Part shown: positions 1 to 64,000 of the stretch, piece after piece
Position numbering within the stretch: position 1 is the stretch's first letter
Layout: the number at the start of each line of letters is the position of its first letter
Assembly (NCBI RefSeq): GCF_014696065.1
Contig: NZ_JACJPL010000029.1
Span: forward strand, 1-64,000
DNA: 64,000 bases
Origin: Leptolyngbya sp. FACHB-261
GTDB taxonomy: Bacteria > Cyanobacteriota > Cyanobacteriia > FACHB-261
Reading direction: 5' to 3'
Position numbers and translations under genes: made by a program
Notes under the pieces: generated by a model
Databases searched by the model: none
The model's input: the letters and a program-made list of their open reading frames with translations, nothing else
Told to the model about the DNA's origin: nothing

Positions 1-1
1 G

Positions 2-106
2 TGGTTTGTGCTGAAGAATTGGATGCGACAGCGATTGGATGAGTTTGAGAACTTTCGAGATTGTGTGGATGCTGCGTTCAAGCAATGTCCTAACGTATGC
101 GCGTAG
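2..106 (+). pseudogene. IS630-like transposase, C-terminal end only
   Basis: An open frame enters from the left edge and stops at 104-106, giving 34 residues that begin WFVLKNW and end in CPNVCA. The W-x-x-x-K-N-W pattern followed by an amphipathic helix and a short Cys-containing tail resembles the C-terminus of IS630/Tc1-type DDE transposases in cyanobacteria. Catalytic residues lie outside the window, so it cannot be said whether the element is intact. The A/T-rich stretch after the stop contains a small inverted repeat (ACTAG ... CTAGT, about 114-132) that could belong to the insertion sequence end. Assignment rests on a short fragment. Confidence 0.45.
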
Positions 107-160
107 AGCTATACTAGACTGTTTTGCTAGTCTCAAGGAGAGGGATGTTGCAGCACCCAT

Positions 161-424
161 TTGTATCAAGAGATGGACTTGCACGGCCTCCAGAACGAGA
201 TCGATAACCTAAGAGCTGAACTGGCTAAGGTGCCACCCCTACGATCTAAGATCAATGATCTAAGGGCTAAGCTTGCTGCGGTGCCTAAACTTCAAGCAGA
301 AGTCAAGATGTTCTGTTCAGAAGTTGCTGAGTTTCGACAGAGTATCACTCTAGCGCAGCAGTCGGGGCTATCAATAATGGCAATAGAAGCGCCAACAGAG
401 CCTAAAGAAGCCGAAGGTTCATAA
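161..424 (+). CDS. small coiled-coil hypothetical protein
   Basis: An 87-residue frame that can start at TTG 161 or ATG 173. Residues about 8-50 form two near-identical heptad blocks (LRAELAKVPPL and LRAKLAAVPKL), which predicts a short parallel coiled coil. No catalytic motif or membrane segment is visible. A good ribosome-binding site (AAGGAG, 135-140) precedes ATG 145, but that ATG lies in another frame and runs into a stop. This suggests either a frameshift near the start or that the gene is not normally translated. It lies immediately downstream of a transposase tail, so it may be a passenger or a remnant. Function unknown. Confidence 0.4.
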   Translation: MYQEMDLHGLQNEIDNLRAELAKVPPLRSKINDLRAKLAAVPKLQAEVKMFCSEVAEFRQSITLAQQSGLSIMAIEAPTEPKEAEGS

Positions 425-566
425 CAGTGTAATTAGCGGCTTGTGAAGTGGAATCATTGGCACTAGTCTCTACATTGGGTCTGTCCAGCCAGTTCTAGGA
501 AAGCCTTGCCAAACAGCGCCCTCTCTAAAGTCCATCCTTGCTAGAAACAACGGAACCAGCACATTG

Positions 567-1457
567 TCACAAGTTGTCGCAAGTTTGTAGTAGCGCAGGA
601 TTAAGGCGGTAGTAGAGCTGGTTTGTCTCGCCTTCGGGTAAAAGCAGACCTCGATCCACAATGGTTCGCAGTTCACGCTGTAGCGTTCGTCGTGATGGTT
701 CTGGGCAAATCTCCTCAAAGTTTTGAATCGTTAGCCCTCCATGTTCGAGAGCGAAAGCTAGAGCCAGACACTGACGGTTGGAGAGTTGATATTGCTGCGC
801 CAGTAGGTGGCAACGGCTGAGCGGCTGGGCCAAATTCGGCTCCTGCTCAGGCAAGGGGTCCTCGCCTATATAGGGCCGCAGATAGTTCATCAATAGCACC
901 CGAATCTCCTCGTAGAGTTGCTTTCGGTGCGTCTGCCCACTACGTAATGCCACCAGAAGCAAGGCGTTATAGCTTTGGATACAAACCTCAGCAACCAGTT
1001 CAGTTTTCTGAATACTTAAACCGGGATTGCGAACCCGAAGTAGGCCGGCAAAACTTCGAATCAAGCCTTGGGTAAAGCTCTCATCAAATCGAGAGAACAT
1101 CTCTGGAGCCACAAAATACTGGATGTAAACAACGCGAGGCCCTGGATGCTCAAAGTAGGCAGCAAAGCTTTCTACAATCAGATGAACCATTGGCTCAAGC
1201 GGCAGTCGAGCGATTTGGGATAGCAACCGATTGTGAATAGACAGCACCTGCTCCATGTGCCGTTCTTCTAGAGCATGGAAGATCGCTAGCTTGTCTGGAA
1301 AAAATTGATAAAGCGAACCGATTGCCGTCTGAGCCCGAGCGGCAATGAGATGGGTCGTCGCCGCCTCGTAACCGACCTCAGCGAACACCTCTGCTGCGGC
1401 TTCTAAGATGCGCTCGACTCGTTGTTGACTGCGCTTCTGCTTGGGCAGGCGACGCAT
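567..1457 (-). CDS. TetR-family regulator with extra C-terminal winged-helix-like domain
   Basis: A DNA-binding repressor-type protein of 296 residues. Residues about 8-60 form a canonical TetR helix-turn-helix (RILEAAAEVFAEVGYEAATT, then GSLYQFFPDK). The middle is the all-helical ligand and dimer domain. TetR proteins are usually about 200 residues. Here about 90 more follow, including RRTLQRELRTIVDRGLLLP, which looks like the recognition helix and wing of a second winged-helix domain. The start at 1457 is chosen because AGGAGAAGGGGAG lies just upstream; longer starts at 1487 or 1511 would run into the promoter region. It is divergent from the Rieske oxygenase at 1638 and probably controls it, but the ligand is unknown. 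Confidence 0.85.
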   Translation of the reverse strand: MRRLPKQKRSQQRVERILEAAAEVFAEVGYEAATTHLIAARAQTAIGSLYQFFPDKLAIFHALEERHMEQVLSIHNRLLSQIARLPLEPMVHLIVESFAAYFEHPGPRVVYIQYFVAPEMFSRFDESFTQGLIRSFAGLLRVRNPGLSIQKTELVAEVCIQSYNALLLVALRSGQTHRKQLYEEIRVLLMNYLRPYIGEDPLPEQEPNLAQPLSRCHLLAQQYQLSNRQCLALAFALEHGGLTIQNFEEICPEPSRRTLQRELRTIVDRGLLLPEGETNQLYYRLNPALLQTCDNL

Positions 1458-1500
1458 GACTCCCCTTCTCCTGGTTGAAGCATTCATCGCTTGAGTGTAC

Positions 1501-1554
1501 TTGACAAACACGAGTGATTGGTCATATTTTTCAGTTAGACACGAGTAATTCGTC
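1501..1554 (+). promoter_or_regulatory. sigma70-type promoter overlapped by two operator-like direct repeats
   Basis: TTGACA at 1501-1506 is followed after 18 bp by TATTTT (1525-1530), a plausible -35/-10 pair pointing at the Rieske gene. Two near-identical 16-mers, ACACGAGTGATTGGTC (1508-1523) and ACACGAGTAATTCGTC (1539-1554), differ at two positions and start 31 bp apart, close to three helical turns. The second contains a partial palindrome (ACGA ... TCGT). One copy sits between the promoter boxes, as expected for a repressor site of the divergent TetR protein. Regulator binding is inferred. Confidence 0.55.
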
Positions 1555-1637
1555 GCAATTTGTTAGGCTATCATCCCTGAATTTGGCCGAGCTATCGCTC
1601 AGCTGATTCGGGCAATTTAATCAGGAGTAAAACACCC

Positions 1638-2636
1638 ATGTCGATACTTGCTGGTGCCCCTTGGCTATTGGCGCACAGATCTATGTTAGGGATCAATAAA
1701 CCCCAAAAATTATCTCTTTACGGCATTGATTATGTACTTTGGCAAGATAAAACAGGCAAGGTGAACGCTTTGCCCAATGCCTGCCCACACATGGGAGCCA
1801 TGTTGTCAGAGGGCTGGTGTCACGAAGGGAAAGACCAGACGAGTGTGGTGGTTTGCCCTTTTCATGCACTGGAGTTTGATGGCGAAGGCTGCACGATTTT
1901 GCCAGGCTCCCAGAAGAAAACTTTGCCCCAGTTAGCTCCACTGGAGCTGATTATTCAAAATGACTTTATCTGGTCCTACGGTGGGCATGAACCTCAAATA
2001 CCAATTCCTAACATCCTGAATGAAATCGCCTCTGAATATGAGTTGATCGGTCATACCGCTGATACCAGCGTAGAGACTGATTTGCTGACGATGCTATTGA
2101 ATATGCACGACTATAACCATCAGAATGGCACTCACCGACCTTTATTTAGAATTGAGGAAGTTCTATTTAAGAGTTTTAGCGATCAGGGGCACCACTCCCA
2201 CGCGTTTTATAGCATGCCAACAGCGTCTACTAACTTAGTTGAAAAACTGACCAACCTAGATTCGTTGCTGCTCCCCAAAGTCATTGAGGCTCATTTGGAG
2301 AATTATTTTCCCTTTCTGATAATATTTCATGTAGAAAACGATCTTGGTAAAGCCAAGCAAATTCACCTGTTTGTGCCGGAGTCCGAAACTCGAACCAGAA
2401 CTTACGTGTTGATGTATGGGCTACCTAAAAACCCTGTGTTTAGACTTCTAGGGAAAAAGTTTCTGAATTTCGCCAAAGTCGTTGTCGAGCAGGATGCTGA
2501 TATTCTGCACAAAATCTACCCGAACACACCTCAAAAGATCAAACTCAACAACGAAGTTGGCATGGATTGGGTAAAACGCAACTTCGCAAGTTGGCCGCAA
2601 GTTACGGAGCCCAATCTTTCTAAACAAGCTGATTAA
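1638..2636 (+). CDS. Rieske 2Fe-2S oxygenase, ring-hydroxylase type
   Basis: A 332-residue Rieske non-haem iron oxygenase. The N-terminal Rieske motif is complete: C49-P-H51, then C73-P-F-H76. The mononuclear iron site is visible as D158-Y-N-H161-x4-H166, the canonical Dx2Hx4H spacing, with a possible third carboxylate in EQDADIL near the C-terminus. Such enzymes use O2 and electrons from a reductase to hydroxylate, demethylate or cleave an aromatic or similar substrate; no reductase lies nearby. The start has an AGGAG site (1623-1627). It is divergent from the TetR regulator, so it is probably induced by a small molecule, perhaps its substrate. Substrate unknown; it does not obviously match pheophorbide a oxygenase. 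Confidence 0.85.
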   Translation: MSILAGAPWLLAHRSMLGINKPQKLSLYGIDYVLWQDKTGKVNALPNACPHMGAMLSEGWCHEGKDQTSVVVCPFHALEFDGEGCTILPGSQKKTLPQLAPLELIIQNDFIWSYGGHEPQIPIPNILNEIASEYELIGHTADTSVETDLLTMLLNMHDYNHQNGTHRPLFRIEEVLFKSFSDQGHHSHAFYSMPTASTNLVEKLTNLDSLLLPKVIEAHLENYFPFLIIFHVENDLGKAKQIHLFVPESETRTRTYVLMYGLPKNPVFRLLGKKFLNFAKVVVEQDADILHKIYPNTPQKIKLNNEVGMDWVKRNFASWPQVTEPNLSKQAD

Positions 2637-2679
2637 TCAAAGCTCTATGGCCACAAGCCTAGCTCATGCCTTTTATAAC

Positions 2680-2723
2680 AATGTCTCCTGTCAGTCAGTA
2701 ACTCCAGTGGCCACAGGAGCATT
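2680..2723 (+). terminator. candidate terminator after the Rieske gene
   Basis: AATG, a one-base bulge and CTCCTGT (2685-2691) pair with ACAGGAG (2713-2719) and CATT (2720-2723). A short T-rich stretch (ACTTTTC) follows. It lies about 45 bp after the Rieske stop codon. The T-run is weak, so termination is only likely. Confidence 0.4.
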
Positions 2724-2877
2724 ACTTTTCAATATCAGGTTTTCAATATCCCTAACTCACAGCAGATCTCAGCCTGAGCTTAAGAAACTGGCCCAAAACC
2801 TTCGTGACAGCCAATAGCAAGAAATCAGCCAGGTGAAGCAATGGTACCAGCAGTCATGCAGTTTAAAATTCCAATGC

Positions 2878-2923
2878 CCCACTAGCAACAGCTTTTTCAA
2901 CTACAAAGGTCGTTGCTAGTGGG
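2878..2923. repeat. 12-bp perfect inverted repeat
   Basis: CCCACTAGCAAC (2878-2889) is the exact reverse complement of GTTGCTAGTGGG (2912-2923), with a 22-base loop. There is no T-run after it. Its role is unknown; it is one of four hairpins in this gene-free stretch. Confidence 0.7.
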
Positions 2924-3115
2924 TAACTCCGTAGAATCAGTTACTAAAATTAGAAACAGAGTAATCCTTCTACATTGCAGGGCTCGCTTATATACCTTTA
3001 CCTATATACAGGGCCATCCACGCCTCTCAGGATTAAATGAGATTTTTATTGCAAAGAATATAAAAATGCCTGAAGCCTTGGCATGTCCCAGCAAAATTGG
3101 TCAGCAGAATTCTCT

Positions 3116-3152
3116 GCGTATCTGGTACGCTGCTTACAAGTACCAGATACGC
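3116..3152. repeat. 13-bp perfect inverted repeat
   Basis: GCGTATCTGGTAC (3116-3128) pairs exactly with GTACCAGATACGC (3140-3152) across an 11-base loop. The sequence CCTTGTTTTATAC follows on the + strand, so this could be the 3' terminator of a small transcript. No gene ends just before it. Confidence 0.7.
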
Positions 3153-3316
3153 CAAAGCCTTGTTTTATACTCTATATTCAAGTATTTTGCGTATTGATTT
3201 CAGACTTCTCATACGGTTGTTTTTATAGGCTAGCTTACAACTTTTATTGGCTAGATCAATCGATCTCACCGCAGTTGAGAGGCTGAAAAGTGACAGCTTA
3301 GGGTTGAATTACCTGT

Positions 3317-3360
3317 CCTTTAGGCTCTGTGGAAACGCGATTATTAACTTCCCCTAAAGG
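3317..3360. repeat. 8-bp inverted repeat
   Basis: CCTTTAGG (3317-3324) and CCTAAAGG (3353-3360) are reverse complements around a 28-base loop. On its own it is weak evidence. It is noted because it is the fourth in the same spacer. Confidence 0.45.
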
Positions 3361-3686
3361 CAATACGAAGTTTGTAAAACTCACTGATTTCTACTTGTCT
3401 TCTAAACAAAAAATGCTATGTTTGCATAGGTCCCAGTATCCAAAAGCTCTGGTACAAGCTTGAGATAAGGACCTGTTGAGCTGTCGACTTGAGGAAGAAA
3501 ATATATTCCAAGCGCTCTCGATCATCTTAACCAGCCATTTTAAACCTGAGGGCTGTGGGGGAAGGTGTTGTTGGAGCATAACAAGTCAAGGCTTCATCGT
3601 TAGCTTCTGTTGTTCAAAGGTCAGGGTCTGCCGCTACCAAGCTTCCTTCTTGTAACTGTGTGTAAGGATTCAGAGCTGAAAGTGAC

Positions 3687-4850
3687 ATGGCCAAGGGACG
3701 CTTCAAGAAGGGTGAGTTCGGAGCTTTGCTCAACACCTTGCATCAGAGACGGTTTACTGGCAAATTACAGGTTCTCAGCGAGCAAGAGACATCGAGCCAA
3801 CTGATTGAGCGAGTAATTTTCTTCAAAAATGGCTGGATCATTTATGCCGGTATAGGCGCGCCTACCATCGAGCTTTACATTCGTATCCTCAGCCCTCATC
3901 TCAAAAAAACTTGGGAGCGTATCAGTGCCGAAGCTGGCTTGAGAAAGCTGGGCAACATCAAAGTTCCATCGATTAATAACAGCTACTCTTTCTTGGGTTG
4001 GCTGGTCTACAAAGGGATCTTGACTTGGGAGCAGGTCTTATCGATTCTGGAGCCTCATGTGTTGCTTGTGCTGGAGCGTCTGCTGCCTAACTTAGGCACT
4101 TTTAGCTTGACCGCTGAGCCGCTCGATACTATCGCCATTGGCTTTCATGTTTCAGAGCTGCTCCACAAGGTGACCACTCGCCAGCGGCAATTGTCTACTC
4201 TTGCTCCCCAGCTCACATCGCTGAATGACAGACCAGTTCTTAATTCGCTACCCTGCCCTGAGTCGGCTGATATTCTCAACTCGGCTCAGTACAAAAGCTT
4301 TCAAAAATTCATCCCCTGGATCGACGGTGATCGCTCCATTCTTGACCTGGCCGAACTTCAAAGCCAAGACACCCTCAAGCTAGCTCACGCCTGTTCCGTC
4401 TGGAGTAAGGCGGGTTGGCTGCGCATGGTTCAGACGACTAGTGCGGCTTACGCACCCACCATTGTTGCCATTGACGATAGTGCAGTCATGCTGGAACTGG
4501 TCAAACGCTCGCTGAAGCAGTACCGGGTACTGACCGCACAGAGGGCAACTGAGGGGCTAGCTTTGATCTTTCATGAAAAGCCAGACTTGGTCGTGTTAGA
4601 TGTCTCAATGCCAGAACTAGATGGCTTTAACCTGTGCAGTACGATCCGAAGCGTTGATTCTTGCAAGCATATCCCTGTGCTCATGTTGACTGCCAGAGAT
4701 GGTTTTCTAGACAAGATGCGGGGGCGAATGGCTGGCACAACCGAATATCTGACCAAACCATTCGAAGGAGAAAAATTATGCGAGGTTGTAGACAAATATC
4801 TTCAACGAAAAATGGTTAATCATCAGGATTCTGTCTCCAAAACTGGATAA
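3687..4850 (+). CDS. PatA/PixG-type response regulator (DUF4388 plus REC)
   Basis: A 387-residue regulator. Residues 1 to about 240 are the PatA N-terminal region (DUF4388: FKKGEFGALLNTLHQRRFTG at the start, YKSFQKFIPWIDG later). Residues 258-373 form a complete receiver domain with the acidic pair D263-D264, phosphoacceptor D305 (VVLDVSMPELDG) and lysine K357 (YLTKPF). In cyanobacterial Pix, Pil and Hmp systems the first gene encodes this architecture and serves as an output regulator of type IV pilus motility. It leads an operon with CheY, CheW, MCP and CheA genes on the same strand; 140 bp separate it from the CheY gene. I start it at ATG 3687. Confidence 0.88.
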   Translation: MAKGRFKKGEFGALLNTLHQRRFTGKLQVLSEQETSSQLIERVIFFKNGWIIYAGIGAPTIELYIRILSPHLKKTWERISAEAGLRKLGNIKVPSINNSYSFLGWLVYKGILTWEQVLSILEPHVLLVLERLLPNLGTFSLTAEPLDTIAIGFHVSELLHKVTTRQRQLSTLAPQLTSLNDRPVLNSLPCPESADILNSAQYKSFQKFIPWIDGDRSILDLAELQSQDTLKLAHACSVWSKAGWLRMVQTTSAAYAPTIVAIDDSAVMLELVKRSLKQYRVLTAQRATEGLALIFHEKPDLVVLDVSMPELDGFNLCSTIRSVDSCKHIPVLMLTARDGFLDKMRGRMAGTTEYLTKPFEGEKLCEVVDKYLQRKMVNHQDSVSKTG

Positions 4851-4990
4851 ACAGGATTAAGGATGTAACTCGTTCTATCTTCGGCCTATCGTTTAGGCTC
4901 AACCCGAACGTAGCCAAAATCATAGGGTGGTTTGCCCGGTGTTGGATTGTCCAGTTAGCCATTAAATCAAGCGATATCGAAGGGGATGTC

Positions 4991-5350
4991 ATGTCGAGAG
5001 TATTAGTGATTGACGATGTGCCCTCGCAGCAGGATTTAATTTGCCGGATGCTCCAAGAAGGCGGCATCAGCGTTATCCGAGCCAGCAGTGGCGAAGAAGG
5101 GCTTAATCGCATTCGTAAAGAAAAGCCGGACTTGTTGATTCTTGATATTGTCATGCCGCGAATGAACGGCTATGAAGTTCTGCGAGAGCTCCGAGCCGAC
5201 GCAGCAACGAAGCGATTGCCAGTTGTGCTTTGCACAACCAAAGGAACGGACTATGACAAGTCTTGGGGCATGGATATGGGAGCAGATGCTTACATCACCA
5301 AGCCATTTGACGAAACGCAGCTGCTCAACACAGTCCGACGTTTGCTTTAA
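4991..5350 (+). CDS. CheY/PixH-like single-domain response regulator
   Basis: A 119-residue stand-alone receiver domain: acidic pair in VLVIDDVPS near residue 9, phosphoacceptor Asp in LLILDIVMPRMNGYE near residue 52, then the conserved Thr/Lys pocket ending ADAYITKPFDETQ. It has no output domain, so it should act by protein contact or as a phosphate sink for the CheA-like kinase at 8793. AGGGG precedes ATG 4991. It is the second gene of the chemotaxis-type operon. Confidence 0.9.
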   Translation: MSRVLVIDDVPSQQDLICRMLQEGGISVIRASSGEEGLNRIRKEKPDLLILDIVMPRMNGYEVLRELRADAATKRLPVVLCTTKGTDYDKSWGMDMGADAYITKPFDETQLLNTVRRLL

Positions 5351-5385
5351 GCCCAAATTCTGTTGGGAGATAATCCTAGATCTTC

Positions 5386-5895
5386 ATGACATCCTCCGCT
5401 ATTACCCCCCTTAGTAAAGCTGCATTTCCTACGCAGTTCCTGGTATTTCAGCACCAAACCAGTTCTTTCGCGATCGAACTGCGCTTGGTGCAAGAAGTTT
5501 TAACCACCATTGAGCAGCCAATCACCCCGGTACCCAACACCGCCCCCATGTTGTTGGGATTAACTAATCTGCGGGGAGAAATTGTGCCAGTCGTAGATTT
5601 CGGCCAGTTTGTTGGTCTAGAGATTGTACGTCTCAATTCTCTAGAAAGCCGGATTCTGATTTTAGAAAATACTCAGACCAGTTCCAGCCAAACCACAGCT
5701 CGGCAAAATACCATTCGATTTGGCGTAGCGGTCGAGCGAGTTCAAGGCGTGGTGCAATTTCAGGCTGGGAAAATTGAGCCTTCGAGCAATGCCAGCCCGG
5801 AGTTAATTCCCTATTTACGGGGATTGTATGACTTGAATGGGCAATTGCTGATGGTGCTTTCTGTGGCAACCTTTGCCAATGACTCTCGCTGGTAG
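5386..5895 (+). CDS. CheW/PixI-like adaptor
   Basis: A 169-residue CheW-domain protein (FLVFQHQTSSFAIELRLVQEV at the start, LTNLRGEIVPVVDF in the middle, LRGLYDLNGQLLMVLSV at the end). CheW couples the CheA-like kinase to the membrane receptor. Its length is normal for CheW. It lies 35 bp after the CheY gene and before the receptor gene, the usual order in these operons. Confidence 0.88.
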   Translation: MTSSAITPLSKAAFPTQFLVFQHQTSSFAIELRLVQEVLTTIEQPITPVPNTAPMLLGLTNLRGEIVPVVDFGQFVGLEIVRLNSLESRILILENTQTSSSQTTARQNTIRFGVAVERVQGVVQFQAGKIEPSSNASPELIPYLRGLYDLNGQLLMVLSVATFANDSRW

Positions 5896-5988
5896 GCCCG
5901 CTGCCTAATCAACTGCCTAATTGGCTGCTAATTGGGGTGTTTATCTACCTTATCTACACTCTCGACATGCTTGGAGGAGCGCTCTGAT

Positions 5989-8739
5989 ATGTATACTTCA
6001 CAACGGCTGGAAGATGGTGTTCGGGCCCTCCGAGCTGGGCGCTATGAAGAGGCAATCCAGCTATTAGAAGAAGGGCTTAAAGACGATCCATCTAATCTTG
6101 ATCTGCGCTACTGGTTATCTAAAGCGCATCAGCAAGGGCAGCGAGATCTAGACACAGCGGTTGAACTTGACCAAGAGTATTTAACAGCTCAGGATTGGCC
6201 AGAGCGCAACGGGCAGAATGGCAAGTTAGTACGCAGGGCAGAGGCTTACAGGTCAGAAGCGGAAGACAGTTTTGTTGACGTCTCCACCACTACAAATGTT
6301 GACGACCAGCAAAGCTACGAGCGTTCTGGCAAAAACCTGAACAAGAGCCAATCGGAGTCAAACGCCAAGGATAAAAAGACCACTGTTCGCCCCTGGGACA
6401 AATTAAGTCTGAGAACTAAGGCAACTGTTTTAGCAGTCGCCTTGGGAACAGTTCCAGTCTTAGGGGTAGGGGCAACTGCCTACTACTTCACCAGTCAAAG
6501 AATCACCAACAACCTAATCAGCCAGCAGCAGGTTCGTGCAACCTCCATATCTAGTACCCTCAGCCGTCTTACTCAAGAGCGCTATCAAGACACGATCGGT
6601 CTTTCTACGCGGACTTTTCTCACCGACCCCAATGGACGAGCCGCAACTTCTGACCAGGTCAAGGTAACTTCGTTCAAGCAATACCTAGAAAAGGGTTACG
6701 ACCTTGCTGGTTTTGCCGATCTCAATGGCAGAGTGCTGATCAAAGCAGGCGATGGTTTAGATGATGTGTCAGAGCGTGACTGGTTTAAGGCAGTGAGCAG
6801 CACTCAACGCCCGGTCATTATTCCTCCTCGAAAATCATCTGTGACCGGTGAGTATTCAATGTTTGTCGGTGCTCCTGTTGTAGATGGAACCACGGGCAAA
6901 ATGATCGGGGTCGCTTATACGCGGACGCCTGCCTCCTATTTCAACGAGGTTTTTGCCAAGGAAGCAAAAGCAATCTCTGACAACGTAAAAGACTTCGGCT
7001 CCCAAAAATATCTAGCTATCAATGATTTGGGCAACGTTTTTATCGCCCCAGAAAAGAATTACTACGACAAGACGGTTCAAGAGGTTTTTGCTCGCGCCGC
7101 AGTTCAATTAAAAACGGTCAACAAAGTTGGCAGTGTCCAAGATACCAACCGGCTGGATAAACAAGAATACGTAGTGTCTTACATTCCTCTACCGGGTGGT
7201 GATGGCTTACCTGAGCTGAACTGGGGGGCACTGGTCGCACAGCCTACGGCTGAGTTGTTTGCGGCTCGCCAAGGACTTCTGTTCACCTTTGCGATTGGTA
7301 TAGGAGTTGCATCTCTGCTAGTCGGGGTGATTGCAGCTTACTTAGCCAACCGAGCTACGCAACCGATTGTGGCGGCAGCAGGAGCGGTCGAGAAGTTGGG
7401 GCAAGGCAAACTTGATACCCGCATTGGGGTAAGCGGCGAGGATGAGCTAGCCGTTTTGGGCTCCAACATCAACCGCATGGCGGTGCAGCTTCAATCGTTG
7501 CTGAGCCAAACTCAGCAACAAGCCAGAATGCAGAAAGCAGAGCGGGAAAAACTGCAACGTCAGGTGGACGCCATCGCGCTTGCAGTAAATAGCATCGCTC
7601 AAGGTAAGCTCGACACCCGCATCCCGGCGTTGACTGGGGAAGGAGTGGTCAAAGAGCTAGCCGACCAAATTAACGGCATGACCGCTCAGCTCCAAGAACT
7701 GGTTGATGGGCAGATTGAGCTGGCAGCCCAGCGGAAAGCAGAAGCCGATGCCTTGACCGAGCAGGTACTCAAACTGTTGGGTGAAATCAAGGGCGCAGCT
7801 CGAGGCGACCTGACCGTTCGGGCTGAGGTAACCGAAGGCGCAATGGGTAGTGTGGCTGACTCCTTCAACTTCCTGGTCAGTTCCCTCCGCCGCGTGGTTA
7901 ACGGCATTCAGGAAGTAGCCACGCAGGTCACTAGTACCACGGGTGATTCTATTTCTGCGACTCAAGAACTCGCGACCCAAGCTCAGACCCAGGCGGTTCA
8001 GATTCAGGGCACGCTCAGCCAGTTGGAGCAGATGATTCATTCCATCCGGGATGTGGCAGAGGCCGCCCGCATGGCTGAACAGGTAGCTCAAAAAGCAGCG
8101 CTGACCGCAGAGGACGGCGGTCAGGCCGTAGACAAGACAGTCGAGGGGGTCAATGAGCTGCGCGACACCATCGCTCAAACCACAAAGATGATCAAACGCT
8201 TAGGCGAAGACTCCCAAAAAATCGAGAGCATCGTCAGTGTAATTTCCAAAATCGCTTCTCAAACTAACTTGCTGGCACTCAACGCCACAATCGAGGCAGC
8301 CCGAGCCGGGGAGCAGGGTGAAGGGTTTGCAGTGGTTGCTGAAGAAGTCCGCAAGCTGGCCGAACGCTCAGCCGAAGCGACCGAAGAAATCGATGCGATT
8401 GTGCGTTTGATTCAAGAGGGAACCGCCCAGGTCGTCATTGCCATGGAAGAAGGCACGCAGGAGGTCGTCCAGGGCACCCAGCTAGCGGCTCAAGCCAAAG
8501 AGCGCTTGGTCAGCATCATCGAAGTCAGCCGCGAAATCAACCATCTGGTGGTCAACATCTCTCAAGCGGCTCAGCAGCAAGCCTCAGTTGCTGACGTCAT
8601 TGCTGGAACGGTGCAGCAGATGAGCCAAGCGGCAGGTGAGACCTCCAAGAGTGCTGAGTCTGTGACTGACACCCTCGGTTCCTTGAATGAGGTTGTCGAC
8701 CAGTTGCAGAACTCTGTGCAGAACTTCCGTACCACTTGA
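5989..8739 (+). CDS. methyl-accepting chemotaxis protein with TPR, Cache and three HAMP segments
   Basis: A 916-residue transmembrane receptor. Domains in order: a TPR-like N-terminus ([20 protein letters not shown]); a charged linker; a first membrane helix near residue 150; a double-Cache-type sensor ([23 protein letters not shown]); a second membrane helix; three HAMP-like repeats (GKLDTRI twice, then GDLTVRAEV); and the cytoplasmic signalling hairpin with the invariant tip [23 protein letters not shown] 5989 is preferred over 5932 because GGAGGAG stands at 5973-5979. Unlike Synechocystis PixJ it has no GAF domain, so it probably senses a small ligand outside the cytoplasm rather than light through a bilin. 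Its stop overlaps the alternative TTG start of the CheA gene. Confidence 0.9.
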
Positions 8740-8792
8740 GGCTCTACCCCGACCTTAAACTTTGCAACCGTCTCCGGCGAGAACCGACTACT

Positions 8793-11700
8793 GTGAACCA
8801 GGAAGACTACCGCCAGCTTATCGGTGCCTTCATGAGCGAAACTCAAGAGTTCTTGCAGAGCCTTGAGCGCAACCTGCTGAACTTGGAGAAGGCCACCGAT
8901 TCAGCGGCGCGTTCTAAGACGATCGAGAACTTATTTCGAGCAGCTCATTCAATCAAAGGCTCGGCCTTGATGTTCGGGTTTGAAGACCTCTCTCGCTGTG
9001 CCCACAGCCTAGAGGACTGCTTTGCGGTGTTGCGCGACCAAGCCGATCTCACACAGCCGGTCCCAGACATAGTGATCAATCTGCTCTTGAGCGGCTTGGA
9101 TCAGCTTCAGGCAGCAGTGAGCTTTGCCCGTCGTGGCAACACCCAAGATCCAACCCGAGTGGGCACGCTGGCCAAAATCCTCGTTGAGTTAGAAGCCGAG
9201 TTTAGGGCGCAGGTTCCCACGCAGGCTCTCGATCAGCCGTCTAATCAATTGCCTCTAGTCTTGCCTAAAGAAACCACTGCCTCCGCTGCCATCCAGGCTG
9301 TATTCGCCAATGAGGTGTCAGAGATCTTGCAACAGCTGGGCACGCAGATCCAGCGGGGAGTCAAGCAGGGCAGCTACGAGGGACTAATCTCAGAAGCACG
9401 CAAGCTTACGGGTCTAGCAGGCATGTTGCAAATGCCTGGCTTCCAGAAGATTGCCCAACTCCTGGAAACTTTAGGCGACCTGAGCCCGACCGTCGTAGAT
9501 CCAGAATTACTCGTCGCAGTTTACCCACAAGTTTTGCGGGAACTCCAGGCCGGCCAGGACGCGATCCTGAGCGGTCGCGCTGATGCCGCAGGTCCCAGTC
9601 CTGAGCTCCAAACCGCAGTGCTGCAACTTCAGCAGCAAGCTCTGAACGCTGACCTCAACGCAGAATTTAATTGGGACAGCTTCAGCACAGAAGCTGATCT
9701 AGCTGATCTGGACGAAGTTTCGCCTCTAGAACCGCTTTGGGACAGTGAACCTTTAGATACTGACCAATTCGCTGCCCTGCTAGATGCAGCCAGTGATAGC
9801 GAACTGAGTGAGCTAGGTGAGCTGAGTGAAACGGAGGTGGAGATTCAGAGCCTTGGGCAAGGCAGACAAACTAAACGGGTTGATGCAGATGAAATCCCGT
9901 TGCATCTGATTTTCCCAACTCTAACTGAGGTCGTCGAGACGCCTGTTTCTGAGGTGACGCTTGTAGATGCAAGTCTCTCTGGAACAACCCGAGAAGAGAC
10001 AACGATCTCAGAAAGGATTTCAGAGACGACCATCGCTGAACCAAGTCTGAGCGAGGCAACTGTTGCAGAGCTAGAACCCGAACGCCTCAAAGACTCTCCA
10101 CCTGCTTGCGAAGAGCCATCTGGGCCTGCGCCTGACTCTTTTATTCGAGTTGAGGCCAGTCGCCTGACCGAACTGCTCAACCTGGTTGGGGAACTGGTTA
10201 TCAACCGTACCAACCTGGAAAGTCAGGTTGCTCAATTACGAACCACGGTGAAGCAGTTGCGCGGTGGCACAGCTGAATTACAACGAGCGGGGGCAGAGCT
10301 GCGGGAAGACTATGACCGGCTGACCGTGCCTCAACGGCAGCAACCTGCATCCCGTCCCTCACAAGCAGCTGCCGCCAATTCCAATGGCAAGCTCAGCGCT
10401 GGCTTTGATCCTCTAGAACTCGACCAGTATGGAGAGTTTCACATCCGCGCCCAGGGCGTCATTGAAACAACTCAAGATATTGACTTTGCCTCAGACCGCA
10501 CCAATCAGATTGTGTTTGACGTTGAACGTGGACTCGATCAGCTGCGTCGAATCACCAATCGCCTGCGCTCGCGGGTTTTGCAATTACGGGTTCTGCCCTT
10601 TAGCCACATCGTAGATCCTCTGCCTCGGGCGATTCGAACCCTCTGTCGGACCTATGGCAAAGAAGTCAATCTGCTGTTGCTGGGCCGGGAGCTGGAATTG
10701 GATGAAAGCATCTTGGAGGAATTGCGGGATCCCTTGATTCATCTCGTGCGCAATGCTTTTGACCACGGGATTGAGCCCCCTTCAGAGCGTCGGCAGTTTG
10801 GTAAACCGGTTTCTGGAGAGATTGAAATTGCCGCCCGCCGTCAAGGGAGCCATACCCTGATTTCAGTGCGCGATGATGGCCGAGGCATCGATTTAGAGAA
10901 GGTGCGTGCCCATGCTGTAGAGCGCCGATTGGTGTCAGTGGGCAAGGCCCTGGATCTCAGCCCCGCCGATCTCTACAGCCTGCTATTCACCCCAGAGTTC
11001 AGTACCACTGACCAAGTCACTGCTCTCTCTGGCCGGGGCATGGGCTTAGACATTGTTCGGACAACCGTGCAGCGTCTGCGTGGTTCGATTGCCATTGATT
11101 CCACGCCAGGACAGGGCACCCTGTTTACCCTGAAGCTGCCGCTCGTGCTTTCGATTCTGCAAGCCCTGTTGGTGCAGGTGGGACAACAGACCCTGGCGGT
11201 GCCGATGGATGTGATCGAAGAGATGTTGCACATCGAACCTGAACGTATTCACACCGCAGGCCAACACCAGATGTTTCGCTGGCGGGGCGAGTTCCTAAGG
11301 CTCATTCGCCTGTCCGATCTGTTGTCCTACAGCCAGCCAACGGCTGAACTACCCAACACACTGGCAGACTCAACTCACCTTTCGTTGCTCATTGTCAATA
11401 TCAGCAATGGCTACTTGGCCGTTTTGGTTGATCGCCTGCTGAGCCAAAAAGAAATCGTGATTAAGCCCCTGCCAGCTCCCCTATCCAAAACTAAGGGCAT
11501 CGCAGGCAGCACCATTGTGGGCGATGGCAGCGTTGTCCTGATCGTCGATGTGAGCGATCTGGCAGCCGCTGCACCTGTGCTCAATCAGCTGAGCGAGCCG
11601 GTTTTGCCTTACAGTGCTCAGGCACAACGAGTTCGGCCGGCGCTCCCCTCTCAGGCTACAGCGGCCAAAGCCACGCAGTTCTTGCCAGTTCCTGAGCGGC

Positions 11701-12092
11701 CAGCGGTGACGGTAATGGTGGTAGACGATGCCTATGCCGTGCGTCGCCTAGTTGCTAACTGCCTGATGCGGCGGCAGTACCAGGTGTTGCAGGCAAAGGA
11801 TGGGCAAGACGCCTTAGAGCAGCTTCAGGCTGGAGCCAAGTGCCACTTTATCCTCGCGGATATTGAAATGCCTCGAATGAATGGCTTTCAGTTATTGCAA
11901 GCACTCAGGGCCAATTCTGAACTCCAGTCAATCCCAGTTGCCATGTTGACCTCACGCACCGGCCAAAAGCATCGACAGATGGCTTTGGAACTGGGAGCCA
12001 ACGCTCACTTCATCAAACCTTATAAAGAGTCAGAACTACTGGATACAATCGCCCGGCTCACGCAGCAGAGTAGGCTCTCCCCTTCTATTTAG
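8793..12092 (+). CDS. hybrid CheA/PixL-like histidine kinase
   Basis: About 1099 residues. The N-terminal Hpt domain carries the phosphorylated histidine, H52 in AAHSIKGSALMFGFE. A second, degenerate Hpt-like helical segment follows (LTGLAGMLQMPGFQKIAQLL), lacking the His. An acidic, Ser/Thr/Glu-rich linker leads to the dimerisation helices (RLTELLNLVGELVINRTNLE), the ATPase (NAFDHGIEPP N-box, DDGRGIDLEKV G-box), a CheW-like domain and a C-terminal receiver domain (VMVVDDAYAVRRL, ADIEMPRMNGF, HFIKPYKESEL). It is the kinase of the operon, phosphorylating its own receiver and the CheY/PatA-type proteins. GTG 8793 gives a normal CheA N-terminus; TTG 8736 would add 19 unlikely residues. Confidence 0.9.
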   Translation: MNQEDYRQLIGAFMSETQEFLQSLERNLLNLEKATDSAARSKTIENLFRAAHSIKGSALMFGFEDLSRCAHSLEDCFAVLRDQADLTQPVPDIVINLLLSGLDQLQAAVSFARRGNTQDPTRVGTLAKILVELEAEFRAQVPTQALDQPSNQLPLVLPKETTASAAIQAVFANEVSEILQQLGTQIQRGVKQGSYEGLISEARKLTGLAGMLQMPGFQKIAQLLETLGDLSPTVVDPELLVAVYPQVLRELQAGQDAILSGRADAAGPSPELQTAVLQLQQQALNADLNAEFNWDSFSTEADLADLDEVSPLEPLWDSEPLDTDQFAALLDAASDSELSELGELSETEVEIQSLGQGRQTKRVDADEIPLHLIFPTLTEVVETPVSEVTLVDASLSGTTREETTISERISETTIAEPSLSEATVAELEPERLKDSPPACEEPSGPAPDSFIRVEASRLTELLNLVGELVINRTNLESQVAQLRTTVKQLRGGTAELQRAGAELREDYDRLTVPQRQQPASRPSQAAAANSNGKLSAGFDPLELDQYGEFHIRAQGVIETTQDIDFASDRTNQIVFDVERGLDQLRRITNRLRSRVLQLRVLPFSHIVDPLPRAIRTLCRTYGKEVNLLLLGRELELDESILEELRDPLIHLVRNAFDHGIEPPSERRQFGKPVSGEIEIAARRQGSHTLISVRDDGRGIDLEKVRAHAVERRLVSVGKALDLSPADLYSLLFTPEFSTTDQVTALSGRGMGLDIVRTTVQRLRGSIAIDSTPGQGTLFTLKLPLVLSILQALLVQVGQQTLAVPMDVIEEMLHIEPERIHTAGQHQMFRWRGEFLRLIRLSDLLSYSQPTAELPNTLADSTHLSLLIVNISNGYLAVLVDRLLSQKEIVIKPLPAPLSKTKGIAGSTIVGDGSVVLIVDVSDLAAAAPVLNQLSEPVLPYSAQAQRVRPALPSQATAAKATQFLPVPERPAVTVMVVDDAYAVRRLVANCLMRRQYQVLQAKDGQDALEQLQAGAKCHFILADIEMPRMNGFQLLQALRANSELQSIPVAMLTSRTGQKHRQMALELGANAHFIKPYKESELLDTIARLTQQSRLSPSI

Positions 12093-12147
12093 CCCGCAGG
12101 ACAGTAGCTGTAGTTTTTGACCTCTCACTTCAAATTCTCGTTTTGTT

Positions 12148-12690
12148 ATGAGCAAACTTCCAGCTGACCGGACTCTAGACCCTATCGGAAGCCAATCGGA
12201 TCTCTCGACTCTGCGCTCACAACGGCGACGAGCGGGTCTCAAGCTAGTCTGCTTCCGAGTCGAGGGCGAACATTACGCAGTTTCGATTGAGCGAGTTAAG
12301 CGAATCACAGACCTTTCTGGCGCCTACGGTCTGCTCAGCACCGGCAACAGCCTGATGGATAGCAACGGTGAAAATATTACGCTGATCAATTTGCATGCTC
12401 TAGTCCATGGCTCTGCCCAGCCGAGGTTACAAGCGTCGCAGAACTCAGCTCACAACGCTGCGCCCCAGCCCTATGTCATTGTTTGCTATACCGCTAACCG
12501 CCAGCTCATGGGAATTGCAGTTGAGCAGATGCCTGCCATCCATGCCGTTCCGGAAGCAGCTCTCCAACCGTTGCCCGATCTCTACCGACAATCGCTGAGT
12601 TCAGATTGTGTCAAAGCCTTAGTCCGGCTGCCTTCTGCACTCGCAGGGCAACCGGATCTGCTCTACCTGAATCTAGATCGGCTTGGTTAG
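12148..12690 (+). CDS. second, divergent CheW-like protein
   Basis: A 180-residue protein with CheW-like organisation: LKLVCFRVEGEHYAVSIERVKRI at the start, ITLINLHALVHG in the middle, and a final LVRLPSALAGQPDLLYLNLDRL strand. It is less conserved than the CheW at 5386. It follows the CheA gene by 55 bp on the same strand and closes the operon. In related clusters a second CheW-like gene after cheA may connect the array to another receptor; here that is inference. Confidence 0.75.
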   Translation: MSKLPADRTLDPIGSQSDLSTLRSQRRRAGLKLVCFRVEGEHYAVSIERVKRITDLSGAYGLLSTGNSLMDSNGENITLINLHALVHGSAQPRLQASQNSAHNAAPQPYVIVCYTANRQLMGIAVEQMPAIHAVPEAALQPLPDLYRQSLSSDCVKALVRLPSALAGQPDLLYLNLDRLG

Positions 12691-12729
12691 AAGCTTGCCC
12701 AACTGAGGTAAATAGCTTTTCTAAAGACC

Positions 12730-13524
12730 TCAAACCGTTGCTGTTGCGTAGGCTAACCAGGCACGCCAGAAGATGTAAGTCGACATCAAGGCCAACAGGG
12801 TGCGAAAGGAAAAGGTGACCACAGCATCCGATAAGCGGGGTAGCCAACGGATACCAAAGTGAGCACCAAGCATTCCACCTACGCCCAGAATTAGGCCGTC
12901 TGCCCAGAGCACATTGCCGCCCAAGGCATGACCAATACAGGCAGACGAGGCAGCAATAGCCGTGACACCAAGGCTAGTTTGAATCGCAACTTTGATCGGC
13001 TCGCCAAGCAGCAAAATCTGCATTGGCACCAGAACCACGCCCCCACTAACACCCAAAAGACCGGCTAGGAGACCTGCGGTTCCCCCTGTTGTAACAATTG
13101 CAGCGAGGACCCTGGCCCTTCCGCTATTGCTTTTGTCCTTGCTAAGAACCGGATCACCTTGACGGACCAAACGCTTTTTCAAACCAATCAGATAGAAGCT
13201 GCTGGATAGAAGGATTCCATAGCAAATCAGTAGTATATGAGGCGGAAATCGGTTGGCAAGATAGACGCCAAGCTGAGCGGTCACAAGCGCCGACGAACCG
13301 AGGTAGAGCACTTTTCGCAATTTCAGTAGCCCCATCTTCCAGTTTTGCCAGGTTCCAGATAGGGCGACGATAACAATCGCTAAACTACTGGTCGCTGTAG
13401 CCTGTACTGGCTCAGCCCCCATAGTAATTAAGAGAGGGATCATCAAAATCGCCCCGCCAATACCGAAAAGCCCAGCTAACACACCTGACAGGACCCCACC
13501 GACTGGTAGAAGCAACCACTGCAT
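12730..13524 (-). CDS. TauE/SafE-family membrane exporter
   Basis: A 264-residue integral membrane protein with about eight hydrophobic segments and the internal repeat typical of TauE/SafE (DUF81): GVLAGLFGIGGAILMIPLL in the first half and GLLAGLLGVSGGVVLVPMQ in the second. Family members export sulfite or organosulfonates or similar small anions. It closely resembles the protein at 16736-17626 (shared MGLLKL/MGKLQF, KKRLVRQGDP/KRKLVKQGDP and CIGHALGGN/CIGHSLNGN regions), so the two are paralogues. It is convergent with the CheW gene and divergent, across 900 bp, from the dioxygenase gene at 14441. Confidence 0.88.
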   Translation of the reverse strand: MQWLLLPVGGVLSGVLAGLFGIGGAILMIPLLITMGAEPVQATATSSLAIVIVALSGTWQNWKMGLLKLRKVLYLGSSALVTAQLGVYLANRFPPHILLICYGILLSSSFYLIGLKKRLVRQGDPVLSKDKSNSGRARVLAAIVTTGGTAGLLAGLLGVSGGVVLVPMQILLLGEPIKVAIQTSLGVTAIAASSACIGHALGGNVLWADGLILGVGGMLGAHFGIRWLPRLSDAVVTFSFRTLLALMSTYIFWRAWLAYATATV

Positions 13525-14440
13525 ATAATTAACAAGCGCAAACTAAAGCGTTACGCACACTTCTAAGGTCTAAATGCAGCTTTAGAGTAAGCCACAGTCC
13601 ACCCGCTATGCTTCGATAGCTGTCTGTAGACTTAACTTACAGATAAGTTGTGGAAGTCTCAATGTGAGCTTCGAGTCTGAGGCGATTGACTAACGAGGCG
13701 TTGCCAGTCAGTAGTCTAAGCGAAGTATTCTAGCAGTGGCCAACAGGTCACTCTTTACCACCGGTCGAGTCTTTAATCTCATAAGCCTGCACCTTTCAAG
13801 AACTCACAAGCGCAGCGTAATCTGCTACGTCGCATCATAGGTATACCACAATTAAAATGTATGTATCACCTATCACCAAATACTTATTTCTACAAAAAGT
13901 AGGCCTAGAAAACAAAGAGCAGACAGGCCAATTCTACCCGTAGTGCCAGTCGGGGATGTGCTAATTGATACTAGCTATCGCTAGAGACACTAGGAAGTTG
14001 ATCCATCGGTTTGTGCTCTCCGGTTTGTGCCTTCAAGGGTTTAGCGCTTCTCTACAATAAAATGTTTGACTTTCATGATAATACATCTGTAACTTTGTTA
14101 AAGTCCCCATCTCTTCTGACGCTTAGCCCGAGACTTAGGCCAAGACTTACGACTTTTTGAGCTGCAACGCAAGTATAAGGGCAGACTTGACTTATCTAAA
14201 CAAACCCTGTCAAAATTCGTGTTGGCGTCTTAGCAGACTGGTTGTACCATTTGCTGAATTGCGGATAGTTGTGGACAGAGCAGTTGGCTCTTCGAGTGAG
14301 GCTGCGGCTGGTACTTGTGTTCTCATGTGTTCCCTTCTCAACAATAGCCAACAAGCAATTGTTTGCCGGAATTGTTGAACTGCATCGAAAAATTGTCCCC
14401 TACACTACCTAATCTATTTTGAGAGGGAGGAGAAATATTG
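13525..14440. other. 0.9-kb spacer between divergent exporter and dioxygenase genes
   Basis: No credible gene; a 73-codon frame at 14157 has no ribosome-binding site and a cysteine-rich translation. Visible elements are an exact 10-bp direct repeat CGGTTTGTGC (14007-14016 and 14021-14030), an imperfect hairpin around TCTGTA ... TACAGA near 13626, and A/T-rich DNA around 14060-14095 that could hold a promoter. The spacer probably contains control regions for both genes. Confidence 0.5.
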
Positions 14441-15337
14441 ATGGCTGATCTGTCTATTCGTAAGCTGTCGCCAGTGCTCGGCGCAGAGGTTCTTAACGTT
14501 TCGCTTACCGAGCTACTCGACGATTCAACCTTCGAGGCAATTCAAAAAGCCTGGTACGAAAACGTTGCTTTGGTGTTTCGTAACCAGTCTCTTTCAGCTG
14601 CTGACCTGGTTGCTTTTAGCTCCCGGTTTGGCCAACTTGACATCGCTCCCCCTAATGAAAACGGTCGGTGCTTTGTAGAAGGCTTCGAAGAGATCTTGGT
14701 AATTTCTAACGTGGTTGAAAATGGAGTAGCCATTGGTAGCCTCGGCTCCAAGGAGATTCCCTGGCACACTGACATGTCGTATACAGAAGTGCCCCCACTT
14801 GGCATTACTCTCTATGGGTTTGAGGTACCAGCCCCAGACGGTGGCAAAACCGAGTTTGTCAACATGTACCAAGCTTTCGAGACGTTGTCCGACGAATTGA
14901 AGCAGAAGGTTGAAGGACTCAGCATCAAGCATGACAGCAGCATCAATGCTGCCGGTTACCTAAGACTGGGGTCAGATCCAGTCATTGATGTTGTGACTTG
15001 CCCTGGTGCGATTCACCCAATCGTGCGTACTCACCCTGTTACAGGTCGCCAGGTGCTTTACTTGGGTCGTCGACGGAATGCCTACATCTGCGGCTTACCG
15101 GTGCAGGAGAGTGAGGAATTGCTTGACGCCCTTTGGGACCACTGCACTCAGTCTCAGTTGAAATGGCATCACCACTGGCAACCCGGAGATCTGCTCCTCT
15201 GGGACAACTTCTGCACAATTCACCGCCGGGATCAGTTTGATCCTAATAGCCGACGCATCCTGTATCGCACTCAGTTCAGACCCAAGTTGCCTCAGCTTCA
15301 AGAGCGCGCAGCAGAAACTGCTACAGCAGTCAAGTAA
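14441..15337 (+). CDS. TauD/TfdA-family Fe(II)/2-oxoglutarate dioxygenase (paralogue 1)
   Basis: A 298-residue non-haem iron enzyme. The metal facial triad is visible as H109-x-D111 (PWHTDMSY) and H261 (DNFCTIHRRD), and arginine near 272 (NSRR) should bind 2-oxoglutarate. The family hydroxylates or oxidatively cleaves small organic acids, classically taurine; length and motif spacing are normal. The ATG at 14441 is chosen over TTG 14438 because GGAGGAG sits at 14426-14432. It is very similar along its whole length to the enzyme at 19291, with LSIRKLSPxLGAE at both N-termini. It lies between an exporter gene and a hydroxyacid dehydrogenase gene. The substrate is unknown; taurine itself should not be assumed. 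Confidence 0.88.
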   Translation: MADLSIRKLSPVLGAEVLNVSLTELLDDSTFEAIQKAWYENVALVFRNQSLSAADLVAFSSRFGQLDIAPPNENGRCFVEGFEEILVISNVVENGVAIGSLGSKEIPWHTDMSYTEVPPLGITLYGFEVPAPDGGKTEFVNMYQAFETLSDELKQKVEGLSIKHDSSINAAGYLRLGSDPVIDVVTCPGAIHPIVRTHPVTGRQVLYLGRRRNAYICGLPVQESEELLDALWDHCTQSQLKWHHHWQPGDLLLWDNFCTIHRRDQFDPNSRRILYRTQFRPKLPQLQERAAETATAVK

Positions 15338-15379
15338 GCCTGTTACTAATCAATCATCATTAAGCCTGGAGCTTCTGAT

Positions 15380-15425
15380 AGGGCTATAGCTTTTAGGTAG
15401 TGCAATTACTTATAGCTATAGCCCT
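15380..15425 (+). terminator. 12-bp perfect hairpin after dioxygenase 1
   Basis: AGGGCTATAGCT (15380-15391) pairs exactly with AGCTATAGCCCT (15414-15425), loop 22 bases, followed by TGTTTGGGTT. It lies 42 bp after the stop codon of the dioxygenase gene, so it probably ends that transcript. Confidence 0.55.
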
Positions 15426-15540
15426 TGTTTGGGTTAGCGTTAGTCGATACCGAACTGCTAGACCGTTGAGCTAGTAATTTCTAAAGCCCGCTGTACTGAC
15501 CCTCGCGACCTGTTGGTCAAAATAAGGACAATCATATGAA

Positions 15541-15583
15541 TTCGCTGTAGCGAACTGTAGTTTTCCTGATCAAGGAACTGCAG
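15541..15583. repeat. adjacent short hairpins upstream of the dehydrogenase
   Basis: TTCGCT (15541-15546) and AGCGAA (15549-15554) form one palindrome. Directly next to it CTGTAG (15555-15560) and TTCCT (15563-15567) pair with AGGAA (15573-15577) and CTGCAG (15578-15583), with a two-base bulge and one G-U pair. The rest of the 15338-15820 spacer shows no gene. This may be a regulatory leader for the dehydrogenase at 15821, or DNA structure without function. Confidence 0.4.
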
Positions 15584-15820
15584 GTTCACCGGGTACTTCT
15601 GCACTCGTCCAGTTAATTTGGACAGTGGTTATGGAGATGAATAGGAAACGGTGAATAGAGAATCTGTGCGGAGCTTCTTAGTGGGTCCTGCAGTTGTGTG
15701 AGCCGCGTTATTAACAGCCACGGCAAGTGCTATCCAGACGGTACCAATGCCGCCCATTTTTTACACTCACACAAGTCTTGGTAAGATTTTGTAGCTTTTA
15801 GAAAATAGGGGTAAGTTCAA

Positions 15821-16747
15821 TTGACATATTTATGCTTGATTGACAAGAATATCTGCCTATCCGATCAGCATTTAGAGCAACTGCGGGCCTGCGCTGAGGT
15901 CGAGTTCTTAGACATCTCCACGGCAAATGACTCTTTGCTAAAACGGGGGCATCTCCTATTGCTCCACAGCAAATTGCTGCCCGAGCAACTTCGGCTGATG
16001 CAGAACTGTCGTTATATCGGCCTGAGAGCACGCAATTTAGATTATTTGCCTGTTGAGATTGCAGCTGAGATGGGCATAACCATTCGCAATTTACCATCTC
16101 TATCAACCATCGCTGTCGCTGAGCACACCTTTGCCTTGATCTTTGCTCTAGCTAAGAATCTGATTAGATCTCATACCCAAACCGTTGCTGGTCAGTGGCG
16201 CACCAATCTAAGACCAAATTTTGAAATTTGTGGAAAAACTCTGGGGATTATTGGCTACGGAACCATCGGCAAGCAAGTCGAGAAGCTAGGCAACTGCTTG
16301 GGCATGAAAGTCCTCATTGCCACTAAGCCGAATAGTCATGAGCACAGTCAGGAAAACAACAGGTTACCCTTGGAGCACCTGTTACCGCAATCGGATATTG
16401 TTACCCTCCACCTGTCTTCTACTCCTAGCAACAGGAGCTACATTAACCAACACCGACTGTCCCTAATGAAGCCAGGAGCGTTGCTAATCAATACAGCCAG
16501 AGGCTCAGTTTTAGACTACACAGCCTTAGGGGAAGCGCTGAACTCAGGGCATTTGGGCGGTGCTGGACTGGACGTGTACGAGGTAGAGCCAGCCATACCC
16601 GCTCCTTTATTGGAGCTGCCTAATGTAGTCTGTACGCCGCATGTTGCTTATGCAACGGAAGAAGCCTTAGCTGGGAAACACAACATTCTAGTTGAGCAGG
16701 CATTAAGTTACCTGAAGGACCTGACACAAGGTCTTCTAGACTCCTAG
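15821..16747 (+). CDS. D-isomer-specific 2-hydroxyacid dehydrogenase
   Basis: A 308-residue NAD(P)-dependent dehydrogenase. The Rossmann motif GYGTIG lies at 145-150. The catalytic triad of the family is present: R227 (INTARGSV), E256 (DVYEVEP) and H274 (TPHVAY). Such enzymes interconvert 2-oxo acids and D-2-hydroxy acids. The start is TTG 15821: a stop lies three codons upstream in frame and AGGGGTAAG precedes it. Its 3' end overlaps the convergent exporter gene by 12 bp. It sits between two dioxygenase genes and may handle a 2-oxo or 2-hydroxy acid intermediate of the same pathway, which is inferred from position only. Confidence 0.87.
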   Translation: MTYLCLIDKNICLSDQHLEQLRACAEVEFLDISTANDSLLKRGHLLLLHSKLLPEQLRLMQNCRYIGLRARNLDYLPVEIAAEMGITIRNLPSLSTIAVAEHTFALIFALAKNLIRSHTQTVAGQWRTNLRPNFEICGKTLGIIGYGTIGKQVEKLGNCLGMKVLIATKPNSHEHSQENNRLPLEHLLPQSDIVTLHLSSTPSNRSYINQHRLSLMKPGALLINTARGSVLDYTALGEALNSGHLGGAGLDVYEVEPAIPAPLLELPNVVCTPHVAYATEEALAGKHNILVEQALSYLKDLTQGLLDS

Positions 16748-17626
16748 CCAGTAGGCTGACCAAGCCTGCCAGAAAATATAGACTGCGACAAATGAGAGCA
16801 GAGAGCGAAAGATAAAAACGACAGCCGAATCTGGTAATTGAATAAGGTAACGGGTGCCGACCTGAGCTCCCAACAACCCACCCGTACCCAGAGTGATGCC
16901 CTCGATCCAGAGTAGATTACCATTCAAACTATGCCCGATACAGGCAGAAATAGCTGCAAGAACCGTGACACCAAGGCTAGTTTGGATAGAAGCTTTGATC
17001 GTCTCTCCAAGCAACAACATTTGCATCGGCACTAACGCAGCTCCACCGCCTACACCGAGAAAACCGGCTAGTAAGCCCGCAACAGATCCTGTTGCCAATC
17101 TTGCCGACACCAAGCCAAACTTTGAGGAATTGGCAGGAATTGGATCTCCCTGCTTGACCAGCTTTCTTTTCAAGCCAATCGAGTAGATGTTGAAGAGCAT
17201 GAGGAGCCCGAAGCAAAATAGCAACACATAGGATGGAAACCTACTGGCAAAATAGACTCCAATTTGTGCCGTGACAACAGCGGCTAAGCTAAGGTAAAAA
17301 ACCTTATGGAATTGTAGCTTCCCCATCCGCCAATTCTGCCAAGTTCCAGATACAGCTGAGATGAGGATTGCTAGGCTACTAGTAGCTGTTGCTTGAACAG
17401 GTTGAGCCCCTGTAGCAACCAAAATAGGGATCAACAGTAGGGCACCGCCAATCCCTAAAAGGCCTGCAAGGAAGCCCGACAGCAAGCCGCCAATTGAAAG
17501 AAATAACCAAGCTTCCAAGGGCATGGAGGGCAGACTCAGCAGCAGGGAGAGCATCAAGAAAAGCATCACCAGCGCAATGTTGAGCAGGTGTGTTCTCAAC
17601 CCGCTGCCAGCTGATGATTGCCTCAA
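16736..17626 (-). CDS. TauE/SafE-family membrane exporter (paralogue of 12730)
   Basis: A 296-residue membrane protein with the two family repeats, SGFLAGLLGIGGALLLIPIL and GLLAGFLGVGGGAALVPMQ, and about eight to nine membrane helices. It differs from its paralogue mainly by an extra N-terminal hydrophobic helix (LLNIALVMLFLMLSLLLSLP). Its start codon overlaps the stop of the ATP-grasp ligase gene (ATGA at 17623-17626), so the two are probably translated together and the exporter may carry the ligase product. The exported compound is unknown; the family is linked with sulfite and sulfonates. Confidence 0.88.
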   Translation of the reverse strand: MRQSSAGSGLRTHLLNIALVMLFLMLSLLLSLPSMPLEAWLFLSIGGLLSGFLAGLLGIGGALLLIPILVATGAQPVQATATSSLAILISAVSGTWQNWRMGKLQFHKVFYLSLAAVVTAQIGVYFASRFPSYVLLFCFGLLMLFNIYSIGLKRKLVKQGDPIPANSSKFGLVSARLATGSVAGLLAGFLGVGGGAALVPMQMLLLGETIKASIQTSLGVTVLAAISACIGHSLNGNLLWIEGITLGTGGLLGAQVGTRYLIQLPDSAVVFIFRSLLSFVAVYIFWQAWSAYWLGV

Positions 17627-18825
17627 GCCAGCAGCTCCACAATGTGATGAATCGTATCGACGCTGTAGGTGAACAAATAATCCAGTCGATCGGCCAAGAG
17701 ACCCAAAATCAGGTCGTTGTAACTCATGCCGTATTCTTCAAGCCCAATCGACACTAAACTTGTAACCTCATCAGTTGGCCGCTTCAAATCTGGTTTAGGA
17801 TTAGCCTCCAAAACATGGAGGACACCATTGGCATCGGCTCTAATATCAATTCGAATTAGAGACCTCAAACTGAATTCCCAATAGAACCTTTGTGCCAATT
17901 TAATTAAGTTCTGCTTAAGCTCAGCTTCATCGTTGCCAACCAGTCGAGTGCGATTGGAAGTAATCGCCTTTTTATCCATTGAGGTAAAGATGGGTTCATC
18001 AGCCTCAAGAACCCGTTCCAGAGCGGAAAAGGCGAACGGATTCGCGTTCCTTGCCAATCTGCCATTTGCGTAAGTGACGTAGCCACAAACGGCCACACAG
18101 TATTCGCGTCCGGGTAGATAGGTTTCAATGAGAACCGTATTGTGGGTGAGCCGATGCACCTCACTAGCCATGCGCGGTAGATCATGGATCGACTCAACCA
18201 AATGCACATGGAGAGAAGCTCGGCCTGAAACCGGTTTGACCACGAAGGGTCCCTGATAGTCGCCAAAGACAGCTTTGAACTTGGCATCTACACTTGGCCT
18301 CAACAACCCACGAGAGGGGTGCCAAGTAATAAAGGGCGCTGTCTCAATGCCCAGAGCTTGGAGTTCGCGCTTAAAAGTATGCTTGTTATCTAGAATCGAG
18401 ACGTTGAGAGGGTTATGGCCAATGTATGGTATCCCTAACATCTCCAGCATTGCTGGTGTGTGGCAGAGAGGATTGTAACCCTGGACGCCACCTGTATTGA
18501 GCCAAGCTAAATGAATCTCTTGCTCTCTTAAATTCTGAGCAAGAGTCATGTCATCTGGCATCAAAAAGACGTTTTGAAATCCAACTTCTTGAAGGGCTCG
18601 CTGGATATCTTTAGCAACTACTTCATAGCTTTTCCAAGAACGTGGGTTGTGAGTCCTGTGGATAACCGAGCCATCTCGATTCTTGTTGCCACCGTAGATA
18701 ACAGCAATGCGTAGCTTAGATAGAAGAATATCAAGGTAAGGCGGCAGCAGACTAAACTCGTAATGAAAGCAAGGATCTACGAGAGCCTTGATCTCTTGAA
18801 CCTGCGCTACTGTAACCATATCCAT
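17623..18825 (-). CDS. ATP-grasp ligase, D-alanine-D-alanine ligase-like
   Basis: About 400 residues with the ATP-grasp fold: an N-terminal substrate half (LRIAVIYGGNKNRDGSVIH, LAWLNTGGVQGYNP), a central lysine loop (GPFVVKPVSGRASLHVHLVE), and the metal-binding C-terminus (FSLRSLIRIDIRADANGVLH, VLEANPKPDL). The family forms an amide bond between a carboxylate and an amine with ATP. It is longer than typical Ddl (about 300-360) and is not near cell-wall genes, so a role in a small-molecule pathway is more likely than in peptidoglycan. MysD of mycosporine-like amino acid synthesis is one Ddl-like precedent, but no mysABC genes are seen. ATG 18825 is preferred over TTG 18843; ATG 18819 is also possible. 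Confidence 0.82.
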   Translation of the reverse strand: MDMVTVAQVQEIKALVDPCFHYEFSLLPPYLDILLSKLRIAVIYGGNKNRDGSVIHRTHNPRSWKSYEVVAKDIQRALQEVGFQNVFLMPDDMTLAQNLREQEIHLAWLNTGGVQGYNPLCHTPAMLEMLGIPYIGHNPLNVSILDNKHTFKRELQALGIETAPFITWHPSRGLLRPSVDAKFKAVFGDYQGPFVVKPVSGRASLHVHLVESIHDLPRMASEVHRLTHNTVLIETYLPGREYCVAVCGYVTYANGRLARNANPFAFSALERVLEADEPIFTSMDKKAITSNRTRLVGNDEAELKQNLIKLAQRFYWEFSLRSLIRIDIRADANGVLHVLEANPKPDLKRPTDEVTSLVSIGLEEYGMSYNDLILGLLADRLDYLFTYSVDTIHHIVELLA

Positions 18826-19290
18826 TGCCTTAAGCCCTCTCAATGTTTCTCAAGCGACCTCTAAGAAGTGCTGGAGACATCTCATTTGATCCCAATCCCA
18901 AGCATCTTGGAATTGGGCCCTCTATAACCAACTGCATTAATAATGAAAATGCCAGGTGAGGCAATTGAGAAGTCCACAACCCCTTAGCCTAGAAGCTACC
19001 CCACTTTACCTGTACAGAGTTATTGGACTAAAAACCTATGAGTCATTTATGTCCTGCTCAGGTTGGATCTAACCATACCATGTCTGAAAACATATGTATC
19101 GTTGGCCACTGAAATGCTACGTTTACGCCAACAATACTATTTGGGACATAAATTCGTCGTGCCATTGTTTGCATACCATACGTCTATGTGAGAGCGGTCA
19201 CATAGACGTATGGTATTATTCCCCTGGTCAAGCGCCATAACTGATAGTTAGTGGCTAGTCTATCCTTAAAAATGGTGAGGGAAGTCTACT
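18826..19290. other. divergent promoter spacer with long hairpin
   Basis: Separates the divergent ATP-grasp and dioxygenase 2 genes. No open frame is supported. It contains the 19-bp inverted repeat at 19173-19216 and a looser GTTGG ... CCAAC pair around 19095-19125. Both flanking operons probably start here. Confidence 0.5.
19173..19216. repeat. 19-bp perfect inverted repeat, 6-base loop
   Basis: ATACCATACGTCTATGTGA (19173-19191) is the exact reverse complement of TCACATAGACGTATGGTAT (19198-19216). The loop is GAGCGG. It ends 74 bp before the GTG start of dioxygenase 2. No T-run follows on either strand, so a simple terminator is unlikely; an operator, RNA attenuator or small mobile-element remnant are the options. 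Confidence 0.8.
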
Positions 19291-20190
19291 GTGAGCCTAT
19301 CCATTCGCAAGCTATCACCAGCGCTTGGAGCTGAGATTTTTGACATCGATCTCTCTCAACCGCTTAGCGATATTACCGCTAGTGCAATTGAGAAGGCTTG
19401 GTACGAGCACTCGATCTTGCTCTTTCGTAATCAACACTTATCGGATGCTGAGCTGGTAGCCTTCAGCAAGCACTTCGGCGAACTTGATGCCCCACCCATA
19501 GGCACTAGCAACCGCTATTGGGTTGAAGGTTTTCCCGAAGTTCTGGTCGTTTCCAACGTAATTGAGAATGGTGTACCGATTGGCAACTTAGGTGCCAAAG
19601 AGGTTACCTGGCACTCTGATATGTCCTATGAAGAGGTTCCACCGATTGGCAGCATCCTCTATGCCCTTGAAGTGCCACCGGTAGGAGGCAGCACAGAATT
19701 CGTCAATATGTATGCTGCTTTGGAACACCTCCCTAGTGAACTGAGACGCAAGGTAGAGCACCTGAGCATCAAACATGACGGCAGCGTCAACGCTGCAGGG
19801 GATCTACGCTTGGGCAAGCAGCCGGTCACAGATGTTGTCACTTGCCCAGGGCCGATCCATCCGATCGTCCGCACTCACCCCAAGACCGGACGTCAGGCCC
19901 TTTATATTGGCCGTCGTCCCAATGCTTATGTTTGCGGTTTGCCTGTGCCAGAAAGTGAGGAAATCGTCAACGAACTTTGGAGCCGTGCTATCCACCCTGA
20001 CTGGACCTGGCGGCTCGACTGGCAAGTTGGCGACATAGTCTTCTGGGACAACCGTTGCACAATGCACCGCCGCGATCCATTTGATCCCAATAGCCGCAGG
20101 GTTATGCACCGCACCCAGCTTAAGGAGAAGCTGCCTCAGCCCCCAATCGAACTAACACCAGACCGAGTTCTTGAGAGCCAAGCTGTCTAA
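19291..20190 (+). CDS. TauD/TfdA-family Fe(II)/2-oxoglutarate dioxygenase (paralogue 2)
   Basis: A 299-residue paralogue of the enzyme at 14441. It has the same iron ligands, H108-x-D110 (TWHSDMSYEEVPP) and H259 (DNRCTMHRRDPFDPNSRR), with arginine near 270 for 2-oxoglutarate. The start is GTG 19291 with GAGGGA upstream. The two proteins differ most around residues 66-80 (DIAPPNENGRCF against DAPPIGTSNRYW), near the expected active-site lid, which may give different substrates. It is divergent from the ATP-grasp/TauE pair. Two copies at one locus suggest two successive oxidations or two related substrates. Confidence 0.88.
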   Translation: MSLSIRKLSPALGAEIFDIDLSQPLSDITASAIEKAWYEHSILLFRNQHLSDAELVAFSKHFGELDAPPIGTSNRYWVEGFPEVLVVSNVIENGVPIGNLGAKEVTWHSDMSYEEVPPIGSILYALEVPPVGGSTEFVNMYAALEHLPSELRRKVEHLSIKHDGSVNAAGDLRLGKQPVTDVVTCPGPIHPIVRTHPKTGRQALYIGRRPNAYVCGLPVPESEEIVNELWSRAIHPDWTWRLDWQVGDIVFWDNRCTMHRRDPFDPNSRRVMHRTQLKEKLPQPPIELTPDRVLESQAV

Positions 20191-20327
20191 GATCTGGTGT
20201 GTGAGCTGCGTGACAAGCTACAGCGATTCTTGAGTTATTCCTGCAGCTTGGTGTGGCACAAGCTCTGTACCAGGCAGCAGTAGTTCAGCCTTTACATTTC
20301 AATAACTGGTCAATGACTGGTCTCGCG

Positions 20328-20350
20328 GGCACATCTAATATTGATGTGCC
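20328..20350. terminator. hairpin between convergent genes
   Basis: GGCACATC (20328-20335) and GATGTGCC (20343-20350) form an 8-bp stem with a 7-base loop between the ends of dioxygenase 2 and the convergent DUF3611 gene. It may end transcription from either side; the T-runs are poor. Confidence 0.4.
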
Positions 20351-20410
20351 TACTTGTTCTGTACAGCCCAAAGTTTCCCCAAGTTTGGGATAGCTCAGTT
20401 AGGCACGCCG

Positions 20411-20998
20411 CTATTCCCGTACGGGTTCCTGTCCATGTACCCAGATGAACAACCACAGCGATGCTAAGGTGCCACCCAAGTGGGCAGCCAAAATGCTGGC
20501 ATTCGTTTGGACGACAAAAATATCAAACGCTCGGATGAACTGGTTAGGATCGTAGAAGGCTGCCGGTTGGAATTGAGCAAATGATTTTCCTAGCAGGGTC
20601 ACAACTGTAATCTCAATCCCAAGGAAGGTCAGCAACATACCCAGCAGGTTAATGAGCAAGCCAATTCTCAAAGTGCGAGCAACACTCTCGCGCTTGGGCT
20701 TCATGCTGGGATTGGAGAGCTTCAGCCGTTTTCCCAGGCGTGTGTACTGAAAAGACCAGTAAATACTAAAGACCAAGACCAAAAGACCAGCTACTGCCAG
20801 GATGATACCCAAGCCAGCACCGGAGTTACTACTTTCGGTATTAAGATTACGCCCAGATAGAGAGAACAACAAAGTCAGAGCAGAGATAACCAAGAGTACA
20901 AGCTGAAGCAAAAAGCTGGTCCAGCCCGTCATGGTAAAAACAGTGGCAATTCCCCTAGTCCTCGGGGTTGCTGGACGGGTACCTAATTCGCTGGGCAT
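20411..20998 (-). CDS. DUF3611-family membrane protein
   Basis: About 195 residues with four membrane helices: TSFLLQLVLLVISALTLLFS, GLGIILAVAGLLVLVFSIYW, a segment around LRIGLLINLLGMLLTFLGIE, and a C-terminal helix near AAHLGGTLASLWLFIWV. This pattern matches the cyanobacterial and plastid DUF3611 family, whose function is unknown. ATG 20998 gives a normal N-terminus (MPSELGTRP); TTG 21010 adds four residues. It is monocistronic, convergent with the dioxygenase gene. Confidence 0.75.
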   Translation of the reverse strand: MPSELGTRPATPRTRGIATVFTMTGWTSFLLQLVLLVISALTLLFSLSGRNLNTESSNSGAGLGIILAVAGLLVLVFSIYWSFQYTRLGKRLKLSNPSMKPKRESVARTLRIGLLINLLGMLLTFLGIEITVVTLLGKSFAQFQPAAFYDPNQFIRAFDIFVVQTNASILAAHLGGTLASLWLFIWVHGQEPVRE

Positions 20999-21010
20999 AC
21001 GAGTAGCCAA

Positions 21011-21345
21011 TTACAAGATTGGTACACAACTATGGCTTGAGGATAGTGATAAGTCTCAACAGATGGCGCCAGTCTAACGATGGATTGAACTGCTCAACCA
21101 GCTCTATCAAGAAGCTTATTAAGCGCCTTACAACCAATTGAGGAGACGCAGCGATATCAGAAAGCCTTCAAAACTTGAAGTTCTGCGTTTGAAGCTTCAC
21201 AGCTGCATTTGATCAATCTTCAGGAGTTTCTGCGTGCAACAGGCAACAAATAGAGCCCGCTTGCGCGGACTCTTCTGCAGATTAAGTGAACTGTTTAACT
21301 CTCTAAATTGAAAAGGGAATTTGGAGAGTCAAAACTGCTCAACTT
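21011..21345. other. 335-bp spacer
   Basis: No gene seen. It holds the candidate terminator of the helical carotenoid protein gene (21252-21273) and presumably the promoter for the DUF3611 gene. Confidence 0.4.
21252..21273 (-). terminator. candidate terminator of HCP gene a
   Basis: AGAG-C-CCGC (21252-21260) pairs with GCGG-A-CTCT (21265-21273), with one C-A mismatch and a 4-base loop. On the minus strand ATTTGTTG follows. It lies 75 bp beyond the stop codon of the minus-strand carotenoid protein gene. Confidence 0.45.
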
Positions 21346-21831
21346 CTAGATTTCAGCTCCAGCCTTGGGCTCAGCTCCCATTGGTTCAACGTAGTCTCTG
21401 AAGGTTGTGATCTGCTGTGCGAAATCTAGCGCCTTGATATGGTTCAGCAAATCCTCGGCTTGAGAAGAAAGCTTGTAGTCAGCAGGCATTGGGATGATCG
21501 TACCATTATCCATTCCTTGAGATAGCAAGTACCAAAACAGCAGCTTGGTAGTGGCGCTCATGGAACCATATTCACGACCGATTAGCGTATCAGCTCGGTT
21601 GATCAGATCCCGTTGTACTTGCAGCTGTTCCTCGTGGGACATGCCTTTGACTTGCTCAAATAGAGATTCAGCTACTGAAGTAGAGACAGTGCTTGCACCA
21701 GGAGCAGCTGGCGTAATTGATTTACCCATCTCGGTGTAGATAAACCAAAACAAAGCTAGTTGCTCATCGACCTCTAAATTCTGGAAGGCTTGAGCTTGTT
21801 GTTTAACAGTGTCGTCGCCCGCAAATGTCAT
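21346..21831 (-). CDS. helical carotenoid protein (OCP N-terminal-domain family), copy a
   Basis: A 161-residue all-helical protein equal to the N-terminal domain of orange carotenoid protein without the C-terminal domain. The carotenoid contacts are conserved: W29 and Y32 in ALFWFIYTEMG (OCP W41 and Y44) and W100 in LLFWYLLSQ (OCP W110). HCPs bind a ketocarotenoid and, depending on clade, quench singlet oxygen or phycobilisome excitation. ATG 21831 is chosen over TTG 21843 because of GAGG at the right spacing. No OCP or C-terminal-domain homologue is near. A second HCP gene lies directly upstream on the same strand. Confidence 0.9.
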   Translation of the reverse strand: MTFAGDDTVKQQAQAFQNLEVDEQLALFWFIYTEMGKSITPAAPGASTVSTSVAESLFEQVKGMSHEEQLQVQRDLINRADTLIGREYGSMSATTKLLFWYLLSQGMDNGTIIPMPADYKLSSQAEDLLNHIKALDFAQQITTFRDYVEPMGAEPKAGAEI

Positions 21832-21867
21832 TTGGAACCTCAAACGATATTAACAATTGAAATTTAA

Positions 21868-21896
21868 CAAAAAAAAGCTAGCGTTTAAACTAGCTC
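21868..21896 (-). terminator. strong intrinsic terminator between the two HCP genes
   Basis: On the minus strand AGCTAG, an 8-base loop and CTAGCT are followed by a run of at least seven T (A-run at 21869-21876 on the + strand). It lies about 50 bp after the stop of HCP copy b and about 40 bp before the start of copy a. The copies are therefore probably separate transcripts, or copy a is transcribed by read-through. Confidence 0.75.
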
Positions 21897-21945
21897 AGGG
21901 CAGGTTAATATACCCATCTAAAGAGAGAAGTTAAACGAAACAGAA

Positions 21946-22452
21946 TCATAAAGGCTGAGAGGGCTGCGGATCTATGAGTTTAGATACAGCCTGAGGGTCA
22001 CTTCCCATCGACACTACAGCATCCCGCAAAGCTTGGATTTGCAAACCGTAGTCTAAACTCTGGATTGCAGCCATCAAGTTTTGAGCTTCCGGTTTAAGCT
22101 TATAGTTATCAGGGAAGGCAATAAGTTTTCCCTGATCAATTTCTTGAGCAAGATGGTGCCAAAAGGTTAACTTGGTATTTGCACTTAACGCACCATATTC
22201 CCGACTAATTGGTGTATCAACACGGCCGACGATCTCACGCTGTGCTTCCAATTGCTGAGCTTCTGGCATTTGGCGGATTTGCTCAATCAGCCCATCGGCA
22301 ACTTCGGGTGAGGCTACGCTGGGAGAAGACGGGTGAACAGGACCTCTGACTTGAGTATAAATAAACCACAATAGAGCAAGCTGAGTATCAACATCCAACT
22401 GTTGAAATGCCTCTACAGCTCGGGCTGAGCTATCAATCTTTTCAGATGCCAT
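21946..22452 (-). CDS. helical carotenoid protein (OCP N-terminal-domain family), copy b
   Basis: A 168-residue paralogue of copy a, with W29 and Y32 in ALLWFIYTQVRG and W98 in LTFWHHLAQ as the carotenoid contacts. The start at 22452 (MASEKIDSS) is chosen by homology to copy a; the longer open frame from 22623 adds an unrelated extension. It differs from copy a in the inter-helix loop around residues 36-50 and has a longer Ser/Pro C-terminal tail. The two copies probably belong to different HCP clades with different quenching roles; that needs a tree. Confidence 0.88.
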   Translation of the reverse strand: MASEKIDSSARAVEAFQQLDVDTQLALLWFIYTQVRGPVHPSSPSVASPEVADGLIEQIRQMPEAQQLEAQREIVGRVDTPISREYGALSANTKLTFWHHLAQEIDQGKLIAFPDNYKLKPEAQNLMAAIQSLDYGLQIQALRDAVVSMGSDPQAVSKLIDPQPSQPL

Positions 22453-22680
22453 AAAAAGCTCAAAACCGTCTATGTTTAGTATTCCCAAAAGGTTAGCAGA
22501 TCTCAATATGATTTCAACCTGCTTTAGAAGGCTCATTGAACCTAACTGTAGATAGAGGCAGTTTTTATTCAGGTCAGGCAGGGTGAAGGGTGATGCAGAA
22601 ATTTTCCCTTCAGCAGGAATCATTCAAAGGGATAGGTTGCAACTTTGTAACCTTGATCTCAACGAGGCAATCTACATTTC

Positions 22681-23274
22681 ATGCCTGCTCATCGTTCAGC
22701 AATATCGGTCAAACCAGCAAGTTTTCCTGAGCAACAATGGCGAAACTGCTTTGCACTGGTTTCGCTCACTTCACTCTTGTCTGGTTGCACACCCACAATT
22801 CAGTGGCTGCCACCTTCATTGCCACCGAGCCTCACACAGCAGCCAACTATCGTTACCCTTGCTCAGTCTCCGGCTATTGCTGAGATAGAAACCAGTGTTC
22901 AGCAACGTATTAATACAGTCCGGCAGGCCAAGGGCTTAGGGCCTTTGCAGAGTAATGAAAAATTGATGCAAGTGGCCCGGAATTACAGTAAGCAAATGGC
23001 TAGGCAAAGTTTTTTTAGCCACACTAGTCCAGCGGGTGACACAGTCATTCAACGCGTCCGCGGGGTTGGAATTGCCTATTGGGTTGTGGGCGAGAATTTG
23101 GCTAAGAATACCAACGCTCCAGACCCTGCTACTGTCGCTGTTCAGGGTTGGCTAGATAGCCCAGGCCATCGCGAGAACATCCTACATCCAGCTTTCACAC
23201 AGAGCGGGGTTGGTGTCTGGCGTACGGGCAATACCTATTACTTTACCCAAGTTTTTCTGCGTCCTTTATTTTAG
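22681..23274 (+). CDS. CAP/SCP-domain lipoprotein
   Basis: A 197-residue secreted protein. A hydrophobic stretch ending SLTSLLSGC gives a lipobox with C36 as the lipid-attachment site. The CAP (PR-1-like) domain spans about 70-195 with the usual clusters: FFSHTSPAGD, VGENLAKN and DSPGHRENIL, ending in YFTQVF. Bacterial CAP proteins are extracellular and mostly of unknown activity. The first 20 residues before the hydrophobic part are long for a signal peptide, so a later start is possible. It is divergent from HCP copy b. Confidence 0.83.
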   Translation: MPAHRSAISVKPASFPEQQWRNCFALVSLTSLLSGCTPTIQWLPPSLPPSLTQQPTIVTLAQSPAIAEIETSVQQRINTVRQAKGLGPLQSNEKLMQVARNYSKQMARQSFFSHTSPAGDTVIQRVRGVGIAYWVVGENLAKNTNAPDPATVAVQGWLDSPGHRENILHPAFTQSGVGVWRTGNTYYFTQVFLRPLF

Positions 23275-23350
23275 GTCTACAGGGGCTGCATAACCAAATC
23301 CAAACAATTTTGGATAGCGTAAAGTCAAAGTACACGCTCATAAACTCAGA

Positions 23351-23380
23351 AACAAAAAGAGTGGGCGTCTACCCACTCCG
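23351..23380 (-). terminator. intrinsic terminator of the DUF2267 gene
   Basis: On the minus strand GAGTGGG, TAGACG and CCCACTC (23359-23378) are followed by TTTTTGTTT. A 7-bp stem with a clear T-run, placed about 65 bp after the stop codon at 23443, also facing the end of the CAP gene. Confidence 0.75.
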
Positions 23381-23442
23381 GATCCTCTACTCTTCTCTTA
23401 CTCTTGGGATTAACTCACTTAGCCAATGTCAATTTTAGATTA

Positions 23443-24294
23443 TTAAGCCGCTTCCCACATTTGACGAATTTCGCCTGGCAAAAAGCCTGCAATTTCCTGG
23501 ATTCGCTCTGAGCTTAGTTCATCCTTCGTAGCTGCAAAGACTGCTCGGATCGCCTCTTCTGGGCTGATACCACGGGGTAAACCGGCTTCCTGGCGAATTC
23601 TAAACAAGAATGTTTCCGGTTTGATGTGTAGTGCTGGCCGAATGCGACTGAGGAAGCTCACCAGAGGGTTAGTATCTTTCCAAAGCTCTGCAACTTCTCC
23701 TTGCAAAGCTTTGTCATCCGTTTGCACTGCCTCGTCGTGTAGTTCTGCTTCTACTCGATCTGATACCTCAGTTGGCATCATGTCACGCATAGTTCGGAAG
23801 ACCACTTCAGCGACGTCTCTAGCGTCAAAAATGTCCTCCAGTTCGCCCCGCAGCATTACTTTCTCCAGGAAAGACATTTCCTCTGTGGCAATGGGTACAG
23901 AGGGGCCATGCTCCATTGATTTAGGAGGATTTTCATCCATTTTGGTCAATAGTTTGCGTCCCCGTTCTGTTAGTTCTGCATGACCAGAAAAGTCAATCAC
24001 ATGGGGCAGGGGACCATCGGAAGCAGCAAAGGTATTAGCAATCCTAAAGTCAAATTCACTGGGGTCAGTGGCGCTTGGCACATCGTCCTGGTTGGCGTAA
24101 GCGTTGCCTGTAAACTCAGCATTGATATATTGCTTCTGATTTAGATAATCTAAGTGAGCAAGCAGTGCAGTCTTGCTGCACCCCAAGCCTGCAAAGTCAG
24201 TTCCGCTAAAGCTAACTGACGTCTTGTTATCCTGGCTCTCCTGGATTTTTTTCAGAATAACGTATGCGATGTTCTCACTTAGTTCTAAAGTCAT
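23443..24294 (-). CDS. DUF2267-domain protein
   Basis: A 283-residue soluble protein. The C-terminal part (about 150-280) matches DUF2267: LEDIFDARDVAEVVFRTMRD, then AGLPRGISPEEAIRAVFAAT and ERIQEIAGFLPGEIRQMW. The N-terminal 120 residues look like a small winged-helix or helical domain (TDFAGLGCSKTALLAHLDYL) of unknown role. ATG 24294 with GAGGAG just upstream is chosen over 24342. It follows the ABC-F gene on the same strand at 160 bp. Function unknown. Confidence 0.75.
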   Translation of the reverse strand: MTLELSENIAYVILKKIQESQDNKTSVSFSGTDFAGLGCSKTALLAHLDYLNQKQYINAEFTGNAYANQDDVPSATDPSEFDFRIANTFAASDGPLPHVIDFSGHAELTERGRKLLTKMDENPPKSMEHGPSVPIATEEMSFLEKVMLRGELEDIFDARDVAEVVFRTMRDMMPTEVSDRVEAELHDEAVQTDDKALQGEVAELWKDTNPLVSFLSRIRPALHIKPETFLFRIRQEAGLPRGISPEEAIRAVFAATKDELSSERIQEIAGFLPGEIRQMWEAA

Positions 24295-24452
24295 GCTTAT
24301 TCTCCTCAGATATGGATTGAGGTTAAGGGTAGTTACTGCCACGCAATTTGAGACTATGATTCAGCCTGACGGAAGTCCATCCGTCAGGCGATTGATTTGA
24401 GACTGTTTCTTTGGATATATGTCTAAGGACAGAGCGAGAATATAGAGGTGAA

Positions 24453-26045
24453 TCACGGGGTAAGGAGTAACCTCTCTTCCCGAAACGAAAAGATCTGTTC
24501 AGCGTGCCTAGCGATGAATCGACGGTCATGACTAATAAACAGCAAACCACCAGGAAATTGGCTGAGCAAATCGTCCAGTACTTCCAGAGATTCGATGTCT
24601 AAATGGTTGGTGGGCTCATCCAGCAGGAGAAACTCGGCTTTTGCTAGCAGCACACTAACAATAGCTGCTCGCATCAACTCACCAGCACTCAAAGTCGAAA
24701 TAGGTTGCACAACTCTGTCTCGTCGCAATTTGGCCGCTCCTAGAAACTGACGAACAACAGGCTCCTCCAAGCCATAGTCCTTGAAATTGTCCAACAGAAT
24801 CTCCTCTCGGAAATACTCGCGTACGTCCTGTGGAATATAAAGCCAATGCACGCTCTCATTGCGCTTGATTTGACCAGCGTCAGGCAGAGAATGACCTAGT
24901 AGGCAATTGACCAAGGTAGTTTTGCCACTGCCATTAGGGCCAACAATACCTACCCGATCCTGAGTCATCAGTTCTAAGTTGAGATTGTGAAAAAGCTGGC
25001 GTTTTCCTAAACGCTTGCTGAGATTTTGAGCTAGAAATACCCACTTTTTAGTCACGACATAAGGCTCAAATGCCAACTTGATTTTCTTCTCAACAAATGG
25101 TTTTTCTTGCTTTAGCTGCTCGATCATTTGTGTTTGTCTGTGCTCGACAACTTTGGCTCGCTTCGCCAATTTGGCAGCCCGTGCTCCAATGAAACCCTTA
25201 TCCAGGGCGCCGATCTTCTCCTTTTCCTTACGATTCGACCAGACTTTTTTACGCAATGCCTCCTGCTCTAGGTGTTTGATTTTGCGCTGAATCTCTTGAG
25301 CATGCTCCTGACGGCTGCGAAAATCCTGGTCAAGATGTGCCAGGACTTGAGAATAGCCACCCTGAACAATTACAGCCTCGCCCTGGTTCAAATAGAGAGT
25401 TTGATCCGCAATCTGATCGATTAATACCCGGTCATGGCTAACCACCAGAAAGGATCGGCCCAGTTGCTTCTCTCGACGAATAGCAGCCTCCAAGTACAGT
25501 TGCATCGCAATATCAAGATGATTGGTCGGTTCATCAAGCACCAGCAGCGTGCTGTTGCTCAAGAACAGCCGGATGATCGACCAGATCTGCTGTTGCCCTT
25601 CTGAGAAGCTGGCGAGCGGACGTAGCAAATCCGGCTCACAGAAGCCAAAGGTCGGCAGCAAGCGCTTGAGCTTAGTTTCCAACTCGTAGCCACCTGCCTC
25701 AGCATATTCATGAATGGCGTCAGCGTAGTCCAGAGAAGCCTCGCAGTGCTGGATTCGCTGAAATGCAGCTCGCACATTGGGGCAGTCCAACAGCAAAAAT
25801 TCCATTGCCAGTTGAGGTTCAAGTGCCCTTTCTTGAGGCAAAAATGCTAGTGTCAGATCCCGACGCTGTTGGATTGTGCCAGCCGAAGGTAGCAGCAAAC
25901 CAACAATGCACTTCAGCAAGGTACTTTTGCCTGAGCCATTCGGGCCTGTAATCGCCATGACTTCACCTGGATTTAAATCGAAAGAAACTCGCTTCAAAAC
26001 TTCTTGCAAGCCAAAGTTGACCTGCAAATTTTGCACATGCAGCAT
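24453..26045 (-). CDS. ABC-F family ATPase
   Basis: 530 residues with two ABC nucleotide-binding domains in one chain and no membrane segment, the ABC-F arrangement. Domain 1 has Walker A GPNGSGKST and signature SEGQQQ with LVLDEPTNHLD; domain 2 has GPNGSGKTT, SAGEL and LLLDEPTNHLD. Between them lies a long charged helical linker (about 240-320: KIKHLEQEALRKKVWSNRKE) that reaches into the ribosome in characterised members. ABC-F proteins either tune translation or protect ribosomes from antibiotics; the linker and variant SEGQQ signature resemble the protection group, but that is tentative. GAGGAG precedes ATG 26045. Confidence 0.85.
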   Translation of the reverse strand: MLHVQNLQVNFGLQEVLKRVSFDLNPGEVMAITGPNGSGKSTLLKCIVGLLLPSAGTIQQRRDLTLAFLPQERALEPQLAMEFLLLDCPNVRAAFQRIQHCEASLDYADAIHEYAEAGGYELETKLKRLLPTFGFCEPDLLRPLASFSEGQQQIWSIIRLFLSNSTLLVLDEPTNHLDIAMQLYLEAAIRREKQLGRSFLVVSHDRVLIDQIADQTLYLNQGEAVIVQGGYSQVLAHLDQDFRSRQEHAQEIQRKIKHLEQEALRKKVWSNRKEKEKIGALDKGFIGARAAKLAKRAKVVEHRQTQMIEQLKQEKPFVEKKIKLAFEPYVVTKKWVFLAQNLSKRLGKRQLFHNLNLELMTQDRVGIVGPNGSGKTTLVNCLLGHSLPDAGQIKRNESVHWLYIPQDVREYFREEILLDNFKDYGLEEPVVRQFLGAAKLRRDRVVQPISTLSAGELMRAAIVSVLLAKAEFLLLDEPTNHLDIESLEVLDDLLSQFPGGLLFISHDRRFIARHAEQIFSFREERLLLTP

Positions 26046-26570
26046 ATATTCTCCTCTTTGTGGAGTTTAGGAGAGGCCAAGCTTTTAGAAGAATGGCCAA
26101 ATGTTCTTACGTGAAATCAAGCCACGATCAAATTACAACTGAGGTGCAGTCAACAATGCACCAATTCGCAAAACGATTGCGCCAAAAGACTGTCAAGGGG
26201 CACACTAAATAGCCGTTCTGTTAAGAACTTGCTACGAGTAGACCCGGACAGATCTGGTTTTTAGGGGTAGGGATTAAAACTTCATTGTTGGGGAAACTTA
26301 TTGCAAGGGCTAACTAGTCTACTCAGGCACTGAATCAGACAGGTCTCACTGGGCTCAAGTCAGTTGCAAGCCCGTGAATCCGTCTGAATTAACCTTACAA
26401 ATCTAGAAGCTCATTGCCCTTTTACCTTTAGCAGGAGGTCGCTCTTTTCAAACTATACAATTTGCTCAAGCGGTTGTCTACTACTCCGAAACCCTGTTCG
26501 TAGTGCAAGGGGCGTTTTAGTCAATTCGGTAGTAAGTTCTGAGGGTTCAGATTCCAGCTAAGCCTTGCCC
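26046..26570. other. 0.5-kb leader/spacer upstream of the ABC-F gene
   Basis: No gene seen. It contains small hairpins, for example GGTGCA ... TGCACC near 26143-26162 and GTTCT ... AGAAC near 26217-26230. Antibiotic-protection ABC-F genes are often controlled by attenuation in such leaders, but no leader peptide can be shown here. Confidence 0.35.
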
Positions 26571-27047
26571 TTAAGTCTTGTCCTGTGCAATAGCCCCTAA
26601 CGTGCCGTTTACCGCTCGCAGGTAGTCAGCAGGAGACAGCAAAATTTGCGTGCCGCGCACGCCAGCGGAAATTGAGATTTGATCAAATAGCTCGACCAGT
26701 TCATCAACATAAACTGGGTAGTCTTTCTTACAAGCTAGCGCCGTAACGCCACCCCGGATATAACCAGTCAACGGCTGAACTTCTTTGAGGGCAACTGGAT
26801 CTACCTTGCGATCGCCACTCAAGCGAGCCAGCGCTTTGAGATCGAGTTGAGCATTACCAGGAACCACAGCCAGACAGATACCGTTCCGATCGCCTCGCAC
26901 AACCAGGGTTTTGAATACCTGTTCTGGAGCAAGACCAATTTTATGGGCCACACTTTCAGCAGCCAGGTCATCGGGATCGACTTCGTAGGTGCGCAGTTCG
27001 TAATCGATCCCCAAGTTATCTAGAACGCGCACCGCGTTGGTTTTCAT
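26571..27047 (-). CDS. ybaK: Cys-tRNA(Pro)/aminoacyl-tRNA deacylase, YbaK family
   Basis: A 158-residue YbaK/EbsC-type editing enzyme that hydrolyses mischarged aminoacyl-tRNA, typically Cys-tRNA(Pro). Family landmarks are KTNAVRVLDNLGIDYEL, FKTLVVRGDRNGICLAVVPG, the conserved lysine in ACKKDYPVYVDE and GVRGTQILLSPADYL. Length is normal. ATG 27047 is taken rather than GTG 27050. It follows the permease gene by 30 bp on the same strand, so it may be co-transcribed with the transporter, without an obvious functional link. Confidence 0.9.
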   Translation of the reverse strand: MKTNAVRVLDNLGIDYELRTYEVDPDDLAAESVAHKIGLAPEQVFKTLVVRGDRNGICLAVVPGNAQLDLKALARLSGDRKVDPVALKEVQPLTGYIRGGVTALACKKDYPVYVDELVELFDQISISAGVRGTQILLSPADYLRAVNGTLGAIAQDKT

Positions 27048-27077
27048 CACCGAGCTATTTCATAACCCAGCCAGTAT

Positions 27078-27995
27078 CTAGCGCTTTTGTGAGCGCGGAT
27101 CAAGGGCATCGCGCAGGCCGTCTCCCACCAGGTTAAAACCCAGCACAGTCAGCATAATCGCTCCGCCGGGAAAGATCAGAGTCCAGGGGGCCTGCTGTAT
27201 AAATTGGCGGGAATCCGCTAGCATCTTGCCCCACTCTGGCGTAGGTGGCTGGGCTCCCAGTCCTAAAAAGCCCAGAGCCGCCGCTTCTAAAATCGACGTG
27301 GCAACGCTGAGACTGCCCTGCACCAAAATCGGCGCCAAAGTATTGGGTAGGATGTGAGCGAACAAAATTCCGGCATCGCCCATACCAATTGATCGTGCCG
27401 CCTGCACGTAGACTTCTTCGCGCACCCGCAATACCTGGCCGCGCACCAAACGCCCGAACGTAGGCACGTTGATAATCGCAATCGCCGCCAGAGCATTTTG
27501 CAGCGATGGTCCTAGTGCAGAAACCACAGCAATTGCCAGCAGCACACTGGGAAACGCCAGCAGAATATCGAATACCCGCGAAATAATCAGGTCAGCCCAA
27601 CCGCCGTAGTAAGCCGCCACAGATCCCAATAGGGTACCTAGCGCTGAGGCCCCCAACACCGCAAAGACCCCGACTTGCAACGATACCCGCGATCCATAGA
27701 CCACGCGACTGAAGGTATCTCGGCCCAAGTCATCGGTGCCAAACCAGTGCCGGCTATTGGGTGGCGAAAGGCGGTTGGCCAGATCGGTAGTCTCGTAACC
27801 GTAGGGGGCAATGGGCGGTGCAAATAGAGCGATCAGAATGAACAGCAGAAGGATTAGCCCACCAACAACCGCAATTGGATTGCGTAGCAGCGTCTGTAGT
27901 GCCTTGCGGCTGGGCGATAGGGGAATAATGGGGAGAGCGACGCCCTGCTGCGCACCCTGCGGCGGATTATCAGCAGGCTGAACTTCTTGGGTCAT
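27078..27995 (-). CDS. oligopeptide/dipeptide-type ABC transporter permease (DppC/OppC-like)
   Basis: A 305-residue inner-membrane permease with about six helices, an N-terminal OppC-type segment (LRNPIAVVGGLILLLFILIA) and the family signature HWFGTDDLGRDTFSRVVYGSR. The ATPase-contacting EAA loop lies around RSIGMGDAGILFAHILPN. It pairs with the DppB-like permease four bases upstream on the same strand. Substrate could be peptides, nickel or glutathione; it cannot be read from sequence alone. Confidence 0.88.
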   Translation of the reverse strand: MTQEVQPADNPPQGAQQGVALPIIPLSPSRKALQTLLRNPIAVVGGLILLLFILIALFAPPIAPYGYETTDLANRLSPPNSRHWFGTDDLGRDTFSRVVYGSRVSLQVGVFAVLGASALGTLLGSVAAYYGGWADLIISRVFDILLAFPSVLLAIAVVSALGPSLQNALAAIAIINVPTFGRLVRGQVLRVREEVYVQAARSIGMGDAGILFAHILPNTLAPILVQGSLSVATSILEAAALGFLGLGAQPPTPEWGKMLADSRQFIQQAPWTLIFPGGAIMLTVLGFNLVGDGLRDALDPRSQKR

Positions 27996-27999
27996 GGCC

Positions 28000-29004
28000 T
28001 CAGCGGTAGCGAATGCGCGGGTCTATGAAAGCATAAAACAGGTCAACCAGAAGGTTCACCACAACGAAAATGATCGCCAGTACCAGCACACCGGATTGGA
28101 TCACAGGAAAGTCGCGGAAGCTTATGGCGTCGTAGATGTAGCGCCCAACTCCTGGCCAGCCAAATACGGTCTCGGTTAGCACCGCTCCCCCTAACAGGAA
28201 ACCAAACTGCAAGCCGATCACCGTCCACACGGGAATAAAGGCGTTTTTCAAGGCATGCAAGTAGATCACCTTGAAGGGCGGCAAGCCTTTGGCGCGGGCT
28301 GTGCGCACGTAATCTAGCTTCAGCACCTCCAACATGCTGGAGCGGGTCATGCGGGCAATGATTGCCATCGGGATGGTGCCTAAGGCAATTCCCGGCAGAA
28401 CCAGATGGGCGACCACATCGCCAAACTGCCAGAACTGGCCTTGCACCAAGGTATCGATCAGATAGAAGCCAGTGATTGATTCGACTGGATAGCGCGGGTT
28501 AGTGCGACCTGAAGAGGGGAGCCAACCTAGAGTTTGCGCAAATAGCCACTGCTCCAGCAGCCCTAGCCAGAACACCGGCATCGAAACGCCTATCAAGGCT
28601 CCCACCGTTGAAGCATAGTCGGCTACAGAATTCTGCTTCCACGCGGCCAAAATGCCAATATTGATCCCGACCACCACGGCGATGATCATGGCGACCGAAG
28701 TTAGCTCTGCCGTAGCGCTGAGGTAGGGCAAAATCTCACGAGAGATTGCCGTGCGCGTACGCAGGGAGGTGCCTAGGTCTCCCTGAAGCAGGCTACCAAC
28801 GTAGTCAAAATACTGCACCAGCAGTGGGCGATTGAGGCCATACTGCTCGCGAAAATTTTCGATTGTAGTCTCAGAAGCCTGCTGGCCAAGAATCACCTGG
28901 GCCGGATCGCCGGGGATCAGATGAATGAGCAGGAATACAACGATCGATAGGCCAATCAGCACAGGAATGAGCTGAACAAGGCGCTGGAGGGTATATCTCA
29001 GCAC
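28000..29004 (-). CDS. oligopeptide/dipeptide-type ABC transporter permease (DppB/OppB-like)
   Basis: A 334-residue permease with the DppB N-terminus (LRYTLQRLVQLIPVLIGLSI, LIPGDPAQVILGQQAS) and the EAA-type loop DYVRTARAKGLPPFKVIYLH. It forms the channel with the DppC-like protein directly downstream. The binding-protein gene lies 545 bp upstream on the same strand. No ATPase genes (DppD/F) are in this cluster. Confidence 0.88.
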   Translation of the reverse strand: MLRYTLQRLVQLIPVLIGLSIVVFLLIHLIPGDPAQVILGQQASETTIENFREQYGLNRPLLVQYFDYVGSLLQGDLGTSLRTRTAISREILPYLSATAELTSVAMIIAVVVGINIGILAAWKQNSVADYASTVGALIGVSMPVFWLGLLEQWLFAQTLGWLPSSGRTNPRYPVESITGFYLIDTLVQGQFWQFGDVVAHLVLPGIALGTIPMAIIARMTRSSMLEVLKLDYVRTARAKGLPPFKVIYLHALKNAFIPVWTVIGLQFGFLLGGAVLTETVFGWPGVGRYIYDAISFRDFPVIQSGVLVLAIIFVVVNLLVDLFYAFIDPRIRYR

Positions 29005-29032
29005 GGCTGATTCTAGGGGGATAAGCAGTCAA

Positions 29033-29071
29033 ACTGAACTTGGGCACTGAACTTGGGCACTGAACTTGGGC
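29033..29071. repeat. 13-bp tandem repeat, three exact copies
   Basis: ACTGAACTTGGGC is present at 29033-29045, 29046-29058 and 29059-29071, followed by a truncated copy. It lies about 30 bp upstream of the DppB-like permease start. Confidence 0.9.
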
Positions 29072-29381
29072 ATGGTCTCACTGCTGACTGAGAAAGCTTA
29101 AGCTCAGAGGCTCAGCCACTAGTAGGGCATGCTATAGGTCACGAGCCCCAGCAGTTTTAAGGTAATGAGTACCTAAGTTAAGCACTGGCTAAGCTGGGCA
29201 CTGGCAGTCTTCGCGTTTGGTCTTATCTGTTGCAGAGTCGTTGGAGAGTTTGGTTTAGCAGCGAATCGACTTGAGGCTTATCGTAACGGCTGTTATTGTT
29301 GCCCAGATCATTGCTTACCGCTAATATTTTGCCCTCCAACCCCAGGCATCCTCAAAGTAGTACGTTAGTGCAAACAGAAAG

Positions 29382-29437
29382 CCCTACAGTGCTAGCGTCG
29401 CTTTTCTAGCAAGGGTCAATACGTCAACCCTGTAGGG
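29382..29437. other. nested inverted repeat, possible multi-branch RNA
   Basis: CCCTACAG (29382-29389) pairs with CTGTAGGG (29430-29437). Inside are GCTAG ... CTAGC (about 29391-29410) and AGGGT ... ACCCT partly overlapping the outer stem. On either strand it could fold into a branched structure in the mRNA between binding protein and permease genes. It could be a differential-expression stem; this is inference. Confidence 0.4.
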
Positions 29438-29549
29438 ACAATCTAGCTTTTAGAGCAATAAGCTCTGGCTGTAGTTGAGACTGTAGTTGAGATTGTATTT
29501 CAGGCTAAGGACACTCAGGCGGATGCTCAAGCTAAAGACTTAGGGAAGC

Positions 29550-31235
29550 TTAACTGGACGTCGTGACCTCGGCCATTGATTCCGTACCGGCCACTGGGCT
29601 GGGTTTAAAGTTTTCCACAGTCTTGCGGCTGGCCATTAGAGGCGTGGAATGGACCAACGGCACTACTGGCAAGTCTTGGTGGATAACCGCCTGTGCCTGC
29701 TTGTAGAGGTCATTACGCTTGGTCTCGTCTGCCGTAGTCTGAGCTTCGTCCAGCAGTTTATTGACCTGCGCGTTGTTGTAACGGCTGTAGTTGTTGCCAG
29801 GAATGTTGGCACCGTTGAGCAACACGTTCAGGAAGTTAGAGGCGTCGCCGTAGTCACCCGTCCAACCGATCAAACCGACCGGATAGTCACCCGTCCGCAT
29901 CTTTTCAAGGTAGGTGGCCCACTCGTAACTGATGATGTTGGTCTGAACTCCGATCTTGGCAAGATCGGCCTGAATCGCCTCAGCAATCTTGCGACCATCC
30001 GGCATGTATGGGCGAGGCACAGGCATGGCTAGAAAATCAGTCTTAAAGCCATTGGGGAGACCGGCCTCAGTTAAAAGCTTCTTAGCCGCGTCTGGATCAT
30101 AAGCGTAGTCCTGCACATCCTGGTTGTAGCTGGGCAACGAAGGGGCGTTCAGGTTAACCGCTGGAATGGCGTTGCCACCGTAGAAGGCATCAATCAGGGC
30201 TTGCTTGTTGACTGCATGCGCCAAAGCCTGCCGCACTTTCGGGTTGTCGAAAGGCTTCTTGGTATTGTTCATGGCGATGTAGCCCACATTGAAGCTCGGG
30301 CGCTTCAGCAATTCCAAATTGTTGTCACTGCTCACCTGACTGACGGCATCAGGATCGAGGTCATCCATCAGATCGATCTCACCGCTCTTGAGGGCGGTCA
30401 GACGAGTGGCGTTTTCAGGAATGGCTCGGAAGATCACCCGTTGGGCTTTGGGCTCTTCTGGATTCCAGTAGTCTGGGTTGCGCTCTAGGGTCACGCTCTC
30501 ATTGCGCTTCCATTCCACCAGTTTGAAGGGACCGGTACCGGTAGGATTTTCGTTGAGCTTATCGGCAAACTTCTCAATCGCAGCGGGTGAATTGAAAGCG
30601 AAAGGCGGCAACACCAGGCAGGCGATGAAGGGCGCGAACGGTTTCGACAGCTTAAATTCAACTGTGTTGGGATCGACGGCGGTAACAGACTGAATTAAAT
30701 CAGTGCCGAACACATCGTTGAAGTAGCTGAAGCTTTCGTTCTTACCACCAGACTGCCAGCGTTTGAAGTTGGTGGTCACAGCATCGGCATTGAAATCAGT
30801 GCCGTCCGTGAACTTGACCCCCTGCCGCAGCTTAAAGGTGTAGGTTGTCGCATCCGGGCTGGCTTGCCAAGACTCTGCCAGTTTGGGAATAACGTTGGTG
30901 GTGCCATCTTCGAGGTCCACCAAGCCTTCTAAAATGTTGCGCGTCACTCGGAAAGCCTCACCATCCGTAGCAACTGCCGGGTCGAGCGTGGGGGAATCCC
31001 CGCCTCTGCCAAACACTACTACGGCTTGAGGCGCATTGCCAGGACTGTTGCCGCCGCCTTGCTCAGCGGTCGTGTTACTTGCGGGTGGCGGCTGACAGGC
31101 GGCTAGACCGACAACCATTAACAGGGACGCAAAAAACAGCAGCAGCCAACGCCACAATCGACGCGAGCTAAACGCCAACTCAAGCTCCAATGTATGCACC
31201 AAATTAATGAAATCTCGAGGTCTTAGGGAACGCAT
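29550..31235 (-). CDS. ABC transporter substrate-binding lipoprotein, family 5
   Basis: A 561-residue periplasmic solute-binding protein of the DppA/OppA family. After a basic N-terminus and a hydrophobic segment, LLMVVGLAAC gives a lipobox. The family 5 landmarks follow: DSPTLDPAVATDGEAFRVTR, LAESWQASPDATTYTFKLRQ, GTGPFKLVEWKRNESVTLER and VRQALAHAVNKQALIDAFY. It delivers its ligand to the two permeases downstream. The N-terminus is about 25 residues longer than usual before the hydrophobic core, so a later GTG start near 31199 is possible. Confidence 0.88.
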   Translation of the reverse strand: MRSLRPRDFINLVHTLELELAFSSRRLWRWLLLFFASLLMVVGLAACQPPPASNTTAEQGGGNSPGNAPQAVVVFGRGGDSPTLDPAVATDGEAFRVTRNILEGLVDLEDGTTNVIPKLAESWQASPDATTYTFKLRQGVKFTDGTDFNADAVTTNFKRWQSGGKNESFSYFNDVFGTDLIQSVTAVDPNTVEFKLSKPFAPFIACLVLPPFAFNSPAAIEKFADKLNENPTGTGPFKLVEWKRNESVTLERNPDYWNPEEPKAQRVIFRAIPENATRLTALKSGEIDLMDDLDPDAVSQVSSDNNLELLKRPSFNVGYIAMNNTKKPFDNPKVRQALAHAVNKQALIDAFYGGNAIPAVNLNAPSLPSYNQDVQDYAYDPDAAKKLLTEAGLPNGFKTDFLAMPVPRPYMPDGRKIAEAIQADLAKIGVQTNIISYEWATYLEKMRTGDYPVGLIGWTGDYGDASNFLNVLLNGANIPGNNYSRYNNAQVNKLLDEAQTTADETKRNDLYKQAQAVIHQDLPVVPLVHSTPLMASRKTVENFKPSPVAGTESMAEVTTSS

Positions 31236-31475
31236 CTCTACTATGGGGGCTTATTTAATCACAAGCTACTGCAATCCTAACCAGGATCGGCTACACTCAA
31301 CCGAGCCTGTAATCTGCTCATCACATCCAGGCCAATTCCAGACCAATAGAGATGTTGAGAGTTATTACTGTCTGTGGGTTGGGGGGTCTGATTCAGGCGT
31401 TAGAATCTAGGGCAGGTTAAATGGAGCGTTTAGGGCATCCTGGCGCTGAATGCCCGAAGTACATGGGGAGGGATA

Positions 31476-31574
31476 ATGGCACCGTTTAAGTTCAAGAATG
31501 ACCAAGAGAAGTTCGATTTTCTGCTAGCTCTGGTCTTCTTTGTGCTGCTAGTTGTTGCCCTGCGAGGACGCTAA
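31476..31574 (+). CDS. 32-residue single-pass membrane peptide
   Basis: A short open frame, MAPFKFKNDQEKFD followed by one hydrophobic helix (FLLALVFFVLLVVALRGR), ending in basic residues that fit a cytoplasmic end. A purine-rich GGGGAGGG (31465-31472) lies just before the ATG, close but plausible as a ribosome-binding site. The helix and charge pattern are hard to get by chance. It resembles the small accessory subunits of thylakoid complexes in form, but I cannot match it to a named one. It stands alone, divergent from the binding-protein gene. Confidence 0.55.
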   Translation: MAPFKFKNDQEKFDFLLALVFFVLLVVALRGR

Positions 31575-32164
31575 ACCACAAGGAACGCTGAGGCTACACA
31601 AGGCAACTGTCGTTTGAGGTTTAACCACTGAGTCCAAAAGCAGATGATCCGAAAGCCCCAATTTTTGACCTCCGTTTTTGACACTCGTCGTCGCAACCCT
31701 ATTGCCCTTTCAGGTTGCCATACAGGCTGTCATTGCATTGTCACCAGATTGCCTTTTGGCTGTCACATTATGACCTTAAGCTAAGTTTTCAGAAGTGGTG
31801 AGAACAGTTCTAGTAAGAACCCTAGTCCCTCACTCCGGAGTTGGTTGCTAGCAACAACGTTCACCTCACTCCACTGCTTCTGGTTGCGCCTTGCCTCGCA
31901 GCCAGAAGTTTTTCGTTGCTATTTATTGCTTATATTTATTTACTTTCTGTTTCTCTTCTATTCCTCGATGTTGAGGAATATTTTGGGCATTTGGTTTAGG
32001 TGAATCACTAGCCCTGTGAATCAACTAAGGGACAAGGGAGGGGCTGGTGTTCAACGCGATTCAGGCAAAAACTCTAGCGAAGAAGCGCTGGCTAGAGCGC
32101 TGGAATTGGTTAACGCGATTAAACTTAACAAGGCATTCCTTACAAGAATTAGGAGCCCTAAACT
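31575..32164. other. 0.6-kb spacer
   Basis: No supported gene; a 67-codon frame starting at 32047 overlaps the peptidoglycan-binding gene out of frame. The only clear element is the terminator-like hairpin at 31959-31984. Confidence 0.4.
31959..31984 (+). terminator. intrinsic terminator
   Basis: TATTCCTC (31959-31966) and GAGGAATA (31973-31980) form an 8-bp stem with a 6-base loop, followed by TTTT. It lies nearly 400 bp after the small membrane peptide gene, so either that transcript is long or a small RNA ends here. Confidence 0.5.
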
Positions 32165-32536
32165 ATGGCAGAAACCACAATTTTGACAGAGGGGGATCAA
32201 GGCGCTACAGTCACCAAGCTTCAGAATCTTCTGAAAAAGGCTGGCTTTGACCCAGGTCCCATTGATGGCATGTTCGGCCCTAGTGTGACCAAAGCGGCAA
32301 TGCGCTTTCAGCAGGCCAAGCGCCTACCCATGGACGGTGTTGTCGGTCCTCGGACCTGGGCAGAGTTGGAGGCGGCACCGCCACCCTCGCCGCCGCCCTT
32401 CAGCTTGATTAATGTCTGCAAGTTCTACAACAAGCAACCCCACCAAGACCAAGCTCTAACCTGGCTGCAAGGCCAAATTCCGCAAGCAACTTTGGATGAG
32501 TTCGTCAAACGTTGGCGTGGTCCGGCTAGCCCGTAA
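32165..32536 (+). CDS. peptidoglycan-binding domain protein
   Basis: A 123-residue protein. Residues 8-70 are a PG_binding_1 domain (GDQGATVTKLQNLLKKAGFD, then IDGMFGPSVTKAAMRFQQAK and VVGPRTWAELE). A short proline-rich hinge (APPPSPPPFS) joins a 45-residue helical tail of unknown type (CKFYNKQPHQDQALTWLQGQ). No signal peptide is visible, unusual for a wall-binding protein. AGGAG precedes ATG 32165. Its stop codon lies in the first unit of a tandem repeat. Confidence 0.83.
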   Translation: MAETTILTEGDQGATVTKLQNLLKKAGFDPGPIDGMFGPSVTKAAMRFQQAKRLPMDGVVGPRTWAELEAAPPPSPPPFSLINVCKFYNKQPHQDQALTWLQGQIPQATLDEFVKRWRGPASP

Positions 32537-32585
32537 ATCTGAGCCCGCTAACTTGAGCCCGTAAACCTGAGCTCGCAAACCTGAG
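32530..32585. repeat. 14-bp degenerate tandem repeat, four copies
   Basis: CCCGTAAATCTGAG (32530-32543), CCCGCTAACTTGAG, CCCGTAAACCTGAG and CTCGCAAACCTGAG (32572-32585) follow head to tail. The first unit contains the stop codon of the peptidoglycan-binding gene. Confidence 0.85.
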
Positions 32586-32634
32586 TCTGATTATCCGTTG
32601 GCCACAACAGCCCCCTGATGCTAGTCAGTTCAAT

Positions 32635-32686
32635 AGGCCAGTTAAACAGGCCAGTTAACCAGGAAAGTTAAACGGGCCAGTTAGAC
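32635..32686. repeat. 13-bp degenerate tandem repeat, four copies
   Basis: AGGCCAGTTAAAC, AGGCCAGTTAACC, AGGAAAGTTAAAC and GGGCCAGTTAGAC run head to tail at 32635-32686. A more divergent copy precedes them at 32622-32634. They are unrelated to the 14-bp repeat 50 bp away. Confidence 0.85.
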
Positions 32687-32720
32687 AGATCACCCATCAG
32701 GGGCTTTACTCAAAGCAGAT

Positions 32721-33851
32721 TCAACCTGACGACGACGCATACCAGTCAGCGTAGGGCGTCTGTTCCACGGACTGATCGCTATAGTCGGGGGCTCCGTCTG
32801 TCCACCAGACTGGCCCCCGTTCCCCCAAAGCGACTTTGGCTGTTCGCACCCGCGCTCTGGCAGTCCGTAGAGCCATTGCGTCTCCAGAGCGCAGGGCTGC
32901 CTCTGCCGTGCTCTGGGCATTGACCAGATCTTCATGCAAGCGGGAGCGAGTCACTTCATCCAGGAGGGGATTTGGACAGCGGCAGAGGCGGCCCTCGCTC
33001 ACAAAGTAGCGTCTGTCAGGCGTGATTCGCTGAGTGGGCGTTTGCTGGTTGACCCCATTGACCTCTCTCACAGATTGCTGAGCCGCTACAGTCAGCCATT
33101 GTTCAAGATCTTGGATCGTGATTGGCTCTACTAGATAGTCAGTAACTAGATGGGCATTAATTTGAACCAGCAATTGTTGTTCGACCCGCTTAGCCAGTGG
33201 TTCATTGGTTTTCAATTCGCTAACAAAAGCCGCACATAGCTGCGCAAACAAGTGCGCCTGGAGCCCCTCTCGATAACGGGTGGGGACTAAACCCAAGGAG
33301 GTTTGGAGAGCCGCCTGTAATAACTGGTCTCGGACTACAGTCACTAGGTCCTCAGGCAGTTCTGCCTCCGGACTCAGGAGTGAGTTGTCCTGAAGGGTCT
33401 GTCTTGAGGGGTGATTCACAGGTTCGCCCGTGGCGGGCGAGCTAACCTGGCTCAAGTTTGCGGCTAGCTGCTCTAGATGTTGATCAAGCCATTGCAGCTC
33501 ATTGCGATACTCGGCTGGATAAATGGAATGCCCTCGATACTTACGAGGTGATAATTGCATCAAGCTTTCCCGACAGTCCAGGGCAATGTTTTGCTGCGCA
33601 AGCCAAAAACAGCGTTGGCTCTTCTGGTGAAGCTCATCCTGAATCGACTGAGCATACGGCTGAAGCTGAAAGGAATGAATAACCCCCTGAAAACCAAGCC
33701 GAAAGGCTATACCAGCACCATTTTTTTGCCTGTCCAACACAGAACCGGGGATAACCTTGTCTAAAGACAAAGACTGCCCGACCGACAGTGCACTACCCAG
33801 AGTTGCGCCTAGAGCGATCCAAGCAGCTTCATTCGGTTTGACATAGACCAT
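32721..33851 (-). CDS. hypothetical protein, 376 aa
   Basis: Not recognised. The N-terminus has a short Gly/Ala/Ser-rich hydrophobic stretch (WIALGATLGSALSVGQSLSL) that may touch a membrane. Most of the rest is helical, with a helical bundle around 180-260 (VVRDQLLQAALQTSLGLVPT) and a C-terminal repeat of Ala/Arg helices (STAEAALRSGDAMALRTARA), ending in a Trp/Tyr-rich acidic tail (GPVWWTDGAPDYSDQ). GGAGAAGAG precedes ATG 33851, which supports it as a real gene. It is convergent with the peptidoglycan-binding gene. Confidence 0.7.
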   Translation of the reverse strand: MVYVKPNEAAWIALGATLGSALSVGQSLSLDKVIPGSVLDRQKNGAGIAFRLGFQGVIHSFQLQPYAQSIQDELHQKSQRCFWLAQQNIALDCRESLMQLSPRKYRGHSIYPAEYRNELQWLDQHLEQLAANLSQVSSPATGEPVNHPSRQTLQDNSLLSPEAELPEDLVTVVRDQLLQAALQTSLGLVPTRYREGLQAHLFAQLCAAFVSELKTNEPLAKRVEQQLLVQINAHLVTDYLVEPITIQDLEQWLTVAAQQSVREVNGVNQQTPTQRITPDRRYFVSEGRLCRCPNPLLDEVTRSRLHEDLVNAQSTAEAALRSGDAMALRTARARVRTAKVALGERGPVWWTDGAPDYSDQSVEQTPYADWYASSSG

Positions 33852-34130
33852 ACTGACTCTTCTCCCATACTTGCTCTTCCTGCCGACTCACAGCAGGAAC
33901 TCTAAAGTCCTAACCAACGCCCTAACTTAAGCTCCTACTGCACCCGAACCCGAACCTGCTTAGGAACTTATCTCTCAGCATTCAGCCCCTCTGCTCCAGC
34001 TCAGGATTTCGGCTGAGCCTTTGGAGCCTTCTAGGACCGAGATATTAGCCCTAGGATTAATTGGTCATAGCCTAGGTAGGTTACTATCAAACTGCTTTGG
34101 CCCTGATGCAGAGAGTGCAATAAGAGCGCA

Positions 34131-34922
34131 ATGTTTATCAGCCTGATCGCGGACTATGGTACAGGTGACCCAGCCTTTACAGAAGTGGCTCAACGCCTGC
34201 AAATGGCTCTACCTCAAGCGCAGTTGCATCTGCTGTCAGTGCCGCCTTTCAGCACCCTTGCCACCGGCTTCTGGATTGCCCAGCTCGGTTTAAATCCTGG
34301 TCCTAAAGAGCGGTTGATTTACCACAACTGCGCACCTCGCCAGGATGACCCCGAAGCCCGACGCGATAACGAAGGGGAGGGGCTGACCTATGCGCTCCTG
34401 CCCAATGGCGTCAAAGTTGTAGGCGTCAATGCAGGCTATACGCTCTCCTTCATCAAGCATCACGCGAAGGTTCTCCACACTGTCAACGTCGACCGGGGTG
34501 GCTCACAGTTTCGGTCACGAGATGTGTTTCCGCCTGCGGCTGCGGCTCTAGCCAACGAAGACTTTAAGCTGTTGGGAGAGCTTCTGACGCCTGAGCAGAT
34601 TCCCGATGTTCCCTCAGACCGAGTTGCCTGGGTCGATGGCTACGGCAACCTCAAAACGACCATTCCTGCCCACACCATTCAGTTAGAGCCACAGACCAAA
34701 GTGGTGATTCGGGTAGGAGATGCTGTGAGTGATGCCGTCTATTCCGATGGCAGTTTCAAAGTTCCAGAAGGGACATTAGCCTTTGCACCGGGCAGTTCCG
34801 GCTGGTCCGCACCTGGTGAAGCCGAACCGCAGCGCTGGATGGAATTGTTCCTACGAGGCGGAAGTGCTTGGGAGCGCTTCGGCAAACCTCGGCTCAATCA
34901 AAAAATCACCCGAATTGCTTGA
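34131..34922 (+). CDS. SAM hydrolase / SAM-dependent halogenase-like protein (DUF62 family)
   Basis: A 263-residue protein of the DUF62 (SAM hydroxide adenosyltransferase, chlorinase, fluorinase) family. Matches are FISLIADYGTGDPAF at the N-terminus (the family IxLxTDFG..D motif), SRDVFPPAAAALA in the middle and VDGYGNLKTTI near residue 165. Family enzymes attack the ribose C5' of S-adenosylmethionine with water or halide; most bacterial ones are hydrolases producing adenosine and methionine. The N-terminal Asp pair is altered to IADYG, and the segment from 50 to 100 diverges, so activity needs testing. It is monocistronic. Confidence 0.78.
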   Translation: MFISLIADYGTGDPAFTEVAQRLQMALPQAQLHLLSVPPFSTLATGFWIAQLGLNPGPKERLIYHNCAPRQDDPEARRDNEGEGLTYALLPNGVKVVGVNAGYTLSFIKHHAKVLHTVNVDRGGSQFRSRDVFPPAAAALANEDFKLLGELLTPEQIPDVPSDRVAWVDGYGNLKTTIPAHTIQLEPQTKVVIRVGDAVSDAVYSDGSFKVPEGTLAFAPGSSGWSAPGEAEPQRWMELFLRGGSAWERFGKPRLNQKITRIA

Positions 34923-35002
34923 GGCCAGTCTCAGGTCAATTGGTTGAAGTTAGTTGCTTAGAGTGAACTGATTGGAGTGGATTAATTCAAGTTGGGCCAA
35001 AA

Positions 35003-36004
35003 TCATTCTGCTAAGAAGTCGAGAATGGCTACGTTAATTTGCTTACGGTCAGTCAAAGCTCGACCGAAGCCCGCAGCATGACCACTGATCGATTCGATCA
35101 CTGCTACGGTCGCCTGGGCAATTAAAGCAGCCTCTCGCGCAACATCTGAAATAGCAAAATAGGCATCTGTTCGGCTAGGCAGAAATAGAACTCTGGCCTT
35201 GATTTGTACTAGCACTTGCTCTAAAGATCCCTCCATACCAGGGGTAAGAGCAACGTCATGGGTAGCCCAAGTTTGCAGATGGCACAGTAGATTATTGGCA
35301 TCCTTCAGGTGATAACGGGTGCGCCATTTGCTCAGGAAATCCTCTAGAGAGCCCGCACACGTGTCTTCATAATTTTGATATGCCTGCAAGGCATAAAACT
35401 CTGGCGAAAAGGCCCAGGGTGCCCAAGCCTCAGACATACGAGAAAGCCCGACTAGGGGCGGTGTAATGTAGCGTCCATTGTTGAATTTGGGATCCGATTG
35501 GATGCAGTTCGCGAGAGAGTGTAAAAACAATTGCCCATGCCAATGGGTGCGGCAACTGCCTACAATCACTACCGCTTTCTGAACCCGCTCCGGATAGCTC
35601 ACAGCCCATTGAATTGCCTGCTGACCGCCCATGCTAGCCCCTATCACTGCCTGAACCTGAGCAACGCCCAATTGATCGAGCAGGGCTGCTTGCAGACGGA
35701 CATTGTCTCGAATGGTCACAGCCGGAAAGTCAGGACCTGCAAACGGTGGGGGCAGATTGCTAGGCGAACTACTACGCCCATTACCCAGTAGCTCAGTGTG
35801 GATTAACCAATTTTGCTCAGGATCTAATGCCAACCCAGGCCTACGTAGATAGGCTAAATCATCGTAGGTTTGAGAAAAGGCCGTACAGGTCAAAATGGGC
35901 AGGCTGCCGTTTGGCTTGCCGCTAATCTGGTAAGCCAACTGAACCTGTGGCAGCACAATCCCTGATTCTAAGCGAAAATCTTTGAGTGTAAAAAGGTCAA
36001 CCAT
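35003..36004 (-). CDS. alpha/beta hydrolase, homoserine O-acyltransferase (MetX)-like
   Basis: 333 residues with an alpha/beta-hydrolase fold of the MetX group. The nucleophile elbow is GASMGG with S124, the catalytic Asp is probably in LFLPSRTDAYF and the His in SGHAAGFG. The start has the family look (LESGIVLPQVQLAYQISGKP). MetX proteins acetylate homoserine, but this one is shorter and divergent in the lid region, so it may be another acyltransferase or hydrolase. It is divergent from the tryptophan-dioxygenase-like gene at 36237, and the two may share a pathway. Confidence 0.78.
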   Translation of the reverse strand: MVDLFTLKDFRLESGIVLPQVQLAYQISGKPNGSLPILTCTAFSQTYDDLAYLRRPGLALDPEQNWLIHTELLGNGRSSSPSNLPPPFAGPDFPAVTIRDNVRLQAALLDQLGVAQVQAVIGASMGGQQAIQWAVSYPERVQKAVVIVGSCRTHWHGQLFLHSLANCIQSDPKFNNGRYITPPLVGLSRMSEAWAPWAFSPEFYALQAYQNYEDTCAGSLEDFLSKWRTRYHLKDANNLLCHLQTWATHDVALTPGMEGSLEQVLVQIKARVLFLPSRTDAYFAISDVAREAALIAQATVAVIESISGHAAGFGRALTDRKQINVAILDFLAE

Positions 36005-36184
36005 CGTTCGTCTGAATACACTTTGAATTGAGAAATTCTGCTCGATTGAACTTAAGCGGTTCGTAGCTTACAATACAGCTCATCTGAGTTGCATTGGGCA
36101 CTCAAATAAGTGCTAAATGCTCAGATTAATCCTTGATTTTTGGGCATTTCAAGTTGGTTGGCTCAGTGATCAGGCAAATTATCT

Positions 36185-36232
36185 CCAGTGAAAACCTCAG
36201 GTAAAATTTTCAGGTAGAACTTCTAAGTAAAA
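36185..36232. repeat. four degenerate 12-13 bp repeats before the dioxygenase-like gene
   Basis: CCAGTGAAAA (36185), TCAGGTAAAA (36197), TCAGGTAGAA (36210) and TCTAAGTAAA (36222) recur at 12-13 bp steps up to the start codon at 36237. They may be regulator sites or slippage products. Confidence 0.45.
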
Positions 36233-36236
36233 CACT

Positions 36237-37106
36237 ATGTCTGAATCTTATAAACCACAGCCTCTAACGCCACTTGATCCAACAGTGGATGTAACTCAAA
36301 ATCACTATTGGAGTTACCACAACATTGAGGCGCTACTGAGCTGCAAAAAACCACTCACCGCATCTCAAGACGAGGACCTATTCATCGCCGTTCACCAGAT
36401 TTGTGAACTCGGGTTTCATCAGATGATTCTTGATTTGGATCGAGTTCTAGAAGCGATTGCAACTGCCTTTACCGATCCTCAAGACCCGATCATCGGCGAT
36501 ACCCGTGAGGCGTGCTATTTTTTCAAACGCGTTTTCCGGCTCTACGAAGTAGTCGTAATGACCATGCCCATTCTCACTACCATGCGGGCCTTCATCGAGT
36601 TTCGCAGCACCATTGGTCCAACCAGTGGCTTTCAATCTTTTCAGTTCCGCCAATTGGAAGTTATGAGCGGCGTAGCTAAGTCCTATTGGACGGGCGGCAC
36701 TAACGACGACGAGGGCAAACCTCACGTTGCTGAGACTGAATTCGACCGGCGCTACGGAGCTGAAGTCGCAGCCTGGTTTGAGCGCTACCACAAGCACAGC
36801 CTGGCGTTTTACTACCAAACTCTGCTCAGTCGGGCACCGGGTGAATCCACCGCAGAGCGCATCGCTTATTTGCAGACTCACACTCAGGCCAGTGCGCTGC
36901 TCAAGTCGATGCGAAGCTACGAGGAACTACAAAACCGATTTCATCAAGCGCATCTCGGTTTAGCAGTTCAGCAGTTGGAGATGGTCGGTGTTCAGATTGG
37001 CACTGGCGGCACATCTTTCCGTGACTACCTAGTCAAATACGGCAAGGAAGTTGCACCCCTCTTTCCTGGCCTCACTTCTAAAGGCGCTTCTAGTTTAGAA
37101 ACCTGA
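36237..37106 (+). CDS. tryptophan 2,3-dioxygenase-superfamily haem enzyme
   Basis: 289 residues with the fold markers of tryptophan 2,3-dioxygenase: YHNIEALLSCKKPLTASQDE, H53 in FIAVHQICELGF (the catalytic-base histidine of TDO), and GTGGTSF at 255-261 (TDO GTGGSSG). However ELWF is ELGF, and the proximal haem-ligand His, normally nine residues before the Gly of IG, is L242; H239 and H236 are near by. The superfamily also contains haem-dependent oxygenases of natural-product pathways (MarE, SfmD, LmbB2 type), so the substrate may not be tryptophan. It is divergent from a MetX-like hydrolase, and its 3' end overlaps a convergent small gene by 12 bp. Confidence 0.78.
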   Translation: MSESYKPQPLTPLDPTVDVTQNHYWSYHNIEALLSCKKPLTASQDEDLFIAVHQICELGFHQMILDLDRVLEAIATAFTDPQDPIIGDTREACYFFKRVFRLYEVVVMTMPILTTMRAFIEFRSTIGPTSGFQSFQFRQLEVMSGVAKSYWTGGTNDDEGKPHVAETEFDRRYGAEVAAWFERYHKHSLAFYYQTLLSRAPGESTAERIAYLQTHTQASALLKSMRSYEELQNRFHQAHLGLAVQQLEMVGVQIGTGGTSFRDYLVKYGKEVAPLFPGLTSKGASSLET

Positions 37107-37400
37107 ACGGCTCAGTTCCTGGCAGATAGCGTCTTGGCTTTGAGGGTTACACTTCAACTGCACCAGCGCTTGGCGGTCGGCCCAGACTCGGTAATGGTTC
37201 TCAGATTCACTGATCACAACCTTCAAGCCTTTGCGCAGTAGCCGACAACCTAAGGCATGGGCTAACAGCTTTTTAGTACTGCTAAAAACACTGACCAACT
37301 GATAGGGGGTGCTAGCAAAATACATTCCCTGAGCTATGACGGTCCCGCCACTGATATTGAACGGGTCGATCGCGTCCTCAGACACAACAACAGGTAACAT
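37095..37400 (-). CDS. small hypothetical protein, 101 aa
   Basis: Not recognised. The translation is well mixed, with a likely beta-rich start (LPVVVSEDAIDPFNISGGTV) and alternating strands and helices later (KGLKVVISESENHYRVWADR). ATG 37400 has AAGG at good spacing; an extra 18 residues would be included with 37454. It ends inside the last codons of the dioxygenase-like gene on the other strand. Its codon use looks like that of its neighbours, so it is probably real. Confidence 0.6.
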   Translation of the reverse strand: MLPVVVSEDAIDPFNISGGTVIAQGMYFASTPYQLVSVFSSTKKLLAHALGCRLLRKGLKVVISESENHYRVWADRQALVQLKCNPQSQDAICQELSRSGF

Positions 37401-37546
37401 TACTGAAGCCTTGCAAAACCAAAAAGATAAAGCAAACTTACCCGGTTTTGGCATTGCAAAGATCTCCGCCAGCCCTGGCTTAACCGAGCTTTATAAAAGC
37501 ATCATCTAAGTTCGAGCGCAACTTAAAGTTTTGGGTTTAGCCACTT

Positions 37547-39373
37547 TCAGCGTTCTCCTAGAGGAGCAACAGTCATTGCAGAGCCACCGCCTCGACGGAC
37601 CGGTTCTGCTGCTGCCAGCATCGTGCCGTCGGGATTGATCACAATGCCATTGGCTGCGCCAATTTCTGGCAATGACTCAAACTTATGTCCCAATGCAGCC
37701 AAAGCCTGACCCACTCTGCTAGTGGCGAAACCGCCATCCACCTGGGTCACTTCGCCGTTACGCTGGGACAGACGGGGCGCGGTAATTGCTTGGTCAAGGG
37801 GTAGCCTAAAATCAATCAGGTTCATGGCGATGCCTAGAACCGTGGTGATAATGGTAGAGCCGCCCGGTGAACCGAAAGCAATCACGCGGCCATCGGGGGC
37901 TAAGGCTAGGGTCGGTGCAATGCTACTGCGGGGACGCTTGCCCGGTTCAGGACTATTTGCATGAGGGCTGACTGGATCAAAGTCGGTCAGTTCATTGTTC
38001 AGCAAGAAGCCATAGCCTGGAACTACCATGCCCGATCCGCCTGTAGTCTCAATCGTCAGTGTGTAGCTGACCACATTGCCAAGACGGTCGGCTACAGTCA
38101 GATGCGTGGTCGAGAGCCCCTCATGGTCCTGGGCCTGCGCGACTGGCATCGCCATCCGGCTCGGACTGGGGTCATCTTGGTAAAGCCAAGGCTCACCCGC
38201 TACTGCAGATGCCATTTTGCCCTCCGGAGCCCTAGCACCAATTTGTTGCTGGCGAATTTGAGCATAATCGCGGCTGAGCAACCCGGCTACTGGCACATCT
38301 ATATACTCTGGATCGCCCAAGTAGGCATTGCGGTCAGCATAGGCTAAACGCTCAGCCTCAAGTAGCCAATGCCATGCTTGCACTGGGTCTGAGGTCGAAG
38401 CTGGAGACGCCAAAGTTTGAGTAGCTAGCAGATTTAAGGTTTCAAGGCTCGTGATGCCACCACTGCTGGGCAACCCCATACCGTAAAGCTGGTAGCCCCG
38501 ATAATTGATGCTAACTGGCGGACGAATGCGCAGATCGTACTGATCCAAATCGGCCAGGGTCATGCTGCCAGGCAGCACGCGAAAGGGTGGGTTGGCAACG
38601 GTCGGTGGCTTGCGTACAGTCTCGACAATTGCTCTGCCAATTTCGCCTCGGTAAAAAACATTAGGGCCGTTCTGAGCAATGAGACGATAGGTTTTTGCCA
38701 AATCCGGATTCGTGAGGTGAGTGCCAACTTGAGGCGGTTTGCCCTGGGGCAGAAAGAGCGCCTGAGTCGGAGCAAAGGCTGCAAAACGAGCTTGATTTTG
38801 AGCGACTTGTTGAGCAAAGGTTGCGTCAACTTCAAACCCTTTTTCTGCTAGATCAATCGCTGGCGCTAGTGCCTGTTCCAGCTTCAACGTGCCATAGCGA
38901 TTGAGGGCTTCCACCCAAGTTAGAACCGTACCAGGAACGCCAACGGCCAAGCCATTGCTGATTCGGTTGGGGGAAAAAGGCAAATTGCCACCTGCGGGGT
39001 CATCGGGGTTTTTGAACATATCAACCCGAGCTGAGGCAGGCGCTTTTTCTCGTCCGTCCAGCGTGATCACCTGTTTATCAGACTGGCGATAGAGCAGCAT
39101 AAAGCCACCACCACCAATGCCCGCCGAAAAGGGCTCAGTCACACCCAGCACTGCAGCAGCAGCAACAGCTGCATCGACAGCGTTGCCCCCCGCTTTGAGA
39201 ATACCAATGGCGGCTTGAGTGGCATAGATGCTTTCGGTTGTCGCCGCTCCGCCTCGCCCCCGCGCCGTTGCCTCACTCGGTGAACTCTGAGCTCGGGGCG
39301 GTGTGCTACTCAGGGACAAAACCAGCCCCAAACAGAAAATGGCGCTTAGAAGCGCTGCAAGGCGTCGTCGCAC
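37547..39373 (-). CDS. ggt: gamma-glutamyltransferase
   Basis: A 608-residue secreted Ntn-hydrolase. Signal peptide: RRRLAALLSAIFCLGLVLSL then ARA-type cleavage near RAQS. The precursor should self-cleave before the catalytic threonine of STTHLTVADRLGN, giving large and small subunits. GSGMVVPGYGFLLNNELTDF and the C-terminal GSPGGSTIITTVLG segment match GGT. The enzyme cleaves or transfers the gamma-glutamyl group of glutathione in the periplasm. It lies 70 bp after the Spy-like gene on the same strand. Confidence 0.92.
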   Translation of the reverse strand: MRRRLAALLSAIFCLGLVLSLSSTPPRAQSSPSEATARGRGGAATTESIYATQAAIGILKAGGNAVDAAVAAAAVLGVTEPFSAGIGGGGFMLLYRQSDKQVITLDGREKAPASARVDMFKNPDDPAGGNLPFSPNRISNGLAVGVPGTVLTWVEALNRYGTLKLEQALAPAIDLAEKGFEVDATFAQQVAQNQARFAAFAPTQALFLPQGKPPQVGTHLTNPDLAKTYRLIAQNGPNVFYRGEIGRAIVETVRKPPTVANPPFRVLPGSMTLADLDQYDLRIRPPVSINYRGYQLYGMGLPSSGGITSLETLNLLATQTLASPASTSDPVQAWHWLLEAERLAYADRNAYLGDPEYIDVPVAGLLSRDYAQIRQQQIGARAPEGKMASAVAGEPWLYQDDPSPSRMAMPVAQAQDHEGLSTTHLTVADRLGNVVSYTLTIETTGGSGMVVPGYGFLLNNELTDFDPVSPHANSPEPGKRPRSSIAPTLALAPDGRVIAFGSPGGSTIITTVLGIAMNLIDFRLPLDQAITAPRLSQRNGEVTQVDGGFATSRVGQALAALGHKFESLPEIGAANGIVINPDGTMLAAAEPVRRGGGSAMTVAPLGER

Positions 39374-39445
39374 GGCAGGTCCCCATTGGGTACGACGCCT
39401 TATCTTATGGCATTTTTCGGTGGAGAGCCTACAGGTTCTATAAGC

Positions 39446-39925
39446 CTACGGCTGCTCAGAAGCCGCACGGTTGCGACGATTCTGCCGCCGCCCATCGAGT
39501 TGCTGAGCCAGTTGTTGCCGCTGCGTAGAAGTGAGCACTTCACGCATTGCCATCATGCTGTCAAAGCGAAGCTGCTCAATTTCCTGCCGCAGCGCTTGCA
39601 CTTGACGGTACTTTGTCTGCACTTGACTCGCCGGAGCCGTGCCTGCCATCAGCTGTCGCAATTCTTGCTTAGCTTGGCGCAAAGCCTGTGTTCGCTGTCT
39701 GATCCCAGGCTGATTTTGAGCCCGGATGGCTTGCAAGCGTTGAGTCTGTTCTGGCGTCAAATTGAGCTGTTGCAACCAGCCCAGTCCGCTCCGTTCGCGG
39801 CGGGATCCCATCTCTGCGGTGTCATCCTGGGGACCCATCTGCGCCAGTAATGGCTCTGTACTAGCGATGGTGCTGCTGAATGCCAAAACTAGAGCCGTTA
39901 AAACGGAAGCATAACGAAGAGACAT
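39446..39925 (-). CDS. Spy/CpxP-like periplasmic LTxxQ protein
   Basis: A 159-residue exported protein: signal peptide (MSLRYASVLTALVLAF ... TEPLLA) and a helical body with LTPEQTQRLQAI and LTSTQRQQLAQQL, the two LTxxQ motifs of Spy/CpxP periplasmic chaperones or metal-stress sensors. It is the third gene after ECF sigma and anti-sigma on the same strand, 28 bp from the anti-sigma gene, so it is probably a regulon member or a signal-sensing partner. Confidence 0.82.
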   Translation of the reverse strand: MSLRYASVLTALVLAFSSTIASTEPLLAQMGPQDDTAEMGSRRERSGLGWLQQLNLTPEQTQRLQAIRAQNQPGIRQRTQALRQAKQELRQLMAGTAPASQVQTKYRQVQALRQEIEQLRFDSMMAMREVLTSTQRQQLAQQLDGRRQNRRNRAASEQP

Positions 39926-39953
39926 CACTACTTTGTCCTTTTACGAATGAAAT

Positions 39954-40328
39954 TCAAGGCACGGGAAGTTCTGAAGCAAAAACGTTGGGATCGTCGTCAT
40001 TAAGAACACCGTTCCAGTTGTTCTCCAGGAAGGTTTCTAGGCCAGACAACTCACCCCTACTAGCGACTGAGGGTGGCAGGACATGATAGCTAACCCAACT
40101 CAACGCAACACCAGCAACTAGAGCTGACGGCACCCACAAAAGGACTCGACGTCGCCTGCCCCAGAACTGTTGCTTAGAGTGTTGTTTGATCTGTTGCTTG
40201 GCTTGAAGTTGAGTTTGCGCCGCTGCCATAATTTGGTCTTCCAAATCATTTGCAGGTGTCGGCACCGAAGAACGATATTGACGCAGAAAATCAGTCAACC
40301 GAGAATCACCTGGTGTTGGCTGGCTCAT
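39954..40328 (-). CDS. membrane anti-sigma factor-like protein
   Basis: 124 residues with one membrane helix (RRVLLWVPSALVAGVALSWV), a 75-residue cytoplasmic N-terminus (DSRLTDFLRQYRSSVPTPAN) and a short periplasmic tail. No Cys/His zinc finger of the ZAS type is visible. Its ATG overlaps the stop of the ECF sigma gene (ATGA at 40325-40328), the usual coupling of sigma and cognate anti-sigma. Identification as an anti-sigma factor is mainly from topology and position. Confidence 0.75.
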   Translation of the reverse strand: MSQPTPGDSRLTDFLRQYRSSVPTPANDLEDQIMAAAQTQLQAKQQIKQHSKQQFWGRRRRVLLWVPSALVAGVALSWVSYHVLPPSVASRGELSGLETFLENNWNGVLNDDDPNVFASELPVP

Positions 40329-40921
40329 AGCTGCACCCCTTCTTGCTGCAAAAACTTGCGCACTTGAGCACGCGCATAAAAGAGACGCGATTTAACAGTT
40401 CCCACTGGGATATTTAGCGCTTCAGCAATCTCTTTTTGAGGCAACTCCTCTAGATCATGCATCACTAAAACTACCCGGTGTTCTAAGCGCAATTGCGCGA
40501 TGCTCCTCTCTACCAGATCTTGATAATGCAAGTGCATTAGATCGAGATCTTGATAATGTTCAGAGACTAGAGTTGATAGGTTTTCTAGATGGGAGCGCAG
40601 CCTAGCAAAGCCCCGCCGTTGATCGCAGGCAACATTCCAGGTAATTCGATAGAGCCAAGTCGAAAACTGCGCCGTTCGCTGAAATTTTGGCAGTCCTTTC
40701 CAGGCTCTCAGGAAGACTTCCTGCACCAAATCATCTAGATGTTCAGCACCGCAAAGAGGGTAAAGAATGGATCTAACCTTCTGCTGATGACGCTGGTAGA
40801 GCTGACGGAAGCTCTGGGAATCACCCTGCAAACACTGTTGCACCAGATCATGATCCGGCTCACGAGCTGAGGGACAGCTGTTGATCACTGTGGCTGGTCC
40901 AGCTAACCTCTGCGCTGTCAT
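40325..40921 (-). CDS. ECF-type RNA polymerase sigma factor
   Basis: A 198-residue group 4 sigma factor. Region 2 covers about 30-105 (QRHQQKVRSILYPLCGAEHL, DDLVQEVFLRAWKGLPKF, WLYRITWNVACDQRR). Region 4 covers about 140-195, with the helix-turn-helix ELPQKEIAEALNIPVGTVKS RLFYARAQ. It recruits RNA polymerase to stress promoters. A promoter with ECF-type boxes lies directly upstream (40966-40993), so it probably activates itself and the downstream anti-sigma and Spy-like genes. Confidence 0.9.
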   Translation of the reverse strand: MTAQRLAGPATVINSCPSAREPDHDLVQQCLQGDSQSFRQLYQRHQQKVRSILYPLCGAEHLDDLVQEVFLRAWKGLPKFQRTAQFSTWLYRITWNVACDQRRGFARLRSHLENLSTLVSEHYQDLDLMHLHYQDLVERSIAQLRLEHRVVLVMHDLEELPQKEIAEALNIPVGTVKSRLFYARAQVRKFLQQEGVQL

Positions 40922-40965
40922 CGGACATCCCGAACCTTTTTCCCTGTTTGAATGACCCTATAGAA

Positions 40966-40993
40966 TCAGACTTTTTGAGGGAAGAAAAGGTTC
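40966..40993 (-). promoter_or_regulatory. ECF-type autoregulatory promoter
   Basis: On the minus strand GAACCTT (40993-40987), a 16-bp spacer and TCTGA (40970-40966) match the sigma-E type GGAACTT-N16-TCTGA pattern very closely. It stands 45 bp upstream of the ECF sigma start codon at 40921. Confidence 0.7.
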
Positions 40994-41022
40994 AAAGGTA
41001 GGTTCAATATCCCAAAAACGGC

Positions 41023-42252
41023 TCAAGAGCGACGTTGTTCAAGCTGGCGGTGCAGTTCAAGAAGCTCGGCTCGAAGCGCTGCTTGTTTTTGTTGCAAGGT
41101 CTGTAAGGGGGCCTGTTCACGCAGCATTTGCCCCTGCGTTTCTTGCAAGTCCCGCACTGAGAATAAGAGTTGGCGGTAGCGCCGCTCAGCATCTTCTAGT
41201 CGGTTCTCAAAGCGACTTATTTGTTCCTGCTTAGGCAGAACTTCGGCTTCTAAATTGAGCTTACGGCGCTCTAGATCTTTAAGACTCTCAATTGTCTGGT
41301 CACGCTGCTGCTGGGCATTCTCAAGTTCGCGCACCAGCTCAACTTGACGACGCTCTAGAAAAATTACTGTGGTTTGCAGATCACTCAAGCGATTTTGCTC
41401 GATCTCGGAGTTAGCCTGTTGCAACCCCGTCAGCAAGTGATCGAGCAGTGCATGGCTCTCCTGCCGATACTGCTGCGAAAGTTGTTGATAATCCTGCTGA
41501 AGCTGGAGGAGCTCTGCTTCTAGCCTGTCGTAATCAGCCTGAGCTATTTGAACAGACACATCTAGCTCATTTGCCTCATCCACTGCCTCAGACTGAGGTA
41601 ACTCATCGAGCTGAACGTGCTGGTCTAGTTCTGGCTCAACTTGCTCTAGCTCGACTGGTTCTGGGTCAATTTGCTCTAGCTCAATTTGCTCTAGCTCAAT
41701 TAGGGTGACGGAAGTTTGAACCAGCAATTCATTGTCTGCCCCATCCATTGAAGATGAGGTTTCTTGAAGCAGCACAGTTGTCTCTATTTGAGGCTCAGAA
41801 TCAATCTTTAAAAGTTCTTCTGGCTCTCCGGTAGCTTCCTCAGTCTCCAGTTCTAAGTCAAGGCTGAAGGCTGGTACTGGCTCCTCACTGAAAGGCTGTT
41901 CACCCACTGGCGCTTCGCTTAGCTTAGGCTCAGCATCATATTCTGGTCCCAGTGGTTCGAGTGACTCTACGTTTGCCCCAGTATTAGCCACAGGATGAAA
42001 CTCTACAGTCTTAGGCCTGTCCCAGATGTCTTCAACCTCGTCTTCTTCGTGTTCGTAATCTTCTTCGTACTCATAATCATCCTCAGACGATTCTTGCTCG
42101 TATTCAGCTTCTGCAATTAATTCTTGTTGAATCCGGCGCAGGAGTGCTTGATACGGCCGAAGGTGCGGGCGAACCAACCACCGAATCAGAGGATTGCCAA
42201 TGCGTTGGTCGAGAAGCTGATCAATTTCGGCACTGAGGCGCAAACAGTCCAT
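41023..42252 (-). CDS. acidic coiled-coil protein, hypothetical
   Basis: 409 residues in three parts. A basic N-terminal head (RWLVRPHLRPYQALLRRIQQ), then a long acidic, low-complexity region that includes EDDYEYEEDYEHEEDE and the repeated block ELEQIELEQI, then a coiled coil of about 170 residues (LEAELLQLQQDYQQLSQQYR, LNLEAEVLPKQEQISRFENR). No enzyme or membrane motif. Probably a structural or scaffold protein; it does not match a named family. The repeats in the DNA (units of 15 bases near 41650-41700) are in frame, so their expansion preserves the reading frame. Confidence 0.7.
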   Translation of the reverse strand: MDCLRLSAEIDQLLDQRIGNPLIRWLVRPHLRPYQALLRRIQQELIAEAEYEQESSEDDYEYEEDYEHEEDEVEDIWDRPKTVEFHPVANTGANVESLEPLGPEYDAEPKLSEAPVGEQPFSEEPVPAFSLDLELETEEATGEPEELLKIDSEPQIETTVLLQETSSSMDGADNELLVQTSVTLIELEQIELEQIDPEPVELEQVEPELDQHVQLDELPQSEAVDEANELDVSVQIAQADYDRLEAELLQLQQDYQQLSQQYRQESHALLDHLLTGLQQANSEIEQNRLSDLQTTVIFLERRQVELVRELENAQQQRDQTIESLKDLERRKLNLEAEVLPKQEQISRFENRLEDAERRYRQLLFSVRDLQETQGQMLREQAPLQTLQQKQAALRAELLELHRQLEQRRS

Positions 42253-42494
42253 GAGGGAGCGTGAACCATCGGAGTTGGCCTTCCCCCCATCCTAGCCGCG
42301 ATCCCTATTTCCACTTCGCTCTACGAGCTGGGCTAAGAGTGACCCTAGCGGACGGAGCCGAGTTATCTGAGGTGATCCGATTTAAGAAGCAACTATAGCG
42401 ATTTGTCGATTGAGATCGCAGGCTTCGAGCAGTTCCAGCAGCAAAAATGAAAGTTGACCATGAGTGAACCTTTGGATTTTCAATCTCTGAACCT

Positions 42495-44267
42495 CTATCT
42501 CCGCGAATCTTGGCAAATCACACCGCTAGGTCCTAGACCAAAGTCACCGCCTGCGCCGGACCAGGGTCCTTCGTACACCAGCTGACCATTGCTATTGGCA
42601 TAACAGTAAGCCTGCTGACTTTCGCTGCGAGACTGGCGATCAGCCTCGGCGGTAGTCCGTGGTCGGGCCCGATTTGATTGAGGCTGGGGTGGGGACTCAG
42701 CAGGACTCGGGATTGGGGCTGGTTCTGGTTCTGACGACGGCTGCGGTTCCGGCTCGGGTGCAATCTCTTGAGCAGAGGGCTGGGGTTGGGATTGAGGCGC
42801 TGCTGGTGTCGCTGGCTGGTCGGGTTGCACAGGCTCCGGAGTATTTGTTTCCGGGGTTGTCTCCGGTATGCTTTGGTCCTCAGTTTGAGGCTGTTGTCCT
42901 TGTTCTGGTTGCTCAGTCTCAGTCTCTCTGGGTTGGCGGGGTTCTCGCTCCTGCTGCCTAGGTTGTTCTGAATCTTGTCTAGAATCTTGCCCGGCATCTT
43001 GTCTAGAATCCTGACCGGACTCGGGTCGGCTTCTGATCATGGGGTTTGAAAAGAAACCTGAGTCTGGGGCTGGGCTAGCAGTGTTATCTGGGTTCGGTTG
43101 AGCTGGGTTTGAGGCTGGGTCACGCGCATCAGGCTTGTAAGCAACCATGAACCCAACTACGGCTGCCCCCAAGGTTGCTCCTATCAGCAAGGGCAAGCGT
43201 TTAGTGGAAGAGGCCGAATTCGGCGACTTTGGCGGACTTGGCGGCGAAACGACCTGTGTTCCCCCCGCGGGCGATCCAGGAGGCGGTCCAGGATTTGCAG
43301 GTGCAAAGGGGACGGTTGCCTGCCGCGATAGGGGCAACCCTGAGGGCATTTGGGTTGGCGGTGTTTGGGTTTGGGGCGCTGACGTTGGATATGGCGCAGC
43401 CTGCCCCAAGGGAGGAGACGCAACTGGAGGGAGCACCACATGGGTTTGCGACAGTCGCTTGAGCGCTTGAAGCACTTCCGTCGCGCTTTGGTAACGGTCC
43501 TTGAAATGATAATGAACCATCTGACTTAGCACTGCGGCAAGCGCTGGGCTCGCTTGCGCATGGGGCTGCCAGATTAGCTCGCCCGTCTCGGTATCATCAG
43601 GCAGCTGAGTCGGCGGAAAGCCAGTCAGAGCCTGAATTGCAATCATGCCCAGCCCATACAGGTCGCTGTTGAAGCGAGGCTTGCCCAGCCCTTGTTCGTT
43701 GGGCATGTAGCCAGGCGTACCAATAGCAACAGTTGCGTTCAGATGTCCCTCAACCGTAACCTGTTGGGTTCGCACCTGCTTGACCGAGCCAAAGTCAACC
43801 AGGACTAATCTACGGTCGGGTTGTCGCCGGATGATGTTGTCTGGCTTAATGTCTCGGTGGATCACACCCTGGCTATGCACGAAGTGCAGGATCCCCAACA
43901 CATCTTCGAGCATCGCCACCACTTGAGCCTCACTCCAGCGCTGACCTAGCTGTAATTCGGCACTGAGCGTCTGTCCCTCAATGAAGTCCTGGACCAGGTA
44001 GAACTCTTGGTTCTCCTCAAAATAAGCAAGCAAGCGGGGAATTTGGTCGTGCTGCCCCAGCCGCTCTAGCGTTTCAGCCTCACTTTTAAACAGACGCCGC
44101 GCCGTCTGCAAAGACTGAGGGTCGCGACTAGCAGGCTGAAGATGCTTGACCACACAGGTTGGGTTACCTGGTCGGCGCGTGTCTAAAGCGACATAGGTCT
44201 GACCAAAGCCGCCTGCGCCTAAGGCTCGGGCAATCTGGTACCGCCCATCGAGTAGCTCGCCGATCAT
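42495..44267 (-). CDS. membrane-anchored Ser/Thr protein kinase
   Basis: About 590 residues. Kinase domain 5-275: glycine loop LGAGGFGQTY, catalytic lysine in CVVKHL, HRDIKPDN and DFGSVKQ all present, so it should be active. A membrane helix follows near residue 367 (LPLLIGATLGAAVVGFMVAY). The tail of about 200 residues is Pro/Gln/Glu/Ser-rich and low-complexity, ending in a short conserved-looking C-terminus (YCYANSNGQLVYEGPWSGAG). ATG 44267 gives a normal N-terminus (MIGELLDGRY); GTG 44294 adds nine residues. It is a Hanks-type kinase of the cyanobacterial SpkB/SpkF kind in outline. Confidence 0.88.
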   Translation of the reverse strand: MIGELLDGRYQIARALGAGGFGQTYVALDTRRPGNPTCVVKHLQPASRDPQSLQTARRLFKSEAETLERLGQHDQIPRLLAYFEENQEFYLVQDFIEGQTLSAELQLGQRWSEAQVVAMLEDVLGILHFVHSQGVIHRDIKPDNIIRRQPDRRLVLVDFGSVKQVRTQQVTVEGHLNATVAIGTPGYMPNEQGLGKPRFNSDLYGLGMIAIQALTGFPPTQLPDDTETGELIWQPHAQASPALAAVLSQMVHYHFKDRYQSATEVLQALKRLSQTHVVLPPVASPPLGQAAPYPTSAPQTQTPPTQMPSGLPLSRQATVPFAPANPGPPPGSPAGGTQVVSPPSPPKSPNSASSTKRLPLLIGATLGAAVVGFMVAYKPDARDPASNPAQPNPDNTASPAPDSGFFSNPMIRSRPESGQDSRQDAGQDSRQDSEQPRQQEREPRQPRETETEQPEQGQQPQTEDQSIPETTPETNTPEPVQPDQPATPAAPQSQPQPSAQEIAPEPEPQPSSEPEPAPIPSPAESPPQPQSNRARPRTTAEADRQSRSESQQAYCYANSNGQLVYEGPWSGAGGDFGLGPSGVICQDSRR

Positions 44268-44444
44268 GAGGTAGGTGCTCTTGCTTTTAAACACCCAAGA
44301 TAGTGACCCTCTGGGCAGGAAGCAACCTCTCTAATGAGGCTTACTGGTTGGAGCGTCCCTGAACAGCTTATAAACAGAGGGTTCTGTCTAGTCTGAACTT
44401 AGCCAGGAACTTACGATGTCTGGGCCCAGCTCGAGCACCCTAGC

Positions 44445-45881
44445 TCAATCGCTGCCAAGCGGCAAGAAAATCGTTAGCGTTTCGCCCTGGTCTTCACCCT
44501 TGGTCCCTTGGCGTTCTCGCACCTTGAGTTTGCCGCCTAGAGCCTGAAATAGCGATTTGGTGACACCCAAGCTCAGGCTAACTGAACCCGTATCTGGTTG
44601 CAGCATCAACAAATGACCTAAGGCTCGGAGGGGACTGACATCGGGACAGTCTTTTTGGGGTTCGGCGCGCGATTGCAATTGCAGCTTGAGCTGTTTACCC
44701 GCCAGCATCACTTGCACGCGGATGTGGCTGCCTCCCGGCAAGCTGCGCGTAAAGCGGTCTACCAAGCCTGTCAGCATCTGGCCTAGCATCTGCGGGTCAC
44801 TAACTACGGTAGGCAGTTCTTGGGGCATGCTGACCGAGAGGGTCAGGTTGCGACGGCTAGCCTGTTGCTGCCAGTGCGGAATGCTCTGCTGGAGCACCTC
44901 CGCCAGCGACACTCGGCTCAGATGGAGGGTCTGTTTCGGGGCAGGCGCATCCTGTAACTCCACGGCTCGGAAGATCAGGCTGAAGCGATTGATTTGATCA
45001 GTACACTCTCGCTCAATGCTCTCTAAGCGCTTCACAACCTCTGGAGCCAAATCTTTGCGTCGCAGCAACGACCGAGTCAGCGTTTGAATCGTCGCTAGAG
45101 GAGTTCGGATTTCGTGCGCCAGAGCTTGCAGCAACTCCGCCTCCGGCAGTGCCTCCTCCGAGCTGTCAGCGACTGGCGCTGGTGCTTGCTGCAGCGCAGC
45201 AGAGAGAGCTTGGTTGGGCAAATTGAGACGAGGGGTCGAGTTAGTTGCCAAAGTAGAGGCTCGCCGCAGAAGCAGCGCACTGAACCGCAAGAGTAAACGC
45301 GGATTGACTTCTAAACTCTGGCCTGCCAGCAAGTCACCAACCCGTTGTGCTAGATCGGCCATACGGTGCGGCTGGGTCAGCATCACACGAGGGCTCAAAT
45401 ACTCCCAGGCTCGCAACACAGCATCAGGCTCAAATGAGAACAGAAATTCAGCCTGTTCGCCTTCGCTCTGCCCCAACACCATCACTGCCCAGAGATTGTG
45501 GCTCAGGACCAGGCAGAACCGCTCTGTCGATAGTGGGTCCGCCGGTAGCAAGGGCACAGTTTGGTTGGGTGCGTTTGTATCCAGGTTTGGGGTTGGGGGT
45601 TCTGGCTCCGGCCTTTGACCATCGGCTGGCATCAAAGCCAAAAAACTAGAGAGGTCTGGCGCAAACTGCCAGGTTTCTAGACCTGGAAAGCTAGACCAGT
45701 CCAGACCAGCACTGCTCAACACCAAACCATTGGCAGGAATCTGCTCACGTACAAGGTCAGCCAGCGCTGTAGTCGCCAGCAGCCAGGCAGGTTCGCCTGT
45801 TGCTAACTCTGGCAGAGTCTCCGGCTCAGTTACTCCCCCTCGTAAGATTTCGCGCAGCGTTGGTAGCAACCAATGGTCCAT
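44445..45881 (-). CDS. histidine kinase-like protein with degenerate ATP site
   Basis: A 478-residue soluble protein. Residues 1-230 are an unrecognised N-terminal sensory region (WLLPTLREILRGGVTEPETL). The dimerisation helix has the phosphorylated His (LAHEIRTPLATIQTL). The ATPase part is abnormal: the N-box is TGLVDRFTRSLPGG instead of NxxxNAxKF, and the G-box is DTGSVSLSLGV rather than DxGxG. It may therefore be an inactive or partner-dependent kinase, perhaps a scaffold or phosphatase. It follows the pyrB-rimM region on the same strand, and the Ser/Thr kinase gene lies 177 bp downstream. Confidence 0.8.
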   Translation of the reverse strand: MDHWLLPTLREILRGGVTEPETLPELATGEPAWLLATTALADLVREQIPANGLVLSSAGLDWSSFPGLETWQFAPDLSSFLALMPADGQRPEPEPPTPNLDTNAPNQTVPLLPADPLSTERFCLVLSHNLWAVMVLGQSEGEQAEFLFSFEPDAVLRAWEYLSPRVMLTQPHRMADLAQRVGDLLAGQSLEVNPRLLLRFSALLLRRASTLATNSTPRLNLPNQALSAALQQAPAPVADSSEEALPEAELLQALAHEIRTPLATIQTLTRSLLRRKDLAPEVVKRLESIERECTDQINRFSLIFRAVELQDAPAPKQTLHLSRVSLAEVLQQSIPHWQQQASRRNLTLSVSMPQELPTVVSDPQMLGQMLTGLVDRFTRSLPGGSHIRVQVMLAGKQLKLQLQSRAEPQKDCPDVSPLRALGHLLMLQPDTGSVSLSLGVTKSLFQALGGKLKVRERQGTKGEDQGETLTIFLPLGSD

Positions 45882-45998
45882 GATTCAGTAACGCAGAGGG
45901 TCTTTTCTGAAGCTTCTACGTGACTTGCTTTCCTCCTCCTTGAGGTTATCTGTACCAGAAAGATAATAGAGTCGTAAAACCGAACCCTAGGGTTAGCG

Positions 45999-46030
45999 AT
46001 TGCCCACAGCTACTATTGCCCACAGCTACT
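45999..46030. repeat. 16-bp tandem duplication
   Basis: ATTGCCCACAGCTACT occurs twice head to tail, exactly (45999-46014 and 46015-46030), between the histidine kinase gene and pyrB. Confidence 0.85.
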
Positions 46031-46057
46031 AATTAACCCACGCCTGAACCCACAGCA

Positions 46058-47044
46058 TCAGCTCGGGCGTCCGCTTCCCATCAGATAGAGCAAGGCCATC
46101 CGCACTGCTACGCCACTGGTCACTTGCGCATCGATCAAACTGAGGCGTGGATCATCCATCAAATCCGAACTAATTTCAACACCGCGATTGACGGGACCGG
46201 GATGGAGAGCTTTCACATCCGGCGCACAGTGCTTCAGGCGCTCTCGAGTCAAGCCATAGAGGCGATGGTACTCCCGCAAACTGGGGATGAGATGGGCACT
46301 CATACGTTCCTGCTGTAGCCGCAGAGTCATCACAAAGTCCGCTCCCTCCAGTGCAGGAGCCAGAGTCCAGTGCAATTGAACACCCGGCCAGTGGCCAAAT
46401 TGTGAGGGCAGGAGCGTGGGCGGTGCAGCCAGGTGGACCTGGGCTCCGCTAGCTGTGAGGCTCCAGAGATTGGAACGGGCAACCCGAGAATGCAAAATAT
46501 CCCCAACGATGGCGATCTTTTTGCCCTTGAGCAAGCCGATGTGGGGAACGTCATGATCTAGCAAACTGCACAGCGTAAACAAGTCCAGCAAAGCCTGGCT
46601 GGGGTGCTCGTGCCGACCATCCCCCGCATTGAGCACTCCCACACTCCGGCCCGCTTCAGTACTCAGCCGGTCCATCGCCTCGGCAATAATCTGAGGCACA
46701 CCGGCTTCGCGATGCCGGATCACCATGAGGTCAGTGCCCATCGCCAAAAATGTCTTGGCAGTGTCCAAAATCGTCTCACCTTTGGTGAGCGAAGAGGTTC
46801 CAGGCGCAAAGTTGAGTGTGTCTGCGGATAGACGCTTGGCTGCTAATTCAAAACTGTTGCGGGTGCGTGTAGAGGACTCGAAAAACAGATTTGCCACCAC
46901 TTGCCCCTGGAGGGCAGGCACCTTCTTAGTGCGACGGGATAGCACTTCCCGAAAGCTTGCCGCCGTCTGGAGGACAATGTCGTACTCCTCGGGCGTAAAT
47001 GTTTCCAACGATAGAACGTGATGGCGGTTCCAGGTAGAAGTCAT
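46058..47044 (-). CDS. pyrB: aspartate carbamoyltransferase catalytic subunit
   Basis: 328 residues. It condenses carbamoyl phosphate and aspartate in pyrimidine synthesis. Binding motifs are [32 protein letters not shown] and [11 protein letters not shown]. Normal length. Its ATG overlaps the stop of rimM (47041-47044), so the pair is translated in coupled fashion. No regulatory pyrI gene is present, as usual in cyanobacteria. Confidence 0.94.
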
Positions 47045-47604
47045 TCGCTAACTATCCACTCGTCAATCAGTCCAGCAGGTGGCACCACCTCAATGCGTCC
47101 AGCTGCTAGATCAACCACAGGGGCAATCGGCTCAACGAAGGGAATCAAGGTTCGGCGTAGCTTGCCAGTGGTTGGCTCGACTCCCTCGATCTCCAGCAAA
47201 TCGTTTCCCGCCGGAATGATAGTGACCACGGTCCCCAAAAGCTGGCCGGTTGGCTGGTGAATTACACTCAAGCCCAACAAGTCCTGGATTAAATACTCAT
47301 TATCCTCTAGAGTAGGGCGCTCAGCCGCAGATATAAGCAAGGTCGCGCCGCGCAGAGACTCAGCTGCATCGCGGTCAGTGATTTCAGCAAACCGTACGAC
47401 GTAGATGCCTTTACCTGGCAAATAGCGTCCTGAGCGCAGTGTTAGCAGTTCGAGCGGAGCGCTTTCAGACCGTTGCAACCAACGCTTTCCCGGGTTTTCA
47501 AAGCGCTCTGGAAAATCAGACATCGACAGGACGCGCACTTCGCCCCGCAGTCCTTGAGCCGCAATAATTTTGCCGATGACGACACAATCGGTTAGGGGAT
47601 CCAT
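47041..47604 (-). CDS. rimM: ribosome maturation factor RimM
   Basis: 187 residues. RimM assists 30S head maturation by binding S19 and 16S rRNA. N-terminal domain: [21 protein letters not shown]-terminal PRC-barrel: [20 protein letters not shown] and [11 protein letters not shown]. Normal length. It lies directly upstream of pyrB with overlapping codons; that pairing is not functionally obvious. Confidence 0.93.
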
Positions 47605-47734
47605 CCTGTTGCTGCCCTGTAGTTGTTCCCTACTAGCTTTGGATCCCCATCCTGGCAGAAAGCGGCTCGATCTGGTTGAACGTTTAAGCTAAGACCTAAG
47701 CAACTGGGTCTAGGCTACTGACCCTAAGCCGCCA

Positions 47735-48073
47735 CTAAGCCACCGTCTCTAGGTATTGATTGAGATCTTCTACTAAGCGGGTCAACTCCGCTTCAGTTGT
47801 GATCCGAATGCGTTCATCCCGTGCTGTAATCAGCACCTTGGCGGCAAAGGGTGTCGGCCAAATATTGGGATTGCAGAACACCTCTAAGAACACATCACCC
47901 ATATAGCGATACTCCATAGAGGGCTGAGGGGCTTTGCGTGCCCCTCCCGTGGTTGTGACTTTCAAGCGCTCTAACAGGAGTGCAATTTCAGCCTTGAGAG
48001 CCTGAGCTGCTTCAACGGGAAAGGCAATTGACAGGGAGCCTTCTACGAGATTGAGAGTCAGAGGCTGGGTCAT
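47735..48073 (-). CDS. hypothetical protein, 112 aa
   Basis: Not recognised. A compact soluble protein that looks well conserved in composition: a start of LTLNLVEGSLSIAFPVEAAQ, a helix (LKAEIALLLERLKV), then beta strands (MEYRYMGDVFLEVF, AAKVLITARDERIRI) and a C-terminal helix (TRLVEDLNQYLETV). It is monocistronic, divergent from the PPC-domain gene at 48281. Probably a lineage-specific cyanobacterial protein. Confidence 0.65.
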   Translation of the reverse strand: MTQPLTLNLVEGSLSIAFPVEAAQALKAEIALLLERLKVTTTGGARKAPQPSMEYRYMGDVFLEVFCNPNIWPTPFAAKVLITARDERIRITTEAELTRLVEDLNQYLETVA

Positions 48074-48280
48074 AATAGCGAATCCTTATGGTTTAAACCA
48101 GTCAAAATTGATTCTTGTACAGCTTGGTATAGAACCAGTATGAAACAAGGCAGCGACACTCAGAAGTGTCAGCGCTGAGGCGAATTTCGTACTAAATCTG
48201 CATTCGCCAAAAAATTCTGGCTTTGTGGGCCATAATTGACCCGTCAACTCGCATCTAGTGTGAGGGTCTGTCAAATTTCT

Positions 48281-48868
48281 ATGTCTGTACTCAATTCCTG
48301 GTTTGGCTCTGCTCAAAGAGCCCTTGGGCTGGCAGTGGCCCTCACTCTTCCTGCACTGATCGCCCTATCTCCTGCCGAGGCTCAGCAGCAGCCCCGTCCC
48401 CGACCGCCAGGACAACCTGCTCCGGGGCAGCAACCGGGTCAGCCGGGTCAACCGGGTCAACCGGGTCAACAACCCGCTCCGCAAACACCGCCTGCAAATC
48501 CCAATGCACGCCGTGTCTACACACCAATTCCTATGCCGTCTAATAACCAGGTCAGTGAAACGCTGACTCAGGGTGATATTCCTAATGGGCAGGGCGGTTT
48601 TGCTCGGGACTACACCTTCAGCAGCAGGGCCGAAGATCGCGTCGAAATCGACCTGAGTTCTGACGACTTCGATACGCTGGTGACTGTTCTCAATCCTGAT
48701 GGCACATTTTTAGCAGAGAACGATGATGGTCCCGGTGGCGGCACCAACTCTCTGTTATTTGCTCGTTTAGACAAAGCCGGAACTTATACGATTCGAGTAC
48801 AAGCTTTTGGTGGCGCTGGGGGCGGTCCTTTTACACTGAAGGTGACACGCCTGAGACCAGTACAGTAG
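48281..48868 (+). CDS. secreted PPC-domain protein
   Basis: About 195 residues. Signal peptide LGLAVALTLPALIALSPAEA, then a Gln/Pro/Gly low-complexity linker with PGQ repeats, then a bacterial pre-peptidase C-terminal (PPC) beta-sandwich: YTFSSRAEDRVEIDLSSDDF, ENDDGPGGGTNSLLFARL and GTYTIRVQAFGG. PPC domains are usually accessory modules of secreted peptidases; here no catalytic domain is attached. ATG 48281 is the start that puts the signal peptide at the N-terminus. Confidence 0.8.
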   Translation: MSVLNSWFGSAQRALGLAVALTLPALIALSPAEAQQQPRPRPPGQPAPGQQPGQPGQPGQPGQQPAPQTPPANPNARRVYTPIPMPSNNQVSETLTQGDIPNGQGGFARDYTFSSRAEDRVEIDLSSDDFDTLVTVLNPDGTFLAENDDGPGGGTNSLLFARLDKAGTYTIRVQAFGGAGGGPFTLKVTRLRPVQ

Positions 48869-48964
48869 GCCATCTTTCTTTTAAGAGAGATTAGTTAGAG
48901 CTCTACTGGTATCAGTCTCAGTTTGGGCCTGAATGTTATAGCCTGCACCGCAATAAACACACAA

Positions 48965-49012
48965 AACTCACCCATCTTTGCGGCCTGCATAGTTCGGAAA
49001 GGTGGGTGAGTT
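48965..49012 (+). terminator. hairpin after the PPC-domain gene
   Basis: AACTCACCCA (48965-48974) pairs with TGGGTGAGTT (49003-49012), extended by CTTT/AAAG with one mismatch, loop about 18 bases. A/T-rich DNA follows. It lies 96 bp after the PPC stop and 39 bp before the phosphatase start, so it could end one transcript or control the next. Confidence 0.5.
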
Positions 49013-49051
49013 AATTCGTTATTGTTAATTACAGTGATGGATTAAAAGCCT

Positions 49052-49576
49052 ATGTATAAATTTGCAGCAGCTTCCGAAACTGAAACGGTAGTATTCGGCG
49101 CGGCCAGGCCTAGACACGCTGAGAAAGAAGTATCGCGCTGGATCAAGTTTATGCACGAGCAAGGAATGCAGCGAGTTTGCTGTCTACTTCCTCAAAGTCA
49201 GCTAGCACCCTACCCCAATTTGTTAAGCAGATATCAACAGGAATTCGGGGCTGACAAGGTTCTTTGGGCACCCATTGAAGATTTTCATCTAGTCGATCAA
49301 GCAACACTCACTCAGAGAATTCTTCCCTTTCTATTGGAGGCTGATCAACAAAATGAGCAAGTCGTTGTGCATTGCTCCGGTGGAATTGGACGAACAGGAT
49401 ATATTCTTGCCGCATGGTTGGTCGGTGGCCGGGGATTAACAAACACAGCGGCAATCTCTGCGGTTAGAAAAACCGGGAGAAATCCTTATGAAGCAGCAAT
49501 AGCCGGAATATTGATGGCAAGAAATCCCTGGAAAGCAGTCCGAGTTCTCAATTCACTTTTAGATGCTTGCCGTTAG
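49052..49576 (+). CDS. dual-specificity/tyrosine phosphatase-like protein
   Basis: 174 residues. The active-site P-loop is complete, VVHCSGGIGRTG (Cys and Arg present), and a general-acid Asp is likely in PIEDFHLVDQ. Members dephosphorylate Tyr/Ser/Thr phosphoproteins or phosphoinositides. It stands among signalling genes but has no obvious operon partner. AUG 49052; length is normal for a compact DSP. Confidence 0.87.
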   Translation: MYKFAAASETETVVFGAARPRHAEKEVSRWIKFMHEQGMQRVCCLLPQSQLAPYPNLLSRYQQEFGADKVLWAPIEDFHLVDQATLTQRILPFLLEADQQNEQVVVHCSGGIGRTGYILAAWLVGGRGLTNTAAISAVRKTGRNPYEAAIAGILMARNPWKAVRVLNSLLDACR

Positions 49577-49875
49577 TAGTCTATGCCTTGAATTTACACC
49601 GATATTCCTCCCTTGACTCTGGATACTTGGGCTAGTTTTATACGATTAGTTTGATGTTGGTTGTGTTGTGAGCCCTGAAGCCTACCACTGTTGGCTACTA
49701 GAGCTGTTTGAGCAACACAGTCTCCGTGTATGCAATTTTTTATACAGGCCATGCGTATAATTTAGGGATGTAATTTTTACTTAGTCTACGTAGGCTAAAT
49801 AGGACAACCCGGACAGCTGCGCCCCGATTAGCAACTAATTGGGCCGTAGCTTTTCGGCTTGCAGAGGATAGTGGT

Positions 49876-51357
49876 GTGAGTCAACTAGTACGTATTCTTC
49901 TCATTGACGATAACCCGGATGATCGAGCCCTAGCCATCCGTGAGCTAGGCCGTGAACTTCCCGGCTTGCAAGTTCAGCAGATCACTGAAGCCAGCAGTTT
50001 TGACCAAGCTCTTGAAGCAGACGATTTTGATCTGGTGATCACAGATTATCGACTCAATTGGAGCGACGGCCTAACCATACTCCGTAACGTCAAAGCTCGG
50101 TACTTCGACTGCCCAGTTATCATGTTCACCAACACTGGCAGCGAAGAAATTGCCGTAGCAGCAATGGAAGCTGGCTTAGACGACTATGTGATCAAGTCGC
50201 CCCGGCAATTCATCCGTCTGGCGCGCTCAGTCCGCGCTGCACTAGAACGAGCAGAGGTTGGTCAAAGAGCCTCCCGCTTGGAAAACCGCCTGCAAACCTT
50301 ACTCAATCGGCTGAATGTTGGCGTGTTTCGCTCCACTCTGGCTGGACAGCTTCTGGAGAGCAATCCCGCTTTTCTCAGATTGCTGGGGGTGCGTTCACTC
50401 CTAGAAGCTCAAAGCCTAGAATTACCAGAACTGTTTTTGCAGGCAGAAACGGATCCTGAGCTGGAGTATTGGGAGCGCACCGTACAGTTGCGCCGCTCCG
50501 ATGGCCTCACGACCTGGGTGTTATTGAATAAGGCATTGAGCACCATGAACGGTGAGGCTGTCGTTGATGGCTTGGTAGAAGACATTAACGAGCGCAAGGC
50601 TGCCGAAGCCGCAGTTCAGCAACTCAACGAAACACTTGAACAACGGGTTTCCGAACGCACTGCTCAACTAGAAGAAGCGAACCAGGAACTCGAAAACTTC
50701 GCTTTCTCGGTTTCCCACGACCTGCAAGAGCCCTTGCGAGCAATGCAAGGCTTCGCCCAAGCTTTACTCGAAGACTACGCTGAGCAACTGGACCCCACAG
50801 GGCAGGACTACGCCCGTCGCGTTCGAGCGGCAGCGGAACGCATGAGCGTCCTGATTCAAGACCTGCTAATCTACAACCGCCTAAGTGGTGCAGATCTGAC
50901 TTTTCAGCCCGTTAGTCTCTCGGCTGTTGTCACCGACGTACTCACTCAGCTTGAGAGCCAAATTCAAGAGCGACAGGCCCAAGTGCGCGTCGAGCCGCCA
51001 CTGCCCCCTGTGATCGGCAACTATGTTGTCCTAGCCCAGGTTCTCACCAATCTCCTTACCAACGCCCTCAAGTTTGTGCCTAGAGGCGTGCAACCTCGAG
51101 TGCGGCTCTGGGCTGAGGCACGGGGACAATGGATTCGCCTCTGGATCGAAGACAACGGCATCGGCATTGATGCCAGCAATCTTGGGCGTATTTTCCGCGT
51201 CTTCGAGCGTCTGCACGGCAGTGAAACTTACCCTGGCACAGGTATCGGTTTAGCAATCGTGCGCAAGGGTGTAGAACGGATGGGGGGGCGAGTTGCTGTG
51301 GAGTCACAGCCCGATCAGGGCAGTCGCTTCTGGGTAGAACTTAGAGTGGCAGACTGA
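49876..51357 (+). CDS. REC-PAS-histidine kinase (first of tandem pair)
   Basis: 493 residues. Receiver domain 1-125 (acidic pair in LLIDDNPDDRAL, phosphoacceptor in DLVITDYRLNWSDG, Lys in YVIKSPRQF); PAS around 140-250; coiled coil (LNETLEQRVSERTAQLEEAN); dimerisation helix with His in SVSHDLQEPLRAMQGF; ATPase with LTNLLTNALKFVP, IEDNGIGID and GTGIGLAIVRKGVERMGG. The architecture with REC first means another kinase probably controls it. GTG 49876 is the start. A TATAAT box lies at 49756-49761. The next gene has a related receiver domain. Confidence 0.87.
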   Translation: MSQLVRILLIDDNPDDRALAIRELGRELPGLQVQQITEASSFDQALEADDFDLVITDYRLNWSDGLTILRNVKARYFDCPVIMFTNTGSEEIAVAAMEAGLDDYVIKSPRQFIRLARSVRAALERAEVGQRASRLENRLQTLLNRLNVGVFRSTLAGQLLESNPAFLRLLGVRSLLEAQSLELPELFLQAETDPELEYWERTVQLRRSDGLTTWVLLNKALSTMNGEAVVDGLVEDINERKAAEAAVQQLNETLEQRVSERTAQLEEANQELENFAFSVSHDLQEPLRAMQGFAQALLEDYAEQLDPTGQDYARRVRAAAERMSVLIQDLLIYNRLSGADLTFQPVSLSAVVTDVLTQLESQIQERQAQVRVEPPLPPVIGNYVVLAQVLTNLLTNALKFVPRGVQPRVRLWAEARGQWIRLWIEDNGIGIDASNLGRIFRVFERLHGSETYPGTGIGLAIVRKGVERMGGRVAVESQPDQGSRFWVELRVAD

Positions 51358-51431
51358 GCTGATCTAATATCCGTGTCCGTTCTCGATTTAACTCGATTTA
51401 ATTAGCATTAACTCCTTACGATCCAGGCCGA

Positions 51432-53960
51432 ATGCTCAGCCAGCCGCTACGTCTTCTTTTAATTGATGACAGTTCAGACGATCGTGCTCTAGCGACTCGG
51501 GAACTGCGTCGTGAATTCCCTGACCTTGAAGTCACGGCGATCGCAGCAGAAGCAGCTTTAGAGCAAGCGCTCGCTGAGGCGCAATTTGACTTAGTGGTCA
51601 CCGATTACCAATTGCGTTGGGGGACTGGACAAGAGGTCCTGGATCGAGTTAAGGCTCGCTATCCCACCTGTCCAGTGGTTATGTTTACCAACAGCGGCAG
51701 CGAGGAGATAGCCGTCAAGGCCATGAAAACAGGTCTGAGCAACTATGTTCTCAAAAGCAACCTTCCTCGCCTACCCGTAGCGGTTCAAGAAAGCTTGGAA
51801 AAAGCTAGGTTGCAACAGCAGTACCAAGATGCCATCGTCCGGTTACAGCTATCTGAAGAGTTGTTTCGCACGATGGCGGATAGCGCGCCTGTGCTGCTCT
51901 GGATTGCTGACACTGAGGGCCTCTGCTATTTCTTCAATCAACCGTGGTTAAACTTCACCGGGCGAACCTTAGAACAAGAGCGCGGTCACGGTTGGGCAGA
52001 AGGGATACACCCAGAGGACAAAGATTACTGCTTGGAGGTCTACCTCAAAGCCTTCAATGCCCGTCAAGAGTTTGAAATGGAATATCGGCTCCGACGCAGC
52101 GACGGCGAATACCGCTGGGTTTTAGATCGGGGTACGCCTCGCTTTGCCTCAGATGGTGGCTTCGCAGGTTATGTCGGTTCTGCGATTGATGTTACTGAGC
52201 GTAAGCGCGTCGCAGCAGAGCGAGACCAGTTACTGTCTCGTGAGCAACTAGCTCGGGCTGAAGCTGAAGCGGCTGAGTGTCGCGCTGCATTCTTGTCTGA
52301 AGCCAGCAGGCTGTTTACAGCCTCACTCGATTACGAAAGCACGCTAGCCAGCGTAGCCCGCTTATCAGTTGCGCACCTAGCAGACTGGTGCATCGTGGAC
52401 TTGATTCAAGACGATGAATCTCTGACTCAAGTCGCCAGTGCCCACGCCGATCCGGACCAGGAAAAACTCTTGCATGAGCTGTGCCAGCGCTACCCCCTCA
52501 GTCAAAACCCGAATAGTGAGGTCTGGACAGCACTGCAAACCGGACAAGCTGTGCTCGTTCCTGAGTTATCCGAAGCTCAACTCAAGGCTCAGGCATTGAA
52601 TGACGATCATCTCAACCTTCTCCATCAGCTCAATCCCAGATCCTATATGCTCGTGCCACTTCTGTCGCGAGGTCAGAAATTAGGAGCGATTGGCTTTGTA
52701 TCCGCCTCAGAGCGGCGCTACAGTCCGGCAGATTTGAGTTTAGCCGAGGAGTTAGCTCGTCGGGCAGCGATGGCAATGGACAATGCCAGAGCGCATCGCC
52801 AGTCTCAGGTCGCTAATCGGATCAAAGACGAATTTCTTGCAACTCTTTCCCACGAGTTGAGGGCACCGCTCAATGGCATGCTCGGTTGGGCTCAGCTTCT
52901 GCGACGGGGCAGATTAGATGCCGCTACAACCACTCGTGCGTTAGAAACCATTGAGCGCAACACTAAAGCCCAATCCAAGCTGATCGACGATCTACTCGAT
53001 GTTTCTCGGATTATTACGGGCAAGCTTCGTCTAGAAGTTCGCCTTGTCCAACTCGCTACTATTATCGAAGCTGCCATTGATGCTGTGCGTATCGCAGCTC
53101 AAGCAAAAGATATTGAGATCAAAGCGGTCCTCGACCGTAACTTAGAATTACCTGCAGGCGATCCAGATCGCCTACAACAAGTTATCTGGAATTTGCTGTC
53201 TAATGCCGTTAAGTTCACACCCGAAGGCGGACAAATTCAGGTTGGGCTAGAGCGAGTTCATTCGCGTGTTCAAATTTCGGTTAGTGATACAGGCCAGGGC
53301 ATTAGACCTGAGTTTCTGCCCTATGTTTTCGACCGCTTTCGCCAAGCAGATAGTTCAATTACCAGAGCGCATGGCGGCCTAGGCTTAGGGCTTGCAATAG
53401 TCCGTCACTTAGTTGAACTACACGGTGGCACAGTTCAGGCAGAAAGCCCAGGTGAAGGGCAAGGTACTACCTTTACAGTACAGCTTCCTATTGCTGCTGT
53501 GCGTAATGAAGCAGCACAGCTAGAGCACAATAAGCCTTATGAAGATCAACTTGTTAGAGAAAGCCTACTAACCCTGCAAGGGATACGAGTGCTGATCGTT
53601 GACGACGAAGCGGATGCTCGCGAATTACTAACCATTGCCCTCGAGCAATTTGGGGCGACAGTAACAGCCACCGCATCAGCCAGTGAAGCTTTAACTGTCT
53701 TACAGCAATTGCGACCAGATGTGTTAGTGAGTGACATTGGCATGCCTGGTGAGGATGGTTATATCCTGATCAGGCAAATCAGAGCTCTCAAGGCAGAACA
53801 AGGTGGTCAAACCCCAGCCGTTGCGCTGACAGCCTATGTCCGAGAGGAAGATCGCGCCCTCGCGATACGAGCAGGATTCCAGGTTCACGTATCTAAACCA
53901 GTTGAGCCCGTTAAGCTAGCGATGGTAGTCGCAAGCCTTACTGTTAAACCCTTGGGATAG
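51432..53960 (+). CDS. REC-PAS-GAF-histidine kinase-REC hybrid (second of tandem pair)
   Basis: 842 residues. Order: receiver (LLIDDSSDDRALATRELRRE, DLVVTDYQLRWGTGQE); PAS (FRTMADSAPVLLWIADTEG); GAF (LTQVASAHADPDQEKLLHEL); dimerisation His in LSHELRAPLNGMLGWAQLL; ATPase (NLLSNAVKFTPEGG, DTGQGI, GLGLAIVRHLVELHGG); C-terminal receiver (VLIVDDEADARELL, VSDIGMPGEDGYI, HVSKPVEP). The two receiver domains differ. The N-terminal receiver closely resembles that of the gene 75 bp upstream (DDRALAxRELxRE in both), so the pair arose by duplication of a REC module and probably works in one relay. Confidence 0.87.
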   Translation: MLSQPLRLLLIDDSSDDRALATRELRREFPDLEVTAIAAEAALEQALAEAQFDLVVTDYQLRWGTGQEVLDRVKARYPTCPVVMFTNSGSEEIAVKAMKTGLSNYVLKSNLPRLPVAVQESLEKARLQQQYQDAIVRLQLSEELFRTMADSAPVLLWIADTEGLCYFFNQPWLNFTGRTLEQERGHGWAEGIHPEDKDYCLEVYLKAFNARQEFEMEYRLRRSDGEYRWVLDRGTPRFASDGGFAGYVGSAIDVTERKRVAAERDQLLSREQLARAEAEAAECRAAFLSEASRLFTASLDYESTLASVARLSVAHLADWCIVDLIQDDESLTQVASAHADPDQEKLLHELCQRYPLSQNPNSEVWTALQTGQAVLVPELSEAQLKAQALNDDHLNLLHQLNPRSYMLVPLLSRGQKLGAIGFVSASERRYSPADLSLAEELARRAAMAMDNARAHRQSQVANRIKDEFLATLSHELRAPLNGMLGWAQLLRRGRLDAATTTRALETIERNTKAQSKLIDDLLDVSRIITGKLRLEVRLVQLATIIEAAIDAVRIAAQAKDIEIKAVLDRNLELPAGDPDRLQQVIWNLLSNAVKFTPEGGQIQVGLERVHSRVQISVSDTGQGIRPEFLPYVFDRFRQADSSITRAHGGLGLGLAIVRHLVELHGGTVQAESPGEGQGTTFTVQLPIAAVRNEAAQLEHNKPYEDQLVRESLLTLQGIRVLIVDDEADARELLTIALEQFGATVTATASASEALTVLQQLRPDVLVSDIGMPGEDGYILIRQIRALKAEQGGQTPAVALTAYVREEDRALAIRAGFQVHVSKPVEPVKLAMVVASLTVKPLG

Positions 53961-54724
53961 AGCGCGTGTTGCAGCAACCCCACCAAACACGCTTGAGTGT
54001 ATAGTTCTATTTTGACGGCTCACTGCTATCAACCTGCTATCAGTTGTTTTCACACATCATGTAACTTATCATACATACATGCACTACTCAAACCTCTACA
54101 TGAGATGGCTATGACTGTTGGTTTCCTTCCTTCAGTTCAAGGTGAACCACCTATTTTGGGAAAGCTCTTGTAAAATCAAGGTGGAGCATTCGCTAAATGG
54201 AGAGTGAAAGGATACAGAATGGCAGTAGGAAATTAACAGTGACCTCTCCAAATTCTATTGTCTTTTCATCATGGCAAAAGGTGGTAGTTCCTCAGATCGC
54301 AGGCAAGTAACATAAACCTGTTCACAGTTTCCTCTCGCCGAATACGGCACACCTCAGCTGCTCTCAACCGTTTGATTCCACTCAATCATCACATGATCAA
54401 GGGCTCACGCTTTAGATATAAATAGAGAATTTGTTGCTTTAATCCTATATGTGCTGCGTAGTTTATTTAGCAATAGCTCTATTGAACACGCCTTAAAACC
54501 TAATCCCATCTATAGGCAAACTTCATAAGACAACGGCCTACCGGATCACCCAGAGCTATTGACACTCAAGAAGCCAGCTAGGTATCGAGGCAACAACTTC
54601 CCTGCGCTTGTCCAGGGGAGCCAGGACTACCAAACTCTTCATAACAACAAAAAGAGCCAATAGGAATGAAGATCTCTCTGGCTCTAGCCCTAAAGGCAAC
54701 TCTTAACTCTTCCAATTCAGGTAC
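53961..54724. other. 0.76-kb spacer between convergent genes
   Basis: No credible gene. It holds the GvpL/F terminator (54648-54685) and a weak CATGTA ... TACATG hairpin near 54059. Nothing else stands out. Confidence 0.4.
54648..54685 (-). terminator. intrinsic terminator of the GvpL/F gene
   Basis: On the minus strand AGAGCCA pairs with TGGCTCT (54653-54659 and 54679-54685), loop 19 bases, followed by TTTTTG. It is 40 bp after the stop codon. Confidence 0.65.
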
Positions 54725-55480
54725 TTACTCAACTTCAAAACGAGCAAAGTTGTACGGGGCAGTGAAGTTGTTGTAGCGAATGCGCAGGCGTCCTTCAAAC
54801 TGCTTATCCAGTTCTTCAACCTGTTGAGCAAAAGCTGATTCCTTATCCCAAGGGATTAGAAATGCGGCATTATAAGCCATGTTGTCAGTTAGTAAATTGC
54901 CCTCAACATAGCCCTGGATAGGATCGCAGGCTAGGGGACAGAGAGCAGACTTGAAGGTGTTAATTACTGACTGACGGCGTTGCTCTAGAGTATCTTCCAG
55001 TTCCTTACCGATGGCGATCACACTATCCATACTTAAAGCGCTACCGGCCAAAGCGTCACGCTTATCTTTCAGGAGTGGATTCTCAGCTAGTAAGCGCTGC
55101 AACTCTGTTTCCTGCTCCCAAAACAACTTGACGCTAACTTCACGATGCCCGTCCAGTTGCCGAAACAGCTTTTGTAGTTCCTCATCGTGGGCCCCGATCA
55201 GATTTCGATGCACTTGCTCCCAATCTGTGACAACCACGCCAAACTGAAGGGGCAGCAGATTGGGATGCCCCTCTGCCATCACCTTCTCCAGAACTGTCTC
55301 GTGAGCTAGCAAGTTTAGGCGGCTAGCAAGGTAGCGCTCCTGTTTTGCCTCACTGTAGAGAGCAGAGAAGTCTCCCAAGGTTTGTAAATGCACGGGTTGT
55401 TTATCTAAGCCGAAGAGGGGACCAACCGCGCTCAAATTGTAGTGGGGCGTGTTGAGCAAACCGTAGAGATAGAAACTCAT
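54725..55480 (-). CDS. gas vesicle protein GvpL/GvpF family
   Basis: 251 residues matching GvpL/GvpF: FYLYGLLNTPHYN at the start, LNLLAHETVLEKVMAEGHPN and LLPLQFGVVV in the middle, and the C-terminal KESAFAQQVEELDKQFEGRL then YNFARFEVE. These minor proteins are needed for gas-vesicle assembly. No gvpA, gvpN, gvpJ or other gvp gene is in the window, so it is an orphan or a distant second copy with another role. It is monocistronic with its own terminator. Confidence 0.85.
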   Translation of the reverse strand: MSFYLYGLLNTPHYNLSAVGPLFGLDKQPVHLQTLGDFSALYSEAKQERYLASRLNLLAHETVLEKVMAEGHPNLLPLQFGVVVTDWEQVHRNLIGAHDEELQKLFRQLDGHREVSVKLFWEQETELQRLLAENPLLKDKRDALAGSALSMDSVIAIGKELEDTLEQRRQSVINTFKSALCPLACDPIQGYVEGNLLTDNMAYNAAFLIPWDKESAFAQQVEELDKQFEGRLRIRYNNFTAPYNFARFEVE

Positions 55481-55767
55481 AGACCTAGGAAACTGGCTTC
55501 GGGTAAGTAGGAAGAACTGCTCTCTAGAGTTCCCCCTAACTCGGTGATTCTATCGAGAAAGACATATGTATTCAGCAGGACTACTGGTTATCCAGACGTT
55601 AGTTACTTTCGCTACGCTAGATAGTCCACCTCTGCATCGGGCACTCTACCAGAAGACACCTTTGTTGTGACGGCTCCAGATGACTCTCTGGAGTTTTTCC
55701 TATTTAAAGTGCCTCTCTTTAAAGCGCTCTCTAAATCAATCCTGCTTCTCCGGAAATTATGTATATC

Positions 55768-55785
55768 TTTACACCGGTGTGAAGC
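55768..55785. promoter_or_regulatory. palindromic operator-like site
   Basis: CTTTACACCGGTGTGAAG is an 18-bp palindrome with one mismatched pair; its core ACACCGGTGT (55772-55781) is perfect. It lies in the divergent spacer between the GvpL/F and 55864 genes, 79 bp before the latter. A dimeric regulator is likely; which one is unknown. Confidence 0.45.
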
Positions 55786-55863
55786 TTATATGTAACACGT
55801 CAGCCCATCCGGTCAGAGCCTAGAGCAGCAGATCTGTAGGGGCAGTTGCTCCTAGTGATTACC

Positions 55864-56952
55864 ATGATTCGGCAGATCCGGCCCACAGCCGCTGAACATG
55901 CCCGTGTTCAGGTGATCACCTCTCTGCTTGCGCAATTCCTGGGCGAGCAAAACGTTACTACCAAGATTTCCCTTGCACAGGGGCAGTTAAAAATCCTGCT
56001 CCAAGCCGACCCATTACCCGATCAACAGGCTATGGTCCGGCTGGTTCAACGTAGCCTTCAGGAACTGCCAAGCGGCGAAGTCCAAATGGTTCGAGTGTAC
56101 GGTAGGCTCAAGGGCGAGCAGCGGCCAAGTTGGGGCGAGCAATTCACTCCTGATGGTGTCAAAGTCAGCTCCAGGCTTACAGTTGTTCCCTCCTCTACCG
56201 GTACCATTCAAGAGCTTCCTACCACACCTCATTCGAACGAGCTTCGTCAGGCGCACGACAAACCTGCTTCAGCTGAGAGGCCAGTAGCAGATCCCGCTCC
56301 CATTCCTCCTCTTCCACCTCTTTCTTCTTTTCCTTTTCCTCCCTCAACCAGGCTTGATACTGCGGTTCCCAAAGTTTCTACGACCAGTAGCAAAAAAAAT
56401 TCTGGCCGCTTCACAAACCTGTCAGGCATTCTTGGCTTAAAAACCCGTCGGTCGCCCTCGAATCAGGCTGTAGTTTATTGCACATTTGCTCTGTGGTGCG
56501 TCTTGGGTATTGCCTTGGTTGGCGGGCTAATGCTGGCCTTGCTTAGGAGCACTGCTAACCTAGATAAGGCCGCTGCCGAAGGAACCGAGCAGTCTGTAGC
56601 CCGCCCGAGACCTCAACCCTCACCGCAAAAGGACCCGCCTGGGACTGTAACTTCTCAAAAGCTGCTGTCTTTTCACGATTTGCTGAATCAAGCTGGACAG
56701 GCCAACGTTGTAAAGCGAGTTTCGGCTTACACCTGTTCTGAGGGGGAGATCAGTGACACGGATGTTTCTGTGTTTGTCTCCGATACCTTTGGCAAAGGCA
56801 CACCTACCCAGAAGTTAGAATATGCCCGCATGCTCCAGCAGGCATGGTTGAGTGTGGAACCTAACCCGAAGGCAACCCTACGTTTGTGCTCTCCTTTAGG
56901 ACTTGAACTAGCACGCACTGACCAGTACGGCGTGATGTACCTCAGGAACTAG
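55864..56952 (+). CDS. membrane protein of unknown function, 362 aa
   Basis: Not recognised as a named family. Residues 1-85 form a compact alpha/beta domain (RPTAAEHARVQVITSLLAQF, LQELPSGEVQMVRVYGRLKG). A Pro/Ser-rich linker follows, then one membrane helix near 200-225 (YCTFALWCVLGIALVGGLML), and a second globular segment (ISDTDVSVFVSDTFGKGTPT). ATG 55864 is taken; 55846 would add six residues. It reads like a cytoplasmic domain anchored with an extracytoplasmic tail. Confidence 0.65.
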   Translation: MIRQIRPTAAEHARVQVITSLLAQFLGEQNVTTKISLAQGQLKILLQADPLPDQQAMVRLVQRSLQELPSGEVQMVRVYGRLKGEQRPSWGEQFTPDGVKVSSRLTVVPSSTGTIQELPTTPHSNELRQAHDKPASAERPVADPAPIPPLPPLSSFPFPPSTRLDTAVPKVSTTSSKKNSGRFTNLSGILGLKTRRSPSNQAVVYCTFALWCVLGIALVGGLMLALLRSTANLDKAAAEGTEQSVARPRPQPSPQKDPPGTVTSQKLLSFHDLLNQAGQANVVKRVSAYTCSEGEISDTDVSVFVSDTFGKGTPTQKLEYARMLQQAWLSVEPNPKATLRLCSPLGLELARTDQYGVMYLRN

Positions 56953-56963
56953 GCAACAGGCTG

Positions 56964-57734
56964 CTAGAAACGAGCCGGCTCGATATCGGGTGTAAAGGTT
57001 GATGCGAATAAGCGCTTGACCCGCTGCCAGGCGTCTTGGGTAGCCGCAGGGTTATAGCTGCTGCGCTGATCGCAAAAGAAGCCATGGTCGGCGTCGTAGA
57101 GGTGGAGGCAATGATCAATGTTCTGTGCTTGCAGTTCCTGCTCCACAATCTCTACGTGTTCGTTCGGGATGCTGGCATCTTGAGTACCCAAAAACAGCTC
57201 AATGCGGCCTTGGATCTCGCGAGTTCGTTGTACGGTGGGAGCACCGCCCCCAGCAGTCATCGTGGCAATCCCAGCGCCGTAGAAGGAAGCTGTTGCCCGG
57301 ATGTCTGCTAAGGTGGCGGCGAGGTAGGCAACGTGTCCACCAAAGCAGAAACCAATGCAGCCGATTGCCTCAGGTTGAACTTCAGGTAGGTTGCGCAGGT
57401 AAGACAGCGTGGCACGGGTATCGCTCAGCAGTTGCTCAGCAGTGGTGCGGTCTTTGTAACTGCGTCCAATTTTAATATTTTCAGCTCCGTAGCCCAGTTC
57501 TAAACCCGGCGCTGTGCGCTGATAAAGAGCAGGTGCAATGGCAACATAACCCTCACAGGCAAGGCGTCGAGTAACGTCCCGGATATAGTCATTGACGCCA
57601 AAGATCTCCTGAAACACAATGATCGCCGGTAGGGCTTGGTCAACCTGTGGCTGAGCCAGATAAGCATCGATGGTCAACCCATCACCCTGAATGGCGACAG
57701 AGGTGGCTCGGATTTCAAACTTGGACGGCATCAT
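56964..57734 (-). CDS. dienelactone hydrolase family protein
   Basis: 256 residues, alpha/beta hydrolase of the dienelactone hydrolase family. Catalytic Cys in GFCFGGHVAYLAA, Asp in FLGTQDASIP, His in YDADHGFFCD. Family enzymes hydrolyse dienelactone in chloroaromatic degradation, but many cyanobacterial ones are general carboxylic-ester hydrolases. It is convergent with the 55864 gene, only 11 bp apart, and divergent from mgtE. Confidence 0.87.
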   Translation of the reverse strand: MMPSKFEIRATSVAIQGDGLTIDAYLAQPQVDQALPAIIVFQEIFGVNDYIRDVTRRLACEGYVAIAPALYQRTAPGLELGYGAENIKIGRSYKDRTTAEQLLSDTRATLSYLRNLPEVQPEAIGCIGFCFGGHVAYLAATLADIRATASFYGAGIATMTAGGGAPTVQRTREIQGRIELFLGTQDASIPNEHVEIVEQELQAQNIDHCLHLYDADHGFFCDQRSSYNPAATQDAWQRVKRLFASTFTPDIEPARF

Positions 57735-57823
57735 CGCTTAAAGACCAAAGAAATGGCTGGGCAATATTTTAGGCCTAGCACTTAGAGTAGGGCTCAAATT
57801 GTTCTTTAAGCTCGGGTTCCAAA

Positions 57824-58016
57824 TCACCCCTATGGGGGCTGGAGTCTGGGAACTCCCTAGGCTACGATGTCTCTAGCGGTACTTCTTCAGTACCGATGAT
57901 GAATTCTATATGCGGCTTTGGACAGTAGTCCATCCGGTCCTGAACACAGTAGTACCCTCCTCTAGCCTGGGCAGGCCCTAGTCTCCCTAGCGCGTGGGGA
58001 GATTAAGGAGGCTATC
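57824..58016 (+). promoter_or_regulatory. structured 5' leader of mgtE, candidate riboswitch
   Basis: Several local stems lie in a row: GGAGT ... ACTCC (57841-57856), CGGTACT/AGTACCG with a 5-base loop (57877-57895), GGAC/GTCC (57920-57931), and TCTCCC/GGGAGA (57982-58002), the last immediately before the ribosome-binding site AAGGAGG (58005-58011). Such a leader could sense magnesium and hide or expose the site. It does not match the M-box consensus that I know. Pairings are by eye. Confidence 0.4.
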
Positions 58017-59363
58017 ATGCTCACTCTAGAGCGCCGCAACTTGTTGGCGGCCGTTGATGACCTGTCAACATTAAAGGCTGAACTGAGCCATTTGCTACCA
58101 GTTGATATCAGCGAACTGATCGAGGGGCTACCCCCAGAACGGCGCGCGATTGCTTTTCGGTTGCTCGATAAGAGCCGAGCTACAGAGGTTTTTGAATATC
58201 TGCCGACAGAAGTTCGGGAAGAACTGATCGAGGCATTGCACGATCTACAGGTCTGTCAGCTCATTGAGTCTATGCGACCTGACGATCGTGCAGAGCTGTT
58301 TGATGAATTGCCCGCAGGGGTAGTTAAGCGGCTACTGCGTCAACTTAGTGCTAGTGAACGTCGGGCAACAGCGACAATCCTAGGTTACTCAGAAGGTACA
58401 GCAGGGCGCGTGATGACCACAGAGTATGTGCGCCTATATCAAGGCATGACTGTTGACCGGGCTTTAGACAAAATTCGCTACACGGACCGAGACAAGGAAA
58501 CAATCTACTGTGCCTATGTCACGGATGCTAATCGTAAATTACTACAAGTCATTTCGTTGCGGGATCTAGTGTTTGCTGCTCCCGATGCCCTTGTAGAAGA
58601 GATCGCCTGCAACCAGGTGATTTCAGTTTTTACGGAAACTCCCCAAGAGGAGGTTGCCCATCTGATGCAGCGCTACGACCTGATCGCTGTACCGGTAGTG
58701 GACCGAGAGGAGCGATTGGTCGGCATTGTCACTATTGATGACGTCGTTGACATCTTGGAAGAGGAAGCAACGGAGGACATTCAAAAGTTAGCGGGGGTGA
58801 GAGGTGGTGATGAGGCCGTTCTTGCACCTCCCCTTGTAACCTTCTGCAAGCGCCTACCCTGGCTGTTGGGCAGCATCGCCCTCTATGTCGGCACTTCTAG
58901 CGCTGTAGCCTCATTTCAAGGCACGATTGCTTCCCTACCTGTATTGGCAGCGATTATGCCACTCCTATCTAACACGAGCGGGAATGTCGGCATTCAAGCT
59001 TTAACCGTAACCGTGCGGGGCTTAGGTGTAGGTGAAGTTAATCTCAGCAACACTCTGCGCATTCTTCGCAAGGAAATCTTGGCAGGGATTGGTATGGGAG
59101 CAGTGCTGGGCGCTTGCCTAGGTCTGTTGTCGTTGTTGTGGGCTCCTGAACACTTACGCTGGGTCTCCCTAATTACGGGAGGCGTTATGGCCACCAATGT
59201 TTTAATTGCAGTCACCCTAGGTACTTGTATTCCCATTGTTCTGAAAAGGCTGTCTTTAGATCCTGCCCTGATGAGTGGTCCACTGCTGACAACGCTTCTA
59301 GACACGATCAGTTTCGTCTGTTTATTAGGCCTCACTAGTTTGGCAATTTCGTTTTCGAGCTGA
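58017..59363 (+). CDS. mgtE: magnesium transporter MgtE
   Basis: 448 residues. N-terminal helical domain (LLPVDISELIEGLPPERRAI), CBS pair (about 140-260: VMTTEYVRLYQGMT, DDVVDILEEEATEDI) that gates by Mg2+, and a five-helix membrane part including the conserved LSNTSGNVGIQALTVTVRGL motif and the C-terminal PLLTTLLDTISF. Normal length. A perfect AAGGAGG site precedes the start. The leader is unusually structured (57824-58016). Confidence 0.94.
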   Translation: MLTLERRNLLAAVDDLSTLKAELSHLLPVDISELIEGLPPERRAIAFRLLDKSRATEVFEYLPTEVREELIEALHDLQVCQLIESMRPDDRAELFDELPAGVVKRLLRQLSASERRATATILGYSEGTAGRVMTTEYVRLYQGMTVDRALDKIRYTDRDKETIYCAYVTDANRKLLQVISLRDLVFAAPDALVEEIACNQVISVFTETPQEEVAHLMQRYDLIAVPVVDREERLVGIVTIDDVVDILEEEATEDIQKLAGVRGGDEAVLAPPLVTFCKRLPWLLGSIALYVGTSSAVASFQGTIASLPVLAAIMPLLSNTSGNVGIQALTVTVRGLGVGEVNLSNTLRILRKEILAGIGMGAVLGACLGLLSLLWAPEHLRWVSLITGGVMATNVLIAVTLGTCIPIVLKRLSLDPALMSGPLLTTLLDTISFVCLLGLTSLAISFSS

Positions 59364-59371
59364 ATATTCGT

Positions 59372-59414
59372 AGCTGAGGGAAGTACTGTGACAACGTCCC
59401 CTCAGCTTTAGTCT
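59372..59414 (+). terminator. terminator of mgtE
   Basis: AGCTGAGGG (59372-59380) pairs exactly with CCCTCAGCT (59399-59407), loop 18 bases, followed by TTAGTCTT. It starts 8 bp after the stop codon. Confidence 0.65.
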
Positions 59415-59716
59415 TGGTACACATAACCCTTCTCTGTTAAATTGAACTGCTTAAAGAACCAAGCGGCTAGTATGAATCTTGCCAGAATGGCAGAAGTCCA
59501 GTATGGTTTTGCACTATTCAAGTGAGGCTCGTCTGACCTTAGTCAATGTGGTATGGGCCAACTTGAGTCGATATAGAAACAATAGGGAGTAAATTAGTAA
59601 CACACCCTTATAGGAGGCGCACCAGCTCGTAGGAAGCTTCGTTTTTCCATATAAGTTCCATATAAGATTGAGAAGCTAGGTAAACTTTAGCAGTTCACGT
59701 CTCACGTCACTTTCGA
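59415..59716. other. 300-bp spacer, no gene seen
   Basis: Between mgtE and the convergent DUF3318 gene. No frame with a ribosome-binding site and no strong repeat was found beyond the mgtE terminator. Confidence 0.35.
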
Positions 59717-60340
59717 TCAACGGGAACGCTCTTTCTTGGGTACTCCTACGGGGGACAGCCCTGCTAGCGCGCGCAGGTTTTGGATACGGATTAACTCAGA
59801 GAACTCTAGGGTTGAGCGACCTTCGAGCTTAGCAACGCTTTGAATACCGTCCAGCAAGTGTCGGGCAGCGTCAGCCTCTGTATAACCCCGTCGTTGCGCT
59901 ACCCGAATTGCAGCTTCATCAGCCTCTAGCTGAGGACCAGTGCCTTGGTTAGCTCGCCAGACCTGTGCTGCTGCTAAAACCGTTAGTGCTCCTCCCACCA
60001 CAGTTCCAACTGCATCCACCTGCACTACTTCGACGAGCGTCCCCACGAACCCTGCAAGGGTCAAGCCTTGGTAGAGGTCGGGTTTAAACCAATTGCCCTC
60101 CAGTAACCAACTCACTTGTCGCAGCAATAGCAGATCCCGTTGCGGTTGAGGCAGGCGCGCCCATAGATCGAAGTTGATTGTGACTGGCTTCTCCCGCTGG
60201 GTTAGCCGAGTCCACAGGTTCTGCTCTGCGGAACTCGTTATGACCAGAGACTGCTCAGGCTTGCTGATCAACTGGGTGTACATACGGCCGGAAGCAGGCA
60301 TCAAATCCTTGAGGCGGAGAATCTCGGGTTGTGGATTCAT
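59717..60340 (-). CDS. DUF3318 family protein
   Basis: 207 residues, cyanobacterial DUF3318: MNPQPEILRLKDLMPASGRM at the start, FDLWARLPQPQRDLLLLRQV in the middle, one or two hydrophobic segments around 105-145 (GTVVGGALTVLAAAQVWRAN), and a cytoplasmic C-terminal helix. Function unknown. ATG 60340 is preferred to 60349. It is divergent from the small gene at 60433. Confidence 0.75.
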   Translation of the reverse strand: MNPQPEILRLKDLMPASGRMYTQLISKPEQSLVITSSAEQNLWTRLTQREKPVTINFDLWARLPQPQRDLLLLRQVSWLLEGNWFKPDLYQGLTLAGFVGTLVEVVQVDAVGTVVGGALTVLAAAQVWRANQGTGPQLEADEAAIRVAQRRGYTEADAARHLLDGIQSVAKLEGRSTLEFSELIRIQNLRALAGLSPVGVPKKERSR

Positions 60341-60432
60341 GGCAGTCACAGGGGCAATCGACTCAGGGGGTGCTACGCCTGATCCTACTAGGAGCGCTGA
60401 TACAATGCTCGTAACCTTTTCCGCGCATCGCT

Positions 60433-60738
60433 ATGTCCCCTGAAATCGCCCCTGAACCGCAATCTACGACTGGCGCTGATGCCATTGATGTCGCAATTGC
60501 CAAGGGAATTGATTTTGACGGCTCACCGATTCCCCCCGCTAAACTCGACCTTTATCGTGAAGTCATGGCGTTAGAGGCTGGGCGTCAGCGCAGTGGTGTC
60601 TCTAACACGATGCGCTCTCGAATCGTGCGGATTGGAGCTAAGCACATTCCCCAAGAGAAACTCAATCAGATGCTGACAGACGCTGATTTCGCACCCCTGA
60701 AGGAAAAGGAAGTCGCCTTCTACTACGGCAATAAGTAA
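60433..60738 (+). CDS. small conserved hypothetical protein, 101 aa
   Basis: Soluble, helical and charged: AIDVAIAKGIDFDGSPIPPA, then LYREVMALEAGRQRSGVSNT and a C-terminal KEVAFYYGNK. Not a family I can name. It ends on the base where the desaturase-SDR gene begins (60738), so the two are translated in coupled fashion and are likely to work together. Confidence 0.7.
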   Translation: MSPEIAPEPQSTTGADAIDVAIAKGIDFDGSPIPPAKLDLYREVMALEAGRQRSGVSNTMRSRIVRIGAKHIPQEKLNQMLTDADFAPLKEKEVAFYYGNK

Positions 60739-62045
60739 TGCAACCAATGGTTACGTGGACGCCCATGATTTGGTCAATCATTTGGGCGTTTGGCTCTGTT
60801 TTGGGTGCAGAAATCACCCGCGATTTGTATCATCTGATCGCTCATCTCAATCCAGTTCTGATGCGTTGGCACGGCTGGCATCACCGGGTTTATCGGCGCG
60901 ATTTGACCGTGATTGACCCAATGGTGTATCGGCAAGCACAGTGGCGGCACGACGTGCCGGAATCGCTGGTTATGCTGACTGTGACCGCTTTGGTGTGGTG
61001 GAGTAGTTCATTCTGGGCCCCGAATGGCCAGGCCGCTCTATTGCTGGGAGTTCTTTACTCGGTAGCATTTCTAGTTAGCGGTATGGCGCGAGGCGTAGGT
61101 TGGGCGTTAGAAACTGATCTGACGCACAAATCAGGTCCGTTCCTCAAGCCTCCTTCCTGCTGGGTCGTGAATCGTCCCTATCACTGGCGGCATCATTTTG
61201 ACGATGGCAACGCCTATTTCTGCGGCACCTTCACCTTTGTGGATAAGCTGATGGGAACCGGTCTAACGCTCAAGGGGAAAACCATTGCTGTTACTGGGGC
61301 TTCCGGGACGCTGGGGAAGGCTCTGTTACAGCAGTTACGGCAGGAAGGGGCTCGTGTTCTTGCTTTGTCGTCTCAGGCTCAACCAATCACAATTCAAGTT
61401 AATGGTGCAGAGCAGTCTGTAGAGACTATTACTTGGCAAGTGGGCCAAGAAGAAGCTCTGGCGACACGGCTAGAAAAGGTTGACATTCTGATTCTCAACC
61501 ATGGCATTAACGTACTTGGTGAGCGAAGCGCGACCGCTATTCAGAAGTCCTACGAGGTCAATACCTTTTCAACCTGGCGTCTGCTGGAGTTGTTTCTAAA
61601 AACGGTTCGCACCTCCACTGACGTTGCCCTTAAAGAAGTTTGGATTAATACTTCAGAAGCCGAGGTGAGCCCAGCGCTAAGTCCTTTGTACGAACTTTCA
61701 AAGCGGGCAATTGGTGATCTGGTTACTCTACGGCGTTTGGATTCACCCTGTGTAATTCGCAAGCTCATTTTGGGACCCTTCAAGAGCAACTTGAATCCCT
61801 ATGGCGTGATGTCTGGTGGGTGGGTTGCCCGTCAAATTGTTGCTCTAGCCAAGCGCGACGTACGTAATATTATTGTGACCGTCAATCCATTAACGTATTT
61901 GCTGTTTCCCTGGAAGGAATTTTGGGTTTCTACCTATTTTAGGTGGTTTAGCCGTCCTACCTCTGACCTTGAGGCAGAGCAGGCAACATCCCTTGATTCA
62001 ACCAATGACTCAAGCAAAGTAGACACGGCTATTGGCCTTAAATAA
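60738..62045 (+). CDS. bifunctional sterol desaturase / short-chain dehydrogenase
   Basis: 435 residues with two fused enzymes. The N-terminal half (1-175) is a membrane fatty-acid hydroxylase/sterol desaturase with di-iron His clusters HGWHH, HDVPE and HWRHHFD and three to four helices. The C-terminal half (about 175-400) is an SDR: VTGASGTLGKALLQQL, NHGIN, and the catalytic YELSK pair. The fusion is known in cyanobacteria, but the substrate is not. Start ATG 60738 overlaps the preceding gene. The lack of a separate electron donor gene near by suggests use of general ferredoxin. Confidence 0.88.
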   Translation: MQPMVTWTPMIWSIIWAFGSVLGAEITRDLYHLIAHLNPVLMRWHGWHHRVYRRDLTVIDPMVYRQAQWRHDVPESLVMLTVTALVWWSSSFWAPNGQAALLLGVLYSVAFLVSGMARGVGWALETDLTHKSGPFLKPPSCWVVNRPYHWRHHFDDGNAYFCGTFTFVDKLMGTGLTLKGKTIAVTGASGTLGKALLQQLRQEGARVLALSSQAQPITIQVNGAEQSVETITWQVGQEEALATRLEKVDILILNHGINVLGERSATAIQKSYEVNTFSTWRLLELFLKTVRTSTDVALKEVWINTSEAEVSPALSPLYELSKRAIGDLVTLRRLDSPCVIRKLILGPFKSNLNPYGVMSGGWVARQIVALAKRDVRNIIVTVNPLTYLLFPWKEFWVSTYFRWFSRPTSDLEAEQATSLDSTNDSSKVDTAIGLK

Positions 62046-62093
62046 ACCGCAACAGCCTTAGGTTAGGGCCATTGCCACAGTAGGATGAATGCC

Positions 62094-63032
62094 ATGTTTT
62101 CAACGATCAATCGCATTACCCAGATCTACCAGCAACCCCTGCCAGATCTGCTGTTTGAAGCCCAACGTGTCCACCGTGAGCATCATGATCCACATGCAGT
62201 GCAACTGTGCACACTCAGCAGTATTAAGACCGGCCTTTGCCCAGAGGACTGTGCTTACTGTTCTCAGAGTGTCCACAACAAGACTGAGTTAGCACCACAG
62301 GCCCTTATGGATGTTGAGGCAGTTTTAGCTGAGGCTAGGGCTGCCAAAGCGGCTGGGTCCACGCGGTTCTGCATGGGGGCAGCCTGGCGAGAAGTCAAGG
62401 ACGGCCCCTTATTTGAGCGGGTGCTAGAGATGGTGCGCCAGGTTGCCGATCTAGACATGGAAGTCTGTTGCACGCTCGGCATGCTCAAGCCACATCAGGC
62501 GGAGCAACTTAAAACAGCTGGTTTAACTGCTTACAACCACAATCTCGACACTTCACCCGACTACTACAGTCAAATTATTTCTACTCGAACCTATCAAGAT
62601 CGGTTGGATACGATCCGCGCTGTGAGTGCAGCGGGCATCTCTGTTTGTTGCGGTGGCATTTTAGGTTTAGGCGAATCGGTTGAGGATCGCTTGTCCTTAC
62701 TGGAAGCTCTGGCAGAGCTGGAACCAGCGCCGGAGTCAATTCCAATCAACTGCTTGGTTCCGGTCAAAGGAACACCACTTCAAGACGTTCCTCCGGTGGA
62801 TCCCATTGAGTTAGTGCGCACTATTGCCACTACTCGCATTCTGTTTCCCAAAGCGATGGTACGCCTATCAGCAGGACGAATGCAGATGAGTGATGAGTTG
62901 CAAGCGCTCTGCTTGTTAGCTGGAGCCAATTCAATTTTTACGGGTCCAGTTTTGCTCACCACGCCCAATCCTGACCGAAACTACGATCAGCAATTGCTCA
63001 GCCGTTTAGGTATGGTTCCCAAACCGTTGTAA
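62094..63032 (+). CDS. bioB: biotin synthase
   Basis: A radical-SAM enzyme of about 312 residues that inserts sulfur into dethiobiotin. Cluster motif CPEDCAYC (three Cys), FCMGAAWR and [12 protein letters not shown] are as in Bio[13 protein letters not shown] is the C-terminal signature. ATG 62094 (MFSTINRI) has AGGA at normal spacing; ATG 62085 would place it too close. It stands 48 bp after the desaturase-SDR gene, possibly co-transcribed. No other bio genes are in the window. Confidence 0.93.
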
Positions 63033-63039
63033 CTCATCT

Positions 63040-63933
63040 TTAGGTTGCAGCAATCTGTCCCAGGACAATCAGATTATTGCTGCCCATCAGCACGATGAGC
63101 AGGGTCAAACTCCACGTAAAGTAGCCTCTTTTCAAAAGCGAAGGGTTGACGACTAACAGTAGAACGGGGAAGGTAAAGTTGCAGGTATAGAGGAATAGCT
63201 CTTCAGTGCCGAATACCGTGTGTAAGCTCATGTTGAACAACACCGCCAAAGCAGCTGCACTCAACAAGGCACTTCTACAATTTGCTTGAAGACTTCTGAG
63301 CAGGCCAAGGATAGAGAGCACCAACCAAAGCGTCAGTGCAGCCCATCCTAGTAGCTTGTAGTCTAAAGGTTGAGCAAAGAAGCTTAAAATCGAACGCCCA
63401 GTCTCTGGAGCGATGCGATTGATGAAGGGCGCAGGCGAGACAAAGCTGACTCCCAAAAAATGCTTAAACAGTTTAGAGAATAACAGCCAAGGTTGGCTCA
63501 AGGAAAGGTCTACTGTGATGAATTGGCTGCTGTCTGTTACCAGAGCAAAGAGCAACACAACGGAACAAATTACAGTTTGGGCAAAATTGGTAATCGTTAC
63601 ACCAAATGAAAATAACCTCGCAGCCAACCAACAGGCGGAATAAACTCTCTGCTGCTGCAAGCAAAATAGAAGAAGAATGTAACTGGCAATGATGCTGCAA
63701 GTGGTTAAAGCATAGGTTTCAGGAATTGAGCCGAAAACAAGTTGGCTGATGCTCATGCCAAATACACCGACCAAGAGCAGCGATTCAAAATACTTCTGGG
63801 TGAGGTTTTTGAAAAAGAGAAATACCAGCGCAACACCAGTCGCACCGAAAAAAGAATTAAGTAAAACCGCCGCTAATTCTTGCGAGGCAGTTAAAACGCG
63901 CAATAGAAAGCCGAAGGGAACCACAAACAGCAA
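63040..63933 (-). CDS. polytopic membrane protein, glycosyltransferase-39-like; N-terminus probably frameshifted
   Basis: 297 residues from TTG 63933, about nine to ten membrane helices, with the pattern SQLVFGSIPETYALTT seen in membrane mannosyltransferase-like proteins of the GT39/PMT group. In frame upstream the sequence continues YLHKGSHPLVLLFVVPFG, a family-like motif, to a stop at 63967-63969. The minus strand in another frame at 63960-63998 encodes EMGPDWTSLTKHI, which looks like the preceding part of the same family. A single-base shift would join them, so the gene may be broken, or the sequence has an error. It ends 8 bp from bioB, convergent. Confidence 0.55.
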   Translation of the reverse strand: MLFVVPFGFLLRVLTASQELAAVLLNSFFGATGVALVFLFFKNLTQKYFESLLLVGVFGMSISQLVFGSIPETYALTTCSIIASYILLLFCLQQQRVYSACWLAARLFSFGVTITNFAQTVICSVVLLFALVTDSSQFITVDLSLSQPWLLFSKLFKHFLGVSFVSPAPFINRIAPETGRSILSFFAQPLDYKLLGWAALTLWLVLSILGLLRSLQANCRSALLSAAALAVLFNMSLHTVFGTEELFLYTCNFTFPVLLLVVNPSLLKRGYFTWSLTLLIVLMGSNNLIVLGQIAAT

Positions 63934-64000
63934 TACCAGAGGATGAGAACCTTTGTGCAGATATGTTTAGTTAGCGAGGTCCAATCAGGCCCCATCTCAT

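Follow-up and report, generated by a model that had tools for sequence, protein, structure and literature searches.

A six-gene cyanobacterial locus that may combine a duplicated dioxygenase–exporter block with a transporter-linked, Ddl-like amide ligase

Six intact open reading frames, identified by ORF reading and Pfam profile matches, lie together in the window (the whole 64,000-nucleotide stretch analysed, contig C29, positions 1-64000, of a 6.95-Mb cyanobacterial assembly), and we give an even chance to the reading that they form a composite locus, in which an anion-oxidising dioxygenase/exporter module and an amide-ligase/exporter pair have been brought together in this lineage. Since the ligase is exporter-linked almost everywhere and is linked here to the TauE/SafE-family gene TauE2, the ligase–TauE2 pair is the best-supported functional unit of the locus, and would carry out amide formation followed by export. 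The composite reading builds on the genes and their families, their catalytic residues, the predicted fold of the ligase, the association of ligase and exporter across phyla, and the similar divergence within the TauE and TauD pairs. The gene families had already been named from the sequence alone (two very similar 2OG dioxygenases, two similar TauE/SafE exporters, a Ddl-like ATP-grasp ligase and a D-2-hydroxyacid dehydrogenase), and these assignments stand: TauD1 and TauD2 are 62% identical, TauE1 and TauE2 60%, and the Pfam matches of all six frames far exceed their cut-offs (Table 1), with both exporters well above the PF01925 gathering score of 32.6.

The locus is flanked on the left by a CheW-domain gene and on the right by a DUF3611 gene, both unrelated to it by Pfam, and the GC content of its genes is 47-53% compared with 51% for the window. 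The dehydrogenase and TauE2 genes are convergent and overlap by 12 nt. The two divergent intergenic regions, described earlier as control regions, are real, and genes of the locus may be co-regulated. No perfect hairpin in the window is longer than the one upstream of TauD2, a candidate operator or leader element, and a search of the whole genome allowing up to two mismatches found no further copies of it.

Table 1. Features of the locus, with positions in the window
Feature	Position	Strand	Evidence or remark
TauE1, TauE/SafE-family exporter, 264 aa	12730..13524	-	PF01925 E=6.5e-45, 154.1 bits
Divergent intergenic region TauE1/TauD1, 913 bp	13525..14437		coordinates
TauD1, Fe(II)/2OG dioxygenase, 299 aa, ATG at 14441 likely start	14438..15337	+	PF02668 E=1.5e-65, 222 bits
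Imperfect hairpin 3' of TauD1, 12-bp arms	15380..15425		coordinates
D-2-hydroxyacid dehydrogenase, 308 aa, TTG start	15821..16747	+	PF02826 (2-Hacid_dh_C) E=3.9e-53, 180 bits
TauE2, TauE/SafE-family exporter, up to 296 aa, start TTG 17626 or ATG 17524	16736..17626	-	PF01925 E=1.1e-40, 140.2 bits
Ddl-like ATP-grasp ligase, up to 406 aa, likely start ATG 18825 or 18819	17623..18843	-	PF07478 (Dala_Dala_lig_C) E=2e-14, 54 bits
Divergent intergenic region ligase/TauD2, 447 bp	18844..19290		coordinates
44-bp hairpin, 19-bp perfect arms, 6-nt loop, 74 bp upstream of TauD2	19173..19216		candidate operator or leader hairpin
TauD2, Fe(II)/2OG dioxygenase, 299 aa, GTG start	19291..20190	+	PF02668 E=1.3e-68, 232 bits

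The ligase is like D-alanine–D-alanine ligase (Ddl; PF07478/TIGR01205) in its modelled fold, its ATP-grasp catalytic residues and the acyl-phosphate mechanism to be expected of it. Its structure model (pLDDT 88) has the Ddl fold, with Z of about 29 to DdlA and DdlB and 2.4-2.9 Å over about 300 residues, and alignment to E. coli DdlB finds K97, K144, E180, E187, R255, D257, E270 and N272 (DdlB numbering) invariant. As its top database matches are also all Ddl, the enzyme might be taken for a Ddl paralogue that supplies cell wall precursor, which we nevertheless consider highly improbable: it scores 68.5 bits (67.6 in the genome search) against the TIGR01205 cut-off of 245.65 and is 21-26% identical to Ddl; its D-Ala pocket motifs (the E15 loop, GSSVG and SPGMTSxS) are absent, with an inserted loop, GRAS and NPKPDLKRP as their family-wide replacements; and a separate canonical Ddl, at 378 bits, is encoded on another contig of the same genome (C31:596522). 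The low profile score, the replaced pocket motifs and the canonical Ddl elsewhere led us to reject a housekeeping identity, and because of the latter two, an activity confined to D-Ala-D-Ala is also unlikely. To judge from its sequence and model, the window enzyme is thus a distinct, Ddl-like amide ligase. It carries every invariant column of a 37-member family alignment, including the KPxxGRxS and ExNPxPDL motifs, and is 42-67% identical to the members of that family. In the ligase tree, the remaining cyanobacterial enzymes, most of them EamA-linked, form a well-supported clade that leaves out the window protein, which branches with Chloroflexota sequences at a fork that the tree does not resolve. 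Literature searches on ATP-grasp enzymes with EamA, on T6SS/MFS and Cache/MFS operons and on exporters found no description of the family; mycosporine-type MysD was considered as a candidate, and mysA/B/C were not seen among the neighbouring genes.

Unlike Ddl, members of this Ddl-fold family appear in a strong transporter gene context. Of 386 cyanobacterial genomes, 14 carry a relative of the ligase, counting the window's own; further relatives are encoded on Vibrio plasmids, and the GTDB contig collection yields at least 535 matching stretches. In all, 93 ligase-homologue neighbourhoods were analysed, those from GTDB belonging to the best-scoring 80 of the at least 535 matches. They reach 8 to 10 kb at most, so that partner genes lying farther off would have been overlooked, and as the loci are related, the counts that follow do not number independent events. 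Among these best 80, an EamA gene lies directly upstream of the ligase on the same strand in 14 of the 17 cyanobacterial loci, and a single EamA fragment in one locus is the sole further EamA match across those 240 kb. A second set of 13 cyanobacterial genomes, whose lineages partly overlap the first, yielded nine EamA partners and one MFS partner. Because the EamA-linked loci fall in several lineages with differing flanks, the association is not one of simple shared synteny. Outside the cyanobacteria, again among the best 80 of at least 535 matches, an MFS gene lies directly downstream of the ligase in 59 of 62 loci, drawn from alphaproteobacteria, other Pseudomonadota, Chloroflexota, Spirochaetota, Bacillota and Campylobacterota, and an ABC_sub_bind gene usually comes next. 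The earlier idea that the ligase works with an exporter is thus well borne out by its homologues, which nearly always adjoin a transporter gene.

The window ligase also has an adjacent, same-strand transporter, TauE2, and has neither the EamA partner nor the Cache-MFS and ABC_sub_bind partners that are typical of the family. By its position, TauE2 appears to take the exporter slot held by EamA or MFS in other genomes; the window's own genome holds no close EamA partner elsewhere (best match, 28% identity). In the composite reading, the ligase would convert a carboxylate to its acyl phosphate, which would then be joined to an amine to give a small amide or dipeptide-like product, and TauE2, co-transcribed with the ligase, would serve as its dedicated exporter. 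A comparable arrangement occurs in bacilysin clusters, where the L-amino acid (dipeptide) ligase BacD adjoins the exporter BacE. Both cases have a ligase gene beside an exporter gene and an expected amide-bond formation, but the window ligase is closer to Ddl, its match to the L-amino acid ligase BL00235 is short and weak (profile E=5.8e-5), and the window locus has no warhead-biosynthesis genes.

The junction of the two genes bears on how closely they are tied. The ligase stop and the TTG start of TauE2 share TTGA at 17623-17626, with GGAG 8 nt upstream, and the translational coupling proposed in the sequence-only reading is therefore plausible. Matches of other cyanobacterial TauE proteins, however, mostly begin at TauE2 residue 35-42, so that ATG 17524, about 100 nt past the ligase stop, may be the true TauE2 start. 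Such a start would suit a reading in which chance alone made neighbours of the ligase, the dehydrogenase and the TauE/TauD block, each independent of the others, and the overlap is functionally meaningless, as would the frequency with which cyanobacteria carry TauE genes (matches at E<=1e-30 in 37 of 194 genomes) and the want of a close cyanobacterial relative of the dehydrogenase (none above 40% identity among the 194 genomes at E<=1e-45). We find chance rather unlikely, given that the ligase family adjoins a transporter almost everywhere and is followed by a same-strand transporter here too, and that the duplicated, divergent TauE/TauD pair speaks against randomness.

The other module of the proposed composite is this TauE/TauD block. 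Each pair is divergent and in the same order, TauE(-)/TauD(+), and from the equal divergence of the two pairs (the 60% and 62% identities given above) together with the identical order, these two values and the order being what was compared, a single duplication of the block is suggested; a ligase remnant was sought in the TauE1/TauD1 intergenic region (13525-14437) and none was recognisable. Homologues of TauE2 were also sought on plasmids, with no match. Both dioxygenases are 32-33% identical to E. coli TauD and are like taurine dioxygenase (PF02668, PRK09553) in keeping equivalents of the Fe triad H99, D101 and H255, the 2OG-binding R266 and the anion-binding R270 (E. coli TauD numbering). 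They are unlike it at the taurine contacts H70, Y73, N95, S158, F159 and F206, score 166.6 and 174.7 bits against the taurine dioxygenase equivalog cut-off of 313, and have no adjacent tauABC. Taurine was accordingly ruled out as their substrate on the changed pocket residues. At the F206 position the TauD1/TauD2 subgroup carries a GRR motif, from which we infer that the pocket would suit a more acidic substrate. The top PDB sequence match of both is RdpA, the (R)-phenoxypropionate dioxygenase (6d1o; E 2.5e-43 and 2.5e-45), but overall similarity is low and no herbicide-degradation genes lie around the pair, and the RdpA substrate is not transferable.

The relatives of the two dioxygenases point outside the cyanobacteria. 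A search of 386 genomes found no relative of TauD2 at E<=1e-60 in other cyanobacteria, and the best cyanobacterial matches to TauD1 are 32-37% identical. The closest relatives, sought beyond the cyanobacteria on plasmid records only, are on Azospirillum plasmids (52-54%), followed by those of Variovorax and another member of the Comamonadaceae (47-48%). The tree joins TauD1 and TauD2 with proteobacterial sequences, apart from other cyanobacterial TauDs, with long branches and an unsure exact order; on this evidence the two are assigned to a proteobacterial-type TauD clade. Gene neighbourhoods of five proteobacterial TauD loci were inspected. In Azospirillum the neighbours encode a rhodanese of four domains and a binding protein of the NMT1 type, joined in some cases by a cysteine-dioxygenase-like gene; in Variovorax they are an enolase-superfamily gene and a TctC (tricarboxylate-type) binding protein, with no sulfur genes. 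As far as gene content tells, both contexts are uptake-type, and the Azospirillum one is sulfur-related.

In the duplicated module, TauD1 and TauD2 would hydroxylate a small anionic substrate, either scavenged or made by the cell. Hydroxylation adjoining a sulfonate group is the most likely case, in which C-S cleavage would free sulfite, and TauE would export the sulfite or an anionic product of the module. Sulfite release is uncertain because the Variovorax relatives adjoin genes for the tricarboxylate-type binding protein and enolase-superfamily protein, not sulfur genes. The dehydrogenase is a typical member of its family: it has an NAD-binding domain with catalytic Arg, Glu and His, and the motifs NTARGSV, DVYEVEP and TPHVAY can be read in its sequence; it reaches no substrate-specific cut-off, its best NCBIfam equivalog match being 188 bits where 448 are needed. 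It probably reduces a 2-oxo acid, for example a glyoxylate-type product of the dioxygenase module, or else is a bystander; as a conjecture, glyoxylate derived from a sulfoacetate-like substrate would suit a D-2-hydroxyacid dehydrogenase. A similar logic is found in the sulfo-ASDO pathway, in which the dioxygenase SqoD releases sulfite, a reductase follows and sulfite is excreted (PMC12890257). The proposed module would resemble it in its reactions, with C-S cleavage by an Fe/2OG enzyme, a reductase step and the release of sulfite, and the window locus differs in that no sulfoquinovose genes were seen near it.

Alternatively, all six genes may form one pathway, along the lines of the oxidise-ligate-export scheme of the sequence-only reading: the dehydrogenase would make or interconvert a hydroxy or oxo acid, the dioxygenases would oxidise it, the ligase would add an amine and TauE would export the product. 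The tight cluster between unrelated flanks, the interleaved layout, the two divergent control regions and the ligase–TauE2 overlap all favor it; the interleaving of the modules, with the ligase between TauE2 and TauD2, could mean one function, and counts against the composite reading, as does the chance that TauE2 works with TauD2 and not with the ligase. Comparison with other genomes argues the other way. TauE occurs in none of the 93 ligase neighbourhoods, and the TauD matches in two of them and the dehydrogenase match in one are weak, at 28-36% identity, and lie at kilobase distances. Among the cyanobacterial TauE loci inspected, 29 besides those of the window, none has TauE adjoining a ligase as TauE2 does, and none has a TauD, ligase or matching dehydrogenase within about 1.5 kb; the closest TauD relatives lie in unrelated neighbourhoods. 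By the criterion set in the sequence-only reading, that homologues of the ligase and the dioxygenases never occur together, the single-pathway claim fails as far as sampled (93 ligase, 29 TauE and 5 proteobacterial TauD loci). Its absence elsewhere is weak evidence, as the comparison set holds no close relatives of the window's genome; because the lineage is poorly sampled, with the nearest genomes related at class level only, a lineage-specific six-gene pathway retains a place among the readings, albeit an unlikely one.

Returning to the ligase–exporter pair of the composite reading, the wider family offers some hints as to its product. In the ligase-linked MFS protein, the N-terminal 416 residues are modelled (pLDDT 78) as a pair of sensor modules anchored in the membrane, the second of which matches Cache/PAS-type sensors such as DctB, CitA and WalK at Z of about 10, a middling match that numerous proteins of a single fold class support. 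Some ligase loci have Cache-guanylate/adenylate cyclases, a GGDEF-EAL protein or histidine kinases nearby, and the Vibrio plasmid copies are located within T6SS clusters. Spanning cyanobacteria, proteobacteria, chloroflexi, spirochaetes, clostridia and campylobacterota, nearly always transporter-linked and often near sensor proteins, the family suggests that a small compound, perhaps a signal, is exported and has so far gone unrecognised. An extended form of this idea, which we regard as quite doubtful, makes the product a secreted signal, either a small amide or a dipeptide-like compound. In most phyla the ATP-grasp enzyme would synthesise it, the Cache-sensor-fused MFS protein would export it and ABC_sub_bind would capture it in the periplasm, with output via a T6SS or via cyclases, GGDEF-EAL proteins or histidine kinases encoded nearby; the cyanobacteria would have it stripped to synthesis and export, and the window would show the exporter swapped to TauE. 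For testing, the window is helpful in that it pairs a conserved ligase with a transporter from a different family.

On four Vibrio plasmids that carry relatives of the Ddl-like ATP-grasp ligase (L017, L018, L019 and L183), the ligase-MFS-ABC_sub_bind genes are enclosed within T6SS clusters, flanked by tssH on one side and by FHA-domain/tssJ genes on the other, a placement that links a small-molecule ligase to a secretion system by gene position. At two other loci, L062 and L119, the ligase-adjacent MFS proteins and their relatives are ~730-810 aa long, and a structure model places two membrane-anchored sensor-like modules of the Cache/PAS type at their N-terminus; proteins of this type are predicted to be sensor-transporter fusions.

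At the Azospirillum loci L035-L037, which hold the nearest relatives of the window's two TauD dioxygenases among plasmid records, genes for a TauD-family dioxygenase, a four-domain rhodanese and an NMT1-type binding protein form a conserved block, joined in some cases by a cysteine-dioxygenase-like gene. The block appears to be a so far uncharacterised unit for using organosulfur compounds.

Elsewhere in the window, a dipeptide-type ABC transporter may provide a peptide uptake route; the two genes next to that of its family 5 binding protein are read from sequence as putative permeases. The longer of two hairpins (see table) has no second copy in the genome, and the other lies in the gap separating a Rieske-domain gene from a response-regulator gene. 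Near the cluster's right flank, two helical carotenoid protein genes adjoin each other.

Features in the window and at the ligase-adjacent MFS loci
Feature	Location	Detail
Perfect hairpin	window 3116-3152	13-bp arms
44-bp hairpin	window 19173-19216	19-bp perfect arms; 74 bp upstream of TauD2
Helical carotenoid protein gene	window 21346-21843	orange-carotenoid-protein N-terminal domain
Helical carotenoid protein gene	window 21946-22623	orange-carotenoid-protein N-terminal domain
Dipeptide-type ABC transporter genes	window 27078-31235	
Family 5 binding protein	window 29550-31235	of the dipeptide-type ABC transporter
Tryptophan 2,3-dioxygenase-domain protein	window 36237-37106	partial domain match
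MFS transporter	L062:9152-11581	
MFS transporter	L119:9135-11330
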